In this document: positions 1 through 64,000 of the stretch, piece after piece
How the letters are laid out: each line of letters starts with the position of its first letter
How positions within the stretch are numbered: the first letter of the stretch is position 1
Notes under the pieces: generated by a model
What the model saw: only the letters and a program-made list of their open reading frames with translations
The model's database searches: none
Told to the model about the DNA's origin: nothing
Assembly (NCBI GenBank): GCA_022563535.1
Contig: JADFNE010000023.1
Span: forward strand, 1-64,000
Source of the DNA: Myxococcales bacterium
GTDB lineage: Bacteria; Myxococcota_A; UBA9160; UBA4427
Length of the DNA: 64,000 bases
Direction of reading: 5' to 3'
Made by a program: the position numbers and the translations under genes

Positions 1-3000
1 CCGAGGGGCTGCTTGCGCGCGAGATCCCATAACGTTCCTCGCACATCGACGGGCAGCCGCAACTCCACCACCCGATGTTCCGCCTTCCCAGTCGACTTGC
101 TTGTCGCCCCACCGGTGTAGTCGCTCAGCAGCAGATGATGCGGGCCGTTTGACAACCCCGTTGCGCTGACACGCGAGCCCTTCGCTTCGATCGAGGCCAT
201 CGGCTGGCTTCCCACGATCACATCTTCGACGGGAATCACCGCCTCCATCGCGCGAGCAACATGGTAAAAATCTGCTCCCTCGAAGTTCATATATGAAAAC
301 CATGCGATCCCGAGCGATCCCGAGCCGAATACTTCGATCACTTTGTCGTAGACCCAAATGCTCGGGAACTCCGCGGCGGTACCCGGATCCACCCAGGGAA
401 TGATGTCGCCGCGCGCCATCAGGGCGCGAATGTTTCGCAGACGCTCCCCTACCAGCTTTGGCAGGTTTCTGTAGACGACAGGCTGCGCGTAGTCGACCAC
501 TTCGTCGTAGAGCTTGTTGAAGTCAAATATCCCCGTGTAGATCTGGTTGGGTTCGCTGTTGTACGCACCCATGCGCGGAGCCACGCCCCCCGGCAATACC
601 TCTTGCAGCTTGTCCCGGATGTTGAATAGCAACTCGACGCCAAGGTCCGTTACCGCGTCGGTGGGATCGCTCGCATGGTCCTGCGTGATGGCGGCAAGAT
701 AGTCGCTGCACTCCGGCGCGTTGCCAATCAAGCACGCATTGGCGCCGCCACCAAAGCACTCTATGTCCATCATGTACCACTCAGGCTTGACTTCGCGGTT
801 GCGCGTGGCGATGCGCTCGAGTTCCTCCCAATAGTAAGTGCCTCGATAAGACGGGTCGATGAACGACTTGCGCACGCCATCCGAGTCCACAATCCGGGTT
901 TCGGCAAAGATTGCCATCCGGTGATAAGGAGAGTCGACGACCAACAGGTCAAAGCCCTTGCGACGCGCAGCTCCGAGGAACTTGCTTCGCGTCTTCTTGT
1001 CGATGGGTGTGTCGAAAGAAACGAGGACCGGAACCGTGTTGAACCCCAGGCCTCCGTAATTCTCCAAGAAGTTGGGCCAGCTCATACTGTTGTGTAGTCC
1101 CATCCAAGCCAGACTGTGATGGAGCTTGGTTGCAGTCGGCAGCACGGGGAACGCCTTTGCGAGCAGGGCGACAGAATCGGGTTCTTCGAGCCCTACACGC
1201 TCGGCTTCCTGGAAGTACATGCGCGGGAGCGCGGTGCCGGGCGTTTCGGTGGGTTTCCCGTTGGCCCGAATGAACAGCGGGCCAAATCCTGACTCTCCAC
1301 CCACGACCCAGCGATAGCCCAGCTCGACTCGGTAGCGGCGGATCTTCAAGCCGTCACGCATCCCCTTGCCAATTTTCTTGACCGTGTTTTCGACAACCTT
1401 TCCGTTTTTGACCTGACTCGCTCCGCTGGCCACCAACTCGAAATCGGTGGGAACCTCGACGATGTACTCGAAGCGAGCACCGGCACTGAGTCGCCGCGTG
1501 CAGGTCGCGCCAAGCCAGTTGGGCACCAACAGGTTGCTGCCCACGATCATGGTTTCGCGCAAGGGCTTCGCGCGGCAAGGGGTATCTGTCTTGGCCGACC
1601 CGAACAGTTTTATCTCACCCTCGGTCTCCGAAATGCTCTCACTTCGCATCAGGAGTTCAACGTTGCGGATGCTTCCCTTCACACCCTTGCTCGGCGGATA
1701 GTAGTAGGCACCAATGAGCAGCTGTTTCCTCGCCTCGGCGAGTTCGAACTCCGGAAAATCAAAGCTACCGATCACTACGCCCGATACCGCGACTTCGAGT
1801 TGATCGTGAACAAATCGAAGCAAGATCGGAGTCCACTCGTGCGCCGGAATGTCGAAGGGCAACGCGACTTGGACTTCGACCTGGCGCTCGCCATCCGCAA
1901 GTTTCACCTCGAGTTCACGTTTGTCGCCCCGGTAAAAAATATTGAAGCCGCCCAGCACCCCCGAGGATGTCTTGCTCGACATGAGCGCGCTCCAGGCGTT
2001 CCGCGGCTCGTCGAACATGACCTCGAGCCGAATTTCGAAATCGTTGCCGTAGAGTGGACCCGCGTCCCGGACCAGAACGCCTCCCGAGTCGGAAGTGCCA
2101 CCAAAGTGCAACCGATCGCCGTGCCACTGGGCGGCGGCGCGCTTGGGAGAGCTTTCGATCACGCCGTGGTGCTTTGAAGCGCGATCGTGAATCACGATCC
2201 CAGCGCCTTCATTCAACGACCAACTTCCCCGGCTCACGAACCCCAAGGGTATGGCGCGCATGCGTTTCGCTGCAGACGCAGTGTCGCGCATGGTGACGTT
2301 GCGAATCTTGCCGCGAAATCCCGCCTCACTCTTCTCTACCCCAGCGCCGATGACGAGCGGATAGGGGCTCTTGGTCAAGCGCAGTCGAGGGACGTCAAAT
2401 CGCTTGATCCGGCGATCGTCGACGTAGACTTCCAGTGCTCCGGCGTGACCGCGAACCCGGATGGAAGTGAAGCGCTGGGGTTCGAGAGGGGCCGTCATGA
2501 TGCTCGCGTACTCGCGCCGAATCGTGCCGTTCGACATTTCGAAGCTCAACACTTGAGTGGCCTGCGACACGCAGAGGCGAAAGCCCCCGAGACTGCTGCC
2601 CTCGGGCTGGCTCGCGAGCAGGCAGCCTTGGACGAAATCGCTGGCGGGCGAAACCTCGAGAGAGAGTTCGAAGGTCTCGCCAGCGATGGGCTGCCCGGAG
2701 TCGACCCGCACTCGCGAGCCCGGCTCGCCGCTCAGAAACAGTGCGCCCCCTCGCCACTCCGCCGTCTGGCCCGAGCCGAAGGACTCGATCACGCCATTGC
2801 GACCGGCCACATAGTCGTGGATCAATGCTCCCTGGCCCTCGTCGAGCATCCACTTCCCGGCCGTGGCGAGGCGCTTCCCGTCGGTCGCGGCCGCGCGGAG
2901 TGACGCCGTGTCCGGGCACGGGTCGAGGTTCTCATAGTCACGAAAGTACGCGCACAGCGGCGGCGCCATCCCGGTGGCGAGCGAGGCCGGCTCTGAAAGC

Positions 3001-3644
3001 CCGACAACCCGAAGATCATTGAGCATCACTCCGGGGCGCGCTCCGCGCAGAGACACGAACTCGACCTCGAGCTCCCAACTGTGGTCTTTCGTTGAGCTGC
3101 AGGGGTCGCGAACGGGGATGCTTACGATCGTGCGCAGCGTCTGCCAATCGTCGGCGCCTTCGTACTCGGCAAACATCGAGAGGGGTTTGCGCGCACACTG
3201 AGGACCCTTCCAGTCTGGATCGTGAAGAATGATCCGCACGTGTTGACGCTTGGAAGCGTGAACTTTGACTTCGACTGCATAACGTCTTCCCGGAGCAAGT
3301 CCGCGGATCCGCTGTTTGACGATCGTCTGATCGCCCGGTTGCACATTCAACTGCAGGCACTGGCTGTCGGGACAACCCCCGGCGCCTATATGTCCCGTGC
3401 TGTCCTGGGCATCTCGTTCAGTGGTGTCGACGATCCAGTGCTCGAGCCCGGCGGCAAAGCTTCCATTGCGGACAACGTTTGCACCGAAATTTTCGATCTC
3501 TGCTGTCTCGACGATCTCTGCTGTCTCTCTCGACGCATCCTCGGCAATTGCGGGAAACCCACACCCGAGTGCAAGCGCCACTGCGATCGCGCTTGCGACT
3601 GGCCCTCGTCGGCCGCTGCAACTAAGAGTCTGCGAGTTTTGCAA
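1..3644 (-). CDS. Large secreted LamG-domain protein with C-terminal glycosidase-like region (partial)
   Basis: An open frame runs without a stop from about 3644 to the left edge, so the C-terminus is missing (at least 1,214 codons). The likely start is the TTG at 3644, inside the end of the upstream gene; it gives a signal peptide with a hydrophobic stretch ending in AIA-ED, a good signal peptidase I site. Around residue 50 the pattern NGSF...W resembles carbohydrate-binding modules. Two LamG/concanavalin-like repeats begin near residues 275 and 485; both carry the signature HD..(9-10)..GVIES, so they are an internal duplication. From about residue 700 the protein is unlike LamG; motifs such as WYMMDIECFGGG (near 958) suggest a TIM-barrel glycoside hydrolase-like domain. 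The exact family is not recognised. A role in cell-surface or extracellular polysaccharide binding or cleavage is inference. Confidence 0.7.
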   Translation of the reverse strand, partial: MQNSQTLSCSGRRGPVASAIAVALALGCGFPAIAEDASRETAEIVETAEIENFGANVVRNGSFAAGLEHWIVDTTERDAQDSTGHIGAGGCPDSQCLQLNVQPGDQTIVKQRIRGLAPGRRYAVEVKVHASKRQHVRIILHDPDWKGPQCARKPLSMFAEYEGADDWQTLRTIVSIPVRDPCSSTKDHSWELEVEFVSLRGARPGVMLNDLRVVGLSEPASLATGMAPPLCAYFRDYENLDPCPDTASLRAAATDGKRLATAGKWMLDEGQGALIHDYVAGRNGVIESFGSGQTAEWRGGALFLSGEPGSRVRVDSGQPIAGETFELSLEVSPASDFVQGCLLASQPEGSSLGGFRLCVSQATQVLSFEMSNGTIRREYASIMTAPLEPQRFTSIRVRGHAGALEVYVDDRRIKRFDVPRLRLTKSPYPLVIGAGVEKSEAGFRGKIRNVTMRDTASAAKRMRAIPLGFVSRGSWSLNEGAGIVIHDRASKHHGVIESSPKRAAAQWHGDRLHFGGTSDSGGVLVRDAGPLYGNDFEIRLEVMFDEPRNAWSALMSSKTSSGVLGGFNIFYRGDKRELEVKLADGERQVEVQVALPFDIPAHEWTPILLRFVHDQLEVAVSGVVIGSFDFPEFELAEARKQLLIGAYYYPPSKGVKGSIRNVELLMRSESISETEGEIKLFGSAKTDTPCRAKPLRETMIVGSNLLVPNWLGATCTRRLSAGARFEYIVEVPTDFELVASGASQVKNGKVVENTVKKIGKGMRDGLKIRRYRVELGYRWVVGGESGFGPLFIRANGKPTETPGTALPRMYFQEAERVGLEEPDSVALLAKAFPVLPTATKLHHSLAWMGLHNSMSWPNFLENYGGLGFNTVPVLVSFDTPIDKKTRSKFLGAARRKGFDLLVVDSPYHRMAIFAETRIVDSDGVRKSFIDPSYRGTYYWEELERIATRNREVKPEWYMMDIECFGGGANACLIGNAPECSDYLAAITQDHASDPTDAVTDLGVELLFNIRDKLQEVLPGGVAPRMGAYNSEPNQIYTGIFDFNKLYDEVVDYAQPVVYRNLPKLVGERLRNIRALMARGDIIPWVDPGTAAEFPSIWVYDKVIEVFGSGSLGIAWFSYMNFEGADFYHVARAMEAVIPVEDVIVGSQPMASIEAKGSRVSATGLSNGPHHLLLSDYTGGATSKSTGKAEHRVVELRLPVDVRGTLWDLARKQPL

Positions 3645-5031
3645 TGGTGGACTTGACCGCGCGGAACTTGCCGTTTGGCTCTCGGTCAATTTCCGTCACG
3701 CTGTGAAGGTGCACTGTTACATCGCCGCCAACGCGAGAGCGAAATTCACGCCGTAGCTTCGCTTCGGTTGCGGCGTTGAATCCCCGTCCCGGCACAAAGA
3801 CGACGTCGATTGCATCGGGCGAGCTCTGCAGGATCTGCGCCTCTTCAACCTCGCTCATCGACTTGAAGATGTGATCCATGCGCCCGATTCGGCGACCGGA
3901 GGGCGTCACGATGAAATCTTCGATGCGACCGTCAACATCGAGAAAGACGTCCCCCGGTCTACCGCAGGGACAGGGGGCCTTGAGGCGCGTGCCCACGTCT
4001 CCAATGCGGTAACGAAGAAACGGGGTCGCGTTGTTCGAGAGCCCCGTTACGAGCAACGGGCCGCGAACATATTCGTCGGTCTCTTCCATCACCTCGACCT
4101 CGACGATGCAGAACTCCATGTCGACGTGGAGATTCTCCTCGCTGCACCCCGTCATCGAAACCGCAAACTCCGCACTCCCGTAGCGGTCCCACACCTTGGC
4201 GCCAAAGGCTTCCTCGATGTCCCGACGCTGGAACGCCAGCAGCGATTCCGAGGAAGTGAACACCGCCTTGAGCTGCCCGCGCGGAAGTGTGGTCCCCGCG
4301 GCGAGCATGTTGCGGGCAACCAGGTGCAGACCCGAGGGATAACCATTGGCGTAACGGGCATCCGTTTCGTGGAGTTGATCGACGTAGAGTTCGAGGTTGT
4401 CCGGCGACATGTGGTAAAGCGAAAAGAGCAACTGGTTGTTGTAACTGTTGTTGCGCCAAAAAGGGGCCTTGGTCTGGGTCACGGGCACCACGACTTTGCC
4501 CGTAAAGGTGAAGTGAAGGTCGTAGAGCCCGACGCCCAGCTGTTCGCGCAAGCGCCACACCGTGGCATACTCTTCCGCTTCCGTTTCCCGGGTATAGTAA
4601 AGACGCAGGGCCGTACCCGTAGTGCCGCTCGTCATACCGCGCCGGAGCGTGCGCTGGGGAATGTCTCGAGTCACGATCGCGTCAGTGTTCTCGCGGTAGA
4701 CGCTTTTCGAAAGAATGGGGATCCGCGAAAGGGTCTCTTCAATCGCCTCCTCGGCATCCGCTGCGTACGACGGCGCGGGAAGATTCTGATAGAAGGGAGA
4801 GTGCTCGCGCGCGCGCTCCACCAGACGCACCAAACGTTCGCGCTGAATTTCCTTCAACACGGCTACCGGGCCGTGGATCGTTTCTTGCCACTTCCCGAGC
4901 GTGTTGTGAAAGTGATCCGAGAACCGGTTTAGAAAGCGCCGCTGGCCCGCCGCACTGATGGCCAGGTTCTGGGTAAAGACGGGCAAGTAGTCAAAGATAT
5001 ACCGTTCCGCGAGATCTGATATCGAACGCAT
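3622..5031 (-). CDS. CapK/PaaK-type adenylate-forming enzyme (phenylacetate-CoA ligase family)
   Basis: Member of the phenylacetate-CoA ligase-like branch of adenylate-forming enzymes, which activate carboxylates with ATP. The phosphate-binding motif TSGTTG lies near residue 135 and the YGSAEF motif near residue 289, followed by a C-terminal region with the RYRIGD element typical of this family. The length of 469 residues fits. CapK homologues of this type are usually found in capsule or exopolysaccharide loci and their substrates are mostly unknown, so a role in surface polysaccharide modification is inference supported only by the adjacent secreted LamG protein. The ATG at 5031 is preferred because a GGGAG sequence sits about 14 bases upstream; a TTG at 5058 is the alternative. 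Its last codons overlap the start of the next gene, suggesting translational coupling. Confidence 0.85.
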   Translation of the reverse strand: MRSISDLAERYIFDYLPVFTQNLAISAAGQRRFLNRFSDHFHNTLGKWQETIHGPVAVLKEIQRERLVRLVERAREHSPFYQNLPAPSYAADAEEAIEETLSRIPILSKSVYRENTDAIVTRDIPQRTLRRGMTSGTTGTALRLYYTRETEAEEYATVWRLREQLGVGLYDLHFTFTGKVVVPVTQTKAPFWRNNSYNNQLLFSLYHMSPDNLELYVDQLHETDARYANGYPSGLHLVARNMLAAGTTLPRGQLKAVFTSSESLLAFQRRDIEEAFGAKVWDRYGSAEFAVSMTGCSEENLHVDMEFCIVEVEVMEETDEYVRGPLLVTGLSNNATPFLRYRIGDVGTRLKAPCPCGRPGDVFLDVDGRIEDFIVTPSGRRIGRMDHIFKSMSEVEEAQILQSSPDAIDVVFVPGRGFNAATEAKLRREFRSRVGGDVTVHLHSVTEIDREPNGKFRAVKSTIAKLADS

Positions 5032-5219
5032 TACGATCCAGCTCCCGCTCGAGACCAACCTCTCGGCCTTCGGGACACGCCTCGAATCACTGCTCGGTTC
5101 ACTCCCATCATGCTTCGAAAGCCTATCTCAGTTTCGGCGCCGGATTTCGCGCTGCGCTCGTCCGTCGCGGTTGCATCATCGCAAAAATCCGCTCCGGCGG
5201 GTAGCGACGCTTCCGCGCG

Positions 5220-6053
5220 TCACTTCTGGCTCGCGTGCTCGGCACTGGGGTCCACTTCCAGGTATTGGCTCAAATAGTGGACGCCCACGTAGAAGGGAAG
5301 TGTATCGACCAGGGCGATGATCAGCTTGAATACATAGCCCGATGCAATAAAAACCCACAATTGTGGCCAAATCGGGCTGGCGGCATCGACCGGCAATCCG
5401 TTCGCATAAAAGTGTGTGATTGTGATCACCGCAAACGTGTCGATGAACTGGCTCACCAGGGTCGAGCCGTTGTTTCGCAGCCAGAGATGCTTGCCCCGGG
5501 TGAGGTTCTTCCAGAAGTGAAACAAATAGACGTCGCAAAATTGCGCCGCCAGGTAGGCGACCATCGATGCCGTTACCGCACCCATGGTGAGTTGACGGAT
5601 ACGAAAAAATGCAAAGTCGTAGGCATCGGTCGGCGGGAGTCCGGTGGCCACATCGAGGTCGGGAAACGGAGGTAGCGCGCCGCCGAGCCATAAGAAGCCC
5701 ACCACCATGCCGTTCAACAACACCCCCACCCAGACCACGAAGTTGGCGCGCTTCCGACCGTAGAGTTCGCTGATGAAGTCCGTGCAGAGAAACGTGATCG
5801 GATAGGGAAGCACGCCGACCGCCAACGCCATGGGGATCTGAAGGCCGAACACGTTGAACGAAAGATCGATAAAGCGCGAGATGCCCAAAATGTTGAGCAT
5901 CGTCATCGAGCCCAGGAAAACTCCAGCGAGTACGAGAAAGACGCGTTCGCGCCGCGCCTGGAGTTTCGACGCTTCGATGGGGTGTAGTTGGTGTCCTTGG
6001 TGTCGTTGGTGTCCTTGGTGGTTTTCTTGATTTGAATGCTGTTCCTCGGCCAT
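5220..6053 (-). CDS. yhhQ: YhhQ/VUT-family queuosine precursor transporter
   Basis: Integral membrane protein of the VUT (DUF165) family; E. coli YhhQ imports queuosine precursors such as preQ0 and preQ1 for tRNA modification. After a hydrophilic N-terminus of about 40 residues there are around six hydrophobic segments, with the family hallmarks CTDFISELYGRKRA in the middle and VSQFIDTF further on. The ATG at 6053 is chosen; the frame continues upstream but that stretch does not look coding. The N-terminus is rich in His, Gln and Gly because it is encoded by a 9-bp tandem repeat (5981-6016). It lies alone between the CapK gene and divergent mfd. No preQ1 riboswitch was recognised upstream. 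Confidence 0.88.
   Translation of the reverse strand: MAEEQHSNQENHQGHQRHQGHQLHPIEASKLQARRERVFLVLAGVFLGSMTMLNILGISRFIDLSFNVFGLQIPMALAVGVLPYPITFLCTDFISELYGRKRANFVVWVGVLLNGMVVGFLWLGGALPPFPDLDVATGLPPTDAYDFAFFRIRQLTMGAVTASMVAYLAAQFCDVYLFHFWKNLTRGKHLWLRNNGSTLVSQFIDTFAVITITHFYANGLPVDAASPIWPQLWVFIASGYVFKLIIALVDTLPFYVGVHYLSQYLEVDPSAEHASQK
5981..6016. repeat. 9-bp tandem repeat in the 5' end of yhhQ
   Basis: Four consecutive 9-bp units on the + strand, GGTGTAGTT, GGTGTCCTT, GGTGTCGTT and GGTGTCCTT, followed by a decayed fifth (GGTGGTTTT). It encodes the His/Gln/Gly-rich N-terminus of the transporter. In another minus-strand frame it reads as repeated K-D-T, a short repeat type I recall from many environmental genomes. 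Confidence 0.75.
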
Positions 6054-6194
6054 GACGGGACCATCATACGCCGCCGCCCTGGGGAATCGCCACACACGCC
6101 TACGCCTGGGCCGATCGGGGTTCTTCAACAGGTTTCAAGGGCTGCGAAGTGCTGGCCGGGATGGTAAACCCCTGCAGACCGAAGCTCTGCCCGG

Positions 6195-6217
6195 GTACCC
6201 CGCCGTCGCGGTGGTAC
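6195..6217. other. Inverted repeat between yhhQ and mfd
   Basis: GTACCCCGC (6195-6203) and GCGGTGGTAC (6208-6217) can pair around a 4-base loop with one bulged base. It lies between two divergent genes; it could be an operator or a leader hairpin. Function unknown. Confidence 0.35.
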
Positions 6218-6299
6218 GCGGGCCTTCTTGCGTTCAGCGGCCGACGTTTTCGGGCGATTTGGTTTGACGTACAGCTGAGCGCACGCACGGGAAATACTG

Positions 6300-9200
6300 T
6301 TGAGTCGAACGAAGAGCAAAACGATCAAGCAGGTCGTGGGCCAGGTGCGAAAGCGCACTACGCCCGTGCGGATCACCGGATTGCGGGGCGCTGCGCGTTC
6401 GCTCGTCGCCGCCGAACTCATTCGCACCCAGGGGACCCGACCGATTCTGCTGCTGACCGCGCATTCCCGCGCCGCGGACGCACTCGCGGAAGATCTGCGT
6501 TTGGCCCTGGGAGAGCAAGAAGACGAAACTCGCGTCTTTTTGTTTCCCCGCCACGACACCCTTCCCTATGAGCGCTTCTCGCCCCAGTCGTTTGTCACGA
6601 CCCAGCGTATGGCGATCCTCTACAGGCTGCTTCGATCGTTCGATATCGCAGACGTTGCGCCGATCGTCATCGCTCCCTGGAGCGCCCTGTTGTCCCGGGT
6701 GCCCGCACGCGAGCGGGTTCGCGCGCACACCACCCAACTCGAGGTGGGGCAGTCGATCGACCGCGATGTCCTGATAGAAACCCTCACCTGTGCGGGCTAT
6801 TCGCGGGTCGCGATCGTCGAAGATCCCGGTGAGTTCGCCGTGCGGGGTGGCATCGTCGATCTCTTCTCGCCTCACTGCGGTCTTCCCTGTCGCGTAGAGT
6901 TCTTCGACGACGAGATCGAATCGATTCGCGACTTCGACCCCGCGAGCCAGCGCTCCCAAGGCAAGTGCGAGCACGTCACCGCATCACCCGCCCAGGAGCT
7001 GCTGATCGATCGCGAACAGGTGCTCGAGCGCGCAGACAGCTTGAGAGAACTCGCACTCGAACAGGGAAACGACGATCACGAGATCGAAGAAATCATCGAC
7101 GCCTTGTTGCGCGGCAGCCTGCCGCCGGGCATCGAATCCCTGGGCCCCCTGATCCAACCCGATCAAGAGAGCGTGATCGACTACCTGCCCGACGACACCC
7201 TGGTGCTGATCGACGATCCCGCGGCCGGGCAGAAACGACTCGCCCAGTACTGTGAAGAAGCGCTGCGAAATCACGCGGCGGCCCGGGACTCGGGGCGCAC
7301 GGTGATCGACCCCTGCGTGCTGCTGCTCGAACAGGAAGAACTCGAGAACGCGATTCGCGAGCGCAATCCCGTTTCCCTCGAGCGTCTTTCCATTCACGAT
7401 CGCAAGAGTGGCGCGATCGAGATCGACATCGGTTCGACCGGGCACGATGAGCTGCGCCGAGATCTCGCCCGGGCCCGAACTCACGAACGAGCGCTCTCGC
7501 CCCTGATCGACAAGCTGGCACTTTGGATCTCGTCTCGGTACCGCATTGTGCTCACTTGTTCGGCGCTCTCGAGCGCCGAACGCTTGCGCGCGTTGCTGAG
7601 GGAGTACGGGCTCGAACCGCGGCTCGCGAACAATCGACGGCCGGTTTGGCGCTGGTCGGCACCCGGACGCATCGAGGTCCGGGTAGCGGACCTGTCCGAA
7701 GGCTTCGAACTCCCCGGCGAAGGCCTGGTGGTCGTCGGCGAAGAAGAAATATTTGGCAAGCGCGAGAAGCGACACACCCGCAAAACCTGGCAGGAGGGGG
7801 CGGCGATCGACGGTCTCTCTCAGCTTTCGCCCGGGGATTATCTGGTGCACAGCGATCACGGCATCGGGACGTATCGCGGGCTCGTGGAACTCGTGGCGGG
7901 TCGCGTCACATCCGAGCTGCTGTGCATCGAGTATCTGGCCGAAGACAAGTTCTTTCTGCCCGTTCACCGGCTCAACCTGGTTCAGCGCTATGGCGGTGCC
8001 GATGGCACCAAGCCCCGCATCGATCGCCTCGGCGGTGCAACCTGGGAAAAGGCCAAGCGACGCGTCAAGAAATCCCTCCGCAACATGGCCGCTGAACTCC
8101 TCAGTCTGCACGCGGCTCGAGAGTTGGCCCCGGGTTTCGCCTTCAGTCCCAGGGATACCTATTTTGAAGAGTTCGAGGCCTCTTTCGCCTTTGTCGAGAC
8201 CCCGGATCAAATGAGCGCCATCGAAGACACGCTGTCGGACATGCAGCGCAACAAGCCGATGGATCGCCTGGTGTGCGGCGACGTCGGCTACGGAAAGACC
8301 GAAATTGCCCTGCGCGCGGCTTTCCGCGCCGCACTGGACGGCAAGCAGGTCGCCGTGCTGGTGCCTACCACAATTTTGTGTCAGCAGCACTACGAAAATT
8401 TTGTCGAACGCTTTGAGGGTTATCCGATTCGCGTCGATTTCCTCTCTCGTTTCCAGGGGACCAAAAAGTCGCGCGCTGTGATCGAAGGCTGTGCAACGGG
8501 TGAAATCGACATCGTGATCGGAACGCATCGCTTGCTGCAAAAGAAGATGAAGTTTCGCGACCTCGGCCTGCTCGTGATCGACGAAGAGCACCGCTTCGGG
8601 GTTACCCACAAGGAGCGCATCAAGCAATTGAAGAAAACCGTCGACGTCGTCACCCTGACCGCGACGCCGATCCCCCGCACGCTCCAAATGGCATTCACCG
8701 GGGTGCGGGACCTATCGGTGATCAACACGCCTCCTGTTGACCGCTTCGCAATCCGGACCCAGGTGAGTCGCTTCGACGAGTTGCTGATCCGCGAGGTGAT
8801 TCTGCGCGAAACTCGGCGCGGGGGTCAGGTGTTCTTCGTCCACAATCGAGTGCAGAGCATCGATGCGATTGGCGAGATGCTCGGGCGTATCGTGCCGGAA
8901 GTGTCGGTCTTGATCGGGCATGGCCAAATGAAGGAGCGGGATCTCGAAGATGTCATGCGAGCGTTCATACACGGCGAGGCGGATGTCCTGCTCTGCACCA
9001 CGATCATCGAGAGTGGAATCGATATCCCGCGCGCGAACACCATTGTGATCAACCGCGCCCACACCCTGGGGCTCGCGCAGCTCTACCAGTTGCGGGGGCG
9101 CGTGGGGCGCTCGACCCATCGCGCCTACGCGTACTTGTTGGTGCCGAGCCTCAATCATTTGACCCCTGATGCGGAACGACGCCTGGAGGCGATTCAGGAC

Positions 9201-9821
9201 CTCTCCGCGCTGGGGAGCGGTTTTCGGCTCGCAAACATGGATCTCGAGATCCGAGGTGCGGGCAACATGTTGGGTCTCGAACAGTCGGGCAACTTGATGA
9301 GCGTCGGGTACGAAACCTATATGTCGATGCTGCAAGAAACCATGGAAGAGCTGCGAGGCGAGTTTCATCGGGCAGAGATTGACCCGGAGATTCGGTTACC
9401 CGTCGAGGCTCGGCTGCCCGAATCGTATGTTGCCGACGTCAGTCAGCGGCTGGTTCTGTACAAGCGCGCAGCGAGTGCGCGGGACGAAGAAGAGATCGCG
9501 CGGGTGCGCGACGAAACACTCGACCGCTACGGCCCCCTCCCCATCCAGGCCGAGAATCTCTTTGATGTGATTCGCCTCAAGGCCATGGCGCGCAGGATCG
9601 GAATTGCCGCAATGGATGTCGTGCGCGGAGAGATCGTGCTCCAGGTTGCGGAGAAGTCCAAGATCGAACCCGAACGACTCGTACACCTGTTGAGTCAGCC
9701 CGCCCTCGGATTGCGCGTAGCACCCGACCACAAAATCTACGCCCCTGCCCCGTCACTATCCCACGGCGCAGCGCCACTGTTCGAGGCCGCAACCGAACTC
9801 CTCACTAGACTCGGGGCCTGA
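6300..9821 (+). CDS. mfd: Transcription-repair coupling factor Mfd
   Basis: Mfd removes RNA polymerase stalled at DNA damage and recruits UvrA. At 1,173 residues it has the full-length architecture: an N-terminal UvrB-like module, a CarD-like RNA-polymerase interaction domain near residue 510 (YLVHSDHGIGTYRG), RecG-like helicase motifs with Walker A GDVGYGKTE near 660, the DEEH box near 761, TATPIPRTL, and RGRVGRS near 932, and the C-terminal TRCF domain. The start is a TTG at 6300; no better start was seen nearby and family alignment agrees with a start here. The gene faces the TetR gene tail to tail with 7 bases between stops. uvrA lies 5 kb downstream on the same strand. Confidence 0.97.
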   Translation: MSRTKSKTIKQVVGQVRKRTTPVRITGLRGAARSLVAAELIRTQGTRPILLLTAHSRAADALAEDLRLALGEQEDETRVFLFPRHDTLPYERFSPQSFVTTQRMAILYRLLRSFDIADVAPIVIAPWSALLSRVPARERVRAHTTQLEVGQSIDRDVLIETLTCAGYSRVAIVEDPGEFAVRGGIVDLFSPHCGLPCRVEFFDDEIESIRDFDPASQRSQGKCEHVTASPAQELLIDREQVLERADSLRELALEQGNDDHEIEEIIDALLRGSLPPGIESLGPLIQPDQESVIDYLPDDTLVLIDDPAAGQKRLAQYCEEALRNHAAARDSGRTVIDPCVLLLEQEELENAIRERNPVSLERLSIHDRKSGAIEIDIGSTGHDELRRDLARARTHERALSPLIDKLALWISSRYRIVLTCSALSSAERLRALLREYGLEPRLANNRRPVWRWSAPGRIEVRVADLSEGFELPGEGLVVVGEEEIFGKREKRHTRKTWQEGAAIDGLSQLSPGDYLVHSDHGIGTYRGLVELVAGRVTSELLCIEYLAEDKFFLPVHRLNLVQRYGGADGTKPRIDRLGGATWEKAKRRVKKSLRNMAAELLSLHAARELAPGFAFSPRDTYFEEFEASFAFVETPDQMSAIEDTLSDMQRNKPMDRLVCGDVGYGKTEIALRAAFRAALDGKQVAVLVPTTILCQQHYENFVERFEGYPIRVDFLSRFQGTKKSRAVIEGCATGEIDIVIGTHRLLQKKMKFRDLGLLVIDEEHRFGVTHKERIKQLKKTVDVVTLTATPIPRTLQMAFTGVRDLSVINTPPVDRFAIRTQVSRFDELLIREVILRETRRGGQVFFVHNRVQSIDAIGEMLGRIVPEVSVLIGHGQMKERDLEDVMRAFIHGEADVLLCTTIIESGIDIPRANTIVINRAHTLGLAQLYQLRGRVGRSTHRAYAYLLVPSLNHLTPDAERRLEAIQDLSALGSGFRLANMDLEIRGAGNMLGLEQSGNLMSVGYETYMSMLQETMEELRGEFHRAEIDPEIRLPVEARLPESYVADVSQRLVLYKRAASARDEEEIARVRDETLDRYGPLPIQAENLFDVIRLKAMARRIGIAAMDVVRGEIVLQVAEKSKIEPERLVHLLSQPALGLRVAPDHKIYAPAPSLSHGAAPLFEAATELLTRLGA

Positions 9822-9828
9822 CTGCACC

Positions 9829-10530
9829 TCAGCGCGTGGCCGCGGCGACGGCGGGGTGAAGACGTACGAGGGTTTCGATCAAGGCTTCGCGGTCAGCGCG
9901 GCTTTTGTCTTCGAGCCACCAACACACGACGCTGTTCTGCATTGCGACGAACGCGCGCGCAGCAACTCCCGGGTGGAGCCGCATGTCGAGCAAGCCACTG
10001 GCCTGAAGTTCGGCGAGCCGCCGCTCGGTAACACGCGTCGAGTAACCCACCTGGGCTCGGGCCGGGGCGAGTTTGCCGGACTCGTCCCGGGCAACCCGGG
10101 GCGCGCGGATCGCCGCGGTGCCAGCCCCGAAGGCCACTCGAAACCGGGCGGGATTTTGTTCCCCGTACGCGACGATCGCCTCGACGAGATCGCGGACCTG
10201 TGCTTCGATCGTGCCGCCCGAGCGCGCGACCGAATGCGCGATCTGGCGGCGCAGCCGCTCGAGGGCGTCGAGTACCACGGCCTGGTGGACCTCGAATTTG
10301 TCCTGAAAATGGTTGTAGAACGTCCCGACCCCAACCCCGGCATCTCGCGCGATCTGGTTCGAGTTCACCCCGTCGAAGCCGCGATCTGCAAAGCGCTGGG
10401 TGGCGGCGGTGATCAACCGGCGACGGACCTCGCTGGGGTCTCGCGCCCGCTTCTTTTTCTTCGTTCGAACCCCGGCTCGCGGGGGGGGATCCAATGGATG
10501 GAAGGTTGGCGGTTGGATTGGGCCGGCCAT
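9829..10530 (-). CDS. TetR-family transcriptional regulator
   Basis: A 233-residue TetR/AcrR repressor. The DNA-binding helix-turn-helix lies near residues 45-85, with the typical FADRGFDGV and GVGVGTFYNHF motifs. The C-terminal half would bind an unknown ligand. The N-terminal 30 residues are basic (KKKKRAR) and probably disordered. The ATG at 10530 has a strong G-rich ribosome site (GAGGGGGG) upstream. It is divergent from the SpsF-SDR-AKR module; the perfect dyad in the intergenic region (10585-10615) is a plausible operator, which would make it a regulator of itself and perhaps that module. The target is inference. Confidence 0.9.
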   Translation of the reverse strand: MAGPIQPPTFHPLDPPPRAGVRTKKKKRARDPSEVRRRLITAATQRFADRGFDGVNSNQIARDAGVGVGTFYNHFQDKFEVHQAVVLDALERLRRQIAHSVARSGGTIEAQVRDLVEAIVAYGEQNPARFRVAFGAGTAAIRAPRVARDESGKLAPARAQVGYSTRVTERRLAELQASGLLDMRLHPGVAARAFVAMQNSVVCWWLEDKSRADREALIETLVRLHPAVAAATR

Positions 10531-10584
10531 CTACACCCCCCTCTATGTTGATACTGAGTCGCTTCCGCTCTTCTGGTGCGGATA

Positions 10585-10615
10585 CAGATATCTAAGTCGG
10601 GGAATTGGATATCTG
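10585..10615. promoter_or_regulatory. Candidate TetR operator dyad
   Basis: CAGATATC (10585-10592) and GATATCTG (10608-10615) form a perfect 8-bp inverted repeat with 15 bases between the arms, inside the gap between the divergent TetR gene and the SpsF-like gene. The position and symmetry fit a repressor operator; binding is not shown by sequence. Confidence 0.5.
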
Positions 10616-10796
10616 GCAGGAGTCTAGAGCGGGGTTCTCAGATGTGCAACAAGGCGGCATGAAACTTGTATTACAAAGGGAAGCGGGATTTCGTCGGCCC
10701 TCGGTCAACCACGACGCGTCTCGTGCGGGGCCGCAGTTCAGGCTGAAACGCCACATCGCGTTCTGTACCTCGCGAACGAGAAGGAAAGGGGTGTTG

Positions 10797-11564
10797 ATGG
10801 CCGTGCTCGGAATCATTCAGGCTCGACTCGGCTCGACTCGGCTCCCGAGCAAAATTTTGGCTCCGCTCGCCGGACGCCCGATGCTCGAGCTGATTTCTCA
10901 CCGATTGCGGCTCTCTCGAGTTCAGGAGTGGTGGCTCGCCACCAGCTCGGATCCGGCTGACGACGTCACGGAAAGTTGGGGCCACGGCCTCGGGTTGCGG
11001 GTTTTTCGGGGCGAGGATGAGAACGTGCTGTCTCGCTTTACCGCCATCATCCGGGAGCGCGAGCCCGAATGGATCGTCCGGATCACGGCCGACAACCCGT
11101 TCATCTCGGCTGAAGCGGTGGACCTGTTGCTCGACGCCCGAGTCCCATTCGGCAAAGACCACCCGCTGATCGAGTTTGTCGCCAAAGCCGATGGTTCGCA
11201 CCAACTCCCTCTCGGCTTTGGTCCGCAGCTCGCCCGCGCCGAAGCCGTGTTGGCAAGTGAGGATGAGATCCCCGAGGACCAACCCCATCACCGCACGCAT
11301 GTGCTCTCGTGGTTGGCGCAATCTTGCGCTGCAAAGTGCTGCCCGGTTCCAGATCACTGGCCCGCTCGACCCGAGTGGCGCTGGACCGTCGACACCTTTG
11401 CGGATCTCGCGATGGCCCGCAGTGCCTTCGCATTGTTCGAAGCACATTCCTCTGATCGCGCCATTGCCATCCACTATTCGGAAATGGTCGCGCTCCTGGA
11501 TGCGCATCCCGAGATCGTCGCCCAGAACAACGGCGTCGAGCAAAAGCAATTGGTGGAAGGATAG
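10797..11564 (+). CDS. SpsF-like cytidylyltransferase family protein
   Basis: Nucleotidyltransferase of the SpsF/CMP-acylneuraminate synthetase-like family, 255 residues. The N-terminal Rossmann-like motif IIQARLGSTRLPSK (residues 5-18) is the family signature, and ITADNPFI near residue 98 carries a conserved aspartate. Such enzymes activate sugars or sugar acids with CTP for surface polysaccharide or glycan synthesis; the substrate is unknown. The ATG at 10797 follows an AGGAAAGGGG ribosome site. It is first in a close set with an SDR and an aldo/keto reductase (6 bases, then a 16-base overlap), so the three probably act in one nucleotide-sugar pathway (inference). Confidence 0.85.
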   Translation: MAVLGIIQARLGSTRLPSKILAPLAGRPMLELISHRLRLSRVQEWWLATSSDPADDVTESWGHGLGLRVFRGEDENVLSRFTAIIREREPEWIVRITADNPFISAEAVDLLLDARVPFGKDHPLIEFVAKADGSHQLPLGFGPQLARAEAVLASEDEIPEDQPHHRTHVLSWLAQSCAAKCCPVPDHWPARPEWRWTVDTFADLAMARSAFALFEAHSSDRAIAIHYSEMVALLDAHPEIVAQNNGVEQKQLVEG

Positions 11565-11570
11565 GCCGGT

Positions 11571-12458
11571 ATGTCTACGACGACTTCTGAAACAACGATC
11601 ACGACGACTTCAACTACGACAACAACAAACGAGCCGTTCGATCTTCGCGGCTTTGGGATCGGGGTTACGGGCGGGGGAAGTGAGCTCGGCAGTGCGATCG
11701 CTCTGGGGCTCGCCGCCGCCGGGGCCACCGTGGTGATTTGCGGACGAACGCCGTCGACCCTCGAACGCGTGCTCGCCGAAGCAAAGTCCCGTGTTTTGCC
11801 CGGGGATGTAATCGCCATGGTGGGAGACGCGTGTCGCGACGCCGACCTCGAACGCATGCTTGATTTGATCGAAGCGGAAGCTGGACGGGTCTCGGGCTGG
11901 GTGAACAACGCCCATCCCGCCCAGGCCGCCGTATCGCGATCGAATCACTGGATGGAGTTGTCCCGCGCTCCCTTTGAAGCGTCGGTTGCAAGCGCGATCG
12001 GCGCATTTGCGCTGGCGACCCAGGCCGCCGCAGCGCGGATGTCCCGCCGCGCTGACCCACCGGCGGAGGCTCACGAAAGCGCGGGAGCCATCGTCAACGT
12101 GGCTTCGATCTATGGCGTGGTCTCGCCACAACCCAAGGTCTATTCACGCGCGAGTCAATTCGCGAGCCCGCCGGCCTACGGGGCCGCCAAAGCGGGGATC
12201 ATCCAACTTACCCGGCACGCCGCATGTTCCCTGGCAGAGCTTGGAATCCGCGTGAACTGCGTTAGCCCCGGACCGTTTCCCAAGCGAGAGATCCGACAAC
12301 ACGAAGAATTTATCGAGGACCTCGCTCGCCGAATTCCGTTGGGCCGCGTCGGGAATCCCGAAGAAATTGCGGGCCCGGTGACGTTTCTGTTGAGCCGGGC
12401 CGCAAGTTATGTGACGGGACAAAACTTGTTGGTGGATGGAGGATGGACCACTTGGTAG
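11571..12458 (+). CDS. SDR-family oxidoreductase
   Basis: Short-chain dehydrogenase/reductase of 295 residues. After a Thr-rich stretch of about 20 residues the nucleotide-binding GITGGGSELG-like element (GVTGGGSELG) appears near residue 28. The catalytic region has YGAAKAG with tyrosine and lysine, preceded by NVASIYG with the catalytic serine; RVNCVSPGPF and the C-terminal TGQNLLVDGGW are typical of classical SDRs. It sits between the SpsF-like and AKR genes and likely reduces or oxidises a sugar intermediate (inference). The Thr-rich N-terminus is odd and encoded by an ACG/ACA-rich tract; the true start might be further in, but no better one was found. Confidence 0.88.
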   Translation: MSTTTSETTITTTSTTTTTNEPFDLRGFGIGVTGGGSELGSAIALGLAAAGATVVICGRTPSTLERVLAEAKSRVLPGDVIAMVGDACRDADLERMLDLIEAEAGRVSGWVNNAHPAQAAVSRSNHWMELSRAPFEASVASAIGAFALATQAAAARMSRRADPPAEAHESAGAIVNVASIYGVVSPQPKVYSRASQFASPPAYGAAKAGIIQLTRHAACSLAELGIRVNCVSPGPFPKREIRQHEEFIEDLARRIPLGRVGNPEEIAGPVTFLLSRAASYVTGQNLLVDGGWTTW

Positions 12459-13459
12459 CCACGACGATCCCGCTTGCCCTGGGTACGGCGCAGTGGAGCG
12501 GGAACTACGGAATCAATAATACGAGCGGTGCACCCGAGCCCTCCGCGGCGCAGGAAATGCTCAACCTTGCGATGCACGCAGGCATCACAACCCTCGATAC
12601 CGCGCGGGGCTACGGTGACAGCGAAGCCTTGATCGGCGCCTCGTTGCGGGCCATCGGTTGCCAGGATTCGTTTCGGATCGTGACCAAGTTGCATCCGAAG
12701 GTCACGGGACCCGGAGCGACTTCCGCCGAGGCGCTCGCGAATACCGGCCGCAGTCTTTCCGAGAGCCGCCGCGCACTCGGTCGCCAGGTGTTGGACGTCG
12801 TGATGCTCCATCGCCAGCGACACTTGGAAGCACATGACGGGCGGCTGTGGCGACGCTTGCGGCGCGAACGAGAGCAGGGATTGATCGGAGCGCTCGGAGT
12901 ATCGGCCGCAAATCCCGAGGAGGCCTGGCTAGCGCTCGAGCATCCCGAGATCGAAGTCATCCAGGTCGCAGCCAGCCTGCTCGACCAACGGCTGGCGCGT
13001 CGGGGGTTCTTCGAGGCCGCACAGGAGGCGGGAAAACAGATCTACCTGCGCAGCATATTTCTGCAGGGACTGGCGTTCATTCCGCCGCGTCAGCTACCGC
13101 ACAAGTTGCGCGGCTTCACGCAGCCCCTGGCCGAGATCCGAGGCTGCATTACAGCGCTCAATTGCAGCATCGAAGAACTCTTCGTCGCCTACGTGGCCAC
13201 GCTTCCGGGTTGCACTGCAGTGGTGGGCTGCGAGACCGCGTCCCAATTGCGCGGAATCATTGCTGCGAGCGAATCAACGGGCCCCAGTCCCGAAAGTCTA
13301 TGCCGGCTTGCATCCCGAATCGTTTCCATGCCCGCAAGGCTGCTCGATCCCTCGCGCTGGAGTGAACTTCCGTCCGGTCACGCTGTCCAACCCAGCGCGG
13401 CCAAGGACCTCGCCCCCGCTCGTGCGTTGAACGGCGAATTGGCGCTCCCGATACCCTGA
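12443..13459 (+). CDS. Aldo/keto reductase
   Basis: A 338-residue protein of the aldo/keto reductase superfamily, TIM-barrel NADPH-dependent enzymes. Visible hallmarks are LGTAQW near the start, DTARGYGDSE near residue 53 with the catalytic Asp and Tyr, the catalytic lysine in VTKLHP, and the histidine in VVMLHRQRH. It overlaps the SDR gene by 16 bases, so translation is coupled. Homologues of this type with SpsF and SDR partners occur in polysaccharide or nonulosonate loci; the actual substrate here is not known. Confidence 0.88.
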   Translation: MDHLVATTIPLALGTAQWSGNYGINNTSGAPEPSAAQEMLNLAMHAGITTLDTARGYGDSEALIGASLRAIGCQDSFRIVTKLHPKVTGPGATSAEALANTGRSLSESRRALGRQVLDVVMLHRQRHLEAHDGRLWRRLRREREQGLIGALGVSAANPEEAWLALEHPEIEVIQVAASLLDQRLARRGFFEAAQEAGKQIYLRSIFLQGLAFIPPRQLPHKLRGFTQPLAEIRGCITALNCSIEELFVAYVATLPGCTAVVGCETASQLRGIIAASESTGPSPESLCRLASRIVSMPARLLDPSRWSELPSGHAVQPSAAKDLAPARALNGELALPIP

Positions 13460-13549
13460 AGCGCAGCGGTCGGCGACGAGAAGCCGAGAGCACGGGACCT
13501 TGGCGAAGGCGAGGGTTTCGCAATGGGCTGCTAGCATCGCCGCCTGCTC

Positions 13550-14623
13550 ATGGGGACCATTGCTGGCCCGCGGGGGATTGTACGAGTGAAGACGGGCACA
13601 CACATCATCGGCCGTGCGGGAATCTGGTTTGCGGTGCTCTGCGGAATCGTCCTCTTGCAGAGCGCGAACCTGTCCGCCGAAGAGATTCTGGTTGACGGCA
13701 TCGCCGCACAGGTCGGGGACCAACTTGTACTCGCGTCGGAGATCGAAGAAATCGCGAGGCCGGTCATCGAGCGCATGCGCGCCGCCGGAGTTCCCGAGGA
13801 CCAGATCCTTCAGATGCGCAAAGACGCCCTCGAACGGCTGATCGAGTCCAGGTTGATCGACGTGGTGGTTCAACAGCTGGAACTCGGCGCTTCCAAGTCC
13901 GAGGTCGACGATGCCATCGCTTCCATCGCGCGGGACACCGGCCTCAGCCTCGGACAACTCGCCGAGAGCGTCGCGGGATATGGCATGGCGTTCGAGGACT
14001 ATCGACTCAAGATCAAATCCGAGATCGAACGCGACAAGGTACTGAACTCCATGGTGCGCTCGAAGGTGCAGGTCCCCGATTCTGAGATCGTAGCTCTCTA
14101 CGAAAAGCGATTTGGAAATCAGCCTGGCGGTGGAGAAGAAGTTCACCTGCGACACATCATGGTGGGCTTCGACGCGAACAGCGTCATGAGCGGAGACTCC
14201 GCTTGTCGGCGGGTCACCACCGCGAGAGAACAAATCGTCAGTGGACAGAAGAGCTTTGAGGAGGTCGCCCAAGAGATTTCCGACGCGAACCCCGAAAACG
14301 GGGGAGAACTCGGCTGGATTCACCTCGATGACCTTGCGGGCTGGATGGCCTCCGATCTGTTGAACATGAACCAGGCCAACCCCATCAGTCGCGTGATCGA
14401 TATGCCCTTTGGTTGCAACCTGCTCGAGCTCGTCGAGCGGCGTACATTTCGACCCGTCATGATCGAAGATGCGCGCCCTCAACTCGAACGGGAACTCTTT
14501 CGGACCAAGACCGGGGAGGAGTACACCCGCTGGGTGAACGCGTTGCGCGAGCGGACGTTCATCGAGCGCAAGGGAATCTACGCGGCATCGAGCGTTGCGG
14601 AAGCTTCCGCGGACGCGCAGTGA
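13550..14623 (+). CDS. SurA-like periplasmic chaperone / peptidyl-prolyl isomerase
   Basis: Exported 357-residue protein with a signal segment (IWFAVLCGIVLLQSANLSAEE), a SurA N-terminal helical domain (residues about 45-190) and one parvulin (PpiC) domain beginning near EVHLRHIMV (residue 199), including FEEVAQEISD and GGELGWI. This arrangement fits chaperones that help outer-membrane proteins fold. E. coli SurA has two parvulin domains; here only one is seen. The ATG at 13550 is used; a GTG at 13586 would give a shorter signal peptide and is possible. The stop overlaps the uvrA GTG (GTGA), so the two are co-translated. Confidence 0.88.
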   Translation: MGTIAGPRGIVRVKTGTHIIGRAGIWFAVLCGIVLLQSANLSAEEILVDGIAAQVGDQLVLASEIEEIARPVIERMRAAGVPEDQILQMRKDALERLIESRLIDVVVQQLELGASKSEVDDAIASIARDTGLSLGQLAESVAGYGMAFEDYRLKIKSEIERDKVLNSMVRSKVQVPDSEIVALYEKRFGNQPGGGEEVHLRHIMVGFDANSVMSGDSACRRVTTAREQIVSGQKSFEEVAQEISDANPENGGELGWIHLDDLAGWMASDLLNMNQANPISRVIDMPFGCNLLELVERRTFRPVMIEDARPQLERELFRTKTGEEYTRWVNALRERTFIERKGIYAASSVAEASADAQ

Positions 14624-17520
14624 AACCTCAGGCGGTTGCCCGGCTCGACGGCCTGCTGCCCCAGCGCGCGCATCCGAACATTGAAATCCGTGGCGCGCGC
14701 GAACACAACCTGCAGGACCTGGACATAGACATTCCCCGTGGTGCGCTCGTGGTTATTACCGGCCTCTCGGGTTCGGGCAAATCTTCTCTCGCTTTTGACA
14801 CCCTCTACGCCGAGGGCCAACGCCGTTACGTCGAATCACTGTCCGCCTACGCGAGACAGTTTCTCGACCAGATGGCAAAGCCCGACGTCGATTCAGTGGA
14901 AGGGCTTTCCCCCGCAATTTCGATTGAACAGAAGGGCGCGACCAAGAGTCCTCGCTCGACGGTCGGGACCATCACGGAAATTGCCGACTACCTCCGCTTG
15001 CTCTACGCCCGGGCCGGAGAACCCCATTGCTACAGCTGTGGCAACCCGATCGCGGGGCAATCGCCCAAGGAAATGGTCGAACGCATCAGTGCCCTCGCAA
15101 ACGGCACGCGCGTCCAGTTGCTCGCGCCGGTGATTCGAGGCCGCAAGGGTGCGTACAAGAAGGAACTCGACGACTACCGCCGCAAGGGTTTCGTGCGCGT
15201 GCGGATCGACGGAAAGATGTTCGACCTCGCCAACGAGATCAAAATCCCGCGCACCAAGGTGCACGACATCGACGTGGTGGTCGACCGCATCGTGCTCAAG
15301 GACGGGATCGCGGCCAGGCTCGGCGAGTCGGTCGCGACCGCACTCAAACTGGGCGTCGGCATGGTGAAGGTCTTGATCGGCCGCGAAGGGGAACCCGGTG
15401 CAGACGAATGGCTGCTCTCCCAGCACCGCGCCTGCGTGGCGTGCGAGGTTTCGTTTCCCGAACTCGTCCCATCGCTGTTCTCCTTCAATACCCGCAACGG
15501 CGCGTGCGTCGATTGTTCGGGCCTGGGGGTCATCGAAATTTTTTCACCCGAGCGGATCATCCCGGACCCCACGCGGTCCCTCGCCCGGGGCGCGATCGAA
15601 CCCTGGTCCCGGGGCAAGGCCGCGGACTATTACGCCGAAGTGCTGGCGGCGCTCGCCGAACACTACGACATCGATCTCGAACGCCCGTGGAATCAACTGC
15701 CCGCCAGGGCGCGAGCGGGAATCCTCGAAGGAACGGGCAAGCCGAAAATTCCAATCCCCGGAGGCCTGCTTCGACCGGGTCGGAAACGTCGGCGCGCGAG
15801 GGCCGTGGTAGTGAGGCCGTGGCTCGGCGTGGTGGATGAACTCGAACGCCGCTGCGAAGTCGACGAGCGCGCGGCAAAAACCCTGGCGCGCTATCGGGTC
15901 GCAGGATCGTGCAAGACTTGCGGGGGATCCCGTCTCGGCCTCGAGGCCCGTCACACGAAACTCGGGGGCATGACGTTGCCCGAGCTGTGCGAACTCCCCA
16001 TCGCGACGCTGGCCGAGACTTTGCCCAAGCTATCCCTGAACTCGATTCAACGCATAGTGTGCGAGCGAATCTTGCGCGAGATCGAAGAGCGGTTGCAGTT
16101 TCTTGTGGATGTCGGGCTCCATTACCTCACGCTCAATCGACCGAGCGCGTCGCTTTCGGGGGGTGAAGCCCAGCGGATCCGTCTCGCGACCCAGATCGGT
16201 TCCCACTTGATGGGTGTCCTCTACATCCTCGACGAACCTTCGATCGGCTTGCACGCCCGAGACAACGCCCGCCTGATCGAAAGTTTGCTGCGCCTGCGTG
16301 ACATGAACAACAGCTTGATCGTGGTCGAACACGACGAAGCCACGATCCGCGCAGCCGATCACGTCATCGACATGGGCCCGGGCGCGGGGATTCACGGTGG
16401 GTTCGTGATCGCCGAGGGAACACCCGAAGCGCTGATGAAACATCCCAAGTCCCTGACCGGCGCCTATCTCTCGGGCAAGCGCGCGATCGCGATTCCGGTC
16501 GTGCGACGCAAGCCGAACGGCAAGTTCTTGGAAATTCACGGCTGCGCGGAACACAACCTGAAGAACGTGAGCCTGCGGCTGCCGCTCGGGGTCTTCACCG
16601 TAGTGACTGGGGTTTCGGGGTCGGGCAAGTCGACGCTCATCAACGCGACCCTCCACCGGGCGTTGGCGGCCAAGCTCCATCATGCGCGGGAAGTCCCGGG
16701 GCGGTTCAGCCAGATCGCCGGCCTCGAACACATCGACAAGGTGATCGATGTGGACCAGAGCCCCATCGGGCGCAGCCCGCGTTCAAACCCCGCCACCTAC
16801 AGCGGCGCCTTCGACGCGATTCGCAGAGTCTTTGCCCAACTGCCCGAATCTCGAGTGCGGGGCTATGGCCCGGGACGCTTTTCATTCAACGTGGCCGAAG
16901 GGCGTTGCGAAGCCTGCGACGGTGACGGCGCACTGCGGGTCGAGATGCACTTTCTGCCGGACCTGTTTGTGCTGTGTGAGGTTTGTCGCGGCAAACGCTA
17001 TACGGCAGAAACCCTGGCGGTTAAATATCGCGGCAAGTCGATCGCAGATGTGCTCGACATGACGGTGGAAGAGGGGCTCTCGTTCCTGGAGAACGTGCCT
17101 TCGATTCGCCGGCCCCTCGAAGCGTTGCGCGACGTGGGACTCGGGTACATTCATCTCGGACAATCGGCCACGACACTTTCCGGGGGCGAGGCGCAGCGGG
17201 TCAAGCTCGCAAAGGAACTCGCCAAGCGGGCCACTGGATCCACGCTATACCTGCTCGACGAACCCACGACCGGGCTCCACTTTGCCGACGTCGAAAAGCT
17301 ACTCGAAATGCTCGGGAGCCTGGTGGATATGGGAAATACCGTGGTGGTTATCGAGCATCATCTTGATGTCATCAAAACGGCGGACCATGTGATTGACCTC
17401 GGACCCGAAGGCGGGGCGGAGGGAGGAGAGATTGTGGCCGAGGGAACCCCGGAAGCTGTGGCGCGATGCGCCCGGAGCCATACGGGCGTGGCCCTTCGCA
17501 GGATCTTCGAAGCCCGATGA
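14620..17520 (+). CDS. uvrA: Excinuclease ABC subunit A
   Basis: UvrA, the damage-sensing ATPase of nucleotide excision repair, 966 residues. It has two ABC modules: Walker [10 protein letters not shown] near residue 48 and GVSGSGKST near 664, with signatures LSGGEAQR near 513 and again near 854. Both zinc modules are intact (CVAC...CVDC around 270-305; CEAC...CEVC around 765-795). The frame is open further upstream, but the GTG at 14620 overlapping the previous stop gives the family-typical N-terminus. mfd, which recruits UvrA, lies upstream on the same strand. Confidence 0.96.
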
Positions 17521-18404
17521 GTGAACCTGGACGCAGATTTCGACAAGGCGGTCCGACGACGGAGCAACCGGAACACTACCCCGGTCCGATGGCGGCGCTG
17601 GGCCTTACCTTCGGTGCGGTGTTCGCCACCGCGATCGTCGCGGATATGTTCGCGAACAAACCCGACTTCGGTGCGATCGGGATTGGCCAGGTCGTGGGAT
17701 TCGGCCTGGTCGCGATCCTCGCAACCCAGCGCATCCCCGAACCCCATGCGGAGCGGTTGGGCTTGCGGGGGTTCGATCCTCAGTTTCTCTGGGTGCTGCT
17801 TCTCTTGCTGCCATCACTCTTCTTGATGAGCGAGGTCGACAACATCATTCGCGATCTGACCGTTGTGCCGCCCAACCCAGAGATCGCACCCGAAATCGTT
17901 TCCCTCTTGTCGCCGGGCTTCTACGGGGAGATCCAGCGTTTTATCGTGATCGTCGGACTCGCGCCGGTGATGGAAGAGTGGCTGTTTCGCGGAGTCATTC
18001 AGCAAGGCCTGATGGGGAAGCTCGGCCGCATCCGCGGCTTGATCTTGACCGCCGTACTCTTCGCACTCTGCAGACTGGTCCCCGGATCGCCCGCCAGCAC
18101 GTTGCTCTCATTTTTGCTGGTCTCGTTCGCCATGGGGTTACTGCTCGGCTGCGTTCGCATTGCAACAGGATCGCTTCTTGCCGTGATCCTCCTCCACACC
18201 GGGTTCAACGCGATCGGCTGGGCCGCCGGATTCTTTGCCGACGAGATGCCGATCGACGGCTTCAACGTGGAAAATTCTCACACTTCATTTCAGGTACTCG
18301 CCCCCGCAGTGGTGGCGACCGGATACGCATTGATGGCCTTGTACCGGTCACTACTAGACGCTCCGGCCGATCCGCCCCTCAACCCTTCCTCGGATGACGC
18401 GTAA
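17517..18404 (+). CDS. CPBP-family intramembrane protease homologue
   Basis: Polytopic membrane protein of 295 residues with about eight hydrophobic segments, related to CAAX prenyl protease/bacteriocin-processing (CPBP) glutamic proteases. Motif 1 (EEWLFR) and motif 3 (HTGFN) are present. Motif 2, usually FxxxH, reads FALCR, so the conserved histidine is replaced by arginine (TTC GCA CTC TGC AGA). It may be inactive or use an altered site. The ATG overlaps the uvrA stop (ATGA). Substrate unknown. Confidence 0.85.
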   Translation: MSEPGRRFRQGGPTTEQPEHYPGPMAALGLTFGAVFATAIVADMFANKPDFGAIGIGQVVGFGLVAILATQRIPEPHAERLGLRGFDPQFLWVLLLLLPSLFLMSEVDNIIRDLTVVPPNPEIAPEIVSLLSPGFYGEIQRFIVIVGLAPVMEEWLFRGVIQQGLMGKLGRIRGLILTAVLFALCRLVPGSPASTLLSFLLVSFAMGLLLGCVRIATGSLLAVILLHTGFNAIGWAAGFFADEMPIDGFNVENSHTSFQVLAPAVVATGYALMALYRSLLDAPADPPLNPSSDDA

Positions 18405-18578
18405 GTTTTTCACGGTCAGCGTTTCCGCGGATGAGTTCGTCGAACGCGTTCTGCACACCACTTGCCTATCCGTGTATGCAACTTGCCGGCGGGCTGCCTT
18501 ACTCCGCACACGGGTTGCCTCGATTCATCACACGAAAGTCAAGCCGCTGATAACGGCGGCCGATCACTTCCAATAGGG

Positions 18579-18607
18579 AGCTCGCCCCAGATTAACCGGG
18601 GTGAGCT
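18579..18607 (+). other. Stem-loop ahead of the PEP-CTERM gene
   Basis: AGCTCGCCCC (18579-18588) pairs with GGGGTGAGCT (18598-18607) with one G-U pair and a 9-base loop. It ends just before the ribosome site of the next gene, so it may modulate its translation or stabilise the leader. Confidence 0.4.
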
Positions 18608-18625
18608 ATGGAGGGGGCGGTCATC

Positions 18626-19141
18626 ATGGTTCGCAACGCGTTCGGTTTCGCGTCTTGCATGGTTCTTTGTTTTATTCTGTTTAGCCTCTCGGCTCGAGCA
18701 GCCACGCATTCGGCAGGTGCCGAACCCAGTATCTTCGAAGGCGGCGGAAGTCACGGCGTTCTCGACTTCGATATCCTGGACCGCGATGCTCCGCTCCGAC
18801 CAGGCGAATTCGATCTCTTCGCAAGCGGGATTCCCAGTCGCTCGCTCACGAGTTCCGGCGATTCATTCGACTCCTTCAACTTCGGACTGTGGGGCATCAA
18901 GCCGATCCCTTTCTCGGCAGCCCCCGCACCCGGCAGCGCCGTCCTGTTCGCTGTGGGGCTGACGATCCTCGGGGCAACCCGGCGGAGGCGGCGGCGCAGC
19001 CAGCTCCTTTCCCGCAAGTTGAACAAAGTGACACGACATCTCGATCCCGGCCTTCACGATCAAAGCGAGTCCGGAGCCTGCGCGACTGAGGACGCGGGTG
19101 GCGGGGTGTGGAAACGAATACAACGCAGCAAGCGGGATTAG
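18626..19141 (+). CDS. PEP-CTERM-like exported protein with C-terminal extension
   Basis: A 171-residue protein with an N-terminal signal peptide (hydrophobic CMVLCFILFSLSARA). Near residue 100 it has a sorting-like segment: PAPGS, a hydrophobic stretch of about 15 residues and a run of six arginines. This matches the tripartite PEP-CTERM anchor recognised by exosortases, in a variant form. Normally such proteins end at the arginines; here about 47 further residues follow. The ATG at 18626 has the ribosome site GGAGGGGG; an ATG at 18608 is less likely. Expected location is the cell envelope or matrix. A GT39-type glycosyltransferase follows. Confidence 0.65.
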   Translation: MVRNAFGFASCMVLCFILFSLSARAATHSAGAEPSIFEGGGSHGVLDFDILDRDAPLRPGEFDLFASGIPSRSLTSSGDSFDSFNFGLWGIKPIPFSAAPAPGSAVLFAVGLTILGATRRRRRRSQLLSRKLNKVTRHLDPGLHDQSESGACATEDAGGGVWKRIQRSKRD

Positions 19142-19199
19142 CCGCGGGTCAGGACTCGCGTGCCTGCTGCCGCGCAGGCTCCTGGCTCGGAGTCCGGCT
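19140..19199 (+). other. Nested hairpin between PEP-CTERM and glycosyltransferase genes
   Basis: Three nested arm pairs: AGCC (19140-19143) with GGCT (19196-19199), GGACTC (19152-19157) with GAGTCC (19190-19195), and GCCTGC (19162-19167) with GCAGGC (19174-19179). The 60-base element lies 17 bases before the next start. It has no T-run, so it is not a clear terminator; an attenuator or stability element is possible. Confidence 0.45.
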
Positions 19200-19216
19200 A
19201 AGCTGGGTTGCGAGAT

Positions 19217-20848
19217 ATGCCGAACCCACGCACCCAGCAGCAACTCTGGCTATGTCTAGTAACGCTCGGCCTGCTGCTCCCCTTCGCGGGGAAAGCCTTT
19301 CATATCGACGATCCCATCTTCCTCTGGACCGCGGAGCAGATCAGCGCATCGCCAACTGATTTTTTTGGCTTCGATGTCAACTGGTATGGCTTCATCGAGC
19401 CCATGTATGCGGTCAACAAGAACCCGCCACTGGTGAGCTACTACCTGGCCCTGGTCGCCGCGTTCGCGGGTTGGTCGGAGTTCTCGCTTCATCTCGGCAT
19501 GTTGCTTCCAACGCTGGCTCTGGCCCTGGGCATTTACCGTCTGGCCGAACGCTTCTGCGACGAACCCTTCCTGGCGGCAATCCTGGCCCTGGCCAGTCCG
19601 GTGTTTCTCGTCTCCGCAACATCTCTGATGTCGGACGTTCCAATGCTGGCTCTCTGGTGTTGGGCACTGGAGTTCTTTTTGCGCGGAATCGAGCGGGATC
19701 GATGGCGCGACTTTATCGTGGCGGGTTGTTTGATGGGGTTGTGTGTCCTGGCCAAGTACTTCGGACTGGCCTTGATTCCCCTGGTCCTGGTGTATGGCGC
19801 TGCACGGCGGCGCGCCCCCGGGCGCTGGTTGATCAGCGTCGCGCTGGCGCTCGCAATCATCGCCATTTTCGATCTCTACACCCGCGCGCTCTACGGCTTC
19901 GATCCGCTATTGGACGTGGTCGGCTATGCGATCAATCCCGATGTGCGGTTTCGCGTTTCCCCGCTCCAGCGAACCGCGACGGGCTTCTTCTTTTTGGGTG
20001 GCTGTATGCTTGGGAGCGCGTTGTTTGCACCGTGGTTGTGGTCCAGGCGCGCGTTGGCCGCGATGGTGTTTTGCTTTGGGCTCATCGCCGCAGCCTTCGT
20101 CTACTCTTTCGAAGCCGGACAACCGGGCTTTGATCTACAGATCCACCGGGCGATATTTGCATTTGCCGGCCTGCACCTGGTTGCCCTCGGGTTGGCGGAT
20201 TTTGCGCGGCGGCGAGATCCCGAATCCATGCTGCTGATTCTCTGGCTCCTGGGCGTGTTTGTCTTTGCGACCTTCACGAACTGGACGACAAGCGGTCGCG
20301 CCATTCTCGCGGCGATCCCAGTCGTGGGAATCTTGCTGGTGCGCAGACTTGCGGATGTCCAAATGCTTCGGCCCCCGTTGATCGTTGGGATCCTGGTGCC
20401 CGGCCTCGCGCTCGCGATCGCGGTAGGGAAGGCCGACGCCGATTGGGCCCATTCGGCCCGGAGCGCGGCGCACCAGTTCGCCGCCAGCTCCGCTTCGGAT
20501 CACGGCAGGCTCTACTTCCAGGGGAGTTGGGGATTTCAGCGCTACATGGAGATGGCGGGATTTACGCGTCTGGCCATGGGCGAGACGGCCCTGGTACCCG
20601 GCGACCGCGTCGTAATGGCAATCGATGGCTCAAACGTTTTTCGCTTGCCGCCGGGACGCTCGAAATTGATTGAGACACAGAGCTTCGCGTCTTCGAAGTG
20701 GATCGCCGTCATGTCGCGCGAGCGCTCGGCCGGATTCTACGCTTCGGTGTGGGGGAGCTTGCCCTATCGCTTTGGCAGTCCGTCTGCCGATCGCTACCGA
20801 GTCTTTCGCATGACTCGCAGCTGGTCACCGCAGAGGCTCCGCCGCTAG
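19217..20848 (+). CDS. GT39/ArnT-like integral membrane glycosyltransferase
   Basis: A 543-residue protein with about a dozen hydrophobic segments. The first periplasmic loop contains IDDPIFLW with the acidic pair expected for GT-C fold enzymes (ArnT, PMT, GT39/GT83), which transfer sugars from polyprenyl phosphate donors to proteins or lipids outside the inner membrane. The loop WYGFIEPMYAVNKNPPL also fits this family. The ATG at 19217 is preferred over the TTG at 19208. The acceptor is unknown; proximity to the PEP-CTERM-like protein suggests glycosylation of exported proteins (inference). It ends tail to tail with the next gene. Confidence 0.82.
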   Translation: MPNPRTQQQLWLCLVTLGLLLPFAGKAFHIDDPIFLWTAEQISASPTDFFGFDVNWYGFIEPMYAVNKNPPLVSYYLALVAAFAGWSEFSLHLGMLLPTLALALGIYRLAERFCDEPFLAAILALASPVFLVSATSLMSDVPMLALWCWALEFFLRGIERDRWRDFIVAGCLMGLCVLAKYFGLALIPLVLVYGAARRRAPGRWLISVALALAIIAIFDLYTRALYGFDPLLDVVGYAINPDVRFRVSPLQRTATGFFFLGGCMLGSALFAPWLWSRRALAAMVFCFGLIAAAFVYSFEAGQPGFDLQIHRAIFAFAGLHLVALGLADFARRRDPESMLLILWLLGVFVFATFTNWTTSGRAILAAIPVVGILLVRRLADVQMLRPPLIVGILVPGLALAIAVGKADADWAHSARSAAHQFAASSASDHGRLYFQGSWGFQRYMEMAGFTRLAMGETALVPGDRVVMAIDGSNVFRLPPGRSKLIETQSFASSKWIAVMSRERSAGFYASVWGSLPYRFGSPSADRYRVFRMTRSWSPQRLRR

Positions 20849-20869
20849 CAGCCTGCTGAGCCCGTCGAT

Positions 20870-22999
20870 TCATTGATCGTCGGCGCGCAGCTGCCACAAG
20901 ACGGCATGGTCGTTTCCGAATACACGTTCGTAGTGCTTCGCGAGAATTCGTAATGGAAAGTTTCCGCTTTCGATGAGCCAGAGAATTTTTTTGGAGCGCA
21001 GCCAGACCGGATCGAAGTTCGGGGGTCGAACGTGCGCCTGATAGGCCCCGGCCGTAAAGGACCCGCCGTCGAGTCCAAGAAAGAAGCTGGTGCGGATATC
21101 GCTGAAGAGGGGAACGGCGCGGCCAGCGTGGGTCGTAAGGATCCAATGTTCGTGTGGCGTCCCTACCAGGCGCCCGGGTAGCAGCACCCTTTCTTCGTCG
21201 CCGATCCGTTCTCGGGCGCGCGCCAGAAACTCGATATCCGATGCATAGACCCGACCAAGCGGGCTCTCGCGCAGCCGCGGGTAGTAGGCCCTGGCCTGAT
21301 CCACGCCTGCGGATCCGAGCAGTGGCAGGCTCCCGACTGCAATCACTAGCCCCATTGCCAATCGTTTCCCGGATGTTTTGTCCTCGCCCGATCCATTTCC
21401 GAACATCTCGACCAGCAGGGCCGTGAAGCCGATTGCGAAAAAGAGCGTGTTGATCTGATACTGAAGTGACTGTGTGTAACGCGCCAACAGGGCGCCCTGG
21501 AGCACCTCGGGCTTCGCCAACAGCAGTGCGATTTCCAACCACAGGGCATGGATCGCGAGGCAGGCAAAAGCAGCCACTGCGAGGGTCAGGCTGCTGCGTT
21601 CGACTATCGAGCGGGACCGGCCGCGCGTCCGTCCGGTGAATAACGCTGTCGCGACACAGACCAGCAGGCCGATGAGCAGAGCGATCTGAACGGGATAGGT
21701 CGCTCCCGCGCCACCCGGGTTCGCGAGCAGGTTTGTAAGGCCAACATCAAGGTCCAGCTTCAGGTCGAAGTCGAGGGACAACGCATCTCCCGTGAGATCT
21801 TGCGCTTCCTCTACCTGGCCTTCCGGGCCGAACTGCTGGAGAAACAGACTGCGATAAAACGGATCCGTCCCGAGAAAAACGAAGAAGAGTGTCGCGAGCA
21901 CGGCGGCGGCCCGGGTCAGACGCGCGATCCCGTGTCCCTTGATGGCGAGGCGAGTCTCCCGGTCTGAGCAGAGAACCGCGAGGGAAACGGCCCCGAACAG
22001 CAACGCCGCAGGTGCATGTGTGGGATTGACGCAGATTCCCGTGACGACTGCGCAGAGGGGTAGCGCCAGGAGCAACGGTCGCCGGCCGAGGACCCGGGAC
22101 TGCTGCAGAACAAAGAAGAGAGGAAAGACGAGGACTGCGCTGTGGGCCAACCTCGGAGTGCCTTCGAGCATTTCTCGCGACGGAGCGAAGACTGCATTGA
22201 AACAGAGATATGCCACGCCGAAGTGAACCAGGCCCAGACTGACGAGCGCCCGGGGGCGCTGGGCGGATTGGCTCAAGACGGCGAAGGCCGCTCCGCAGAA
22301 AAGAGTGAACTGGACGTAGGGGCCGATGTTCACGACTTGCACTGGATGCAGGCCGGATAGCAAAGCCAAAATAAAATTGAGACAAGAAAATCCGCTGGGG
22401 TACACCATCCATGCGTCTGAGAACGGCATGAGGTCGTAGAAGAGATGCCCCCGTTCGATCAGAACCTTGGTATAGAACGCGTGGATGTCCGGATCCGAGG
22501 ACGGGGTATAGAGCAGGTCGAGTTTTTGAAACGCGATTGCCGCAAGCCAGCTCAGCCATGACAGCTGGACGATCAAGCTGGGTAGCCGACTTCGCAGGGG
22601 TTGTGAGATCAACCTTGGGAGTTCGGGGTAACGACGCAATGCAAACCAGACAAGCGCGCCCTCGGCCAGCATGACCTCCGGAACCGAAATGCCCGGAAGT
22701 CCCACCGCACTGCAGAGCGCGGAGCGGATGTACACGTATCCCAGCGCGATCACCTGTCCGAGCAACATATGACTTGCGATCGCGAGATGCCGGGGGCTCT
22801 CGAGCTCGAGCAGTCGGGATGCGCCCCAGCCGATGGCGGCCAGGTGCGTCAGTCCAACGGCGAGCTTGGCGAGCGCGGCTCCGGTGTTGAACGATGACAA
22901 CACACTGTTGAGCCCTGAGAGGGACAGAATGATTGCGAGCGAGATCGCCACGAGCCGAGGGTCAGCCGCAAATCGGCTTGCCGTCGAACCCTCGGTCAT
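20870..22999 (-). CDS. Large polytopic membrane protein, possibly GT-C-like
   Basis: A 709-residue integral membrane protein with roughly 13 hydrophobic segments and a soluble C-terminal part of about 150 residues. The motif SSDPDIHAFYT near residue 190 resembles the acidic loop of GT-C-type glycosyltransferases and related uncharacterised membrane proteins, but I do not recognise a named family. Its ATG overlaps the tmk stop (ATGA), so it is translated with tmk. Next to it, facing the other way, is a GT39-type enzyme, so a role in surface glycan assembly is possible but unproven. Confidence 0.7.
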   Translation of the reverse strand: MTEGSTASRFAADPRLVAISLAIILSLSGLNSVLSSFNTGAALAKLAVGLTHLAAIGWGASRLLELESPRHLAIASHMLLGQVIALGYVYIRSALCSAVGLPGISVPEVMLAEGALVWFALRRYPELPRLISQPLRSRLPSLIVQLSWLSWLAAIAFQKLDLLYTPSSDPDIHAFYTKVLIERGHLFYDLMPFSDAWMVYPSGFSCLNFILALLSGLHPVQVVNIGPYVQFTLFCGAAFAVLSQSAQRPRALVSLGLVHFGVAYLCFNAVFAPSREMLEGTPRLAHSAVLVFPLFFVLQQSRVLGRRPLLLALPLCAVVTGICVNPTHAPAALLFGAVSLAVLCSDRETRLAIKGHGIARLTRAAAVLATLFFVFLGTDPFYRSLFLQQFGPEGQVEEAQDLTGDALSLDFDLKLDLDVGLTNLLANPGGAGATYPVQIALLIGLLVCVATALFTGRTRGRSRSIVERSSLTLAVAAFACLAIHALWLEIALLLAKPEVLQGALLARYTQSLQYQINTLFFAIGFTALLVEMFGNGSGEDKTSGKRLAMGLVIAVGSLPLLGSAGVDQARAYYPRLRESPLGRVYASDIEFLARARERIGDEERVLLPGRLVGTPHEHWILTTHAGRAVPLFSDIRTSFFLGLDGGSFTAGAYQAHVRPPNFDPVWLRSKKILWLIESGNFPLRILAKHYERVFGNDHAVLWQLRADDQ

Positions 23000-23643
23000 C
23001 GCGCGCCCACGGCCCCAAGGCCGTGAAACCGCTCGGCATCGAGTTCGACGACTGCCTCGACGACTGCGGCGTGAATTTCAGAAACCCCGGGACGTGCGTC
23101 GATTCTTCTGGCCCAGGGCAGGTCCATCGACCCAAAAATTTTCTCCGCGCGGGTGAGAAACTCGAGTTCTTCGAATGCGGGCTCCGCGATCCCACCCCGG
23201 GCGTTGACCCGGGCGAGACCCGCGGCGGCTGGAATTTCGAAGATCAGGGCAAGGTCGGGTTCGGGAAATTCGCTGCGGTTGGCGCGCAGAATCTCGTCGG
23301 CGTCGAGACCCCGGGCTCCCTGGTAGGCGACGTTCGAAAGCCAGTAGCGATCGGACAACACGATGGCGCCGTTGGCCAGCCCGGGCTCGAGTACTTCGCG
23401 TACATGCTCGCGGCGATCTTCCATGAACCACTCGAGCTCCTGCTCGGGGCTAACGCGTTCATCCGAGCGCGCCATTTTGCGAATGCGCGTTCCCACTGGA
23501 CCGTCGGTGGGTTCTTTGGTGCGAACGACCGGACGTTGTTCCGCGCGCAGCCTTTCGCACAACAGGTCGGACAACAGATCGAGCTGAGTGCTCTTCCCGC
23601 ATCCATCCAGGCCTTCAAAGACAATCAGTAATCCGCGCTCCAC
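22996..23643 (-). CDS. tmk: Thymidylate kinase
   Basis: Phosphorylates dTMP to dTDP, 215 residues as usual. The P-loop FEGLDGCGKST is at residues 9-19, the DR(Y/H) motif appears as LSDRYWLSNVAYQGA near residue 96, and TKEPTDGPVG near 43 fits the substrate-binding loop. The GTG start at 23643 has an excellent GGAGG ribosome site. Its stop overlaps the start of the large membrane protein gene. Upstream is the F0 ATP synthase operon and its terminator. Confidence 0.95.
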   Translation of the reverse strand: MERGLLIVFEGLDGCGKSTQLDLLSDLLCERLRAEQRPVVRTKEPTDGPVGTRIRKMARSDERVSPEQELEWFMEDRREHVREVLEPGLANGAIVLSDRYWLSNVAYQGARGLDADEILRANRSEFPEPDLALIFEIPAAAGLARVNARGGIAEPAFEELEFLTRAEKIFGSMDLPWARRIDARPGVSEIHAAVVEAVVELDAERFHGLGAVGAR

Positions 23644-23920
23644 GAATCCTCCGTCTATCTATTCACAGACCTGCGCGACCTTGCGCCCTGAAGCTTAGCG
23701 ACCCTTGAATTTGAAGCGTATTTTTGCCCGCAACGTATGGATCAGGACTGGCACGCGACTTGCTCTAGTAGCGGACATCGTCTTCGGACGTCGCCCAAGC
23801 AACCCCTTTAACGGGACCGGGGGCTACTGGGTGTGAGTCGTCGGGGGGAGGCAAACTGTATGTGTAGAGATTGTAACGGGGTGAGTCTCTGCGCTTGCTT
23901 CCACCCGGCGACTCAGTTGT

Positions 23921-23948
23921 ACGGGGTGGGGCCCACGGGGTGGGGCCC
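23921..23948 (+). repeat. 14-bp tandem duplication with four GGGG runs
   Basis: ACGGGGTGGGGCCC occurs at 23921-23934 and exactly again at 23935-23948. The + strand therefore has four runs of four G within 23 bases, a possible G-quadruplex. Confidence 0.7.
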
Positions 23949-23958
23949 CAGAAATGCA

Positions 23959-23987
23959 AAACCCGAACTCGTTTCCGAGCTCGGGTT
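23959..23987 (-). terminator. Terminator of the F0 atp operon
   Basis: AACCCGAACTCG (23960-23971) and CGAGCTCGGGTT (23976-23987) form a 12-bp stem with one mismatch and a 4-base loop. On the minus strand the stem runs into TTTTGCATTT. It lies about 75 bases past the atpE stop. Confidence 0.7.
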
Positions 23988-24062
23988 CGCCGAACAACTA
24001 CGGTCGCCATGTCCATCGCTAGCTAGCTAAATAGACAGGCGACCGGTGTCACGATCTCGCGG

Positions 24063-24368
24063 TCAGCCGATCAGCATGAACGCAACGACGAGGCCGTAAA
24101 TTGCGATCGACTCGATCAGCACCATGCCGAGGATGAAGTTGGTGAACATCGCTCCAGCGGCGCCCGGGTTGCGCGCGATACCGGCGGTGGTGTTGCCGGC
24201 CGTCAGTCCCTGGCCAATTCCGCAGCCGAGACCAGCGAGACCCACGGCGAGACCCGCACCAATGCCGGGACCCATTCCAAGGCCGTGGTCGGCTCCCTGG
24301 GCCATTGCGACGCCGGGTAGCACGACGGCAACCAAGGTCCAAACCAGCAACTTTCCAAACTTCTTCAT
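24063..24368 (-). CDS. atpE: ATP synthase F0 subunit c
   Basis: Forms the rotor ring of the ATP synthase. The 101-residue sequence has a cleavable-looking signal peptide (ending GVAMAQGAD), longer than a plain c subunit, then two transmembrane helices joined by the RNP loop. Helix 1 contains GCGIGQG with a glutamine, helix 2 contains LIESIAIY with the ion-binding glutamate followed by serine and a tyrosine four residues later. These match part of the sodium-binding signature, but the threonine after ES is isoleucine here, so ion choice is open. The ribosome site AAGGAGAT is near perfect. Last gene in the F0 operon. Confidence 0.95.
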   Translation of the reverse strand: MKKFGKLLVWTLVAVVLPGVAMAQGADHGLGMGPGIGAGLAVGLAGLGCGIGQGLTAGNTTAGIARNPGAAGAMFTNFILGMVLIESIAIYGLVVAFMLIG

Positions 24369-24488
24369 GATGATCTCCTTAAGATGAAACCTGTGTTCTA
24401 AACAGTTCTTGTAAAGGCCGTGCGGCCGCCAAATCGAACAAAAATCATTAGTTCGTTCTATTAAGTTCGTTCTTTGATTGTTCTTTGA

Positions 24489-25208
24489 TTAGTGAGGCTC
24501 CTGCGAGGCGGAGCCGATGTAAATCATGGTCAAAAGAGCGAATACGACGGCCTGGAGGAAGCACACCATCAGGCCCAGGCCCATGAAGACGGCTGGGATC
24601 GCGAAAGGCACAAGCGAAATCCAGACTGCGACGACCTGGTGATCTGCGTACATGTTGGCCAACAGTCGGACGGCCAGGGTCAAGATGCGGGCCAGATGCA
24701 ACACGATCTCGAGCGGCAGGAAGAACGGCGTCAGGGGACGTACGTGATAGGTCGTCCCGCCGATCTTGACGTTCATCAGCGCCGGACCCATGAATTGGTA
24801 GATGTACTTGAAACCGTGGATACGGATGCCCACGTAGTTGTAGTACACGAACGAGATGATCGCCCAGGCGGCCGTGGTGTTGACGTCAGAGGTTGAACCT
24901 CCGACTCCGGGCACCAGACCCATCAGGTTCGAAACCAGTACAAAGAAGAAGATCGTGCCGATCAAGGGGAAGTGACTGCGCCAGTCCTCGCCCATGATGT
25001 CCCGACTGAGGTCCGCGAGTTGGATCACGATCACTTCGATCAGATTGCGGAGCGTCACGCCCTCGTCGGGCAGGATGCCGCCGCCCTCGCTGGCAAGCTT
25101 GCTCTTGATCGACAGGGCTGCACCGCCCAACAGGATTGCCGCGAGTGCCGCAGCTTGAAAGACCATGCTGATGCCGACGGATTCGAGAGGTGCGTATACG
25201 CTGGTCAT
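24489..25208 (-). CDS. atpB: ATP synthase F0 subunit a
   Basis: Stator subunit that forms the ion half-channels next to the c ring, 239 residues. It has five to six transmembrane segments; ARILTLAVRLLANMYADH contains the essential arginine (RLLANM) and the following acidic/histidine residues. The MTSVYAPLE start at 25208 is chosen over upstream starts because it has GGAGACCGA before it and overlaps the stop of the upstream gene (ATGA). A 120-base gap follows before atpE. Confidence 0.94.
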   Translation of the reverse strand: MTSVYAPLESVGISMVFQAAALAAILLGGAALSIKSKLASEGGGILPDEGVTLRNLIEVIVIQLADLSRDIMGEDWRSHFPLIGTIFFFVLVSNLMGLVPGVGGSTSDVNTTAAWAIISFVYYNYVGIRIHGFKYIYQFMGPALMNVKIGGTTYHVRPLTPFFLPLEIVLHLARILTLAVRLLANMYADHQVVAVWISLVPFAIPAVFMGLGLMVCFLQAVVFALLTMIYIGSASQEPH

Positions 25209-25699
25209 TCGGTCTCCTGGGCGCGATGGGAAAGCTGCCGCCCGGGATTCCAGACGCTGAATTCGTCCCAGCTCGGATCTTCGGGGCCAATTGCAGGGGC
25301 GGGGTCCTGGGGCACGAGCTTGGGTCGGTTCCACACCGCCGCGGCCACGGTTGCGGGCATTGCTAGCGATAGCCCGATCACCAGGCCGACGGGATCTGCG
25401 CCGGACATCAAGGCGGCGATGATTCCGCCGAACACCAGACCGAGGCGCAAGCCCAGGACGACAACCCAGGGCCCGCCACCGTTCACCACGCCGGTAAACA
25501 GAGCCTCCGCGGTCCGATGAAGAAAGCGGAAGTTCACGGCTTCGAGCGCCACACCGATGGCGAGGCTACCGGCAAAGTGAGGCGAGGCGATTGCGAACGA
25601 GGCCGCGATCGCACCTGCACCGATCCCCATGTTGAGTTTTTCGGCGGGATAGAGCTTCATCGATTCATCGATCGCTTTCCTGGTCTTGGTCTTGGTCAT
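25205..25699 (-). CDS. atpI: ATP synthase subunit I (AtpI-like)
   Basis: A 164-residue membrane protein with about four hydrophobic segments, positioned directly upstream of atpB and overlapping it by four bases. It resembles the AtpI-type chain of F0 operons, thought to help assemble the c ring or deliver magnesium. The C-terminal 40 residues are hydrophilic. Sequence conservation in this family is low, so the assignment rests on topology and position as much as motifs. Overlaps the AtpZ-like frame upstream by about 35 bases. Confidence 0.7.
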   Translation of the reverse strand: MTKTKTRKAIDESMKLYPAEKLNMGIGAGAIAASFAIASPHFAGSLAIGVALEAVNFRFLHRTAEALFTGVVNGGGPWVVVLGLRLGLVFGGIIAALMSGADPVGLVIGLSLAMPATVAAAVWNRPKLVPQDPAPAIGPEDPSWDEFSVWNPGRQLSHRAQETE

Positions 25700-25949
25700 T
25701 CTCTGGTCTATCGGCGGTACCAGAAGTTTCCGTTGCTCGTTCTGTCGGTCCCGCCGGGTCTGGCTCGGCCGGTCTCATGCGTACGATTCGCAGCAGCATG
25801 GCGAGGAAGCCGATTCCCGTACCCACCAACAAGCCAACTGGGGCGGAATCAAAGTAGCTGTCGCACCAGTAACCGAAACCAACGGCGATCGGCACAGCCA
25901 AAACGGCTTCGAACGCGCCTTGATAGCTGGCCTTCTGTTGTTCAGTCAG
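25665..25949 (-). CDS. AtpZ/AtpI-family small membrane protein, start unclear
   Basis: Small two-helix protein ahead of the F0 genes, of the AtpZ/AtpQ type. The recognisable part is AVPIAVGFGYWCDSYF followed by a second helix GLLVGTGIGFLAMLLRIVR and an acidic, Asp/Gln-rich tail. The homologous frame clearly extends upstream of the first TTG (25901) through KKQGLTEQQKASYQGAFEA, but no ATG, GTG or TTG lies between the stop near 26045 and 25901; the CTG at 25949 is the best candidate. An ATG at 26077 is in another frame, so a frameshift is also possible. Family members are thought to assist magnesium supply or assembly of ATP synthase. Confidence 0.6.
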   Translation of the reverse strand: MTEQQKASYQGAFEAVLAVPIAVGFGYWCDSYFDSAPVGLLVGTGIGFLAMLLRIVRMRPAEPDPAGPTERATETSGTADRPENDQDQDQESDR

Positions 25950-26045
25950 GCCTTGCTTCTTGCCCGGACCCGACGTCTCGCCAAGTCCGTATCGCTTGCC
26001 GAGACTTTGTTTCGTTTTGCAAACCTCGAAGCGCGAGAGCGCTTA

Positions 26046-26355
26046 CGAATCGGGTCGAGCGTTCGCGCGCGATCCATCAGGCGGGCGCCGTTGGCTTCTC
26101 GCTTCCGGGCGCTCGCAAGTTCTCTTCTGAATTCAGTGCCTTACGGGCTTTTAAATCGAGCGGGGCCCCTCGGGCGGCGGCATAGTAGCCGACCTCCCAG
26201 ACCCGCTCAACGGCGTTCAGCGTCGAGAAACGCAATGGCAACCATTAGTTGCGGGTGTACTGGCCACCCATGGCGGGGGAGAGGGTGCGGCGGTCAGAAC
26301 GGATCACCCGATTGAAAATCACGGGTTCTCGCCGGTGCTCTTTAACGCTTTTCGT
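26046..26355. other. Gap between hemL and the F0 atp operon
   Basis: About 310 bases without a convincing gene. It should hold the F0 operon promoter. Two weak hairpins are present: ACCCG/CGGGT (26306-26326), just past hemL but lacking a T-run, and GCAAC/GTTGC (26238-26252). Confidence 0.5.
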
Positions 26356-27648
26356 TCACAGGCGAGCGACGCTGCGCAGGGCTTCGCTCGCGACCTCGAG
26401 GGTCTGGTCGATATCCGCCTTGCGGTGGGCGAGGGAGACAAATGCCGCCTCGAAGGAAGAGGGTGCCAGGTAAATCCCCCCTTCGAGCATGGCTGTAAAG
26501 AAGCACTTGAAGCGCTCCTGGCTGGCCTTCTTGGCGTCGGTAAAGTTTCGCACGGGACCCGGATGAAAGAAGAAGCCCATCATCCCGCCGGCGGCGGCGA
26601 CACAGAATTCGACACCCTCGTCTCGCGCAATCTTCGCCAGGCCCTTGGTAAATTGCTGTGCGCGAGCGGTGAGTTTTTCGTAAACACCTTTGTGTTGCAG
26701 CTGTCGCAGGGTTTCGAGGCCCGCCGCCATCGCGAGGGGGTTTCCCGAAAGGGTTCCGGCCTGGTAGATGTCGCCCTCGGGCGCGATGCGTTCCATCAGG
26801 TCTCGACGCCCCCCATAGGCGGCCGCGGGCAGCCCACCTCCTACAATCTTGCCGAGGCAGGTGAGGTCGGGCGTCACACCGAACAGCGATTGCGCGCTCC
26901 CCGGATGAACCCGAAATCCCGTCATCACTTCGTCGAAGATCAGCAGGGCTCCGCGATCCGTGCACAGGTCGCGCAGGCCTTCGAGAAAGCCGGGCTGCGG
27001 TGGGACGAAGCCCATGTTGCCCGCGATCGGCTCGACGATCACGCACGCGAGATCGTCGCCCCATCGCGCAAATGCGTCGGTGACGGCATCGAGGTCGTTG
27101 AATGGGGCCTGAACGGTGAGCTCGGTCATGGCCTTGGGCACCCCCGGCGAACCCGGGATGCCAAGGGTCGCAACACCGCTTCCGGCACCGACCAACAGGC
27201 CGTCGGAGTGGCCGTGGTAGCAGCCGTCGAACTTTAGAATCCGGTCGCGTCCCGTCACCCCGCGCGCGAGTCGAATGGCGCTCAGGGTCGCTTCGGTCCC
27301 GCTGCTCACCATGCGAACTTTTTCGATACTGGGGACGAGCTTGCAGATCTCCTCGGCGAGCTCCGTTTCAATTTGCGTGGGTGCGCCAAAGCTCGTGCCA
27401 CGGCGCAATGTATCGCGCAGGGCGCGCAAGACCTTGGGGTGTGCGTGGCCCAAGATGAGCGGACCCCACGAACCCACGTAGTCGATGTACTCGTTGCCGT
27501 CGACGTCGTAGATGCGACAGCCCTTGCCGCGTTCGATGAAGCGCGGCACGCCGCCCACGGATCCAAACGCGCGAACGGGAGAGTTGACGCCGCCGGGGAT
27601 GCTCTGCAGGGCGCGCGCGAGTTGGGCGCGAGAGAGCTCGTCTTTCAT
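26356..27648 (-). CDS. hemL: Glutamate-1-semialdehyde 2,1-aminomutase
   Basis: PLP-dependent enzyme making 5-aminolevulinate in the C5 route to haem and corrinoids. The 430-residue length is typical. The N-terminus has PGGVNSPVRAF, the cofactor-binding region includes YHGHSDG, the PLP lysine is in LGKIVGGGLPAAAYGG near residue 267, and VMTGFRVHPG precedes it with the conserved aspartate just before (FDEVMTGFR). The ATG at 27648 follows a GGAGG site. It is 62 bases past gyrA on the same strand. Presence implies the glutamyl-tRNA route of tetrapyrrole synthesis. Confidence 0.95.
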   Translation of the reverse strand: MKDELSRAQLARALQSIPGGVNSPVRAFGSVGGVPRFIERGKGCRIYDVDGNEYIDYVGSWGPLILGHAHPKVLRALRDTLRRGTSFGAPTQIETELAEEICKLVPSIEKVRMVSSGTEATLSAIRLARGVTGRDRILKFDGCYHGHSDGLLVGAGSGVATLGIPGSPGVPKAMTELTVQAPFNDLDAVTDAFARWGDDLACVIVEPIAGNMGFVPPQPGFLEGLRDLCTDRGALLIFDEVMTGFRVHPGSAQSLFGVTPDLTCLGKIVGGGLPAAAYGGRRDLMERIAPEGDIYQAGTLSGNPLAMAAGLETLRQLQHKGVYEKLTARAQQFTKGLAKIARDEGVEFCVAAAGGMMGFFFHPGPVRNFTDAKKASQERFKCFFTAMLEGGIYLAPSSFEAAFVSLAHRKADIDQTLEVASEALRSVARL

Positions 27649-27710
27649 GATGCCATGATGCCTCCAAGCGGATCCGCATGCGGTGCTTTGGGGGTGCGGT
27701 TCGAGAGGTT

Positions 27711-30239
27711 CTAACTCGAGTCCGAATCGGATGAGTCGCTACTCGCAGTGTCGATTCCGCTTTCGGCCAGTCGCTCGACCGAAACGACGCTCTCGCCGGC
27801 GTCGAGATTCATGACCCGAACCCCCTGGGTTGCGCGCCCCATCGTCGAAATCGTGTTCACTGGACAGCGCAGAACCTTGCCGCCACTGGTGATGAGCATG
27901 AGCTCGTCCGTTTCGACAACTTGCTCGATCCCCACTACTTCGCCGTTACGAAGGTTTGTACGAATCGCGATGATCCCCTGGCCGCCGCGCTTCTGTACCC
28001 GGTAGTCGTCGAGGGGAGTGCGCTTGCCGTAGCCGTTTTTCGTCACGGTGAAGATGGTCGCGTCGGGAGAGAGGATCTCCATGCCCACGACCTTGTCGGA
28101 AACGCCGTCGGATGTGGTGAGGGTAATGCCCTTGACGCCCGCGGCGCTGCGGCCCATGGGTCGGACCTCCGATTCGCTGAAGCGAATGGACTTGCCGCCC
28201 TGGGTCGCGAGAATGACTTCGTTCTGCCCGGTCGTGCGGCCGGCTGCAATCAGTTCGTCGCCGTCGGTGAGGTTGATTGCGATAATGCCCGCACGTCGGG
28301 GGTTCGCGAACGAGGCGAGGGCGGTCTTTTTGATCAAACCGTTACGGGTGCTGAGCAGGACGAAATCGTCGTCGACGTTTTCGAAGCTGCGCACCGGCAG
28401 CATGGTCTGCACCGCCTCGCCCTGTTGCAGCTGGAGTACGTTGACAATGGCCTTGCCCTTGGCCGCACGACCCAACTGCGGCAATGCGTGGACCTTGATC
28501 CAGTGCACGCGTCCCTTGTTGGTGAAGAACAGCACATACGCGTGGGTCGAGGCGATGAACAGGTGTCGCACGAAGTCTTCGTCCCGGGTCACCATGCCGC
28601 GCGCGCCCTTGCCCCCGCGCCGCTGGGCGCGGTACTGGGTGATGGGATTGCGTTTGATGTAGCCGAGATGAGAGAGCGTCACGACCATGTCTTCTTCGAC
28701 GATCAAGTCCTCATTCGAAATGCCGTCGACCGCCACCGTTATTTCGGTGCGTCGATCGTCTCCAAACTGCTCCCCAACTTCTTCGATTTCTTCGATGACG
28801 ACGTCGAGGACGAGCTCATCGCTCGCGAGCAATGTCTTGAGTTCGGCAATTTTCCCCCGCAGTTCGCGCAACTCGTTCAAGATCTTTTCGCGCTCGAGGG
28901 CGGTCAGGGCGCGCAGTCGCAGCTCGAGGATCGCCTGGGCCTGGCGCTCGGTCAGGGCGAAGCGCTCCATCAGTTGGCTGCGCGCTTCGTTGGCGGTTTC
29001 GGAGGCGCGGATCATTGCGATGACTTCGTCGAGGTTGTCGAGTGCGAGCTCGAAGCCTTCGAGGACGTGTGCCCGGGCTTCGGCCTGGGCGAGGTCGTAG
29101 ATCGCGCGGCGGATTACCACTTCTTTGCGGAAGCTGAGGAAGTGGTTCATGCAGGTCTGGACCGGCAACGTCTCGGGGCGGCCGTTCACAAGTGCGAGCA
29201 GGTTGACGCCGAACGTCGTCTGCATCGCTGTCATTTTGAACAGTTGGTTGAGGATCACGTCGCGGTTCGCGTCGCGTCGGAGTTCGACCACGATCCGCAT
29301 GCCTTCTCGATTTGATTCGTCGCGCAAGTCGACGATGCCAGCGATCCGACCTTCACGGACCAGGTCCGCCATCCGTTCGAGCAAGGCGCTCTTGTTGACC
29401 TGGTAGGGAATTTCCGTAACGACGATGCGTTCTCCGCGCTTGGTCTCTTCGAATTCCGCCCGCGCGCGCAGGGTCAGGTGACCGCGACCCGTCTTGAAGT
29501 AACTCCGCACGCCATCGGTTCCGCACAGAAGCGCACCGGTGGGAAAGTCTGGGCCGGGCATTCGATCCAGGATGTCGTCGAGGCTGCAGTCCGGGTTGCG
29601 TGCCTGGTAGACGATCGCCGCGGTCAATTCGCGCAGGTTGTGCGGGGGAACATTGGTCGCCATCCCCACGGCGATTCCCGAAGAGCCGTTTGCGAGCAAG
29701 TTGGGGAAGCGCGCGGGAAGCACCACGGGTTCGAGCATCTGGCCGTCAAAGTTCGGTTGGAAATCGACGGTCTCGCGGTCGATGTCGCGCAGCATCTCCC
29801 GCGCGATGAAGGCGAGGCGCGCCTCGGTATAGCGGTAGGCCGCTGCGGGGTCGCCGTCGATCGAGCCGAAGTTCCCCTGGCCGTCGACCAGCGGATAGCG
29901 GAGTGAAAAATCCTGGGCCATGCGGACCATGGAGTCGTAGACCGCACTGTCGCCGTGGGGGTGGTAGTGCTTCAGGACTTCTCCCACGACACCTGCCGAC
30001 TTCGAGTAGCGGCGGTTGGGAAGCAGTCCCTCCTGATTCATCGCGTAGAGGATGCGGCGGTGGACGGGCTTGAGTCCGTCGCGCACGTCGGGCAGCGCTC
30101 GCGTGATGATGACCGACATCGAGTAGGCGAGAAACGAGCTGCGGACTTCGTCTTCAATATTGACAGGCATGAGGTTGCCGCCGACGGGCGGATCGCCGCC
30201 GTCGCCCGTTCCCTCGAAGTCTTGTGGATCGTCGCTCAA
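27711..30239 (-). CDS. gyrA: DNA gyrase subunit A
   Basis: Breakage-reunion subunit of gyrase, 842 residues. It has [24 protein letters not shown] near the start, the quinolone region [10 protein letters not shown] with serine and aspartate at the positions of E. coli Ser83 and Asp87, and the catalytic tyrosine in YRYTEARL. The C-terminal half contains the beta-pinwheel repeats and the tail is Ser/Asp-rich. The start is TTG at 30239 with GAGG upstream; the methionine of MPVNIEDE is a possible alternative. It follows gyrB by 44 bases. Confidence 0.96.
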
Positions 30240-30283
30240 TGGAACCTCTACATGCGCGGGGGCCAGCGACCCCGTGCGCCTAG

Positions 30284-33173
<2,890 letters not shown>

Positions 33174-34310
33174 TCAAACTCGCATCGGCATGACGACCGC
33201 GAGGGTGTCTTCATCGTCGGTCGGAACCAACTGTGCGGGAGCGAGTTCGTTCTGTAGACCAAAGCGAACTTCCTTCGAGCGGAGCGTCGAAAGTGCGTCC
33301 ATGAGGTAACGGGCATTGAAGCCGATCGCGAGGTCTTCACCCGCGAAATCGATGTCCAGCTCTTCTCGCGCATCACCCAAATCCGGGTTGCTCGAGCTGA
33401 TTGTCAGCCGCCCGTTGCTGAGTTCCAGCTTGACCGCCCTGCTGCGCTCCGACGACAGCAGCGCAACTCTGCGTAGAGCCCGTCCGAACTCCTCAGCGGG
33501 CAACACAATCGAGCGCTCGATCTTGGTGGGAAGCACCTGGGTGTAGTTGGGGAACTCGCCCTCGATGAGCCGCATGATCAGGGTCACCCTGCCCTTGCGC
33601 GCCAAACCGTTATTGCCCTCGAACGCGAGTTCGATTTCGTCAGCGTCGTCTTCGTCGACGAGCTTCTTGAGTTCCCCGATCCCTTTACGGGGGATTATGA
33701 CCCCGTTCTCCAGACCCAAGACATCTTCGGAAAGGGTTCGATCGACCGACGCCAAGCGATGGCCATCGGTTGCGACCATGCGGATGCGGCCAGGCTCGTC
33801 GAGAACTTCGAGATACACGCCATTGAGGTTGTAGCGCGTCTCATCCACAGAGGCGGCGTACATCGTTCGTTCGATCATCACGCTCAAGACCTGGGCCTGC
33901 ACCCTCGCGGTCTGTTTGGGCGCAAAGTCCGGGAGTGTTGGGTATTCCTCCGGCGAGGTGCCGGCGAGGGTAAAGTCGCTGCGGGCACATTTGATATTGA
34001 GATACCCGTTAGCGGTCGCTTCGAGAAAAATATCCTCTTCTGGCAACTCGCGAACAATCTCAAAGAGCTTCTTTGCCGAAACCGTGACGCCACCGGCCTT
34101 CTTGACCTTCGCGTCGTGAGAACTTTGAATCCCGACCTCGAGATCGGTGGCCGCGAGATGAAGCTGCGCGGCCTCATCGCCTGCCTTGACCGTTGCACGA
34201 ATCAAGACGTTGGCCAGGATCGGCATTGAGTTGCGTTTTTCGACGATGCTCTGAAGACGTGAGAGACCTGTTTGTAACTCGCCTTTGCTAATTGAGAGTT
34301 TCATCTTCAT
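33174..34310 (-). CDS. dnaN: DNA polymerase III beta sliding clamp
   Basis: Ring-shaped processivity clamp of the replicative polymerase, 378 residues with three repeated clamp folds. Clear signatures are QSIVEKRNSMPILANVLI near residue 20 and, at the C-terminus, the hydrophobic partner-binding region ending AVVMPMRV. The start is the ATG at 34310; an ATG two codons later is an alternative. Transcribed away from the candidate origin, toward gyrB and gyrA. Confidence 0.96.
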   Translation of the reverse strand: MKMKLSISKGELQTGLSRLQSIVEKRNSMPILANVLIRATVKAGDEAAQLHLAATDLEVGIQSSHDAKVKKAGGVTVSAKKLFEIVRELPEEDIFLEATANGYLNIKCARSDFTLAGTSPEEYPTLPDFAPKQTARVQAQVLSVMIERTMYAASVDETRYNLNGVYLEVLDEPGRIRMVATDGHRLASVDRTLSEDVLGLENGVIIPRKGIGELKKLVDEDDADEIELAFEGNNGLARKGRVTLIMRLIEGEFPNYTQVLPTKIERSIVLPAEEFGRALRRVALLSSERSRAVKLELSNGRLTISSSNPDLGDAREELDIDFAGEDLAIGFNARYLMDALSTLRSKEVRFGLQNELAPAQLVPTDDEDTLAVVMPMRV

Positions 34311-35170
34311 CCTATTTATTTTTTGGATAGATTTATTAGAGAGAGATAGTAGTAATAGGTGGCTGACAATCGGATAAAACCCACCTAATCAGTGGATGTA
34401 AAACAGGATTACTGATCGCCTAGATTTGTCGGGTACCACGTGAACTGTCGGAAACCGGGAGGCCGGGTCGTTTCTGGGGTGTTATGCGTCACGATTTGAC
34501 TCGGAGCTTACCACGAACCTCGGGTCGAGGTGACGGTTTTGTCCAGAGACTTCGGTGCGTTGAGTGTCCGGGAAGCTAGGGTTCGGCGTTGCAGGAGCTC
34601 TTCGCGGTGGATAAGATCTCGCGTCCGCAGAATGCCGGCGGGCGGTTGGAACCCGCTGAGAAATGGGGGTCGGGGACGCTCGAGCCAGGTCAGTTTTTTG
34701 GCCGGCCAGGAGGCGTGAGTCGGCCGCAGGGTTTTTGCGGGTCGATGGGAACTGTCGGCGGAACGCTCGAGTGATGGCCGGCCGTCTAGCGGATCGACCG
34801 TTTGCAGACGTCGAGTGCACGTGTCGAGAGTTCAGCGAATTCAAGACCAGCAGAGAAGTTGTCGTACTCGGTCGCAAGTGATCGAAAGCAGCGGTTGGGT
34901 CGAGCGGGTGTCGGACGGTGGAGACAAGCACGAAGAAGGACGAAGAGAGAAGCGATCGAGCGCGAAATCGCTTGATCTTCGCAGTTCGGGGAAGTAGCGA
35001 GAAACGGCTTTAATTGGGTGATTGGGGAGGTTTAAAAAAGTCACTCGAGGCCGGCCGCAGGCTGAGCCCAAGCAGAATTTACGGTTGTCGAACTTCGATT
35101 ATTCGACCGACAACTCGACCACTAGAACAAAACTTGCAATATCCGCATTCAAGCAAAGAGAGCATGAGCA
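34311..35170. other. Candidate replication-origin region between dnaN and rpmH
   Basis: An 860-base gap between divergent dnaN and rpmH. The dnaN-proximal end is AT-rich (about 34311-34360) and followed by a TAGGTGG/CCACCTA inverted repeat (34356-34362 and 34381-34387). One good DnaA-box-like site, TTATCCACC on the minus strand (34606-34614), differs from the consensus TTATCCACA at the last base; TTATCCGAT (minus strand, in 34368-34378) is weaker. Genes on both sides are origin-type genes transcribed outward. Open frames here are not convincing. Confidence 0.45.
34356..34387. other. Inverted repeat at the AT-rich edge of the origin candidate
   Basis: TAGGTGG (34356-34362) and CCACCTA (34381-34387) form a perfect 7-bp inverted repeat with 18 bases between, about 45 bases upstream of dnaN. 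It could be a dnaN operator or an origin element. Confidence 0.45.
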
Positions 35171-35320
35171 ATGAAGCGCACATACCAGCCCAGTCGAATC
35201 AAAAGAAAACGCAAGCACGGCTTTCGAAGCCGGATGAGCACCAAGGCGGGACGCGCGATCTTGAGCCGCCGCCGGGCGAAGGGACGCTCGCGTCTCACGG
35301 TCTCGGTGGGCTCGAAGTAG
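35171..35320 (+). CDS. rpmH: 50S ribosomal protein L34
   Basis: A 49-residue, very basic protein that starts [18 protein letters not shown], the universal L34 signature, and continues [13 protein letters not shown] to a Lys end. L34 is a late-assembling protein of the large subunit. The ATG is at 35171 and the TAG at 35318-35320. rnpA starts nine bases later, the conserved rpmH-rnpA pair. The leader has an inverted repeat GTTGTCG/CGACAAC (35084-35090, 35108-35114). Confidence 0.96.
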
Positions 35321-35328
35321 GGGCGACT

Positions 35329-35745
35329 GTGCCCCCCCCCGCTCGCTTTCAACGAGCGGATCGAGTGATTTCTGCTCGGGACTACGCACGGGTGCGCCGC
35401 CAGGGCGGACGCGCGGCTTCGAAGAACTTCGCGGTTTCGATCGCCGCCCGGGACGAAGAAGTGCCCGGCCAGGACGGATCCGGGAATAAATCGCGGACAC
35501 GCCTCGGACTCATTGTCAGCCGAAAGGTCGGGAACGCGGTGGTGAGGAATCGCGTGAAGCGGTCGATCCGTGAGTGGTTTCGGACTACCGGCACCCGGTT
35601 GGCGGAAGGCGTCGATATTGTGGTGATTGCGCGTCAGGGCGCGGCCAACAAACTGTCGAGCGAGATCTGGCGAGAACTCAGTTCGCTGTTCTCAAAGGGA
35701 TTGTCGAAGAGTCCGGTGGTCACGAAATCAGGGGTGAGAAAATGA
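35329..35745 (+). CDS. rnpA: Ribonuclease P protein component
   Basis: Protein cofactor of RNase P, which matures tRNA 5' ends, 138 residues. The RNR signature is in [18 protein letters not shown] near residue 72, and [18 protein letters not shown] at the start fits the conserved N-terminus. The GTG at 35329 is chosen because GTAGGGG lies just upstream, overlapping the rpmH stop. Directly after this GTG is a run of nine C. A GTG at 35365 is an alternative. The middle contains a short Gly/Asp-rich insertion ([12 protein letters not shown]). The stop overlaps the yidD start. Confidence 0.93.
35332..35340 (+). repeat. Nine-C homopolymer after the rnpA start
   Basis: Nine consecutive C, coding for three prolines right after the GTG start of rnpA. 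Such tracts are prone to slippage during replication or to sequencing error. Confidence 0.85.
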
Positions 35746-35987
35746 CGCGAGTGACTACTCGTGAGACTTTGGGAATAGCGCGGTCGATCGCAATATTCGC
35801 CATCCGCCTCTACCAGATACTGATATCGCCGTTCTTCGCCCCGGCGTGCCGTTTTGCGCCCAGCTGTTCGCAGTACGCAATAGACGCAGTGGGCCGCCAC
35901 GGTGTTTTGCGCGGTTGTTCGCTCGCTGCGCGGCGACTCGTAAAGTGCCACCCCCTACACGAGGGCGGGTTCGACCCCGTTCCCTGA
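35742..35987 (+). CDS. yidD: Membrane protein insertion efficiency factor YidD
   Basis: An 81-residue protein with an N-terminal amphipathic segment followed by the diagnostic [19 protein letters not shown] and [13 protein letters not shown]. YidD assists the YidC insertase. The ATG at 35742 overlaps the rnpA stop (ATGA), and yidC starts ten bases after the stop. The rpmH-rnpA-yidD-yidC order is strongly conserved. Confidence 0.95.
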
Positions 35988-35996
35988 GGCATATCG

Positions 35997-37733
35997 TTGG
36001 ACCGCAACACCCTTCTAGCCATTGCATTGTCGCTACTCGTGCTGAGCGCCTGGTCCTCTTGGGAGGCGACCCACGTGCCGCCGCCGACAGAGGCGGCGGA
36101 GGAAGCCGCAGCGGCCCCGGGCGATTTTCGCGAGGCGCCGGAAGCGACAACCGATAGCTGGCCTGGCGATGATTCCGCGCGAGACAGCGTGTGGCGGAGC
36201 GAAGGGGTCGGCCAAACCACAGTCCGGGCGGCGACGCCCCAGAAAGTGATCGAGCGCTGGAAGGGCGGCCCCGAGAGTGCGCTTTATCGCGTCCAACTCG
36301 ACAATCGCGGCGGCGGAATCGCGAGCTGGTTATTGCTCGACGAGGTCTATGAGGTCGGCTTTGGCGAGTCGGCGGTTCCGATCGAACTGGTGACTCGCGA
36401 CGATGAGAACACCGTCATTCTCGCGACCCCGCTGAAAGGTCTCGGGATAGGGGATCTAAGCGAAGCGCTGTTTCGAGTAGAGGGCCAGGGATCGCAGCGC
36501 GTGGTTTTTGTACTCGAGCGCAACGGGATCGTGGTTCGCAAGACTTTCGAATTTGATCCAACGAGTTACGCCTTCGCAGTCGAAGTCGCAATCGAGAACG
36601 CCACAGATCGCGCTTTAAACCTCGATTTCGACCTCGAATGGGCCGCTTCGGTCGTCGAGGGCAATGACTTCACCGAGCAGTCGTTGATCGCCTTGGCCAA
36701 TGATGAAGTCGAGCGCGAGCTGATCCCGAGCGTGGGCTCCGGGGGGTTCTTTTCGTTTCTGGGTGGTGGCGACGACGAGGGACCCACCACATTCAAAGGC
36801 GTGATCGAGTGGGCCGGCGTGTCGAATCGCTACTTCCTCGCGGCGCTGATTCCGAACTCGCTGGAGTCGAGTATCGCGACGGTGAGCTTCGAGCCCGTGA
36901 TTCCGAGCAAGAGTGCGGTTACGCGCCTGGTCTACGAAGACGTGGAAATTCTCCCGGGCCAGGTGGTGGCGCGAAACTTTCGTGCGTATATCGGACCGAA
37001 GGTCGCCGCAGGGCTTACCACGGTGGAGCCGGGTCTCGAGCGGTCGATCGACTACGGCTATTCCTGGCTCGAGCCGCTGACGCGGTTCTTTCACTGGCTG
37101 CTCGAATTTCTCTACGGCGTCTTTCCCAACTACGGGGTGGCGATCATCATGGTGACCCTGATGGTGCGCCTCGCGACGCTGCCCATCATGCAGAAGCAGA
37201 TGAAATCCATGGAGCGCATGCGGGAATTGCAGCCTCGCCTGAAGGAGATCCAGGAGCAGTTCAAGGAAGACCGTCAGCGACAGTCCGAAGAGACGATGAA
37301 GCTATATAAAGAAGAGGGTGTAAATCCCCTCGGTGGCTGCCTCCCGATGTTGCTTCAGTTTCCGGTCTTCATCGGCCTCTTCTATGCGCTCCAGAGCACG
37401 ATCGCGCTGCGCCACGCCCCGTTCATTCTCTGGATCAACGATTTGTCGGCCCCCGAGGAGCTGTTTTCGATTCCGGGTCTAGATATTCCTATCAGGATTC
37501 TTCCAATCGTGATGGGGGCCAGCATGTTCATCCAGCAGCGCATGACCCCCATGACCGGGATGGATCCCGTGCAGGCGCGAATGATGACCACCGTCATGCC
37601 ATTGATGATGTTGGTGCTGTTTTACCAATTTCCCTCGGGCCTGGTTCTCTACTGGATGATCAGCAACTTCCTGGGAATTGCTCACCAGTTGTGGGTACGT
37701 CGCACTCGACAGGCGCAAGCGGCGGCCTCCTGA
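35997..37733 (+). CDS. yidC: Membrane protein insertase YidC
   Basis: Inserts and folds inner-membrane proteins, alone or with Sec, 578 residues. It has an N-terminal membrane anchor, a long periplasmic domain (about residues 70-340) as in Gram-negative YidC, and the conserved C-terminal core with five hydrophobic helices. Motifs include VTLMVRLATLPI followed by QKQMKSMERM, the hydrophilic-groove arginine in MVRL, and YWMISNFLGIAHQ near the end. Start is TTG at 35997. The periplasmic linker is acidic and Ala/Glu-rich. Confidence 0.95.
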   Translation: MDRNTLLAIALSLLVLSAWSSWEATHVPPPTEAAEEAAAAPGDFREAPEATTDSWPGDDSARDSVWRSEGVGQTTVRAATPQKVIERWKGGPESALYRVQLDNRGGGIASWLLLDEVYEVGFGESAVPIELVTRDDENTVILATPLKGLGIGDLSEALFRVEGQGSQRVVFVLERNGIVVRKTFEFDPTSYAFAVEVAIENATDRALNLDFDLEWAASVVEGNDFTEQSLIALANDEVERELIPSVGSGGFFSFLGGGDDEGPTTFKGVIEWAGVSNRYFLAALIPNSLESSIATVSFEPVIPSKSAVTRLVYEDVEILPGQVVARNFRAYIGPKVAAGLTTVEPGLERSIDYGYSWLEPLTRFFHWLLEFLYGVFPNYGVAIIMVTLMVRLATLPIMQKQMKSMERMRELQPRLKEIQEQFKEDRQRQSEETMKLYKEEGVNPLGGCLPMLLQFPVFIGLFYALQSTIALRHAPFILWINDLSAPEELFSIPGLDIPIRILPIVMGASMFIQQRMTPMTGMDPVQARMMTTVMPLMMLVLFYQFPSGLVLYWMISNFLGIAHQLWVRRTRQAQAAAS

Positions 37734-37787
37734 AGATCTATTTAACCATCCAAATCAACCCACTAGTTGAGAGAGGGACGAAGCATC

Positions 37788-38675
37788 ATGTACGACGCAA
37801 AAGCGGAAGCAAATGAGTTTGTAGCGGACGACCGCGCCGAGGCGGTAAGCAAGGCGTGTCGGTTCTATGGGATCGAGGAGTCGGAATTGAAGATCATTGT
37901 CCCCGAGGGGGGCGAGATATTCGGCGCTGGCGCTCGGGCCGTGCTGGTCGCCATTCCCAAGAACGCAAAGCCCATTACTCCACACTCCGACTCCGGCGAT
38001 CGAGGCGGCAGGGGACGCGACTCCGAACGCGGGCGAGGTTCGCGTGGGCGCGGCGGGGACCGGGGTGATCGAGGCGGTCGGGATCGAGGACGCGACAGCA
38101 GCCGCGGCCAGGATCGCGAGGTCGTGTCGGCAGAGCGCGAGAAGCCCCAGGGAGAGTCTCGTGGGGTAGTCGAGGGTCAAGTTGGAGAGGTCGGGAAGTT
38201 CATTCTCGGAATTGTCGAGCGCATGGGCCTCGGCGAGTTTCGCATCGCGGAATCGTCGGAAGGCGATTTCTGCGTTTACGAGCTCCGGGGCGAGGCTGCG
38301 CTCGCGCTGGGGACCGGCGACGGCCGGGCGGTAGACGCCCTGCAGCTGCTCGGCAACCAGTTCGCCATGCGGTTGAGCGATGATTCTCCCAGAGTTGTGG
38401 TGGACGCCGAGGGAGACGCTGAGAAGCGAACCGACTTTCTCGCGCGTCTCGCCAAGCGGGCGGCCGGACGCGCGAGCGAAACCAAGCGCGCGGTCGCACT
38501 CGACCCCATGAATGCACGAGATCGGCGGATTCTCCACGTGACGGTCAAAGATCTCGATGCCGTTGCGACCATGAGCGTGGGAACGGGGCGGTACCGCCAG
38601 GTCGTCGTCGTGCCAGAAGGCGCGGACGAGTACGCCGAAGCGGTGGCTTCGAGTTCCGCAACCCAGGACGACTAG
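37788..38675 (+). CDS. jag: Jag/KhpB-family RNA-binding protein
   Basis: A 295-residue protein with the Jag N-terminal domain (about residues 1-65), a long Arg/Gly/Asp-rich low-complexity linker (about 70-125), a KH-like domain (about 135-215) and a C-terminal R3H domain with MNARDRRILHVTVKD. KhpB-type proteins bind RNA and affect cell division and envelope in other bacteria. The ATG at 37788 has GAGAGAGGG upstream. The linker is much more RG-rich than in well-studied family members. It follows yidC, the usual partner. Confidence 0.92.
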   Translation: MYDAKAEANEFVADDRAEAVSKACRFYGIEESELKIIVPEGGEIFGAGARAVLVAIPKNAKPITPHSDSGDRGGRGRDSERGRGSRGRGGDRGDRGGRDRGRDSSRGQDREVVSAEREKPQGESRGVVEGQVGEVGKFILGIVERMGLGEFRIAESSEGDFCVYELRGEAALALGTGDGRAVDALQLLGNQFAMRLSDDSPRVVVDAEGDAEKRTDFLARLAKRAAGRASETKRAVALDPMNARDRRILHVTVKDLDAVATMSVGTGRYRQVVVVPEGADEYAEAVASSSATQDD

Positions 38676-38713
38676 GCGCCCTCGATTGGGGGGATTGTTC
38701 TAACCCGCCTCGA

Positions 38714-39463
38714 ATGTTCCACGGGGAACAGACTGGGCATGTTCCACGGGGAACGGAACCCATCGACCCCCAAATACCCACAACAGACGAAGAATTTGAG
38801 TCCGCCCGAGAATCCATCTCGCTAGGCCTTGTGGCCCTGGGGTACGACCGCGAGCCTGCGGTTTTCGACCGCCTCGCGCGTCTCGCGACCCTATTGTCGA
38901 GCTGGGCCCCGCGAATGAATCTCACCGGCCACCGCGGCGCGGACACCATCGCGCGGCGGCTGATTCTCGACGCCCTCGCGCTTATCAATGTGCTTCCAGA
39001 CTTCGAGAAGCTCGTGGATCTCGGATCGGGTGCGGGATTTCCGGGCCTCCCGATCGCGATTCTCTTTCCCGGCAGGACTGTAGTCTCGGTAGAGGCTCGC
39101 TCGCGCCGAGTATCGTTCCAGAAAACCGTGATCCGCGAGCTCGCGCTAGAGAACGTCACCATTCTGCTGGGGAGAATGGAATCCCTAGACCCCGTTCTGG
39201 CCGATGGCGTGGTGGCCCAGGCGGTGGCCCCGCCCGAACGCATTCTCGACCTGATGTTGCCCTGGTGCGTCGATGGCGGTTGGCTTGCGATTCCCGGGTC
39301 AGCCGACTCGCTCTCGAGCCCGCCGCCCGCGGCCGCCTCCCACACGCAATCCGCAGAGCTTCGCTATCGAGTCCCACTCGGGGGTGCGGATCGGCGGGTG
39401 TGGATGGCGAGAAAGTCCGCTCAACAGCCCACGGTTGAACAAATCTCCGAGATCGAGCGATGA
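38714..39463 (+). CDS. rsmG: 16S rRNA (guanine-527-N7)-methyltransferase
   Basis: RsmG (GidB) methylates G527 of 16S rRNA using S-adenosylmethionine. The 249-residue protein has the SAM-binding loop VDLGSGAGFPGLPIAI near residue 97, with LTGHR before it and SRRVSFQK after it. The N-terminal 30 residues are encoded by the two parS-like sites and read MFHGEQ, the equivalent of MFHVEQ/MFHVKH starts that parS creates in other genomes. The C-terminus has a Ser/Pro/Ala insertion. It precedes parA, as in many bacteria. Confidence 0.93.
   Translation: MFHGEQTGHVPRGTEPIDPQIPTTDEEFESARESISLGLVALGYDREPAVFDRLARLATLLSSWAPRMNLTGHRGADTIARRLILDALALINVLPDFEKLVDLGSGAGFPGLPIAILFPGRTVVSVEARSRRVSFQKTVIRELALENVTILLGRMESLDPVLADGVVAQAVAPPERILDLMLPWCVDGGWLAIPGSADSLSSPPPAAASHTQSAELRYRVPLGGADRRVWMARKSAQQPTVEQISEIER
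38715..38730. promoter_or_regulatory. parS-like ParB-binding site 1
   Basis: TGTTCCACGGGGAACA, one base away from the canonical TGTTCCACGTGGAACA. The base change breaks the central CACGTG symmetry. It covers the start of rsmG and lies 0.9 kb upstream of parA. Confidence 0.7.
38740..38755. promoter_or_regulatory. parS-like ParB-binding site 2
   Basis: TGTTCCACGGGGAACG, 25 bases after the first copy and with the same G in place of T at the centre, plus one end mismatch. Two copies in a row support a real centromere site. Confidence 0.65.
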
Positions 39464-39464
39464 T

Positions 39465-39480
39465 TGTCGCCACGGCGACA
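39465..39480. other. 16-bp near-palindrome after rsmG
   Basis: TGTCGCCACGGCGACA just past the rsmG stop: 7-bp arms around AC. It could be a short hairpin ending rsmG or a protein-binding site; no T-run follows. Confidence 0.35.
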
Positions 39481-39654
39481 CTTATCCGAGCAACTATCCA
39501 AGCAACCACGCCGGGCGTGTGATACTTAAGGCGTTGGAGGGGGTGGGCGGGTTGGACGCTCGCCCGGCTCGGCAGAACACGAAATCTACCGGGCCGGGAG
39601 GCCCCTCCAGTCGGCGCCTCCTGGGCGTCGCGCGAACTGAGAGGTCAAGCCTCG

Positions 39655-40575
39655 GTGTCACCCTGTCGCGTCATTGCAGTCGTGAACCAAAAGGGCGGAG
39701 TGGGGAAGACCACCACCGCGGTCAATCTCGCGGCTTGCTTCGCGGTTTCAGAGCGCCGAACCCTTTTGATCGACCTGGACCCCCAGGGGAATGCCAGCAG
39801 CGCCTTTGATGTAGTGAATCCACCATATCAAGTATATGACACATTAATCGGTCGCATGGCGATCAAGGAGGCGGTGCTCGAGACCCAACTCGACTGCCTT
39901 CAGCTGCTGGCCGCGGGCCCCGATTTGGTTGGCGCCGAGATCGAACTCGCGGCTGCCGAAGATCGCGCCGAGCGCCTGGCTGAAGTCGTCGTCGACGCCC
40001 GCAACGACTACGACCTGATCCTGATCGACTGTCCGCCCTCGCTCGGAATCTTGACCCTCAACGCGCTCACGGCCGCGGACTCAATTTTGATCCCACTTCA
40101 ATGTGAGTATTACGCCCTCGAAGGTTTGGCGCGTTTGCTGGAGACACGCGACCTGGTTCGCGCCCAACTCAATCCCGCTCTCGAACTCGAGGGCATCGCA
40201 CTCACCATGGTGGATATGCGAAATAACCTCAGTCGCCAGGTCGAATCCGAGGTGCGCCAACACTTTGGAGCCAAGGTCTATCGGACGCGGATCCCGCGCA
40301 ACGTTCGCCTGAGCGAAGCACCGAGTCACGGCAAGCCGATCCTGCTCTACGACATTCATTCGCGCGGAGCCGTGGCGTACCTGAAGCTTGCCGAAGAGAT
40401 GCTGTCGAATATCCCAAGAGAAGAGGACGCGACCGCTTCCAACGCAAACCGACAAGCTGAAAAACAGCTCGGCCAGGCATCTGAATCGAAACCATCAACA
40501 GCGAGATCATCCATATTGAAACCATCGATGTCGGAAACATCAATAACGAATAGACGGGGAACCCAACATGAGTAA
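39655..40575 (+). CDS. parA: Chromosome-partitioning ATPase ParA
   Basis: Walker-type ATPase that moves ParB-parS complexes, 306 residues. The deviant Walker A NQKGGVGKTTT is at residues 11-21, DLDPQGNAS near 42, and DCPPSLG near 125. No N-terminal DNA-binding domain, so it is the chromosomal (Soj-like) type. The C-terminal 45 residues are hydrophilic, Ser/Thr-rich and unlike core ParA. Start is GTG at 39655 with GAGAGG upstream. It overlaps parB by eight bases. Confidence 0.95.
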   Translation: MSPCRVIAVVNQKGGVGKTTTAVNLAACFAVSERRTLLIDLDPQGNASSAFDVVNPPYQVYDTLIGRMAIKEAVLETQLDCLQLLAAGPDLVGAEIELAAAEDRAERLAEVVVDARNDYDLILIDCPPSLGILTLNALTAADSILIPLQCEYYALEGLARLLETRDLVRAQLNPALELEGIALTMVDMRNNLSRQVESEVRQHFGAKVYRTRIPRNVRLSEAPSHGKPILLYDIHSRGAVAYLKLAEEMLSNIPREEDATASNANRQAEKQLGQASESKPSTARSSILKPSMSETSITNRRGTQHE

Positions 40576-41542
40576 TCGTCGCAACGCATTGGGTCGCGGT
40601 CTCGGAGCATTGATTCCTGGGGCCGGAAGTACGGAAGCACCGGCGACACCGCCCGCGTACGGCGAGCGCGTCCAGTCCGGTCACATTCGCGATATCCCTC
40701 GAGATGGGGCGCGAGACGCCGAATCGGCCCATCGGGCGGGATCGGGAGATCCAACACTTTTGAGAGTCGACGACATCGACCCCAACCCCGAGCAGCCGCG
40801 CCGTAACTTCGATGCGAATCAGCTCGAAGAACTCTCGCAGTCGATCCTGCGCCATGGCGTCCTGCAGCCGGTTGTCGTCCGGCGCGCCGGATCTCGCTAT
40901 GAGTTGATCGTCGGCGAGCGGCGTTGGCGCGCGACCCAGGCCGCGGGCCTGAAGACGATCCCCGCAGTGGTGGCGGACATCGCTCCCCAGGAGCGACTCG
41001 AAATCGCGATCATTGAGAACGTTCAAAGGCAGGACTTGAATCCGATCGAGCTCGCCTATGCGTATCGCGCGTTGATCGAGAGCGGTGCGACTCAAGAAGA
41101 GGTGGGGAAGAAGGTCAGCAAAGAGCGCTCGAGCATTACCAACCACGTACGCCTGCTCGATCTGTCCCGGGAAATTCAGGAAGACGTGGAACGGGGCCGC
41201 CTCACGATGGGTCACGCCAAGGCGCTCCTCCAGGTCGGAAATCCAGAACGGCGCCTGCATCTGCGCGATCGAATCGTGAACGAGCGGCTCTCGGTTCGGG
41301 AGGCGGAAATGCTGGGTCGCGAAATCGCCGGGCCAGTGGCCCGGACCGCACCGCGAAAACCGCGCAAAGCGTCCACGGTGCTGGATCCGAGCCTGGCGCC
41401 GGTTCTCGAAGCCCTCCAGCGACATTTGCAGACGCGGGTAAAAATCGTCGGCGGGACCGAGCGCGGAAGGATCGAGATCGAATACTTTGAGAAGGAGGAT
41501 CTCACGCGGATCGTGAGTCTCCTGATGGAAGGATCTCCTTGA
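40568..41542 (+). CDS. parB: Chromosome-partitioning protein ParB
   Basis: CTP-dependent DNA clamp that loads at parS, 324 residues. It starts with the ParA-stimulating basic region (RRNALGRGLGALI), followed by a longer than usual linker, then the N-terminal nuclease-like/CTPase domain with GERRWRA near residue 117 and ENVQRQDLNP near 152, and the helix-turn-helix GATQEEVGKKVSKERSSITN near 177 that contacts parS. Its targets are probably the parS-like sites in rsmG. Confidence 0.95.
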   Translation: MSNRRNALGRGLGALIPGAGSTEAPATPPAYGERVQSGHIRDIPRDGARDAESAHRAGSGDPTLLRVDDIDPNPEQPRRNFDANQLEELSQSILRHGVLQPVVVRRAGSRYELIVGERRWRATQAAGLKTIPAVVADIAPQERLEIAIIENVQRQDLNPIELAYAYRALIESGATQEEVGKKVSKERSSITNHVRLLDLSREIQEDVERGRLTMGHAKALLQVGNPERRLHLRDRIVNERLSVREAEMLGREIAGPVARTAPRKPRKASTVLDPSLAPVLEALQRHLQTRVKIVGGTERGRIEIEYFEKEDLTRIVSLLMEGSP

Positions 41543-41970
41543 GCCAGGTCGTCCCAGCTTCCCCGGCTTCGCGTCCGTCTTCCGCGGCGGATCCGTATCC
41601 CCCCGCGCCTCGCCAGGCAGGCCATCCGGCGCAGGAAGCAGCGCCGGTGATTCTCGCAGCGGGTGCCTCATTCGAAGGTTGGCTGACGTGCCGCAAGGCG
41701 GCGCGCATCGAAGGTTGTTTCCGCGGGACCGTGGTGGCCGAGGGTCGCATCGAGCTCGGCGAGGATGCTGAAGTGATCGGTCGAATCGAGGCGCGGGATA
41801 TCGTTGTGGCGGGGAGCTTCGAGGGCGAACTCGTCGCCAGCCATTGCATCGAACTTCTCGCAACCGCTCGGGTCACGGGTGAACTTTACGCGCGAGAACT
41901 CGCCGCGGAAGAGGGTTGTACGGTGTCGGGGCGCTGTCGCACCGGGTCGCCTCCAAAAGCCCCCCTCTGA
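41539..41970 (+). CDS. Bactofilin
   Basis: A 143-residue polymer-forming cytoskeletal protein. Residues about 40-130 have the bactofilin beta-helix pattern of short hydrophobic repeats with alternating glycines (GWLTCRKAARIEGCFRG, GRIEARDIVVAG, GELVASHCIELLA). The N-terminus is Pro/Ala-rich and disordered. In myxobacteria bactofilins next to parAB help arrange the chromosome-segregation machinery. The TTG start overlaps the parB stop (TTGA), so it is co-translated. Confidence 0.88.
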   Translation: MSQVVPASPASRPSSAADPYPPAPRQAGHPAQEAAPVILAAGASFEGWLTCRKAARIEGCFRGTVVAEGRIELGEDAEVIGRIEARDIVVAGSFEGELVASHCIELLATARVTGELYARELAAEEGCTVSGRCRTGSPPKAPL

Positions 41971-42282
41971 CCCGACGCGGTTCCCCGAACGTCTTGAATC
42001 TGCGCTCAACTATGCAAAAATTGCCGCGCTGAAAACTCCACATCAGGCGTCCGAAGCATTGCAAGTGCGACCCCAAAGCACCGAAGAGAGTGGGGAAGCA
42101 AAGCAGGCTGGAGCGCTCGATGGACGGGGGCCTGCAACAATCTGGCGCATCGACAATGGGTACGACTAGGCGAGCATACGAGCCCCCGAATGACCGCGGG
42201 CACGACGTTTTAGACACGGACACCGGTGACCTAGATAGATGAAGCGGCGCGCATCGCTTCCCGGCGCCCGGGAGAGAACCAG
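41971..42282. other. Gap between bactofilin and the F1 atp operon
   Basis: About 310 bases, GC-rich, with no convincing gene, strong hairpin or recognisable repeat. It should hold the promoter of the b'-b-delta-alpha-gamma-beta-epsilon operon, or be read through from parAB. Confidence 0.5.
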
Positions 42283-42873
42283 GTGACAAATCTACGAATG
42301 CGGTCCTCGACGCCGGCGCCCGGCGCGATGGCCTCGCCAACGCTCGGGCGAGCCCGAACCGTCGAGTTCTGTGTGCGCACCGCGGCGTGGATCGTGTTCG
42401 CAAGCCTGATCGCGACTCCGGCGTACGCTTCGGGCAAACTCGTACTCCTGCCCAACCCGACTACGCTCGTCCCCCTGATCATCGCGTTCGTGCTTTTGAT
42501 CGGACCCCTCAACGCGATGATCTTCCGTCCTCTACTCCGCGTACTCGACGAGCGCGACGCCAAGATTGCCGGAGCGACCCATGAAGCGGGGCAGTTGGTC
42601 GAGAGAGCGAGAGAGTTGACCCAGCGATACCGCGAGACGGTTCGAGAAGCGCGCGACGATGCCGAGGTTGCGCGCAAGCAACAACTCGAAGCAGCGCGTT
42701 CGGAACACGCTTCGATCACGAACGAAGCGCGAGCCCAATCAGAAGTTGAAATCAGGCGCGCGCGAGTAGACATCGAAGGCGCTCTCGTAGAAGCCCGGGA
42801 AACGCTCGAAGCCACATCTCGCGATCTCGCCAAGGTCGCGGCGGAGCGCATTCTCGGACGGCCACTGCAATGA
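42283..42873 (+). CDS. atpF': ATP synthase F0 subunit b'
   Basis: One of two b-type stator proteins, 196 residues. A hydrophobic N-terminal segment ending PAYASGK looks like a signal peptide, followed by the real membrane helix (LVPLIIAFVLLIGPLNAMI) near residue 62 and a long charged coiled coil rich in Glu, Arg and Ala. FRPLLRVLDERDAKI is typical of b/b' subunits. GTG at 42283 with GGGAGAG upstream; an ATG five codons later is possible. The stop overlaps the next start. Confidence 0.88.
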   Translation: MTNLRMRSSTPAPGAMASPTLGRARTVEFCVRTAAWIVFASLIATPAYASGKLVLLPNPTTLVPLIIAFVLLIGPLNAMIFRPLLRVLDERDAKIAGATHEAGQLVERARELTQRYRETVREARDDAEVARKQQLEAARSEHASITNEARAQSEVEIRRARVDIEGALVEARETLEATSRDLAKVAAERILGRPLQ

Positions 42874-43484
42874 GCATCCGTTCAGTGCGCGCCAAAGTAG
42901 ACAGCGGTCTTTGCGGGTTCGTCTTCGTCTTCGTCCTCGCCGGCTCGGCGCTTCCCGCCCATGCTTCTTCTGGCGGGTCGGGTCCCGGGGTCAAAGAGCT
43001 TCTCTGGCAGGCGGCCAATCTGGTCCTGCTGCTCTGCGTATTGTTCGCTGTTGCGCGCAAACCCATCTCGGCATACTTCGCCGAGCGGCGCGAACAGATC
43101 CGGAGCGACATCAAGGACGCCGACAAACTCCTCGCCGAAAGCCGCAAAGAGTTTGCGCAATGGCAGGGAAAGCTCGCGGAGATGGACCAGGAGATTGAGG
43201 GCATCCGCGAAGAGACGCGTCGCCGCGCCGAAGACGAGCGCGACCAGATCGTCGCGGCCGCTCACGATCGCGCCGAACGGATCAAGGCAGATGCTGTCGT
43301 CGCGATCGATCAGGAACTGCGCAACGCTCGGGTGGAGTTGCAAAAAGAAGCCGCAACCATCGCCGTAGATCTCGCGGCCACGATGCTCGACCAGCAGGTC
43401 GACGATCGCGACCGCGACCGCCTGCTCGATGAGTTCATCACGTACGTTGAGCCGAATGGTTCTGCCAACGGGAACGGGAGGTAG
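42870..43484 (+). CDS. atpF: ATP synthase F0 subunit b
   Basis: Second b-type stator subunit, 204 residues. Again a signal-like N-terminus ends in PAHASSG, then the membrane helix LLWQAANLVLLLCVLFAVA near residue 44, and a coiled coil to the end. The motif RKPISAYFAERREQI matches bacterial b subunits. Two b-type genes rather than one is seen in photosynthetic bacteria and in some deltaproteobacteria. ATGA overlap with b'. Confidence 0.9.
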   Translation: MSIRSVRAKVDSGLCGFVFVFVLAGSALPAHASSGGSGPGVKELLWQAANLVLLLCVLFAVARKPISAYFAERREQIRSDIKDADKLLAESRKEFAQWQGKLAEMDQEIEGIREETRRRAEDERDQIVAAAHDRAERIKADAVVAIDQELRNARVELQKEAATIAVDLAATMLDQQVDDRDRDRLLDEFITYVEPNGSANGNGR

Positions 43485-43487
43485 CTC

Positions 43488-44033
43488 GTGCCGACTTCAG
43501 CCGCCGCACGGCGCTACGCCAAGGCGCTCTTCATGCTGGCAAAAGAGGACCGTCGCGTGAGCGAAGTCGGAGCCGAACTCGACACGCTCGCAGGGCTGCT
43601 CGCCGACAGCGAGGACCTGCGCAAAGCCCTGATGACCCCGCTCCATCCCGTGAGTGAGCGCAAGGCAGTTCTCCGATCAGTATCTGAGGCCGCCGGTATG
43701 GGCTCCGTGATTCGCAACTTCTACAGCTATCTGATCGACCAGCGACGCCTGGTCGAGTTCTACGGCATTCGCGAAGAGTACCAACACCTCGCCGATGAAG
43801 ATGCGGGTTTGATCAAGGCCATCGTAACCACCGCCAGCCCGCTCGACGATCGACGCAAGGATCGTCTGCGGCGCGCGCTTTCCGCGCGCACCGGTCGCGA
43901 GGTGCAACTCGATGTCCAGATCGACCCCGACTTGATCGGCGGTGCAATCGCCAAGGTCGGAGGCATGGTCTTCGACGGAAGTCTCCGCGCGCAGCTCCAC
44001 CAGCTGCGCGTCAATCTCACTAAGGAATCCTGA
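43488..44033 (+). CDS. atpH: ATP synthase F1 subunit delta
   Basis: Links the F1 head to the b stator, 181 residues. The N-terminal helical bundle begins AAARRYAKALF and the C-terminal domain has DPDLIGGAIAKVGGMVFDGS, the family's most conserved segment. GTG start three bases after the b stop. Confidence 0.94.
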   Translation: MPTSAAARRYAKALFMLAKEDRRVSEVGAELDTLAGLLADSEDLRKALMTPLHPVSERKAVLRSVSEAAGMGSVIRNFYSYLIDQRRLVEFYGIREEYQHLADEDAGLIKAIVTTASPLDDRRKDRLRRALSARTGREVQLDVQIDPDLIGGAIAKVGGMVFDGSLRAQLHQLRVNLTKES

Positions 44034-44036
44034 CCC

Positions 44037-45587
44037 ATGAACATCCGACCCGGAGAGATCACCGACATTCTGAAGCGGGAAATCCGCGAATACGATCGAG
44101 AGATCGACGTCGCGGAGACCGGCACCGTGCTTTCGGCCGGTGACGGCATCGCGCGGGTCTACGGTCTCGACAACGTGCTCGCGGGAGAGCTGGTCGAATT
44201 TCCCGGCGGCCTGCGCGGGATGGTGCTGAACCTCGAAGAAGACAACGTCGGCGTTGCGGTGATGGGCGAAGCGCATCACATCAAAGAAGGCGACATCGTA
44301 AAGCGCACCGGCCGCATTATCGAAGTGCCGGTAGGCGACGCGATGTTGGGCCGTGTAGTGGACGGGCTCGGGAAGCCGATCGACGGCAAGGGCCCGATCG
44401 AGACCTCCGAGTACCGGCAGGTTGAACTCAAGGCCCCGGGTATCGTGACTCGTAAGTCGGTGGATGAATCTCTGGCAACCGGCATCAAGGCCATTGACGC
44501 CATGGTGCCGATCGGCCGCGGTCAGCGCGAACTCATCATCGGCGATCGCCAGACGGGCAAGACGGCAGTCGCGATCGACGCGATCATCAACCAGAAGGGA
44601 ACCGGCGTCCTTTGCATCTACGTCGCAATCGGGCAGAAGCTGAGTACGGTCGCCCAGGTGATGGAAAAACTTATCCAGCACGATGCGATGGAGTACACCG
44701 TCATCGTCGCCGCGACGGCTTCCGAACCCGCACCACTCCAGTTCATCTCCCCCTACACGGGCTGCACCATCGGCGAGTACTTCCGCGATACGGGCCGACA
44801 CGCACTGATTGTCTACGATGATCTTTCCAAGCAGGCCGTAGCCTACCGCCAGCTCTCACTCTTGCTGCGCCGGCCGCCGGGACGCGAAGCCTACCCGGGC
44901 GACGTCTTCTACATTCATTCACGGTTGCTCGAACGTGCATGCAAGCTCAACGACGATCTTGGGGGTGGAAGCCTCACGGCACTTCCCATCATCGAGACCC
45001 AGGCGGGGGACGTTTCGGCCTACATCCCGACCAACGTCATTTCCATTACCGACGGCCAGATCTTCCTGGAAACGGATCTCTTCAACTCGGGCATCCGACC
45101 GGCGATCAATGTGGGCCTTTCGGTTTCGCGGGTAGGCGGCGCAGCCCAAAAGAAAGCCATGAAGTCGGTAGCGGGCTCGCTCAAGTTGAGTCTCGCCCAG
45201 TATCGCGAGATGGAGGCCTTCGCACAGTTCGGTAGCGACCTCGATCATACGACCCAGGAACAGATCGCCAATGGTCAACGCCAGGTCGAGATCCTGAAGC
45301 AGGGGCAGTACTCGCCCATGTCGATGGAAGAGCAGGTGATTTCGATTTATGCGGCGACACCCCAGAAGACTCGCAAGTCCTGGGTTCGGGATATCGCAGT
45401 CAAAGAGGTTCAGGCCTACGAGAAAGAAATGCAGATATACATGCGGGCGAGTCATTCGGAGGTCCTCGATGCGATCCGCGACAGCGGAAAGCTGGAGAGC
45501 GACACCGAAAAGAAGCTGATCGCGGCACTCGACAAGTTTGCCGAGATCTACCAACCCAGATCAACCTCAGGCACCGAGGCCAGCTAA
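44037..45587 (+). CDS. atpA: ATP synthase F1 subunit alpha
   Basis: Non-catalytic nucleotide-binding subunit, 516 residues. The P-loop is GDRQTGKTA near residue 170, [10 protein letters not shown] precedes it, and SYSRVGG-like [10 protein letters not shown] near 362 has the arginine that reaches into the catalytic site. Four bases after atpH. Confidence 0.97.
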
Positions 45588-46463
45588 GTGCCAAGCTTGA
45601 AGGACATCAAGCGCCGGATCACGAGCGTAAAAAATACGCAAAAGATCACGAGCGCAATGAAGATGGTCGCTGCCGCCAAGCTGCGCCGGGCACAAGAGGC
45701 GATCGAGAACGCGCGCCCTTATGCGGAGCGCATGCGCGCGACCCTTGAAGAGGTCGCGGGGGGCATGGGGACGGTTGAACACCCACTGTTCGAAGCACGA
45801 GAAACGGTTCGCTCACTGGAGTTGATCATCGTCACCTCGGACCGCGGTCTCGCCGGTGCGTTCAACAACGCAGTGATCAAGTTTGCCGAAGGGATCTTGC
45901 GGGAACGCGAAGCGGGCCTTTCAAAAGTTTCCTTGACCCTGCTGGGCAAGAAAGTCGGCGACTACTATCGCCGGCGCCGCGCCGATGAAATTCGCGAGGC
46001 AAAGCCCGTCGGCAAATCCATCTCATACGCCGATGCGGCCGAAGTGGCTCGAGGGGCTGCTCGACGTTTTGAAGCTGGCGAGGTGGACGAGGTTGTCCTC
46101 ATCTACAGCGAGTTCATCACCACCATGACCCAGACTCCACGCAGCGTTCAGTTGCTTCCCTTTAAAGCCCCGGAAGAAGCGGTAGAGGAAGAAGGCGCGG
46201 CCAAGAGCCCCTACGAGATTGAGCCCAACGCCGAGAGTCTGCTCGCGGTGTTGGTGCCCAAGGCCGTCGAAGTCGAAGTGTTCCGTGCCCTGCTGGAAAG
46301 TCAGGCGGGTGAACACGCCGCGCGCATGGCCGCGATGGAAAGCGCAACGCAGAACACGCAAGAATTGATAGAAAAGCTCACGCTGCAGTACAACCGCGCA
46401 CGCCAGGCGGCCATTACCAGCGAGCTGGTCGAGATCGTTACGGGCGCTCAAGCGCTCGAGTAG
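45588..46463 (+). CDS. atpG: ATP synthase F1 subunit gamma
   Basis: Central rotor shaft, 291 residues. The N-terminus KDIKRRITSVKNTQKITSAM and the C-terminal helix with MAAMESATQNTQELIEKL are diagnostic. The GTG directly follows the atpA stop. An acidic insertion (AVEEEGAAKS) lies in the middle domain. Confidence 0.96.
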   Translation: MPSLKDIKRRITSVKNTQKITSAMKMVAAAKLRRAQEAIENARPYAERMRATLEEVAGGMGTVEHPLFEARETVRSLELIIVTSDRGLAGAFNNAVIKFAEGILREREAGLSKVSLTLLGKKVGDYYRRRRADEIREAKPVGKSISYADAAEVARGAARRFEAGEVDEVVLIYSEFITTMTQTPRSVQLLPFKAPEEAVEEEGAAKSPYEIEPNAESLLAVLVPKAVEVEVFRALLESQAGEHAARMAAMESATQNTQELIEKLTLQYNRARQAAITSELVEIVTGAQALE

Positions 46464-46495
46464 GAATCACGGATAGACGCGTATTGAACGACTAG

Positions 46496-47929
<1,434 letters not shown>

Positions 47930-47931
47930 CG

Positions 47932-48339
47932 TTGTCCCTCGATCTCATCATCGTGACGCCCGAAGGAGAGGCGTACTCGGGCACGGTCGACCAGGTGGTG
48001 TTGCCCGGCTCTGAAGGCGAGTTTGGCGTGCTCGAACAACACGAGCGCACATTGGCGCCGCTGCACCACGGTGCGATCGAGATCAAGCTCGCGTCGGGCA
48101 GCGAGTGGGCTGCGGTTTCGAACGGCTTCGCGGACGTCAGTTCGGAACGGGTGGTGGTGCTGGCAGATTATTGTGTCATGGCGGGCGCAATCGACAAAGC
48201 CCAGGTACAAGAATCTCTGAACGAAGCCCAGGCGGAGCTGGCTGCACTGGCCGAGGGTGAAGAGAACGAGTCCCGACGCGAGACCCTGAACGAGATCGTC
48301 CGCAAAGGCGAAGTACAGCTCGAGGTCGTGGACAAGTAG
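47932..48339 (+). CDS. atpC: ATP synthase F1 subunit epsilon
   Basis: Regulatory rotor subunit, 135 residues. The N-terminal beta sandwich is clear (VTPEGEAYSGTVDQVVLPGSEGEFGVL, with LA..L and GFADV further on), followed by the two-helix C-terminal domain. TTG start two bases after the atpD stop. The stop codon lies in a 14-bp tandem duplication. Confidence 0.93.
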   Translation: MSLDLIIVTPEGEAYSGTVDQVVLPGSEGEFGVLEQHERTLAPLHHGAIEIKLASGSEWAAVSNGFADVSSERVVVLADYCVMAGAIDKAQVQESLNEAQAELAALAEGEENESRRETLNEIVRKGEVQLEVVDK

Positions 48340-48353
48340 TCGTGGACAAGTAG
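48326..48353 (+). repeat. 14-bp exact tandem duplication over the atpC stop
   Basis: TCGTGGACAAGTAG at 48326-48339 and again at 48340-48353. It duplicates the last codons and stop of atpC. Confidence 0.85.
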
Positions 48354-48373
48354 CTTCGACGAGCAGCTCGCCT

Positions 48374-48967
48374 CTAGCTGGCTTTGACCGCTCGCGCTTT
48401 GAGCTTTACCTGTCCGTCCACCACTTCGACGCGAAACGTCACGTCCTTCACCCCCAGCTTCTTCTTGATCGCTGCCGCTTGTTTGTCGATTACGGACTGA
48501 AGCTTCGCGGGGGTGAGGCCCTTGACATTCTGGCCACAAGTCTTCGCGGCCTCGATGTAGCTGTTGAAGATGTCCTCGTCAGCGGAACCCGGAGTCGCCC
48601 GGGTATCTGCGGGCGAATCTGCGGGCGAAGAAGAAATCGCAGCCTCGTTGCGAGCACGGTCGTGGAGGTTCGCCTTGAAGACGTGGCGCTGATACGTCCC
48701 GTTCTCGATTTTCCGCAGCGTGTCGTCCCAGCGGCGCTTGTAGGTCATGAACATCTGGTTGATGGTCTGGAACTTGAATCGCTCGGCTGTGTTCTTGATC
48801 ACGCCGTTGCTCAAGCGGATCATGACCTTCTGAATCTCGGCACGCGCATTCGCGGGTTCGCGCGGCCGCGAACCCAAAAAATACTGCTCGTAGTCGCGTC
48901 GCAGCGTTTTGAGCTTCATCTCGATCAAACGAAGCTCTTCAGTGAGTATCGTGGGTTCGTTCCGCAT
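48374..48967 (-). CDS. MXAN_5187 C-terminal domain-like protein
   Basis: A 197-residue hydrophilic protein without signal peptide or membrane segments. The N-terminal half (about 5-100) carries the pattern L...LRRDYEQYFLG, followed by NTAERFKFQTI, and RKIENGTYQRHV, which matches the domain named after Myxococcus MXAN_5187. The C-terminal 70 residues form a second conserved-looking part (about 125-190). The function of this domain is unknown. It lies tail to tail with atpC, 34 bases apart. Confidence 0.7.
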   Translation of the reverse strand: MRNEPTILTEELRLIEMKLKTLRRDYEQYFLGSRPREPANARAEIQKVMIRLSNGVIKNTAERFKFQTINQMFMTYKRRWDDTLRKIENGTYQRHVFKANLHDRARNEAAISSSPADSPADTRATPGSADEDIFNSYIEAAKTCGQNVKGLTPAKLQSVIDKQAAAIKKKLGVKDVTFRVEVVDGQVKLKARAVKAS

Positions 48968-49054
48968 TGGGGGATTTATCGGATGTACGAATGGGGTCCT
49001 TTAGCTACGACCCTTCTCTCTCCTGAGCTCGCGGAGAGCTGGTAGTCTCCCGGC

Positions 49055-50224
49055 GTGAATCCAAAATTCCTCCACAATCTCGTGATTCTTGACCCCGAAG
49101 TTGCGACTTCGCGAAGGGGTGGGGTTCTGGTCGAAAACGGGAAAATTGCCGCCGTGTTTGGGGAGCAGGACCCGGCGCCCGAATCCGCTGAACGGGTCAA
49201 TTTAGAGGGTTTCGCGCTGGCCCCGGGCCTGCTGGACCTTCATTTCCATGGCGAGTTGATCTTTGCCGCGCCCGCTGAAGTGCCGGCCGCGCTGGAGCGG
49301 ACCGCCGAAGCGCTGCTGGGGATGGGAACAACCGGCTTCCTGGCGACTACGGTGGCCTGGAATGACGCGCGGATCGAGCAATGGGTAACGCAAAGTCGAG
49401 ACTTTATGACGCAAACGCGTCAATCCGGTGCGCAGCTCCTGGGGGTCCATCTCGAAGGGCCTTGGATCAACCCAGCGGCCGCGGGAGCTCAGCCGGGAGA
49501 GTCGATCCGGCCGTTTGACCCCAAAAAAGACGATTTATTCCTGGATTCTGCTCGAGATGTCCTGAAAATGGTGACATTTGCGCCCGAATGTCATGGCGGC
49601 CTGGAACTGCTCGCTGCCTTGAGGGGCCGAGAAATCGTCGCCTCGTTGGGCCATAGCCTCGCTAGCCAAAATGTCCTTGACGCATGCGTCAAAAGCGAGA
49701 TGACGCACGTAACCCACCTCTTCAACGCGATGGGGCCCATCCATCACCGCGAGCCAGGGCTGGCGGGTTGGGCCTTGGCGGAGGACCGGGTCAGCTGCGA
49801 CCTCATTTGCGACGGGGTCCACGTCCACCCCGCCATGGTCCGCACGGCCTGTCGGGCAAAGGGCGAGCAACTCATGCTCATCACCGACCGGATTCAACCG
49901 CCCGCGGCTGCTGATTTGGACTCGGTCTCGTTCGGTTCGGGCCCAGTCCACGACGACGGCGATGCAATTCGCCTGGCCGACGGCGGACTCGCGGGCAGCA
50001 ACCTCAGTCTCGATCGCGCAGTGCGGAACGTCCAGGCGTACGGCGCAATGAATCGCATCGAAGCAATTGCCGCCGCAACCCTGCGCCCGGCACGGCTACT
50101 TGGAATCGAATCCCAACGCGGAACCCTGCGCCCGGGAGCGCGAGCAGACTTCGCAATCTTCGACGCCGAAGACAATGTCCACGAAACCTGGATTGCAGGC
50201 GAACGAGTCTTCGCGCGCAACTGA
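49055..50224 (+). CDS. nagA: N-acetylglucosamine-6-phosphate deacetylase
   Basis: Amidohydrolase converting GlcNAc-6-phosphate to glucosamine-6-phosphate in amino-sugar recycling, 389 residues. Metal and substrate motifs in order: LDLHFHGE near residue 63, GVHLEGPW near 130, SLGHS near 190, THLFNAM near 212, CDGVHVHP near 247 and LITDRIQ near 270. The HxH in the first motif suggests a metal site of the Bacillus type. GTG start at 49055; AT-poor short leader divergent from the MXAN_5187-like gene. nagB is not nearby. Confidence 0.9.
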   Translation: MNPKFLHNLVILDPEVATSRRGGVLVENGKIAAVFGEQDPAPESAERVNLEGFALAPGLLDLHFHGELIFAAPAEVPAALERTAEALLGMGTTGFLATTVAWNDARIEQWVTQSRDFMTQTRQSGAQLLGVHLEGPWINPAAAGAQPGESIRPFDPKKDDLFLDSARDVLKMVTFAPECHGGLELLAALRGREIVASLGHSLASQNVLDACVKSEMTHVTHLFNAMGPIHHREPGLAGWALAEDRVSCDLICDGVHVHPAMVRTACRAKGEQLMLITDRIQPPAAADLDSVSFGSGPVHDDGDAIRLADGGLAGSNLSLDRAVRNVQAYGAMNRIEAIAAATLRPARLLGIESQRGTLRPGARADFAIFDAEDNVHETWIAGERVFARN

Positions 50225-50253
50225 GTTCTGCGAATCGTAATTGCGGACGACCG

Positions 50254-50936
50254 CTAATCAACCAGCGCCCGGGTCAGCGCATCGATCGCCAGCACGTCCT
50301 TGGCCGGAAGCTCTCCCTTCGCCGCGTGTTCGATCTCTCCAACCAACAATGGACCCAGTTCTGCGCGCAGGTGACTGAGGTTTGCACGGTCTGAATTCGA
50401 CAGCGATCCATCGGCGTCGCAGAGAATCACCCCCGCTAGCGCAAGGCCGCGGCGTTCCACCTCACGCAACGTCAACAACGTATGGTTGATGGTTCCGAGC
50501 GCCATCCGGGCCACTACGATCACGGCTAGATCCAATTGCTGCGCGAGATCTCCCATGTCGCTGCCGGACGTGGTGGGGACCAGCAAGCCCCCCGCGCCCT
50601 CGACCACCATCAGTTCGTGGCGGCCCGCAATCTCTGCGAAGGATTGCGCAAGCAGTTCGAGATCCACCTCGCGTGCCTCAGCCGCTGCCGCAACATTGGG
50701 AGCGGCCGGCATGGCGAACTGCAGCGGACAGATTTCTTCAATCCCATCCCCAACCCCCGCAGCATCGCGCAGAGCCAGGGCGTCCAACGGTCCCGCGACC
50801 CCTACCCCAGTCTCGATCGGCTTCATGACCCCGACATCGATTCCGCGCTCGCGCAATCCGCGCACGAGTGCGCACGCGGCGACGGTCTTGCCAACGCCGG
50901 TGTCGGTTCCCGTGACGAAGAAGCCGAGCCGTCGCA

Positions 50937-50937
<1 letters not shown>
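50254..50937 (-). CDS. bioD: Dethiobiotin synthetase
   Basis: Closes the ureido ring of dethiobiotin, the third enzyme of biotin ring assembly, 227 residues. P-loop GTDTGVGKT at residues 9-17, MKPIETG with the substrate lysine near 37, and VEGAGGLLVP near 118. The ATG at 50937 is chosen since it overlaps the bioF stop (TGATG) and places GFFVTGTDTG at the N-terminus. Last gene of a bioB-bioF-bioD operon. Confidence 0.93.
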
Positions 50938-52148
<1,211 letters not shown>

Positions 52149-52155
52149 GCTGCGA

Positions 52156-53247
52156 CTATTCCCTATGACCTGCGACCTGGGACCGTGCACTGATTTCGGG
52201 TTTGAGCAGATCGCCCAACGGCCCTGGAAGTCTGAACTCGCTGGTGTCGGGCAGCGGACCGTCGTAGTCCGAATTGCCCGATACCGTGAACCCCGCATCG
52301 GCGATCATCTGATACGTCTCACGCGCGGCATCGCCACGGGTCGTCAGGTAACCCTCGACGAAAAGGGAATTGGCGGGATACAGGCCCAGGGGCTGCATGC
52401 TCCGCAGGTTCCCCTCGCGCCCGCCGGCAATCCGAATCTCTGCGGTGGGGTTTACGAATCGCATCAAGCACAACACCCGCAGACAATGCGTTGGATTCAG
52501 AGATCCGTCTTGCTTGACCCGGTTGCCCTCCATGGGAATCAAAAAATTGACCGGGATCGATGGGACTTCGAGTTCGCGCAACTTGAACGCGACCTCGACC
52601 AGTTCTTCGGCATCCTCTCCCATGCCCACGATCAACCCGCTGCAGGTTCCAATGCCGTTGTTGCGCGCCGCTTCGAGGGTCGCGACTCGGTCCGCATAGG
52701 TGTGGGTCGTGCAGATCTTGCCGTAGCGCGCTTCGCTGGTGTTCAGATTGTGGTTGAGGCGGTCGAGTCCGGCGTCGGCCAGAATCTTTGCGTGCTCGTC
52801 TCCGAGTAGTCCCACAGAAAGGCACACCTCGACGGGATACCGTTGCTTGATCTTGCGAATCAAGCCGGCGAGTCTCCTGGTGCGCTCGATCGTCGGACCC
52901 CGGCCCGAGAGCACCATGCAGTAGCGCGACGCCCCGGCCCTGGCGGCCTTTTCTGCTTCGTCGAAAATTTCCTCGTCGCTCTTCATCGCGTATTTGCGGA
53001 TCGCGACCTCGCTGTCTTTGTTCTGCGAGCAATAGCCACAATCTTCGGGGCACAGGCCGTTCTGAACGTTGTTCAGCACGTGAATCATGACCTCGCGGCC
53101 AAAATGTTTTTCGCGGATCTTGAAGGCCGCTTCGAGTAGCGGGAGCAGCGAAACGTCTTCGCCCTCGACAATCCAGCGGGCCTGTTCGGCGCTCGGGGCC
53201 GCGCCCGCGAGTCCGAGTTCGGCGAGAGAGGAGTAGGGATCGGTCAA
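52156..53247 (-). CDS. bioB: Biotin synthase
   Basis: Radical SAM enzyme inserting sulfur into dethiobiotin, 363 residues. The cluster motif CPEDCGYC near residue 67 binds the 4Fe-4S; the second cluster's cysteines and arginine are present in RYCMVLSGRG, VCLSVG and RIAGGRE. First gene of the bioBFD operon, 7 bases before bioF. bioA is not in this operon. Confidence 0.96.
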   Translation of the reverse strand: MTDPYSSLAELGLAGAAPSAEQARWIVEGEDVSLLPLLEAAFKIREKHFGREVMIHVLNNVQNGLCPEDCGYCSQNKDSEVAIRKYAMKSDEEIFDEAEKAARAGASRYCMVLSGRGPTIERTRRLAGLIRKIKQRYPVEVCLSVGLLGDEHAKILADAGLDRLNHNLNTSEARYGKICTTHTYADRVATLEAARNNGIGTCSGLIVGMGEDAEELVEVAFKLRELEVPSIPVNFLIPMEGNRVKQDGSLNPTHCLRVLCLMRFVNPTAEIRIAGGREGNLRSMQPLGLYPANSLFVEGYLTTRGDAARETYQMIADAGFTVSGNSDYDGPLPDTSEFRLPGPLGDLLKPEISARSQVAGHRE

Positions 53248-53383
53248 GGTTCGAGTCTCCGGTGGGTGGGTGACGGTGAAGACGAGCGGTAATCAGGCGA
53301 TCTTGGGTCGTTGTCGGGCTCTCCCGTGCTGTCAACCAACATTCACGGCCCGGTTTACTGGCTCGCGCACTATACTGCGGGAC

Positions 53384-54820
53384 GTGGCGAGACCCAAGAC
53401 CGTATACAGCTGCACGAACTGTGGTTCCCAGCATCCAAAGTGGCTAGGTCGCTGTAATGAATGCGGAAATTGGGGAACCCTGGAAGAAGAAGTCGTCGCC
53501 TCGGGTGCCTCTCGGGATGCCCTCCCGAGCCCGGCCCGGGACCTGTTGGGGCTTTCGGGCGCCGCAAACCACAAAAGCGACAAAATCAGGACCCTGGGCG
53601 AAATTGAGCCCGGAAGTCTCCCCAGGATGCCCTCAGGACTAGGCGAACTTGATCGCGTACTGGGTGGAGGCTTCGTTCCGGGTTCCGTAGTGCTGCTCGG
53701 CGGCGAACCGGGGGTCGGGAAGTCGACCCTGGCACTGCAAATCGCGGCGCGGATCGACGCTGCGGCCCGCCAGGCCGGCGAGGGAAGTCGAAGCGTCCTT
53801 TATATCAGCGGCGAGGAGAGCCCGGAGCAAATTCGCCTGCGCGCAGAGCGGCTCGAGGAAGACAGCAGCGGAGTCGCGATTCTCGCCGAAACCCGGGTCG
53901 AATCGTTTGCCAATGCCTGGAAGGAACTGGCGCCGAGACTCGTCGTCATCGATTCGATTCAGACGCTCCAGACCTCTCGGGTCGAATCGTCCCCCGGCTC
54001 GGTGAGCCAGGTCCGCGAGAGCGCGTCGCTGTTGGCCGCGACCGCCAAGCTCCACACCACCACCCTGATTCTGGTCGGACATGTGACCAAGGACGGAACC
54101 ATCGCGGGCCCCCGAGTGCTCGAGCATCTGGTCGACGTCGTGCTCAACTTTGAAGGCGATCGCAACCACGCTTTTCGGCTGTTGCGAGCCAGCAAAAATC
54201 GCTTCGGTTCAACCCAGGAGGTGGGGGTCTTCACGATGGCCGAGCAAGGATTGGTGGAGGTCGAAAATCCGAGCGAACTCTTCCTGGCCGAACATCGCGA
54301 CGGCGCGCCGGGCTCGTGCATCATCCCATTGCTCGAAGGGTCGCGTCCGCTGCTGATCGAAATCCAGGCGCTGGTTGCCACCGCGACTTATGGAACTCCG
54401 CGACGAACTTCGATCGGAATCGACGACAGTCGGGTCGCGCTGATCCTCGCGGTACTCGACCAACGCACTCCCGTGGATCTTGTTTCACGCGATGTCTATG
54501 TGAACGTGACCGGGGGCGTCCGGGTCGGGGAGCCGGCGGCCGATCTCGGACTCGCCCTTGCGATCGCTTCGAGTGCACTCGACATTGCGCTGCCAGCGGG
54601 GGCCGCGGCAGTTGGAGAAATTGGTCTCGGGGGTGAAGTGAGGCGAGTCGCTCGACTGGATCTTCGCATTCGGGAGTTGGGCCGCCTGGGCTTTCGCCAA
54701 CTGCTCGTTCCACCGGGTACGCGCGCCGCCGTAAAGTCTTCAACGTGCGAGTTAATCGAAGTTGACAACATTGCGAACGTGATCTCATGGTTGCGCGAAA
54801 GCGCCGGTCCACGCCCGTGA
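53384..54820 (+). CDS. radA: DNA repair protein RadA
   Basis: RecA-like branch-migration helicase acting in homologous recombination, 478 residues. It has a four-cysteine zinc finger (CTNCGSQHPKWLGRC...C) at 9-27, Walker A GGEPGVGKST near 104, the RadA-specific KNRFG near 271, and a Lon-like C-terminal domain. The GTG at 53384 is chosen because it starts just before the zinc finger. Divergent from bioB. Confidence 0.94.
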   Translation: MARPKTVYSCTNCGSQHPKWLGRCNECGNWGTLEEEVVASGASRDALPSPARDLLGLSGAANHKSDKIRTLGEIEPGSLPRMPSGLGELDRVLGGGFVPGSVVLLGGEPGVGKSTLALQIAARIDAAARQAGEGSRSVLYISGEESPEQIRLRAERLEEDSSGVAILAETRVESFANAWKELAPRLVVIDSIQTLQTSRVESSPGSVSQVRESASLLAATAKLHTTTLILVGHVTKDGTIAGPRVLEHLVDVVLNFEGDRNHAFRLLRASKNRFGSTQEVGVFTMAEQGLVEVENPSELFLAEHRDGAPGSCIIPLLEGSRPLLIEIQALVATATYGTPRRTSIGIDDSRVALILAVLDQRTPVDLVSRDVYVNVTGGVRVGEPAADLGLALAIASSALDIALPAGAAAVGEIGLGGEVRRVARLDLRIRELGRLGFRQLLVPPGTRAAVKSSTCELIEVDNIANVISWLRESAGPRP

Positions 54821-54906
54821 ACCCTCGTTAAGCAACCGAATTCACACGGTTTTTTTCAAAGCATGGCTTTGACAGGCCCAGCGCGTGTGGCTACCCTGCC
54901 GGCGCC

Positions 54907-55962
54907 ATGAATAAAGCCAAGACAAAATCCGAAGCGCTCGATACGCGCATCGGTGAGCTGTTCGCCCGCATGTCCGAAGGACTCGGGCTCGTCGATCACG
55001 CCATGCACGAACAACTCGACAGCGTGAGCGAGCTGATGCCGCTGATCGGCAACCACGTGCTCTCGTCCGGGGGCAAGCGACTGCGGCCCATCCTGGTTTT
55101 GCTTTCTGCCGAACTCTGTGGCTACACGGGGTCGCGCAGTGTTCAACTCGGAGCCGCACTCGAACTCATCCACACCGCCACCCTGCTTCACGATGATGTC
55201 GTGGACCTCTCCAAGTTGCGCCGCGGACAGCCGTCGGCGAATGCGATCTGGGGCAACCGGCGCGCGGTGCTGGCGGGCGACTTTTTCTACGGGCGCTCGT
55301 CTTCCATGATCGTCGAAGACGGCAGCCTTGCGATCCTCGAAATATTTTCCAACACGATTCGCATGATGGCCGAAGGCGAACTGATCCAACTGCAACGCAG
55401 CTTCGATACCAACATTTCCGAACGACAGTACTACCAGGTGATCGAGCGCAAGAGCGCCGTGCTGCTCTCCGCCGCTTGCGAAATTGGCGCCGTGCTGGGC
55501 GATGTAACGCGCGGCGAGGTGCGGCGGGTTGCGGAGTTTGGTCGCGCCCTCGGCGTGGCGTTCCAGGTGCGAGACGACGTGCTCGACTACGAAGCCGACG
55601 AGGCCAAGATCGGCAAACCCCTGTGTGCAGATCTGATGGAGGGCAAGATCACCCTGCCCCTGCTCCTCACCCTGAAGCGCTGCACGAATAACGAGCGAGA
55701 ATTGATCTCGGGCGAGCTGAAAAATGCCGCGCGGATCGCGCATTTGAACCTGGCGGGCGATGACGGAAAAGAAAGCACAGCCGAACTCGATTTCGGCCCG
55801 GTTCTGGAGTTGGTCGAGCGCTACCGAGGGCTCGCCGACAGCACGCGCCGCGCCGAAGAACACGCAAAGCAGGCCGCTGCCGCGATTGCAGCCTTCCCCG
55901 AGGGGCGCGCCAAACGCGCCCTGCTCGATCTCGCGGAATACGCGGTGCAGCGGGATCACTGA
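54907..55962 (+). CDS. ispB: Polyprenyl diphosphate synthase
   Basis: Trans-isoprenyl diphosphate synthase making long-chain prenyl chains (quinone side chain), 351 residues. First aspartate-rich motif LLHDDVVD near residue 96, second FQVRDDVLDY near 222, plus GGKRLRPILV near 57. Chain length cannot be told reliably; octaprenyl type is likely by similarity. About 90 bases past radA. Confidence 0.88.
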   Translation: MNKAKTKSEALDTRIGELFARMSEGLGLVDHAMHEQLDSVSELMPLIGNHVLSSGGKRLRPILVLLSAELCGYTGSRSVQLGAALELIHTATLLHDDVVDLSKLRRGQPSANAIWGNRRAVLAGDFFYGRSSSMIVEDGSLAILEIFSNTIRMMAEGELIQLQRSFDTNISERQYYQVIERKSAVLLSAACEIGAVLGDVTRGEVRRVAEFGRALGVAFQVRDDVLDYEADEAKIGKPLCADLMEGKITLPLLLTLKRCTNNERELISGELKNAARIAHLNLAGDDGKESTAELDFGPVLELVERYRGLADSTRRAEEHAKQAAAAIAAFPEGRAKRALLDLAEYAVQRDH

Positions 55963-56015
55963 GACCCCGCCCGCCGGTTTAGATGTCACTACCCCGCGGT
56001 CCCGCGGAGAACCAA

Positions 56016-56429
56016 ATGTTCAGTACCAAGATCCATTCGAACACGAATCGCGACGCGATTCGCAGTGCCAACCGCAGTGCCAATGCCGTCATGGCCTCGA
56101 GTGCCCTGCGGCGCAATCTCGCCCTCGTTGCAGCTCTGATGATCGCCCTTGCGGGGGTGGCGGGGGTGGCGAGCGTCGCCCAGGCGACCGACGGGACCAC
56201 GCGGCTCAGTGGCGTGGTGAATCTCAACACCGCGGACGCCGAGCAGCTGCAGATGCTGCCCGGTGTTGGGGAGAAGCGGGCCGCCGCGATCATCGACGTC
56301 CGGACCAGCAAGGGTGGCTTCAAATCGGTCGACGAGATCGTGGAAGTGAAGGGCGTGGGCGCCAGCATGCTGGAGCGACTGCGGCCCCACCTGAGCGTGA
56401 GTGGAAAGACGACCGCCAAGCTGTTGTAG
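56016..56429 (+). CDS. ComEA-like helix-hairpin-helix exported protein
   Basis: A 137-residue protein with a signal peptide or anchor (LALVAALMIALAGVAGVASVAQA) and a C-terminal double helix-hairpin-helix domain: VNLNTADAEQLQMLPGVGEKRAAAII and a second half with VEVKGVGASMLERL. ComEA proteins bind incoming DNA in natural transformation; smaller exported homologues like this are widespread and their role may differ. The ATG at 56016 has GCGGAG upstream; an ATG at 55983 is less likely. Confidence 0.85.
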   Translation: MFSTKIHSNTNRDAIRSANRSANAVMASSALRRNLALVAALMIALAGVAGVASVAQATDGTTRLSGVVNLNTADAEQLQMLPGVGEKRAAAIIDVRTSKGGFKSVDEIVEVKGVGASMLERLRPHLSVSGKTTAKLL

Positions 56430-56481
56430 TGAGTGTGTAGTGAGTATGTAGTGACTGTGCAGTGAGCGTTTAGTGAGCGTT
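56427..56481 (+). repeat. 11-bp imperfect tandem repeat after the comEA-like gene
   Basis: Five consecutive 11-base units from the stop codon on: TAGTGAGTGTG, TAGTGAGTATG, TAGTGACTGTG, CAGTGAGCGTT, TAGTGAGCGTT. The period is close to one DNA turn. Confidence 0.75.
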
Positions 56482-56497
56482 CGCTAGACGGCAAGTG

Positions 56498-56524
56498 GGT
56501 GCCGGGGGCGCGACTCCCGGCACC
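56498..56524. terminator. Stem-loop between comEA-like gene and btuF-like gene
   Basis: GGTGCCGGG (56498-56506) and CCCGGCACC (56516-56524) form a perfect 9-bp stem with a 9-base loop. On the + strand it is followed by TCATTTCC, a weak T-run, so termination after the comEA-like gene is possible. Confidence 0.45.
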
Positions 56525-56569
56525 TCATTTCCGGGTACCATTGCGCCGCAAATTTTCGCGCAACTGGAA

Positions 56570-57583
56570 ATGCATGACCCCGTGATCTCTTTTACCGAAA
56601 CGATCCTTATCCAAGCTAGTCGACCCGGGCGACCCGGGTTGTCGTCGGGCGGTGGATCGGTCTACCGACTTGGGGTTGCTTGGCTGCTCCTCACCTCGAT
56701 CCTCTTCACCACCGTAGTCACCAACGCCCACGCGGTCAAAGCGACGCCAACGCATCATGCCATCCGGGTGATTTCGCTCAACCCATCCCTTACCGCAATC
56801 TTGCTCGCCATTGGCAAGGGGGATCAACTCGTGGGGGTCGATGATTTTTCTGCCAAGCAAATTCCCGCGGTTGCGGATTTGCCGCGGGTCGGAGGGCTGT
56901 TCAATCCGAGTCTCGAGGCCGTAGTGGCCCTCGAACCCGACCTGGTCGTATTGGTGCCGAGCGCCGAACAACGCGACTTTCGCATGCGGTTGCAAGAACT
57001 GAAGATTGAAGTCGAGAGCTTTCAAAATTTTCAATTTGCCGAGGTGCTGGAGAACATCACCCGTTTGGGAAAACTTCTGGGCGCCGAGCAAGCGGCCGCC
57101 GAGCGCGTCGCGGCGATCCAACTCACCCGCGCGGCGGTTGAACGAGTCGTCGCGAGCCTGGTGGGCAAAGGCCAGGCGCGACCCACCGTCGCGGTGGTGG
57201 TACAGCGCGACCCACTCTTCGTGGTGGGGGGCGAAAACTTCATCGACTCCATGCTGCAGATCGCGGGCACGCAAAACATCGCGGCCCACTACAGCGAACC
57301 GTACCCGCGAATCGGCATGGAGTGGATGGTCGCGGCCTCGCCACAATTGTTGCTCGACCTCAGCCCCGGGTCCCGAGAAGCGAAGTCGTTCTGGCAGCGC
57401 TGGCCCCATATTGCGGCAGTGAAGAACGATCGGCTCATCTCTCTCGATGCGGCACTGATCTCGATGCCGGGTCCCGATCTCGACAGCTCGCTGCGCCTGC
57501 TGGCGAGCACGATCTGGGGTGACGAGATCTTGAGCCGCATTCGCCTCGAAGAAGCCGCGCTCGCCCGGGAACGGGGTCGCTGA
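56570..57583 (+). CDS. BtuF-type periplasmic substrate-binding protein
   Basis: Soluble receptor of a FecCD/BtuCD-type importer, 337 residues from the ATG at 56570. A signal/anchor segment (VAWLLLTSILFTTVVTNAHA) precedes VISLNPSLTAILLAIG, the conserved start of the first lobe, and LEPDLVVLV follows. The second lobe includes FVVGGENFIDSMLQIAG, typical of corrinoid and siderophore receptors. Ligand: cobalamin/corrinoid, haem or siderophore cannot be told apart here. TGATG overlap with the permease gene. No cobalamin riboswitch was recognised upstream. Confidence 0.82.
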   Translation: MHDPVISFTETILIQASRPGRPGLSSGGGSVYRLGVAWLLLTSILFTTVVTNAHAVKATPTHHAIRVISLNPSLTAILLAIGKGDQLVGVDDFSAKQIPAVADLPRVGGLFNPSLEAVVALEPDLVVLVPSAEQRDFRMRLQELKIEVESFQNFQFAEVLENITRLGKLLGAEQAAAERVAAIQLTRAAVERVVASLVGKGQARPTVAVVVQRDPLFVVGGENFIDSMLQIAGTQNIAAHYSEPYPRIGMEWMVAASPQLLLDLSPGSREAKSFWQRWPHIAAVKNDRLISLDAALISMPGPDLDSSLRLLASTIWGDEILSRIRLEEAALARERGR

Positions 57584-58602
57584 TGCTGCTGACCCGCAGG
57601 CGATACGTCAGCGTGCTCCTTTCCATGTTGCTGCTCCTGATTGCGAGCAGCTGGTGCTCCCTGCTCTTTGGACCGAGTGAACTTGCGCCCGGGGAGGTAT
57701 GGAAGGTGCTGTTCGAAGCCGGGGATTCCGGGGCCGCGGGTGACATTGTATTGCGTATCCGCCTGCCGCGAACGGTGCTTGCGCTGCTCGTCGGGGCATC
57801 GCTCTCGGTGTCGGGGGTTGTCTTTCAAGCGCTGCTGCGAAACCCCCTTGCGGATCCCTTTGTGCTGGGGGTTTCGGGCGGTGCCGCGCTCGGGGGAATC
57901 GTCGCCCTCACGATCGGGAGCGCCATGGGATTTGGCTATGCGGTCGTTCCCCCGGCGGCTTTTGCAGGGGCGCTACTCACGACAGCACTTCTATACCTGA
58001 TCGCCGGTGCCGGAAACCACGTGTCGGCCAACAGCCTGTTGCTCACGGGAGTTGTGTTCAACGCTTTTGCATCCGCCGCAATCGTATTTCTGGCATCGAT
58101 CGCAGGACTCACGGAAAGTTCGCGCATCTTCTTGTGGTTGATTGGGAACCTCTCCGCCGCCCGCAGCGACGTTGCGCCTTGGGTCGCGGTGTTTCTGATG
58201 CTGGGCCTCGCGAGTTCCGGGGCCCTCGCCCGCAGCTTGAATTTGTTGATTCTGGGCGACGAGCCGGCGGAACAACTGGGTGTTCCGACCGAACTCCACA
58301 AACGGATCTTGTTGCTCGCGACGTCCCTGATGGTCGGCGCCGCGGTTTCGGTGGCGGGGCTGGTGGGTTTCGTGGGCTTGATCATTCCGCATCTATTGCG
58401 CCTGTGCTTCGGCCCCGACCACCGACTCTTGATCCCGGCGGCGGCGCTCGGCGGCGGCGCGTTTCTGGTGATTTGCGACACGGTCGCGAGGACGATGTTG
58501 GGGGGCCGAGAGCTTCCGGTTGGCGCCATCACGGCACTGGTGGGTGGCCCGCTGTTCCTGTTTCTCTTGCGCCGTCAGCATCAACGGATCTTCGCCCCAT
58601 GA
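57583..58602 (+). CDS. FecCD/BtuC-type ABC permease
   Basis: Integral membrane subunit of the importer, 339 residues with about ten hydrophobic helices. RLPRTVLALLVGASLSVSG near residue 63 and NPLADPFVLGVSGGAALG near 87 are diagnostic, and GFVGLIIPHLLRL near 263 is the loop that couples to the ATPase. Overlaps its neighbours on both sides by a few bases. Confidence 0.92.
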   Translation: MLLTRRRYVSVLLSMLLLLIASSWCSLLFGPSELAPGEVWKVLFEAGDSGAAGDIVLRIRLPRTVLALLVGASLSVSGVVFQALLRNPLADPFVLGVSGGAALGGIVALTIGSAMGFGYAVVPPAAFAGALLTTALLYLIAGAGNHVSANSLLLTGVVFNAFASAAIVFLASIAGLTESSRIFLWLIGNLSAARSDVAPWVAVFLMLGLASSGALARSLNLLILGDEPAEQLGVPTELHKRILLLATSLMVGAAVSVAGLVGFVGLIIPHLLRLCFGPDHRLLIPAAALGGGAFLVICDTVARTMLGGRELPVGAITALVGGPLFLFLLRRQHQRIFAP

Positions 58603-59429
58603 CGCAATCAAGTCCGCAACGGCACTTGCAATCCAGAACCCTGTCCTTCCACTCCGTGTGCGTGGAGTTTGGCAAGCGGCGCGTCCTCGACGACGTCAGC
58701 TTCGAAGTCAACCCCGGCGAAATCGTCGGACTCGTGGGTCATAATGGATCGGGCAAGACGACTCTGGTCAGACTCGCAACTCGGGTGTTGGCACCGCTGT
58801 CGGGGAGTGTCGCGCTGGGGGGGCGGCCGATTGGCGAGTTTTCCCGGGCCGAACTCGCGCGTTCTCTCGCCACGGTGCCCCAGGACACGACGCTCCCATA
58901 TCCCTTCACGGCACTCGAAGTCGTGCTGATGGGGCGCGCGCCCCATCAGCCACTGTTGGGACTCGACCGGCCGAGCGATATTGCCCTGGCGAGGTCCGTG
59001 CTCGAGCGACTCGACATTCAGGATCTGGCCGAGCAATCGATCCTCACGCTTTCGGGGGGCGAGCGACAGCTCGTCATGTTTGCCCGGGCGCTCGCCCAGG
59101 AGCCCGAGATTTTGTTGCTCGACGAACCCACGGCCTTTCTCGATCTGCGTCATCGGATCGATCTTCTCACCGCTGTTCGCGAGCGGGTGGACAACGGCGG
59201 CTCCGCATTGGTGATCTCCCACGATCTCGATCTGGTCGCCCGGGTGTCGGACAGGCTGATTCTGCTGGCCGAGGGCCGCATTGCCGCGCAGGGTCGGCCG
59301 AGCGAAGTACTCGACCCCGCCGTGCTCGAGCGGGCCTTTGGGATCGAAGCGGATGTCGTTCGAGCACCCGACGGGTCGCCATTGGTCGTACCCCGTCTAG
59401 CCGGCGCGGCCCGACCCCCGACTCGTTAG
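58599..59429 (+). CDS. ABC transporter ATP-binding protein (BtuD/FecE type)
   Basis: ATPase of the importer, 276 residues. Walker A GHNGSGKTT near residue 46, Q-loop near VPQDTTLPY, signature LSGGERQ near 151, Walker B ILLLDEPTAFLD near 171 and the H-loop VISHDLDL near 206. The open frame extends upstream but the ATG at 58599, overlapping the permease stop (ATGA), is the right start. Confidence 0.93.
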   Translation: MTQSSPQRHLQSRTLSFHSVCVEFGKRRVLDDVSFEVNPGEIVGLVGHNGSGKTTLVRLATRVLAPLSGSVALGGRPIGEFSRAELARSLATVPQDTTLPYPFTALEVVLMGRAPHQPLLGLDRPSDIALARSVLERLDIQDLAEQSILTLSGGERQLVMFARALAQEPEILLLDEPTAFLDLRHRIDLLTAVRERVDNGGSALVISHDLDLVARVSDRLILLAEGRIAAQGRPSEVLDPAVLERAFGIEADVVRAPDGSPLVVPRLAGAARPPTR

Positions 59430-59498
59430 AGCAGCGACCCGAAGCTGCTACCGTGAGCCCTCGCAGTTCATCAGTATCAGAAACGGCAGAACAATTAA

Positions 59499-61888
<2,390 letters not shown>

Positions 61889-62145
61889 AGCTCTTCCTGG
61901 CCCACCCGAGCGTCTGTTTTCCGCCACACCTGTAGATTTTTCCCAGCAGCGCCCAAAAAAATACCGACACATTTCAATTCAGAGCTAATGCAACTAGGTA
62001 GAAATACCGAACAGATTCTCCTGTAAGGCCGAACACAAAAATCCTTGAAAAGTTCGAGGGTTAGATGGGTTCGGCGCACGTTGTAGATGGGGAGTGATAC
62101 ACCGGCCTTGCCGAGGTGTTGCCGACTCTACGCTAGGGGAGAACC
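61889..62145. other. Leader region of the REC-XRE gene
   Basis: About 260 bases, locally less GC-rich than the flanks. No gene seen. It should hold the promoter of the regulator; no confident -35/-10 pair could be picked. Confidence 0.45.
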
Positions 62146-62748
62146 ATGAGCAGCCAGCATTACTTGAATGTTCTCGTTGTTGATCGTGACGAAGAATCCA
62201 ATCTCGCCATCAAGAACGTTTTGGCCGAAGACGGCCATCGCGTGACCGCACTCTCGGACGCATCCCAGATTCCATCCGAAATCCGGGACAATCGCTACCA
62301 GATCGTGGTCCTCGACGTATCGCCCGGAACGGGTGGCGCAGAGGCCCTCGAGGCGATTCGCGCCCAGGACAGCGACCTCTGCGTGATTGCCACTACCGGT
62401 ATCGCGTCAGTGGAAGCCGCAGTCGCGACCATGAAGAACCAAGCGTTCCACTATCTCCAGAAGCCTATTGATGCCGACGAATTCCGCGCCGTGCTGAACG
62501 ACGCCATCACGGAGAAGGGTTTGCTCATCGATCTCGAAACCCGTCTCAACTCGGTCGTGGGCGGTCGCATCCGCGAATTGCGCCACTCGCGCCCGCTGAC
62601 CCTCAAGCAGCTCGCCAACCGCACCGGCCTTTCGGTGAGCCTGATTTCTCAAATCGAACTCGGCAAGAGCGCAGCCTCGATGTCGACGCTCCACAAGCTC
62701 GCAACGTCGCTCCAGACTCGAATGACCTACTTCTTCGAGACCGTATAG
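62146..62748 (+). CDS. Response regulator with REC and XRE-type HTH domains
   Basis: A 200-residue protein. Residues about 8-120 form a receiver domain: acidic pair in VDRDEES, phospho-acceptor aspartate in VVLDVSPG near residue 58, threonine in ATTGIAS and the lysine in YLQKPID. Residues about 138-200 form an XRE/Cro-type helix-turn-helix (LTLKQLANRTGLSVSLISQI...LGKS). Receiver domains are usually joined to OmpR, NarL or NtrC outputs; XRE is rare. The ATG has GGGGAGAACC upstream. No histidine kinase gene is adjacent, so the partner is unknown. Confidence 0.88.
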   Translation: MSSQHYLNVLVVDRDEESNLAIKNVLAEDGHRVTALSDASQIPSEIRDNRYQIVVLDVSPGTGGAEALEAIRAQDSDLCVIATTGIASVEAAVATMKNQAFHYLQKPIDADEFRAVLNDAITEKGLLIDLETRLNSVVGGRIRELRHSRPLTLKQLANRTGLSVSLISQIELGKSAASMSTLHKLATSLQTRMTYFFETV

Positions 62749-63040
62749 GGGCGAAAGCACTTTGGGTCAGAGCGCGGCGAATCCCCACGTCATCCCCTGA
62801 CCCACTCCCCGCGTATCCGCCCGAGGCGGGTCGATCGACAAAGGCCCCGGCCAGTCGATCCGCCCGCCCGGTGGAAGCGCCCCAATTCCTTGACGGCCAA
62901 AATCCTTCGCCCTACCGTCTCGCCTCGCCCGCGGAACCTCGCGCAAGCGAGAGTCTGTACCAGCCGATAGCTTCTATATAGGGGTTGGTAGATCGGGCGG
63001 TCTCCCCGAGCTCTAGCGGGGGACCGAATTCCAGTTTCGT
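62749..63040. other. Gap between the regulator and tRNA-Ala
   Basis: Nearly 300 bases without a convincing gene. It includes TATATA near 62972, which may be part of a promoter for the tRNA. The minus-strand open frame here runs across the tRNA and is not real. Confidence 0.5.
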
Positions 63041-63116
63041 GGGGCCGTAGCTCAGCTGGGAGAGCGCTGCGTTCGCAACGCAGAGGTCGGCGGTTCGAGC
63101 CCGCTCGGCTCCACCA
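63041..63116 (+). tRNA. tRNA-Ala (anticodon CGC)
   Basis: A 76-base cloverleaf. Acceptor stem GGGGCCG with CGGCTCC, D arm GCTC...GAGC, anticodon stem CTGCG/CGCAG with loop TTCGCAA (anticodon CGC), TpsiC loop GTTCGAG, and an encoded ACCA end. It reads GCG codons. Confidence 0.96.
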
Positions 63117-63187
63117 TTTATTCTGTCTACCCGCATGCATCTCGACCTGCACCTGAATTTGAATCCAGTTGGCGTCCGTCAGTTACA

Positions 63188-63445
63188 GTACGCCTGCTCA
63201 ACGATCCCAAGCTTCGCTATGACCTTAAATCCGGATATATTGCGCAGATCATTCCGCTGAGCGAACACCACCTGCAAAAGGCCGTGAAAGAGAATCCGGA
63301 GCATTGCCACTATGAGCGAAATCACCAGGGATCCGACAACCAGCTGATCGTGAAGGCAATTGACGAACTCAATATGGTGGGTGCCGTCGACAGTAGAGAG
63401 AGACTCGGAGGTAACTTTACTTACTACCATCGGAGGGCCGCGTAG
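63188..63445 (+). pseudogene. Transposase remnant (integrase-core C-terminus)
   Basis: An open frame ending at TAG 63443-63445 translates to a segment with ERNHQGSDNQLI, followed by DSRERLGG and YYHRRAA at the end. This is the C-terminal end of integrase-core (DDE) transposases, which commonly have HYHRERNHQG and RRERLGG...YY. The catalytic core is missing and there is no proper start, so it is a decayed fragment. It begins about 70 bases past tRNA-Ala. Confidence 0.7.
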
Positions 63446-63455
63446 ACCGTGGGTC

Positions 63456-63821
63456 CTACTTCATCATCATTCCCATCATTCCGCCGCACATCATTTTCGG
63501 CATGCCCCGCATCATTTTGTGCATCTGCCGTCGCTGCGCGACCAATACCGTCAACAGCTCCTCCATCGCGGCCATCTTCTCCGCGCCATCAGCGGCTCGC
63601 ATCCGCCCGACCAACTCATCGACCGCCTCGTTCGTGGTCTCCATATCCTCCATTTCCATCTTCCCCATCATCTGCATACACGTCTCCATCTGGGGCGACT
63701 CCCCCATTTTCATCATTCCCATTCCCATCTTCCCACGCTCCATCGTCGACTCTTGGCTCCAGACGGTCGCTGTGAAAAAGAGCGCCAAAACGAGTGTCAT
63801 TCCCGTGATCGTTCGCTTCAT
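63456..63821 (-). CDS. Methionine-rich exported protein, likely metal binding
   Basis: A 121-residue protein with a signal peptide (MTLVLALFFTATVWSQ). The mature part is extremely rich in methionine: clusters MGMGMMKMGE near residue 34 and MRGMPKMMCGGMMGMMMK at the C-terminus, with a single-helix middle region (DELVGRMRAADGAEKM). Met clusters of this kind bind copper(I) or silver in other exported proteins. The ATG has a perfect AAGGAGAG site. The promoter upstream has MerR-type geometry, in line with metal control. Specific metal and function are inference. Confidence 0.85.
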   Translation of the reverse strand: MKRTITGMTLVLALFFTATVWSQESTMERGKMGMGMMKMGESPQMETCMQMMGKMEMEDMETTNEAVDELVGRMRAADGAEKMAAMEELLTVLVAQRRQMHKMMRGMPKMMCGGMMGMMMK

Positions 63822-63857
63822 CGTGTTCTCTCCTTATTGTGGGTAGCGTTGGATTTT

Positions 63858-63888
63858 GCATTACCTTCATTCGTAGGTATCATGTCAA
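63858..63888 (-). promoter_or_regulatory. MerR/CueR-type promoter of the Met-rich gene
   Basis: On the minus strand, TTGACA (63888-63883), a 19-base spacer and TAATGC (63863-63858). Inside the spacer is a dyad TACCT...AGGTA (63879-63862). A 19-bp spacer with a centred dyad is the hallmark of promoters activated by MerR-family metal sensors. It lies about 37 bases upstream of the start codon. Confidence 0.65.
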
Positions 63889-64000
63889 CATGCGCAGGGA
63901 GTCGGCCGCCGAGGCGATGATCCGCTTATGATGAGGTTGAGGCCCTTTCGGAATCGCACGATGATTCGGGCACCCCAGTAGCAAATTGCTCATTGGAATG

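Follow-up and report, generated by a model that had tools for sequence, protein, structure and literature searches.

A methionine-rich, predicted exported protein of a Myxococcales bacterium belongs to an unnamed family often encoded beside copper genes

The window, by which we mean the whole 64,000-nucleotide stretch analysed, covers bases 1–64000 of a 65,914-base contig in a Myxococcales genome of 4.63 Mb and 147 contigs. Close to its end, on the minus strand, lies the gene of a small methionine-rich protein, P0001, preceded by a ribosome-binding site and a promoter-like pair of hexamers (Table 1). Methionine accounts for 29 of the 121 residues and for 27 of the 99 past the predicted signal peptide; in a comparison of the 355 open frames of at least 90 amino acids in the window, the methionine fraction of P0001 (23%) was the highest, against a mean of 1.1%. 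By eye, the start resembles a signal peptide, with a basic n-region, a hydrophobic stretch and V-W-S ahead of Q, and the predicted layout runs from MKRTITGMTLVLALFFTATVWS through QESTMERGKMGMGMMKMG to a final GGMMGMMMK. Two cysteines (Cys48 and Cys110) and one histidine follow the predicted signal peptide. The initial annotation had described a signal peptide with dense methionine clusters and, upstream, TTGACA, a 19-bp spacer holding a TACCT/AGGTA dyad, and TAATGC, and the anatomy is as it described. The pair of TTGACA (63888–63883) and TAATGC (63863–63858) with its 19-nt spacer occurs once in the window, and the arms of the TACCT-N8-AGGTA dyad lie at 63879–63862, the right arm running into the -10 hexamer. 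A His-rich plus-strand frame at 63360–63920 was rejected as the mirror of the methionine codons, ATG being read as CAT.

Table 1. Features of the P0001 gene and its upstream region (window coordinates).
Feature	Position	Strand	Basis
P0001 gene, 121 codons, Met-rich predicted exported protein of an unnamed family	63456..63821	-	ORF; profile score
Predicted signal peptide MKRTITGMTLVLALFFTATVWS, cut before Q23	63756..63821	-	by eye only
P0001 family core, residues about 60–100 (METTNEAVDELVGRMRAADGAEKMAAMEELLTVLVAQRRQM)	63522..63644	-	alignment of family; predicted helical hairpin
C-terminal Met/Cys-rich tail (HKMMRGMPKMMCGGMMGMMMK)	63459..63521	-	sequence and alignment
Ribosome-binding site AAGGAG, 8 nt 5' of the P0001 ATG	63830..63835	-	direct reading
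Putative promoter-like TTGACA-N19-TAATGC	63858..63888	-	direct reading
Imperfect dyad TACCTACGA/ATGAAGGTA, 6/9 pairs, centre 12 bp past the -35 box	63862..63879	.	dyad measurement

Upstream on the same strand stand an alpha/beta-hydrolase gene and, beyond it, a multi-haem cytochrome-like gene. The latter lies past the window (L005:10135-10914; contig 65134–65913), adjoins the hydrolase gene upstream, is truncated at its 5' end and carries seven CxxCH motifs. P0001 could be encoded at the end of an operon shared with these two, the promoter-like pair then being incidental. All three genes are on the minus strand with gaps of 8 bp (cytochrome to hydrolase) and 104 bp (hydrolase to P0001), and the within-window part of the 104-bp gap holds no minus-strand terminator. 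On the other hand, a full TTGACA sits inside this gap, the P0001 gene has a strong ribosome-binding site of its own, and the start of any such operon is out of sight because the contig ends within the cytochrome gene; we regard this arrangement as rather unlikely. Elsewhere in the window, an open plus-strand stretch lacking a clear start (63170–63445, just past a tRNA-Ala gene) has 72% DNA identity to G000:C92:7104-7253 and appears to be part of a mobile or decayed gene. Genes for a periplasmic-binding protein, a permease and an ATPase at 56495–59429 have the look of a B12/haem-type ABC importer and are unrelated to P0001.

The promoter had been said to have the geometry needed for MerR-family activation, and of this geometry the spacer length fits, its 19 bp falling within the 19–20 bp range of MerR-regulated promoters. 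MerR proteins kink DNA at the palindrome centre (PMC9909328), and the position of the dyad centre, which we counted from where the -35 box ends, therefore matters. In the putative P0001 promoter the best dyad, TACCT/AGGTA, has its centre at 12 bp and so misses the required position by 4 bp. The measured centres are at 7–8 bp in the Tn21 merT and the Escherichia coli copA, zntA and soxS promoters, and the merR/merC-like operator that this genome itself carries on contig C52 has 9/11 pairs centred at 8 bp. That operator belongs to a mercury-type locus (L009; G000:C52, about 25.1 kb) with a metal-type MerR gene encoding three cysteines, a thioredoxin-like gene and a MerC-like gene divergent from the MerR gene, the textbook operator with its 20-bp spacer lying at L009:1823-1854.

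Nor is a dyad of this quality especially distinctive. Among random 25-mers generated at the local composition 5.7% contain a perfect dyad with 5-bp arms, among the window's real 25-mers 9.9% do, and 2 of the 13 TTGACA-like/19–20/TA pairs in the window contain one. The dyad score alone is weak evidence, since the real dyad of merT is equalled in score by a chance one at 12 bp. A genome scan for the promoter layout originally described gave 7 sites, against 24 for a reversed-pattern control.

Could a MerR-family activator, either CueR-like or the genome's own MerR, nevertheless turn on a metal sponge through the spacer dyad? TTGACA, the 19-bp spacer and a dyad are all there, and a weaker dyad does occupy the canonical 8-bp centre, though its 6/11 pairing is matched by 3% of random sites. 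The pattern TTGACNTNNNACCTA has only two occurrences in the genome, the putative P0001 promoter and the C52 merR operator; since these very sites defined the pattern and chance alone would supply about one match, the sharing is only suggestive. Published metal MerR sites have arms of 7–9 bp, and CueR sites read ACCTTCCC-(5)-TGGAAGGT (PMC1526738), against the 5-bp arms of the off-centre dyad overlapping the -10 box here. The initial annotation had proposed looking upstream for a CueR/MerR gene; the P0001 contig has no MerR gene, and among the five MerR-domain proteins of the genome none reaches the cut-off of the CueR model, the single metal-type one (C52) having MerR as its best model yet scoring under the cut-off. 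The upstream regions of relatives show no clear or strong MerR-type sites, and MerR genes close to relatives are essentially absent, with one weak match. The MerR-type promoter as first described is thus not supported, and we consider activation through this dyad very unlikely; the promoter-like pair may instead start transcription in the ordinary way, as a promoter that is weak or under some other regulation.

The initial annotation recognised no named family, and neither did the libraries: searched alone, P0001 had no family match in Pfam, NCBIfam or the PDB, with nothing above a curated cut-off in the first two, and no family member matched Pfam at E 0.001. Literature searches returned no described family matching that of P0001. 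Candidates set aside were NCBIfam TrbJ and LolA3 (scores far under cut-off), IcmG and sll1863 (few members with weak E-values, apparently compositional) and a PDB profile match to 8r5v at E 0.043, which is not credible. A survey of homologues, as had been suggested, uncovered a family spread across phyla. P0001 by itself found no match in a first scan of genome contigs; the first relative, from a genome of the same order (30% identity, E 6.5e-5), led to a second, P0003. The three-sequence alignment then gave six loci, two of them coinciding with P0002 and P0003, in Acidobacteria, Verrucomicrobia/Limisphaerales and Deltaproteobacteria-labelled MAGs. Profile searches were positive in 25 of 396 genomes from the phylum to which the Acidobacteria locus L031 belongs and in 6 of 379 from that of the window, the weakest matches in these counts being unconfirmed. 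On reading their ORFs, the weak matches L021 and L025 proved spurious, and L062 and L102 were left out. A tblastn search of plasmids with three family queries gave no match.

The family comprises, besides P0001, P0002, P0003, L026–L031 and L066–L091. Its members share a core of about LDxLVxxMNxAxGxxKxDAxAAVxxELVxQRxxM, the best conserved part of the alignment, with a signal-peptide-like start and with flanks in which methionine and, in most members, cysteine recur. By sequence comparison P0001 belongs to it, with a profile match exceeding composition: a profile of 31 relatives excluding P0001, themselves collected through a seed alignment containing it, gave P0001 47.0 bits, and none of 5000 composition-matched shuffles of the mature part exceeded 14.8. 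An earlier six-sequence profile lacking P0001 gave 21.7 against a maximum of 14.1 in 2000 shuffles, and the genome-wide profile match to P0001 had E 5.8e-25 with a model that includes it. P0001 has the common core, the Met/Cys-rich flanks and the signal-peptide-like start, but is shorter than the rest of the family, has a shortened C-terminal tail (many relatives have a longer counterpart, ending in CPMMK) and lacks copper genes nearby.

Copper genes do accompany many of the relatives. The 231 neighbours scanned included 9 E1-E2 ATPases, 6 multicopper oxidases, 7 YHS, 7 HMBD, 4 AcrB-type pumps and 3 DUF302 proteins. By tblastn at E < 1e-20, 15 of 34 loci had an ATPase, multicopper oxidase or CusA match within a few kb, and at E < 1e-5, 21 of 34 had any of six classes, some query proteins having come from the same relatives' loci; the P-type ATPases matched at L085 and L090 count only as candidate copper ATPases. 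None of nine control stretches, which came from the window's own genome and not from those of the relatives, had any such match. At L027, L028, L030 and L031 a DUF302 gene lies within about 1 kb 3' of the P0003-type member, and some of these loci also encode a small Met/Gly-rich membrane protein (MGGGMWIWTVIGVLVVVLLVVV). Given such neighbourhoods, members of the family are likely to bind Cu(I)/Ag(I) in the periplasm, and P0001 may plausibly do so too. No copper-gene probe matched within the 11 kb surrounding P0001, so its own copper link comes solely by way of relatives that share about 30% identity with it. Of the copper- or silver-induced metal sponge first proposed, the copper/silver link has therefore gained ground, through relatives standing beside ATPases, oxidases, CusA-type pumps, YHS/HMBD and DUF302 genes, whereas the MerR-type switch is not supported.

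The AlphaFold model of P0001 is weak (mean pLDDT 57), placing helices at residues 43–76 and 79–120, and the predicted helical hairpin is confident only over residues about 61–100 (pLDDT about 76–82). A member from the same taxonomic family (G007, L100:1450-1782, minus strand) has the core with hardly any Met tail, which suggests, from this comparison, that core and tails evolve separately; metal binding may accordingly not be universal in the family. One might then see the conserved core as what does the work, a small helper in the periplasm that binds a partner protein, with the methionine runs secondary, scavenging oxidants or under low constraint. The strong conservation of the core and the G007 member both point this way. 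Methionine nevertheless makes up about 11–20% of the matched segment in nearly all of 32 relatives (7% in one), and many relatives lie near copper genes; we judge this alternative unlikely.

The explanation we favour, with moderate confidence, is that P0001 is a secreted or periplasmic helical protein with metal-binding Met/Cys-rich flanks. In this view the conserved core would form a helical hairpin, and thioethers in the flanks would probably coordinate Cu(I), as well as Ag(I); the bound metal could be buffered or passed to efflux or oxidase partners, which are encoded next door in many relatives, the P0001 gene standing apart. The family context strengthens the reading of an exported, probably soft-metal-binding protein. 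As a tentative extension, this cross-phylum family may be a standard accessory of soil-bacterial copper-efflux islands, with the helical core, itself not metal-binding, docking a pump, oxidase or ATPase and the flanks passing Cu(I) on.

What is known of copper and silver buffering in the periplasm comes chiefly from a few enterobacterial proteins (SilE, PcoE and CusF). If our explanation holds, a family with its own core, found repeatedly next to copper pumps and oxidases in several uncultured soil phyla, would extend this list, and the core offers a usable signature for genes unnamed in every library. The family, which none of the searched libraries names, would then belong to a known kind, that of periplasmic copper/silver-binding proteins.

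Among known systems, the putative P0001 promoter resembles CueR/MerR-type promoters (copA, cueO, merT and zntA) in its TTGAC-type -35, 19-bp spacer and inverted repeat within the spacer, and differs in a dyad centred at 12 rather than 7–8 bp, with 5-bp arms and overlap of the -10. The protein itself is best set beside SilE and PcoE, which are encoded in the sil and pco operons and act as sponges for Ag(I)/Cu(I) in the periplasm. These have ten conserved histidines, with methionine, in His/Met motifs (PMC5008109), whereas the part of P0001 past its predicted signal peptide contains one His, 27 Met and 2 Cys, and its conserved core differs from theirs; because of that single histidine we do not assign it to SilE/PcoE. 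SilE and PcoE are helical when metal-loaded, and their genes sit with Cus-type (CusA) pumps and P-type ATPases, as do those of many relatives of P0001, though not its own. Like them, P0001 is small, predicted to be exported and helical, and rich in soft-metal ligand side chains, and by this analogy it may work as they do.
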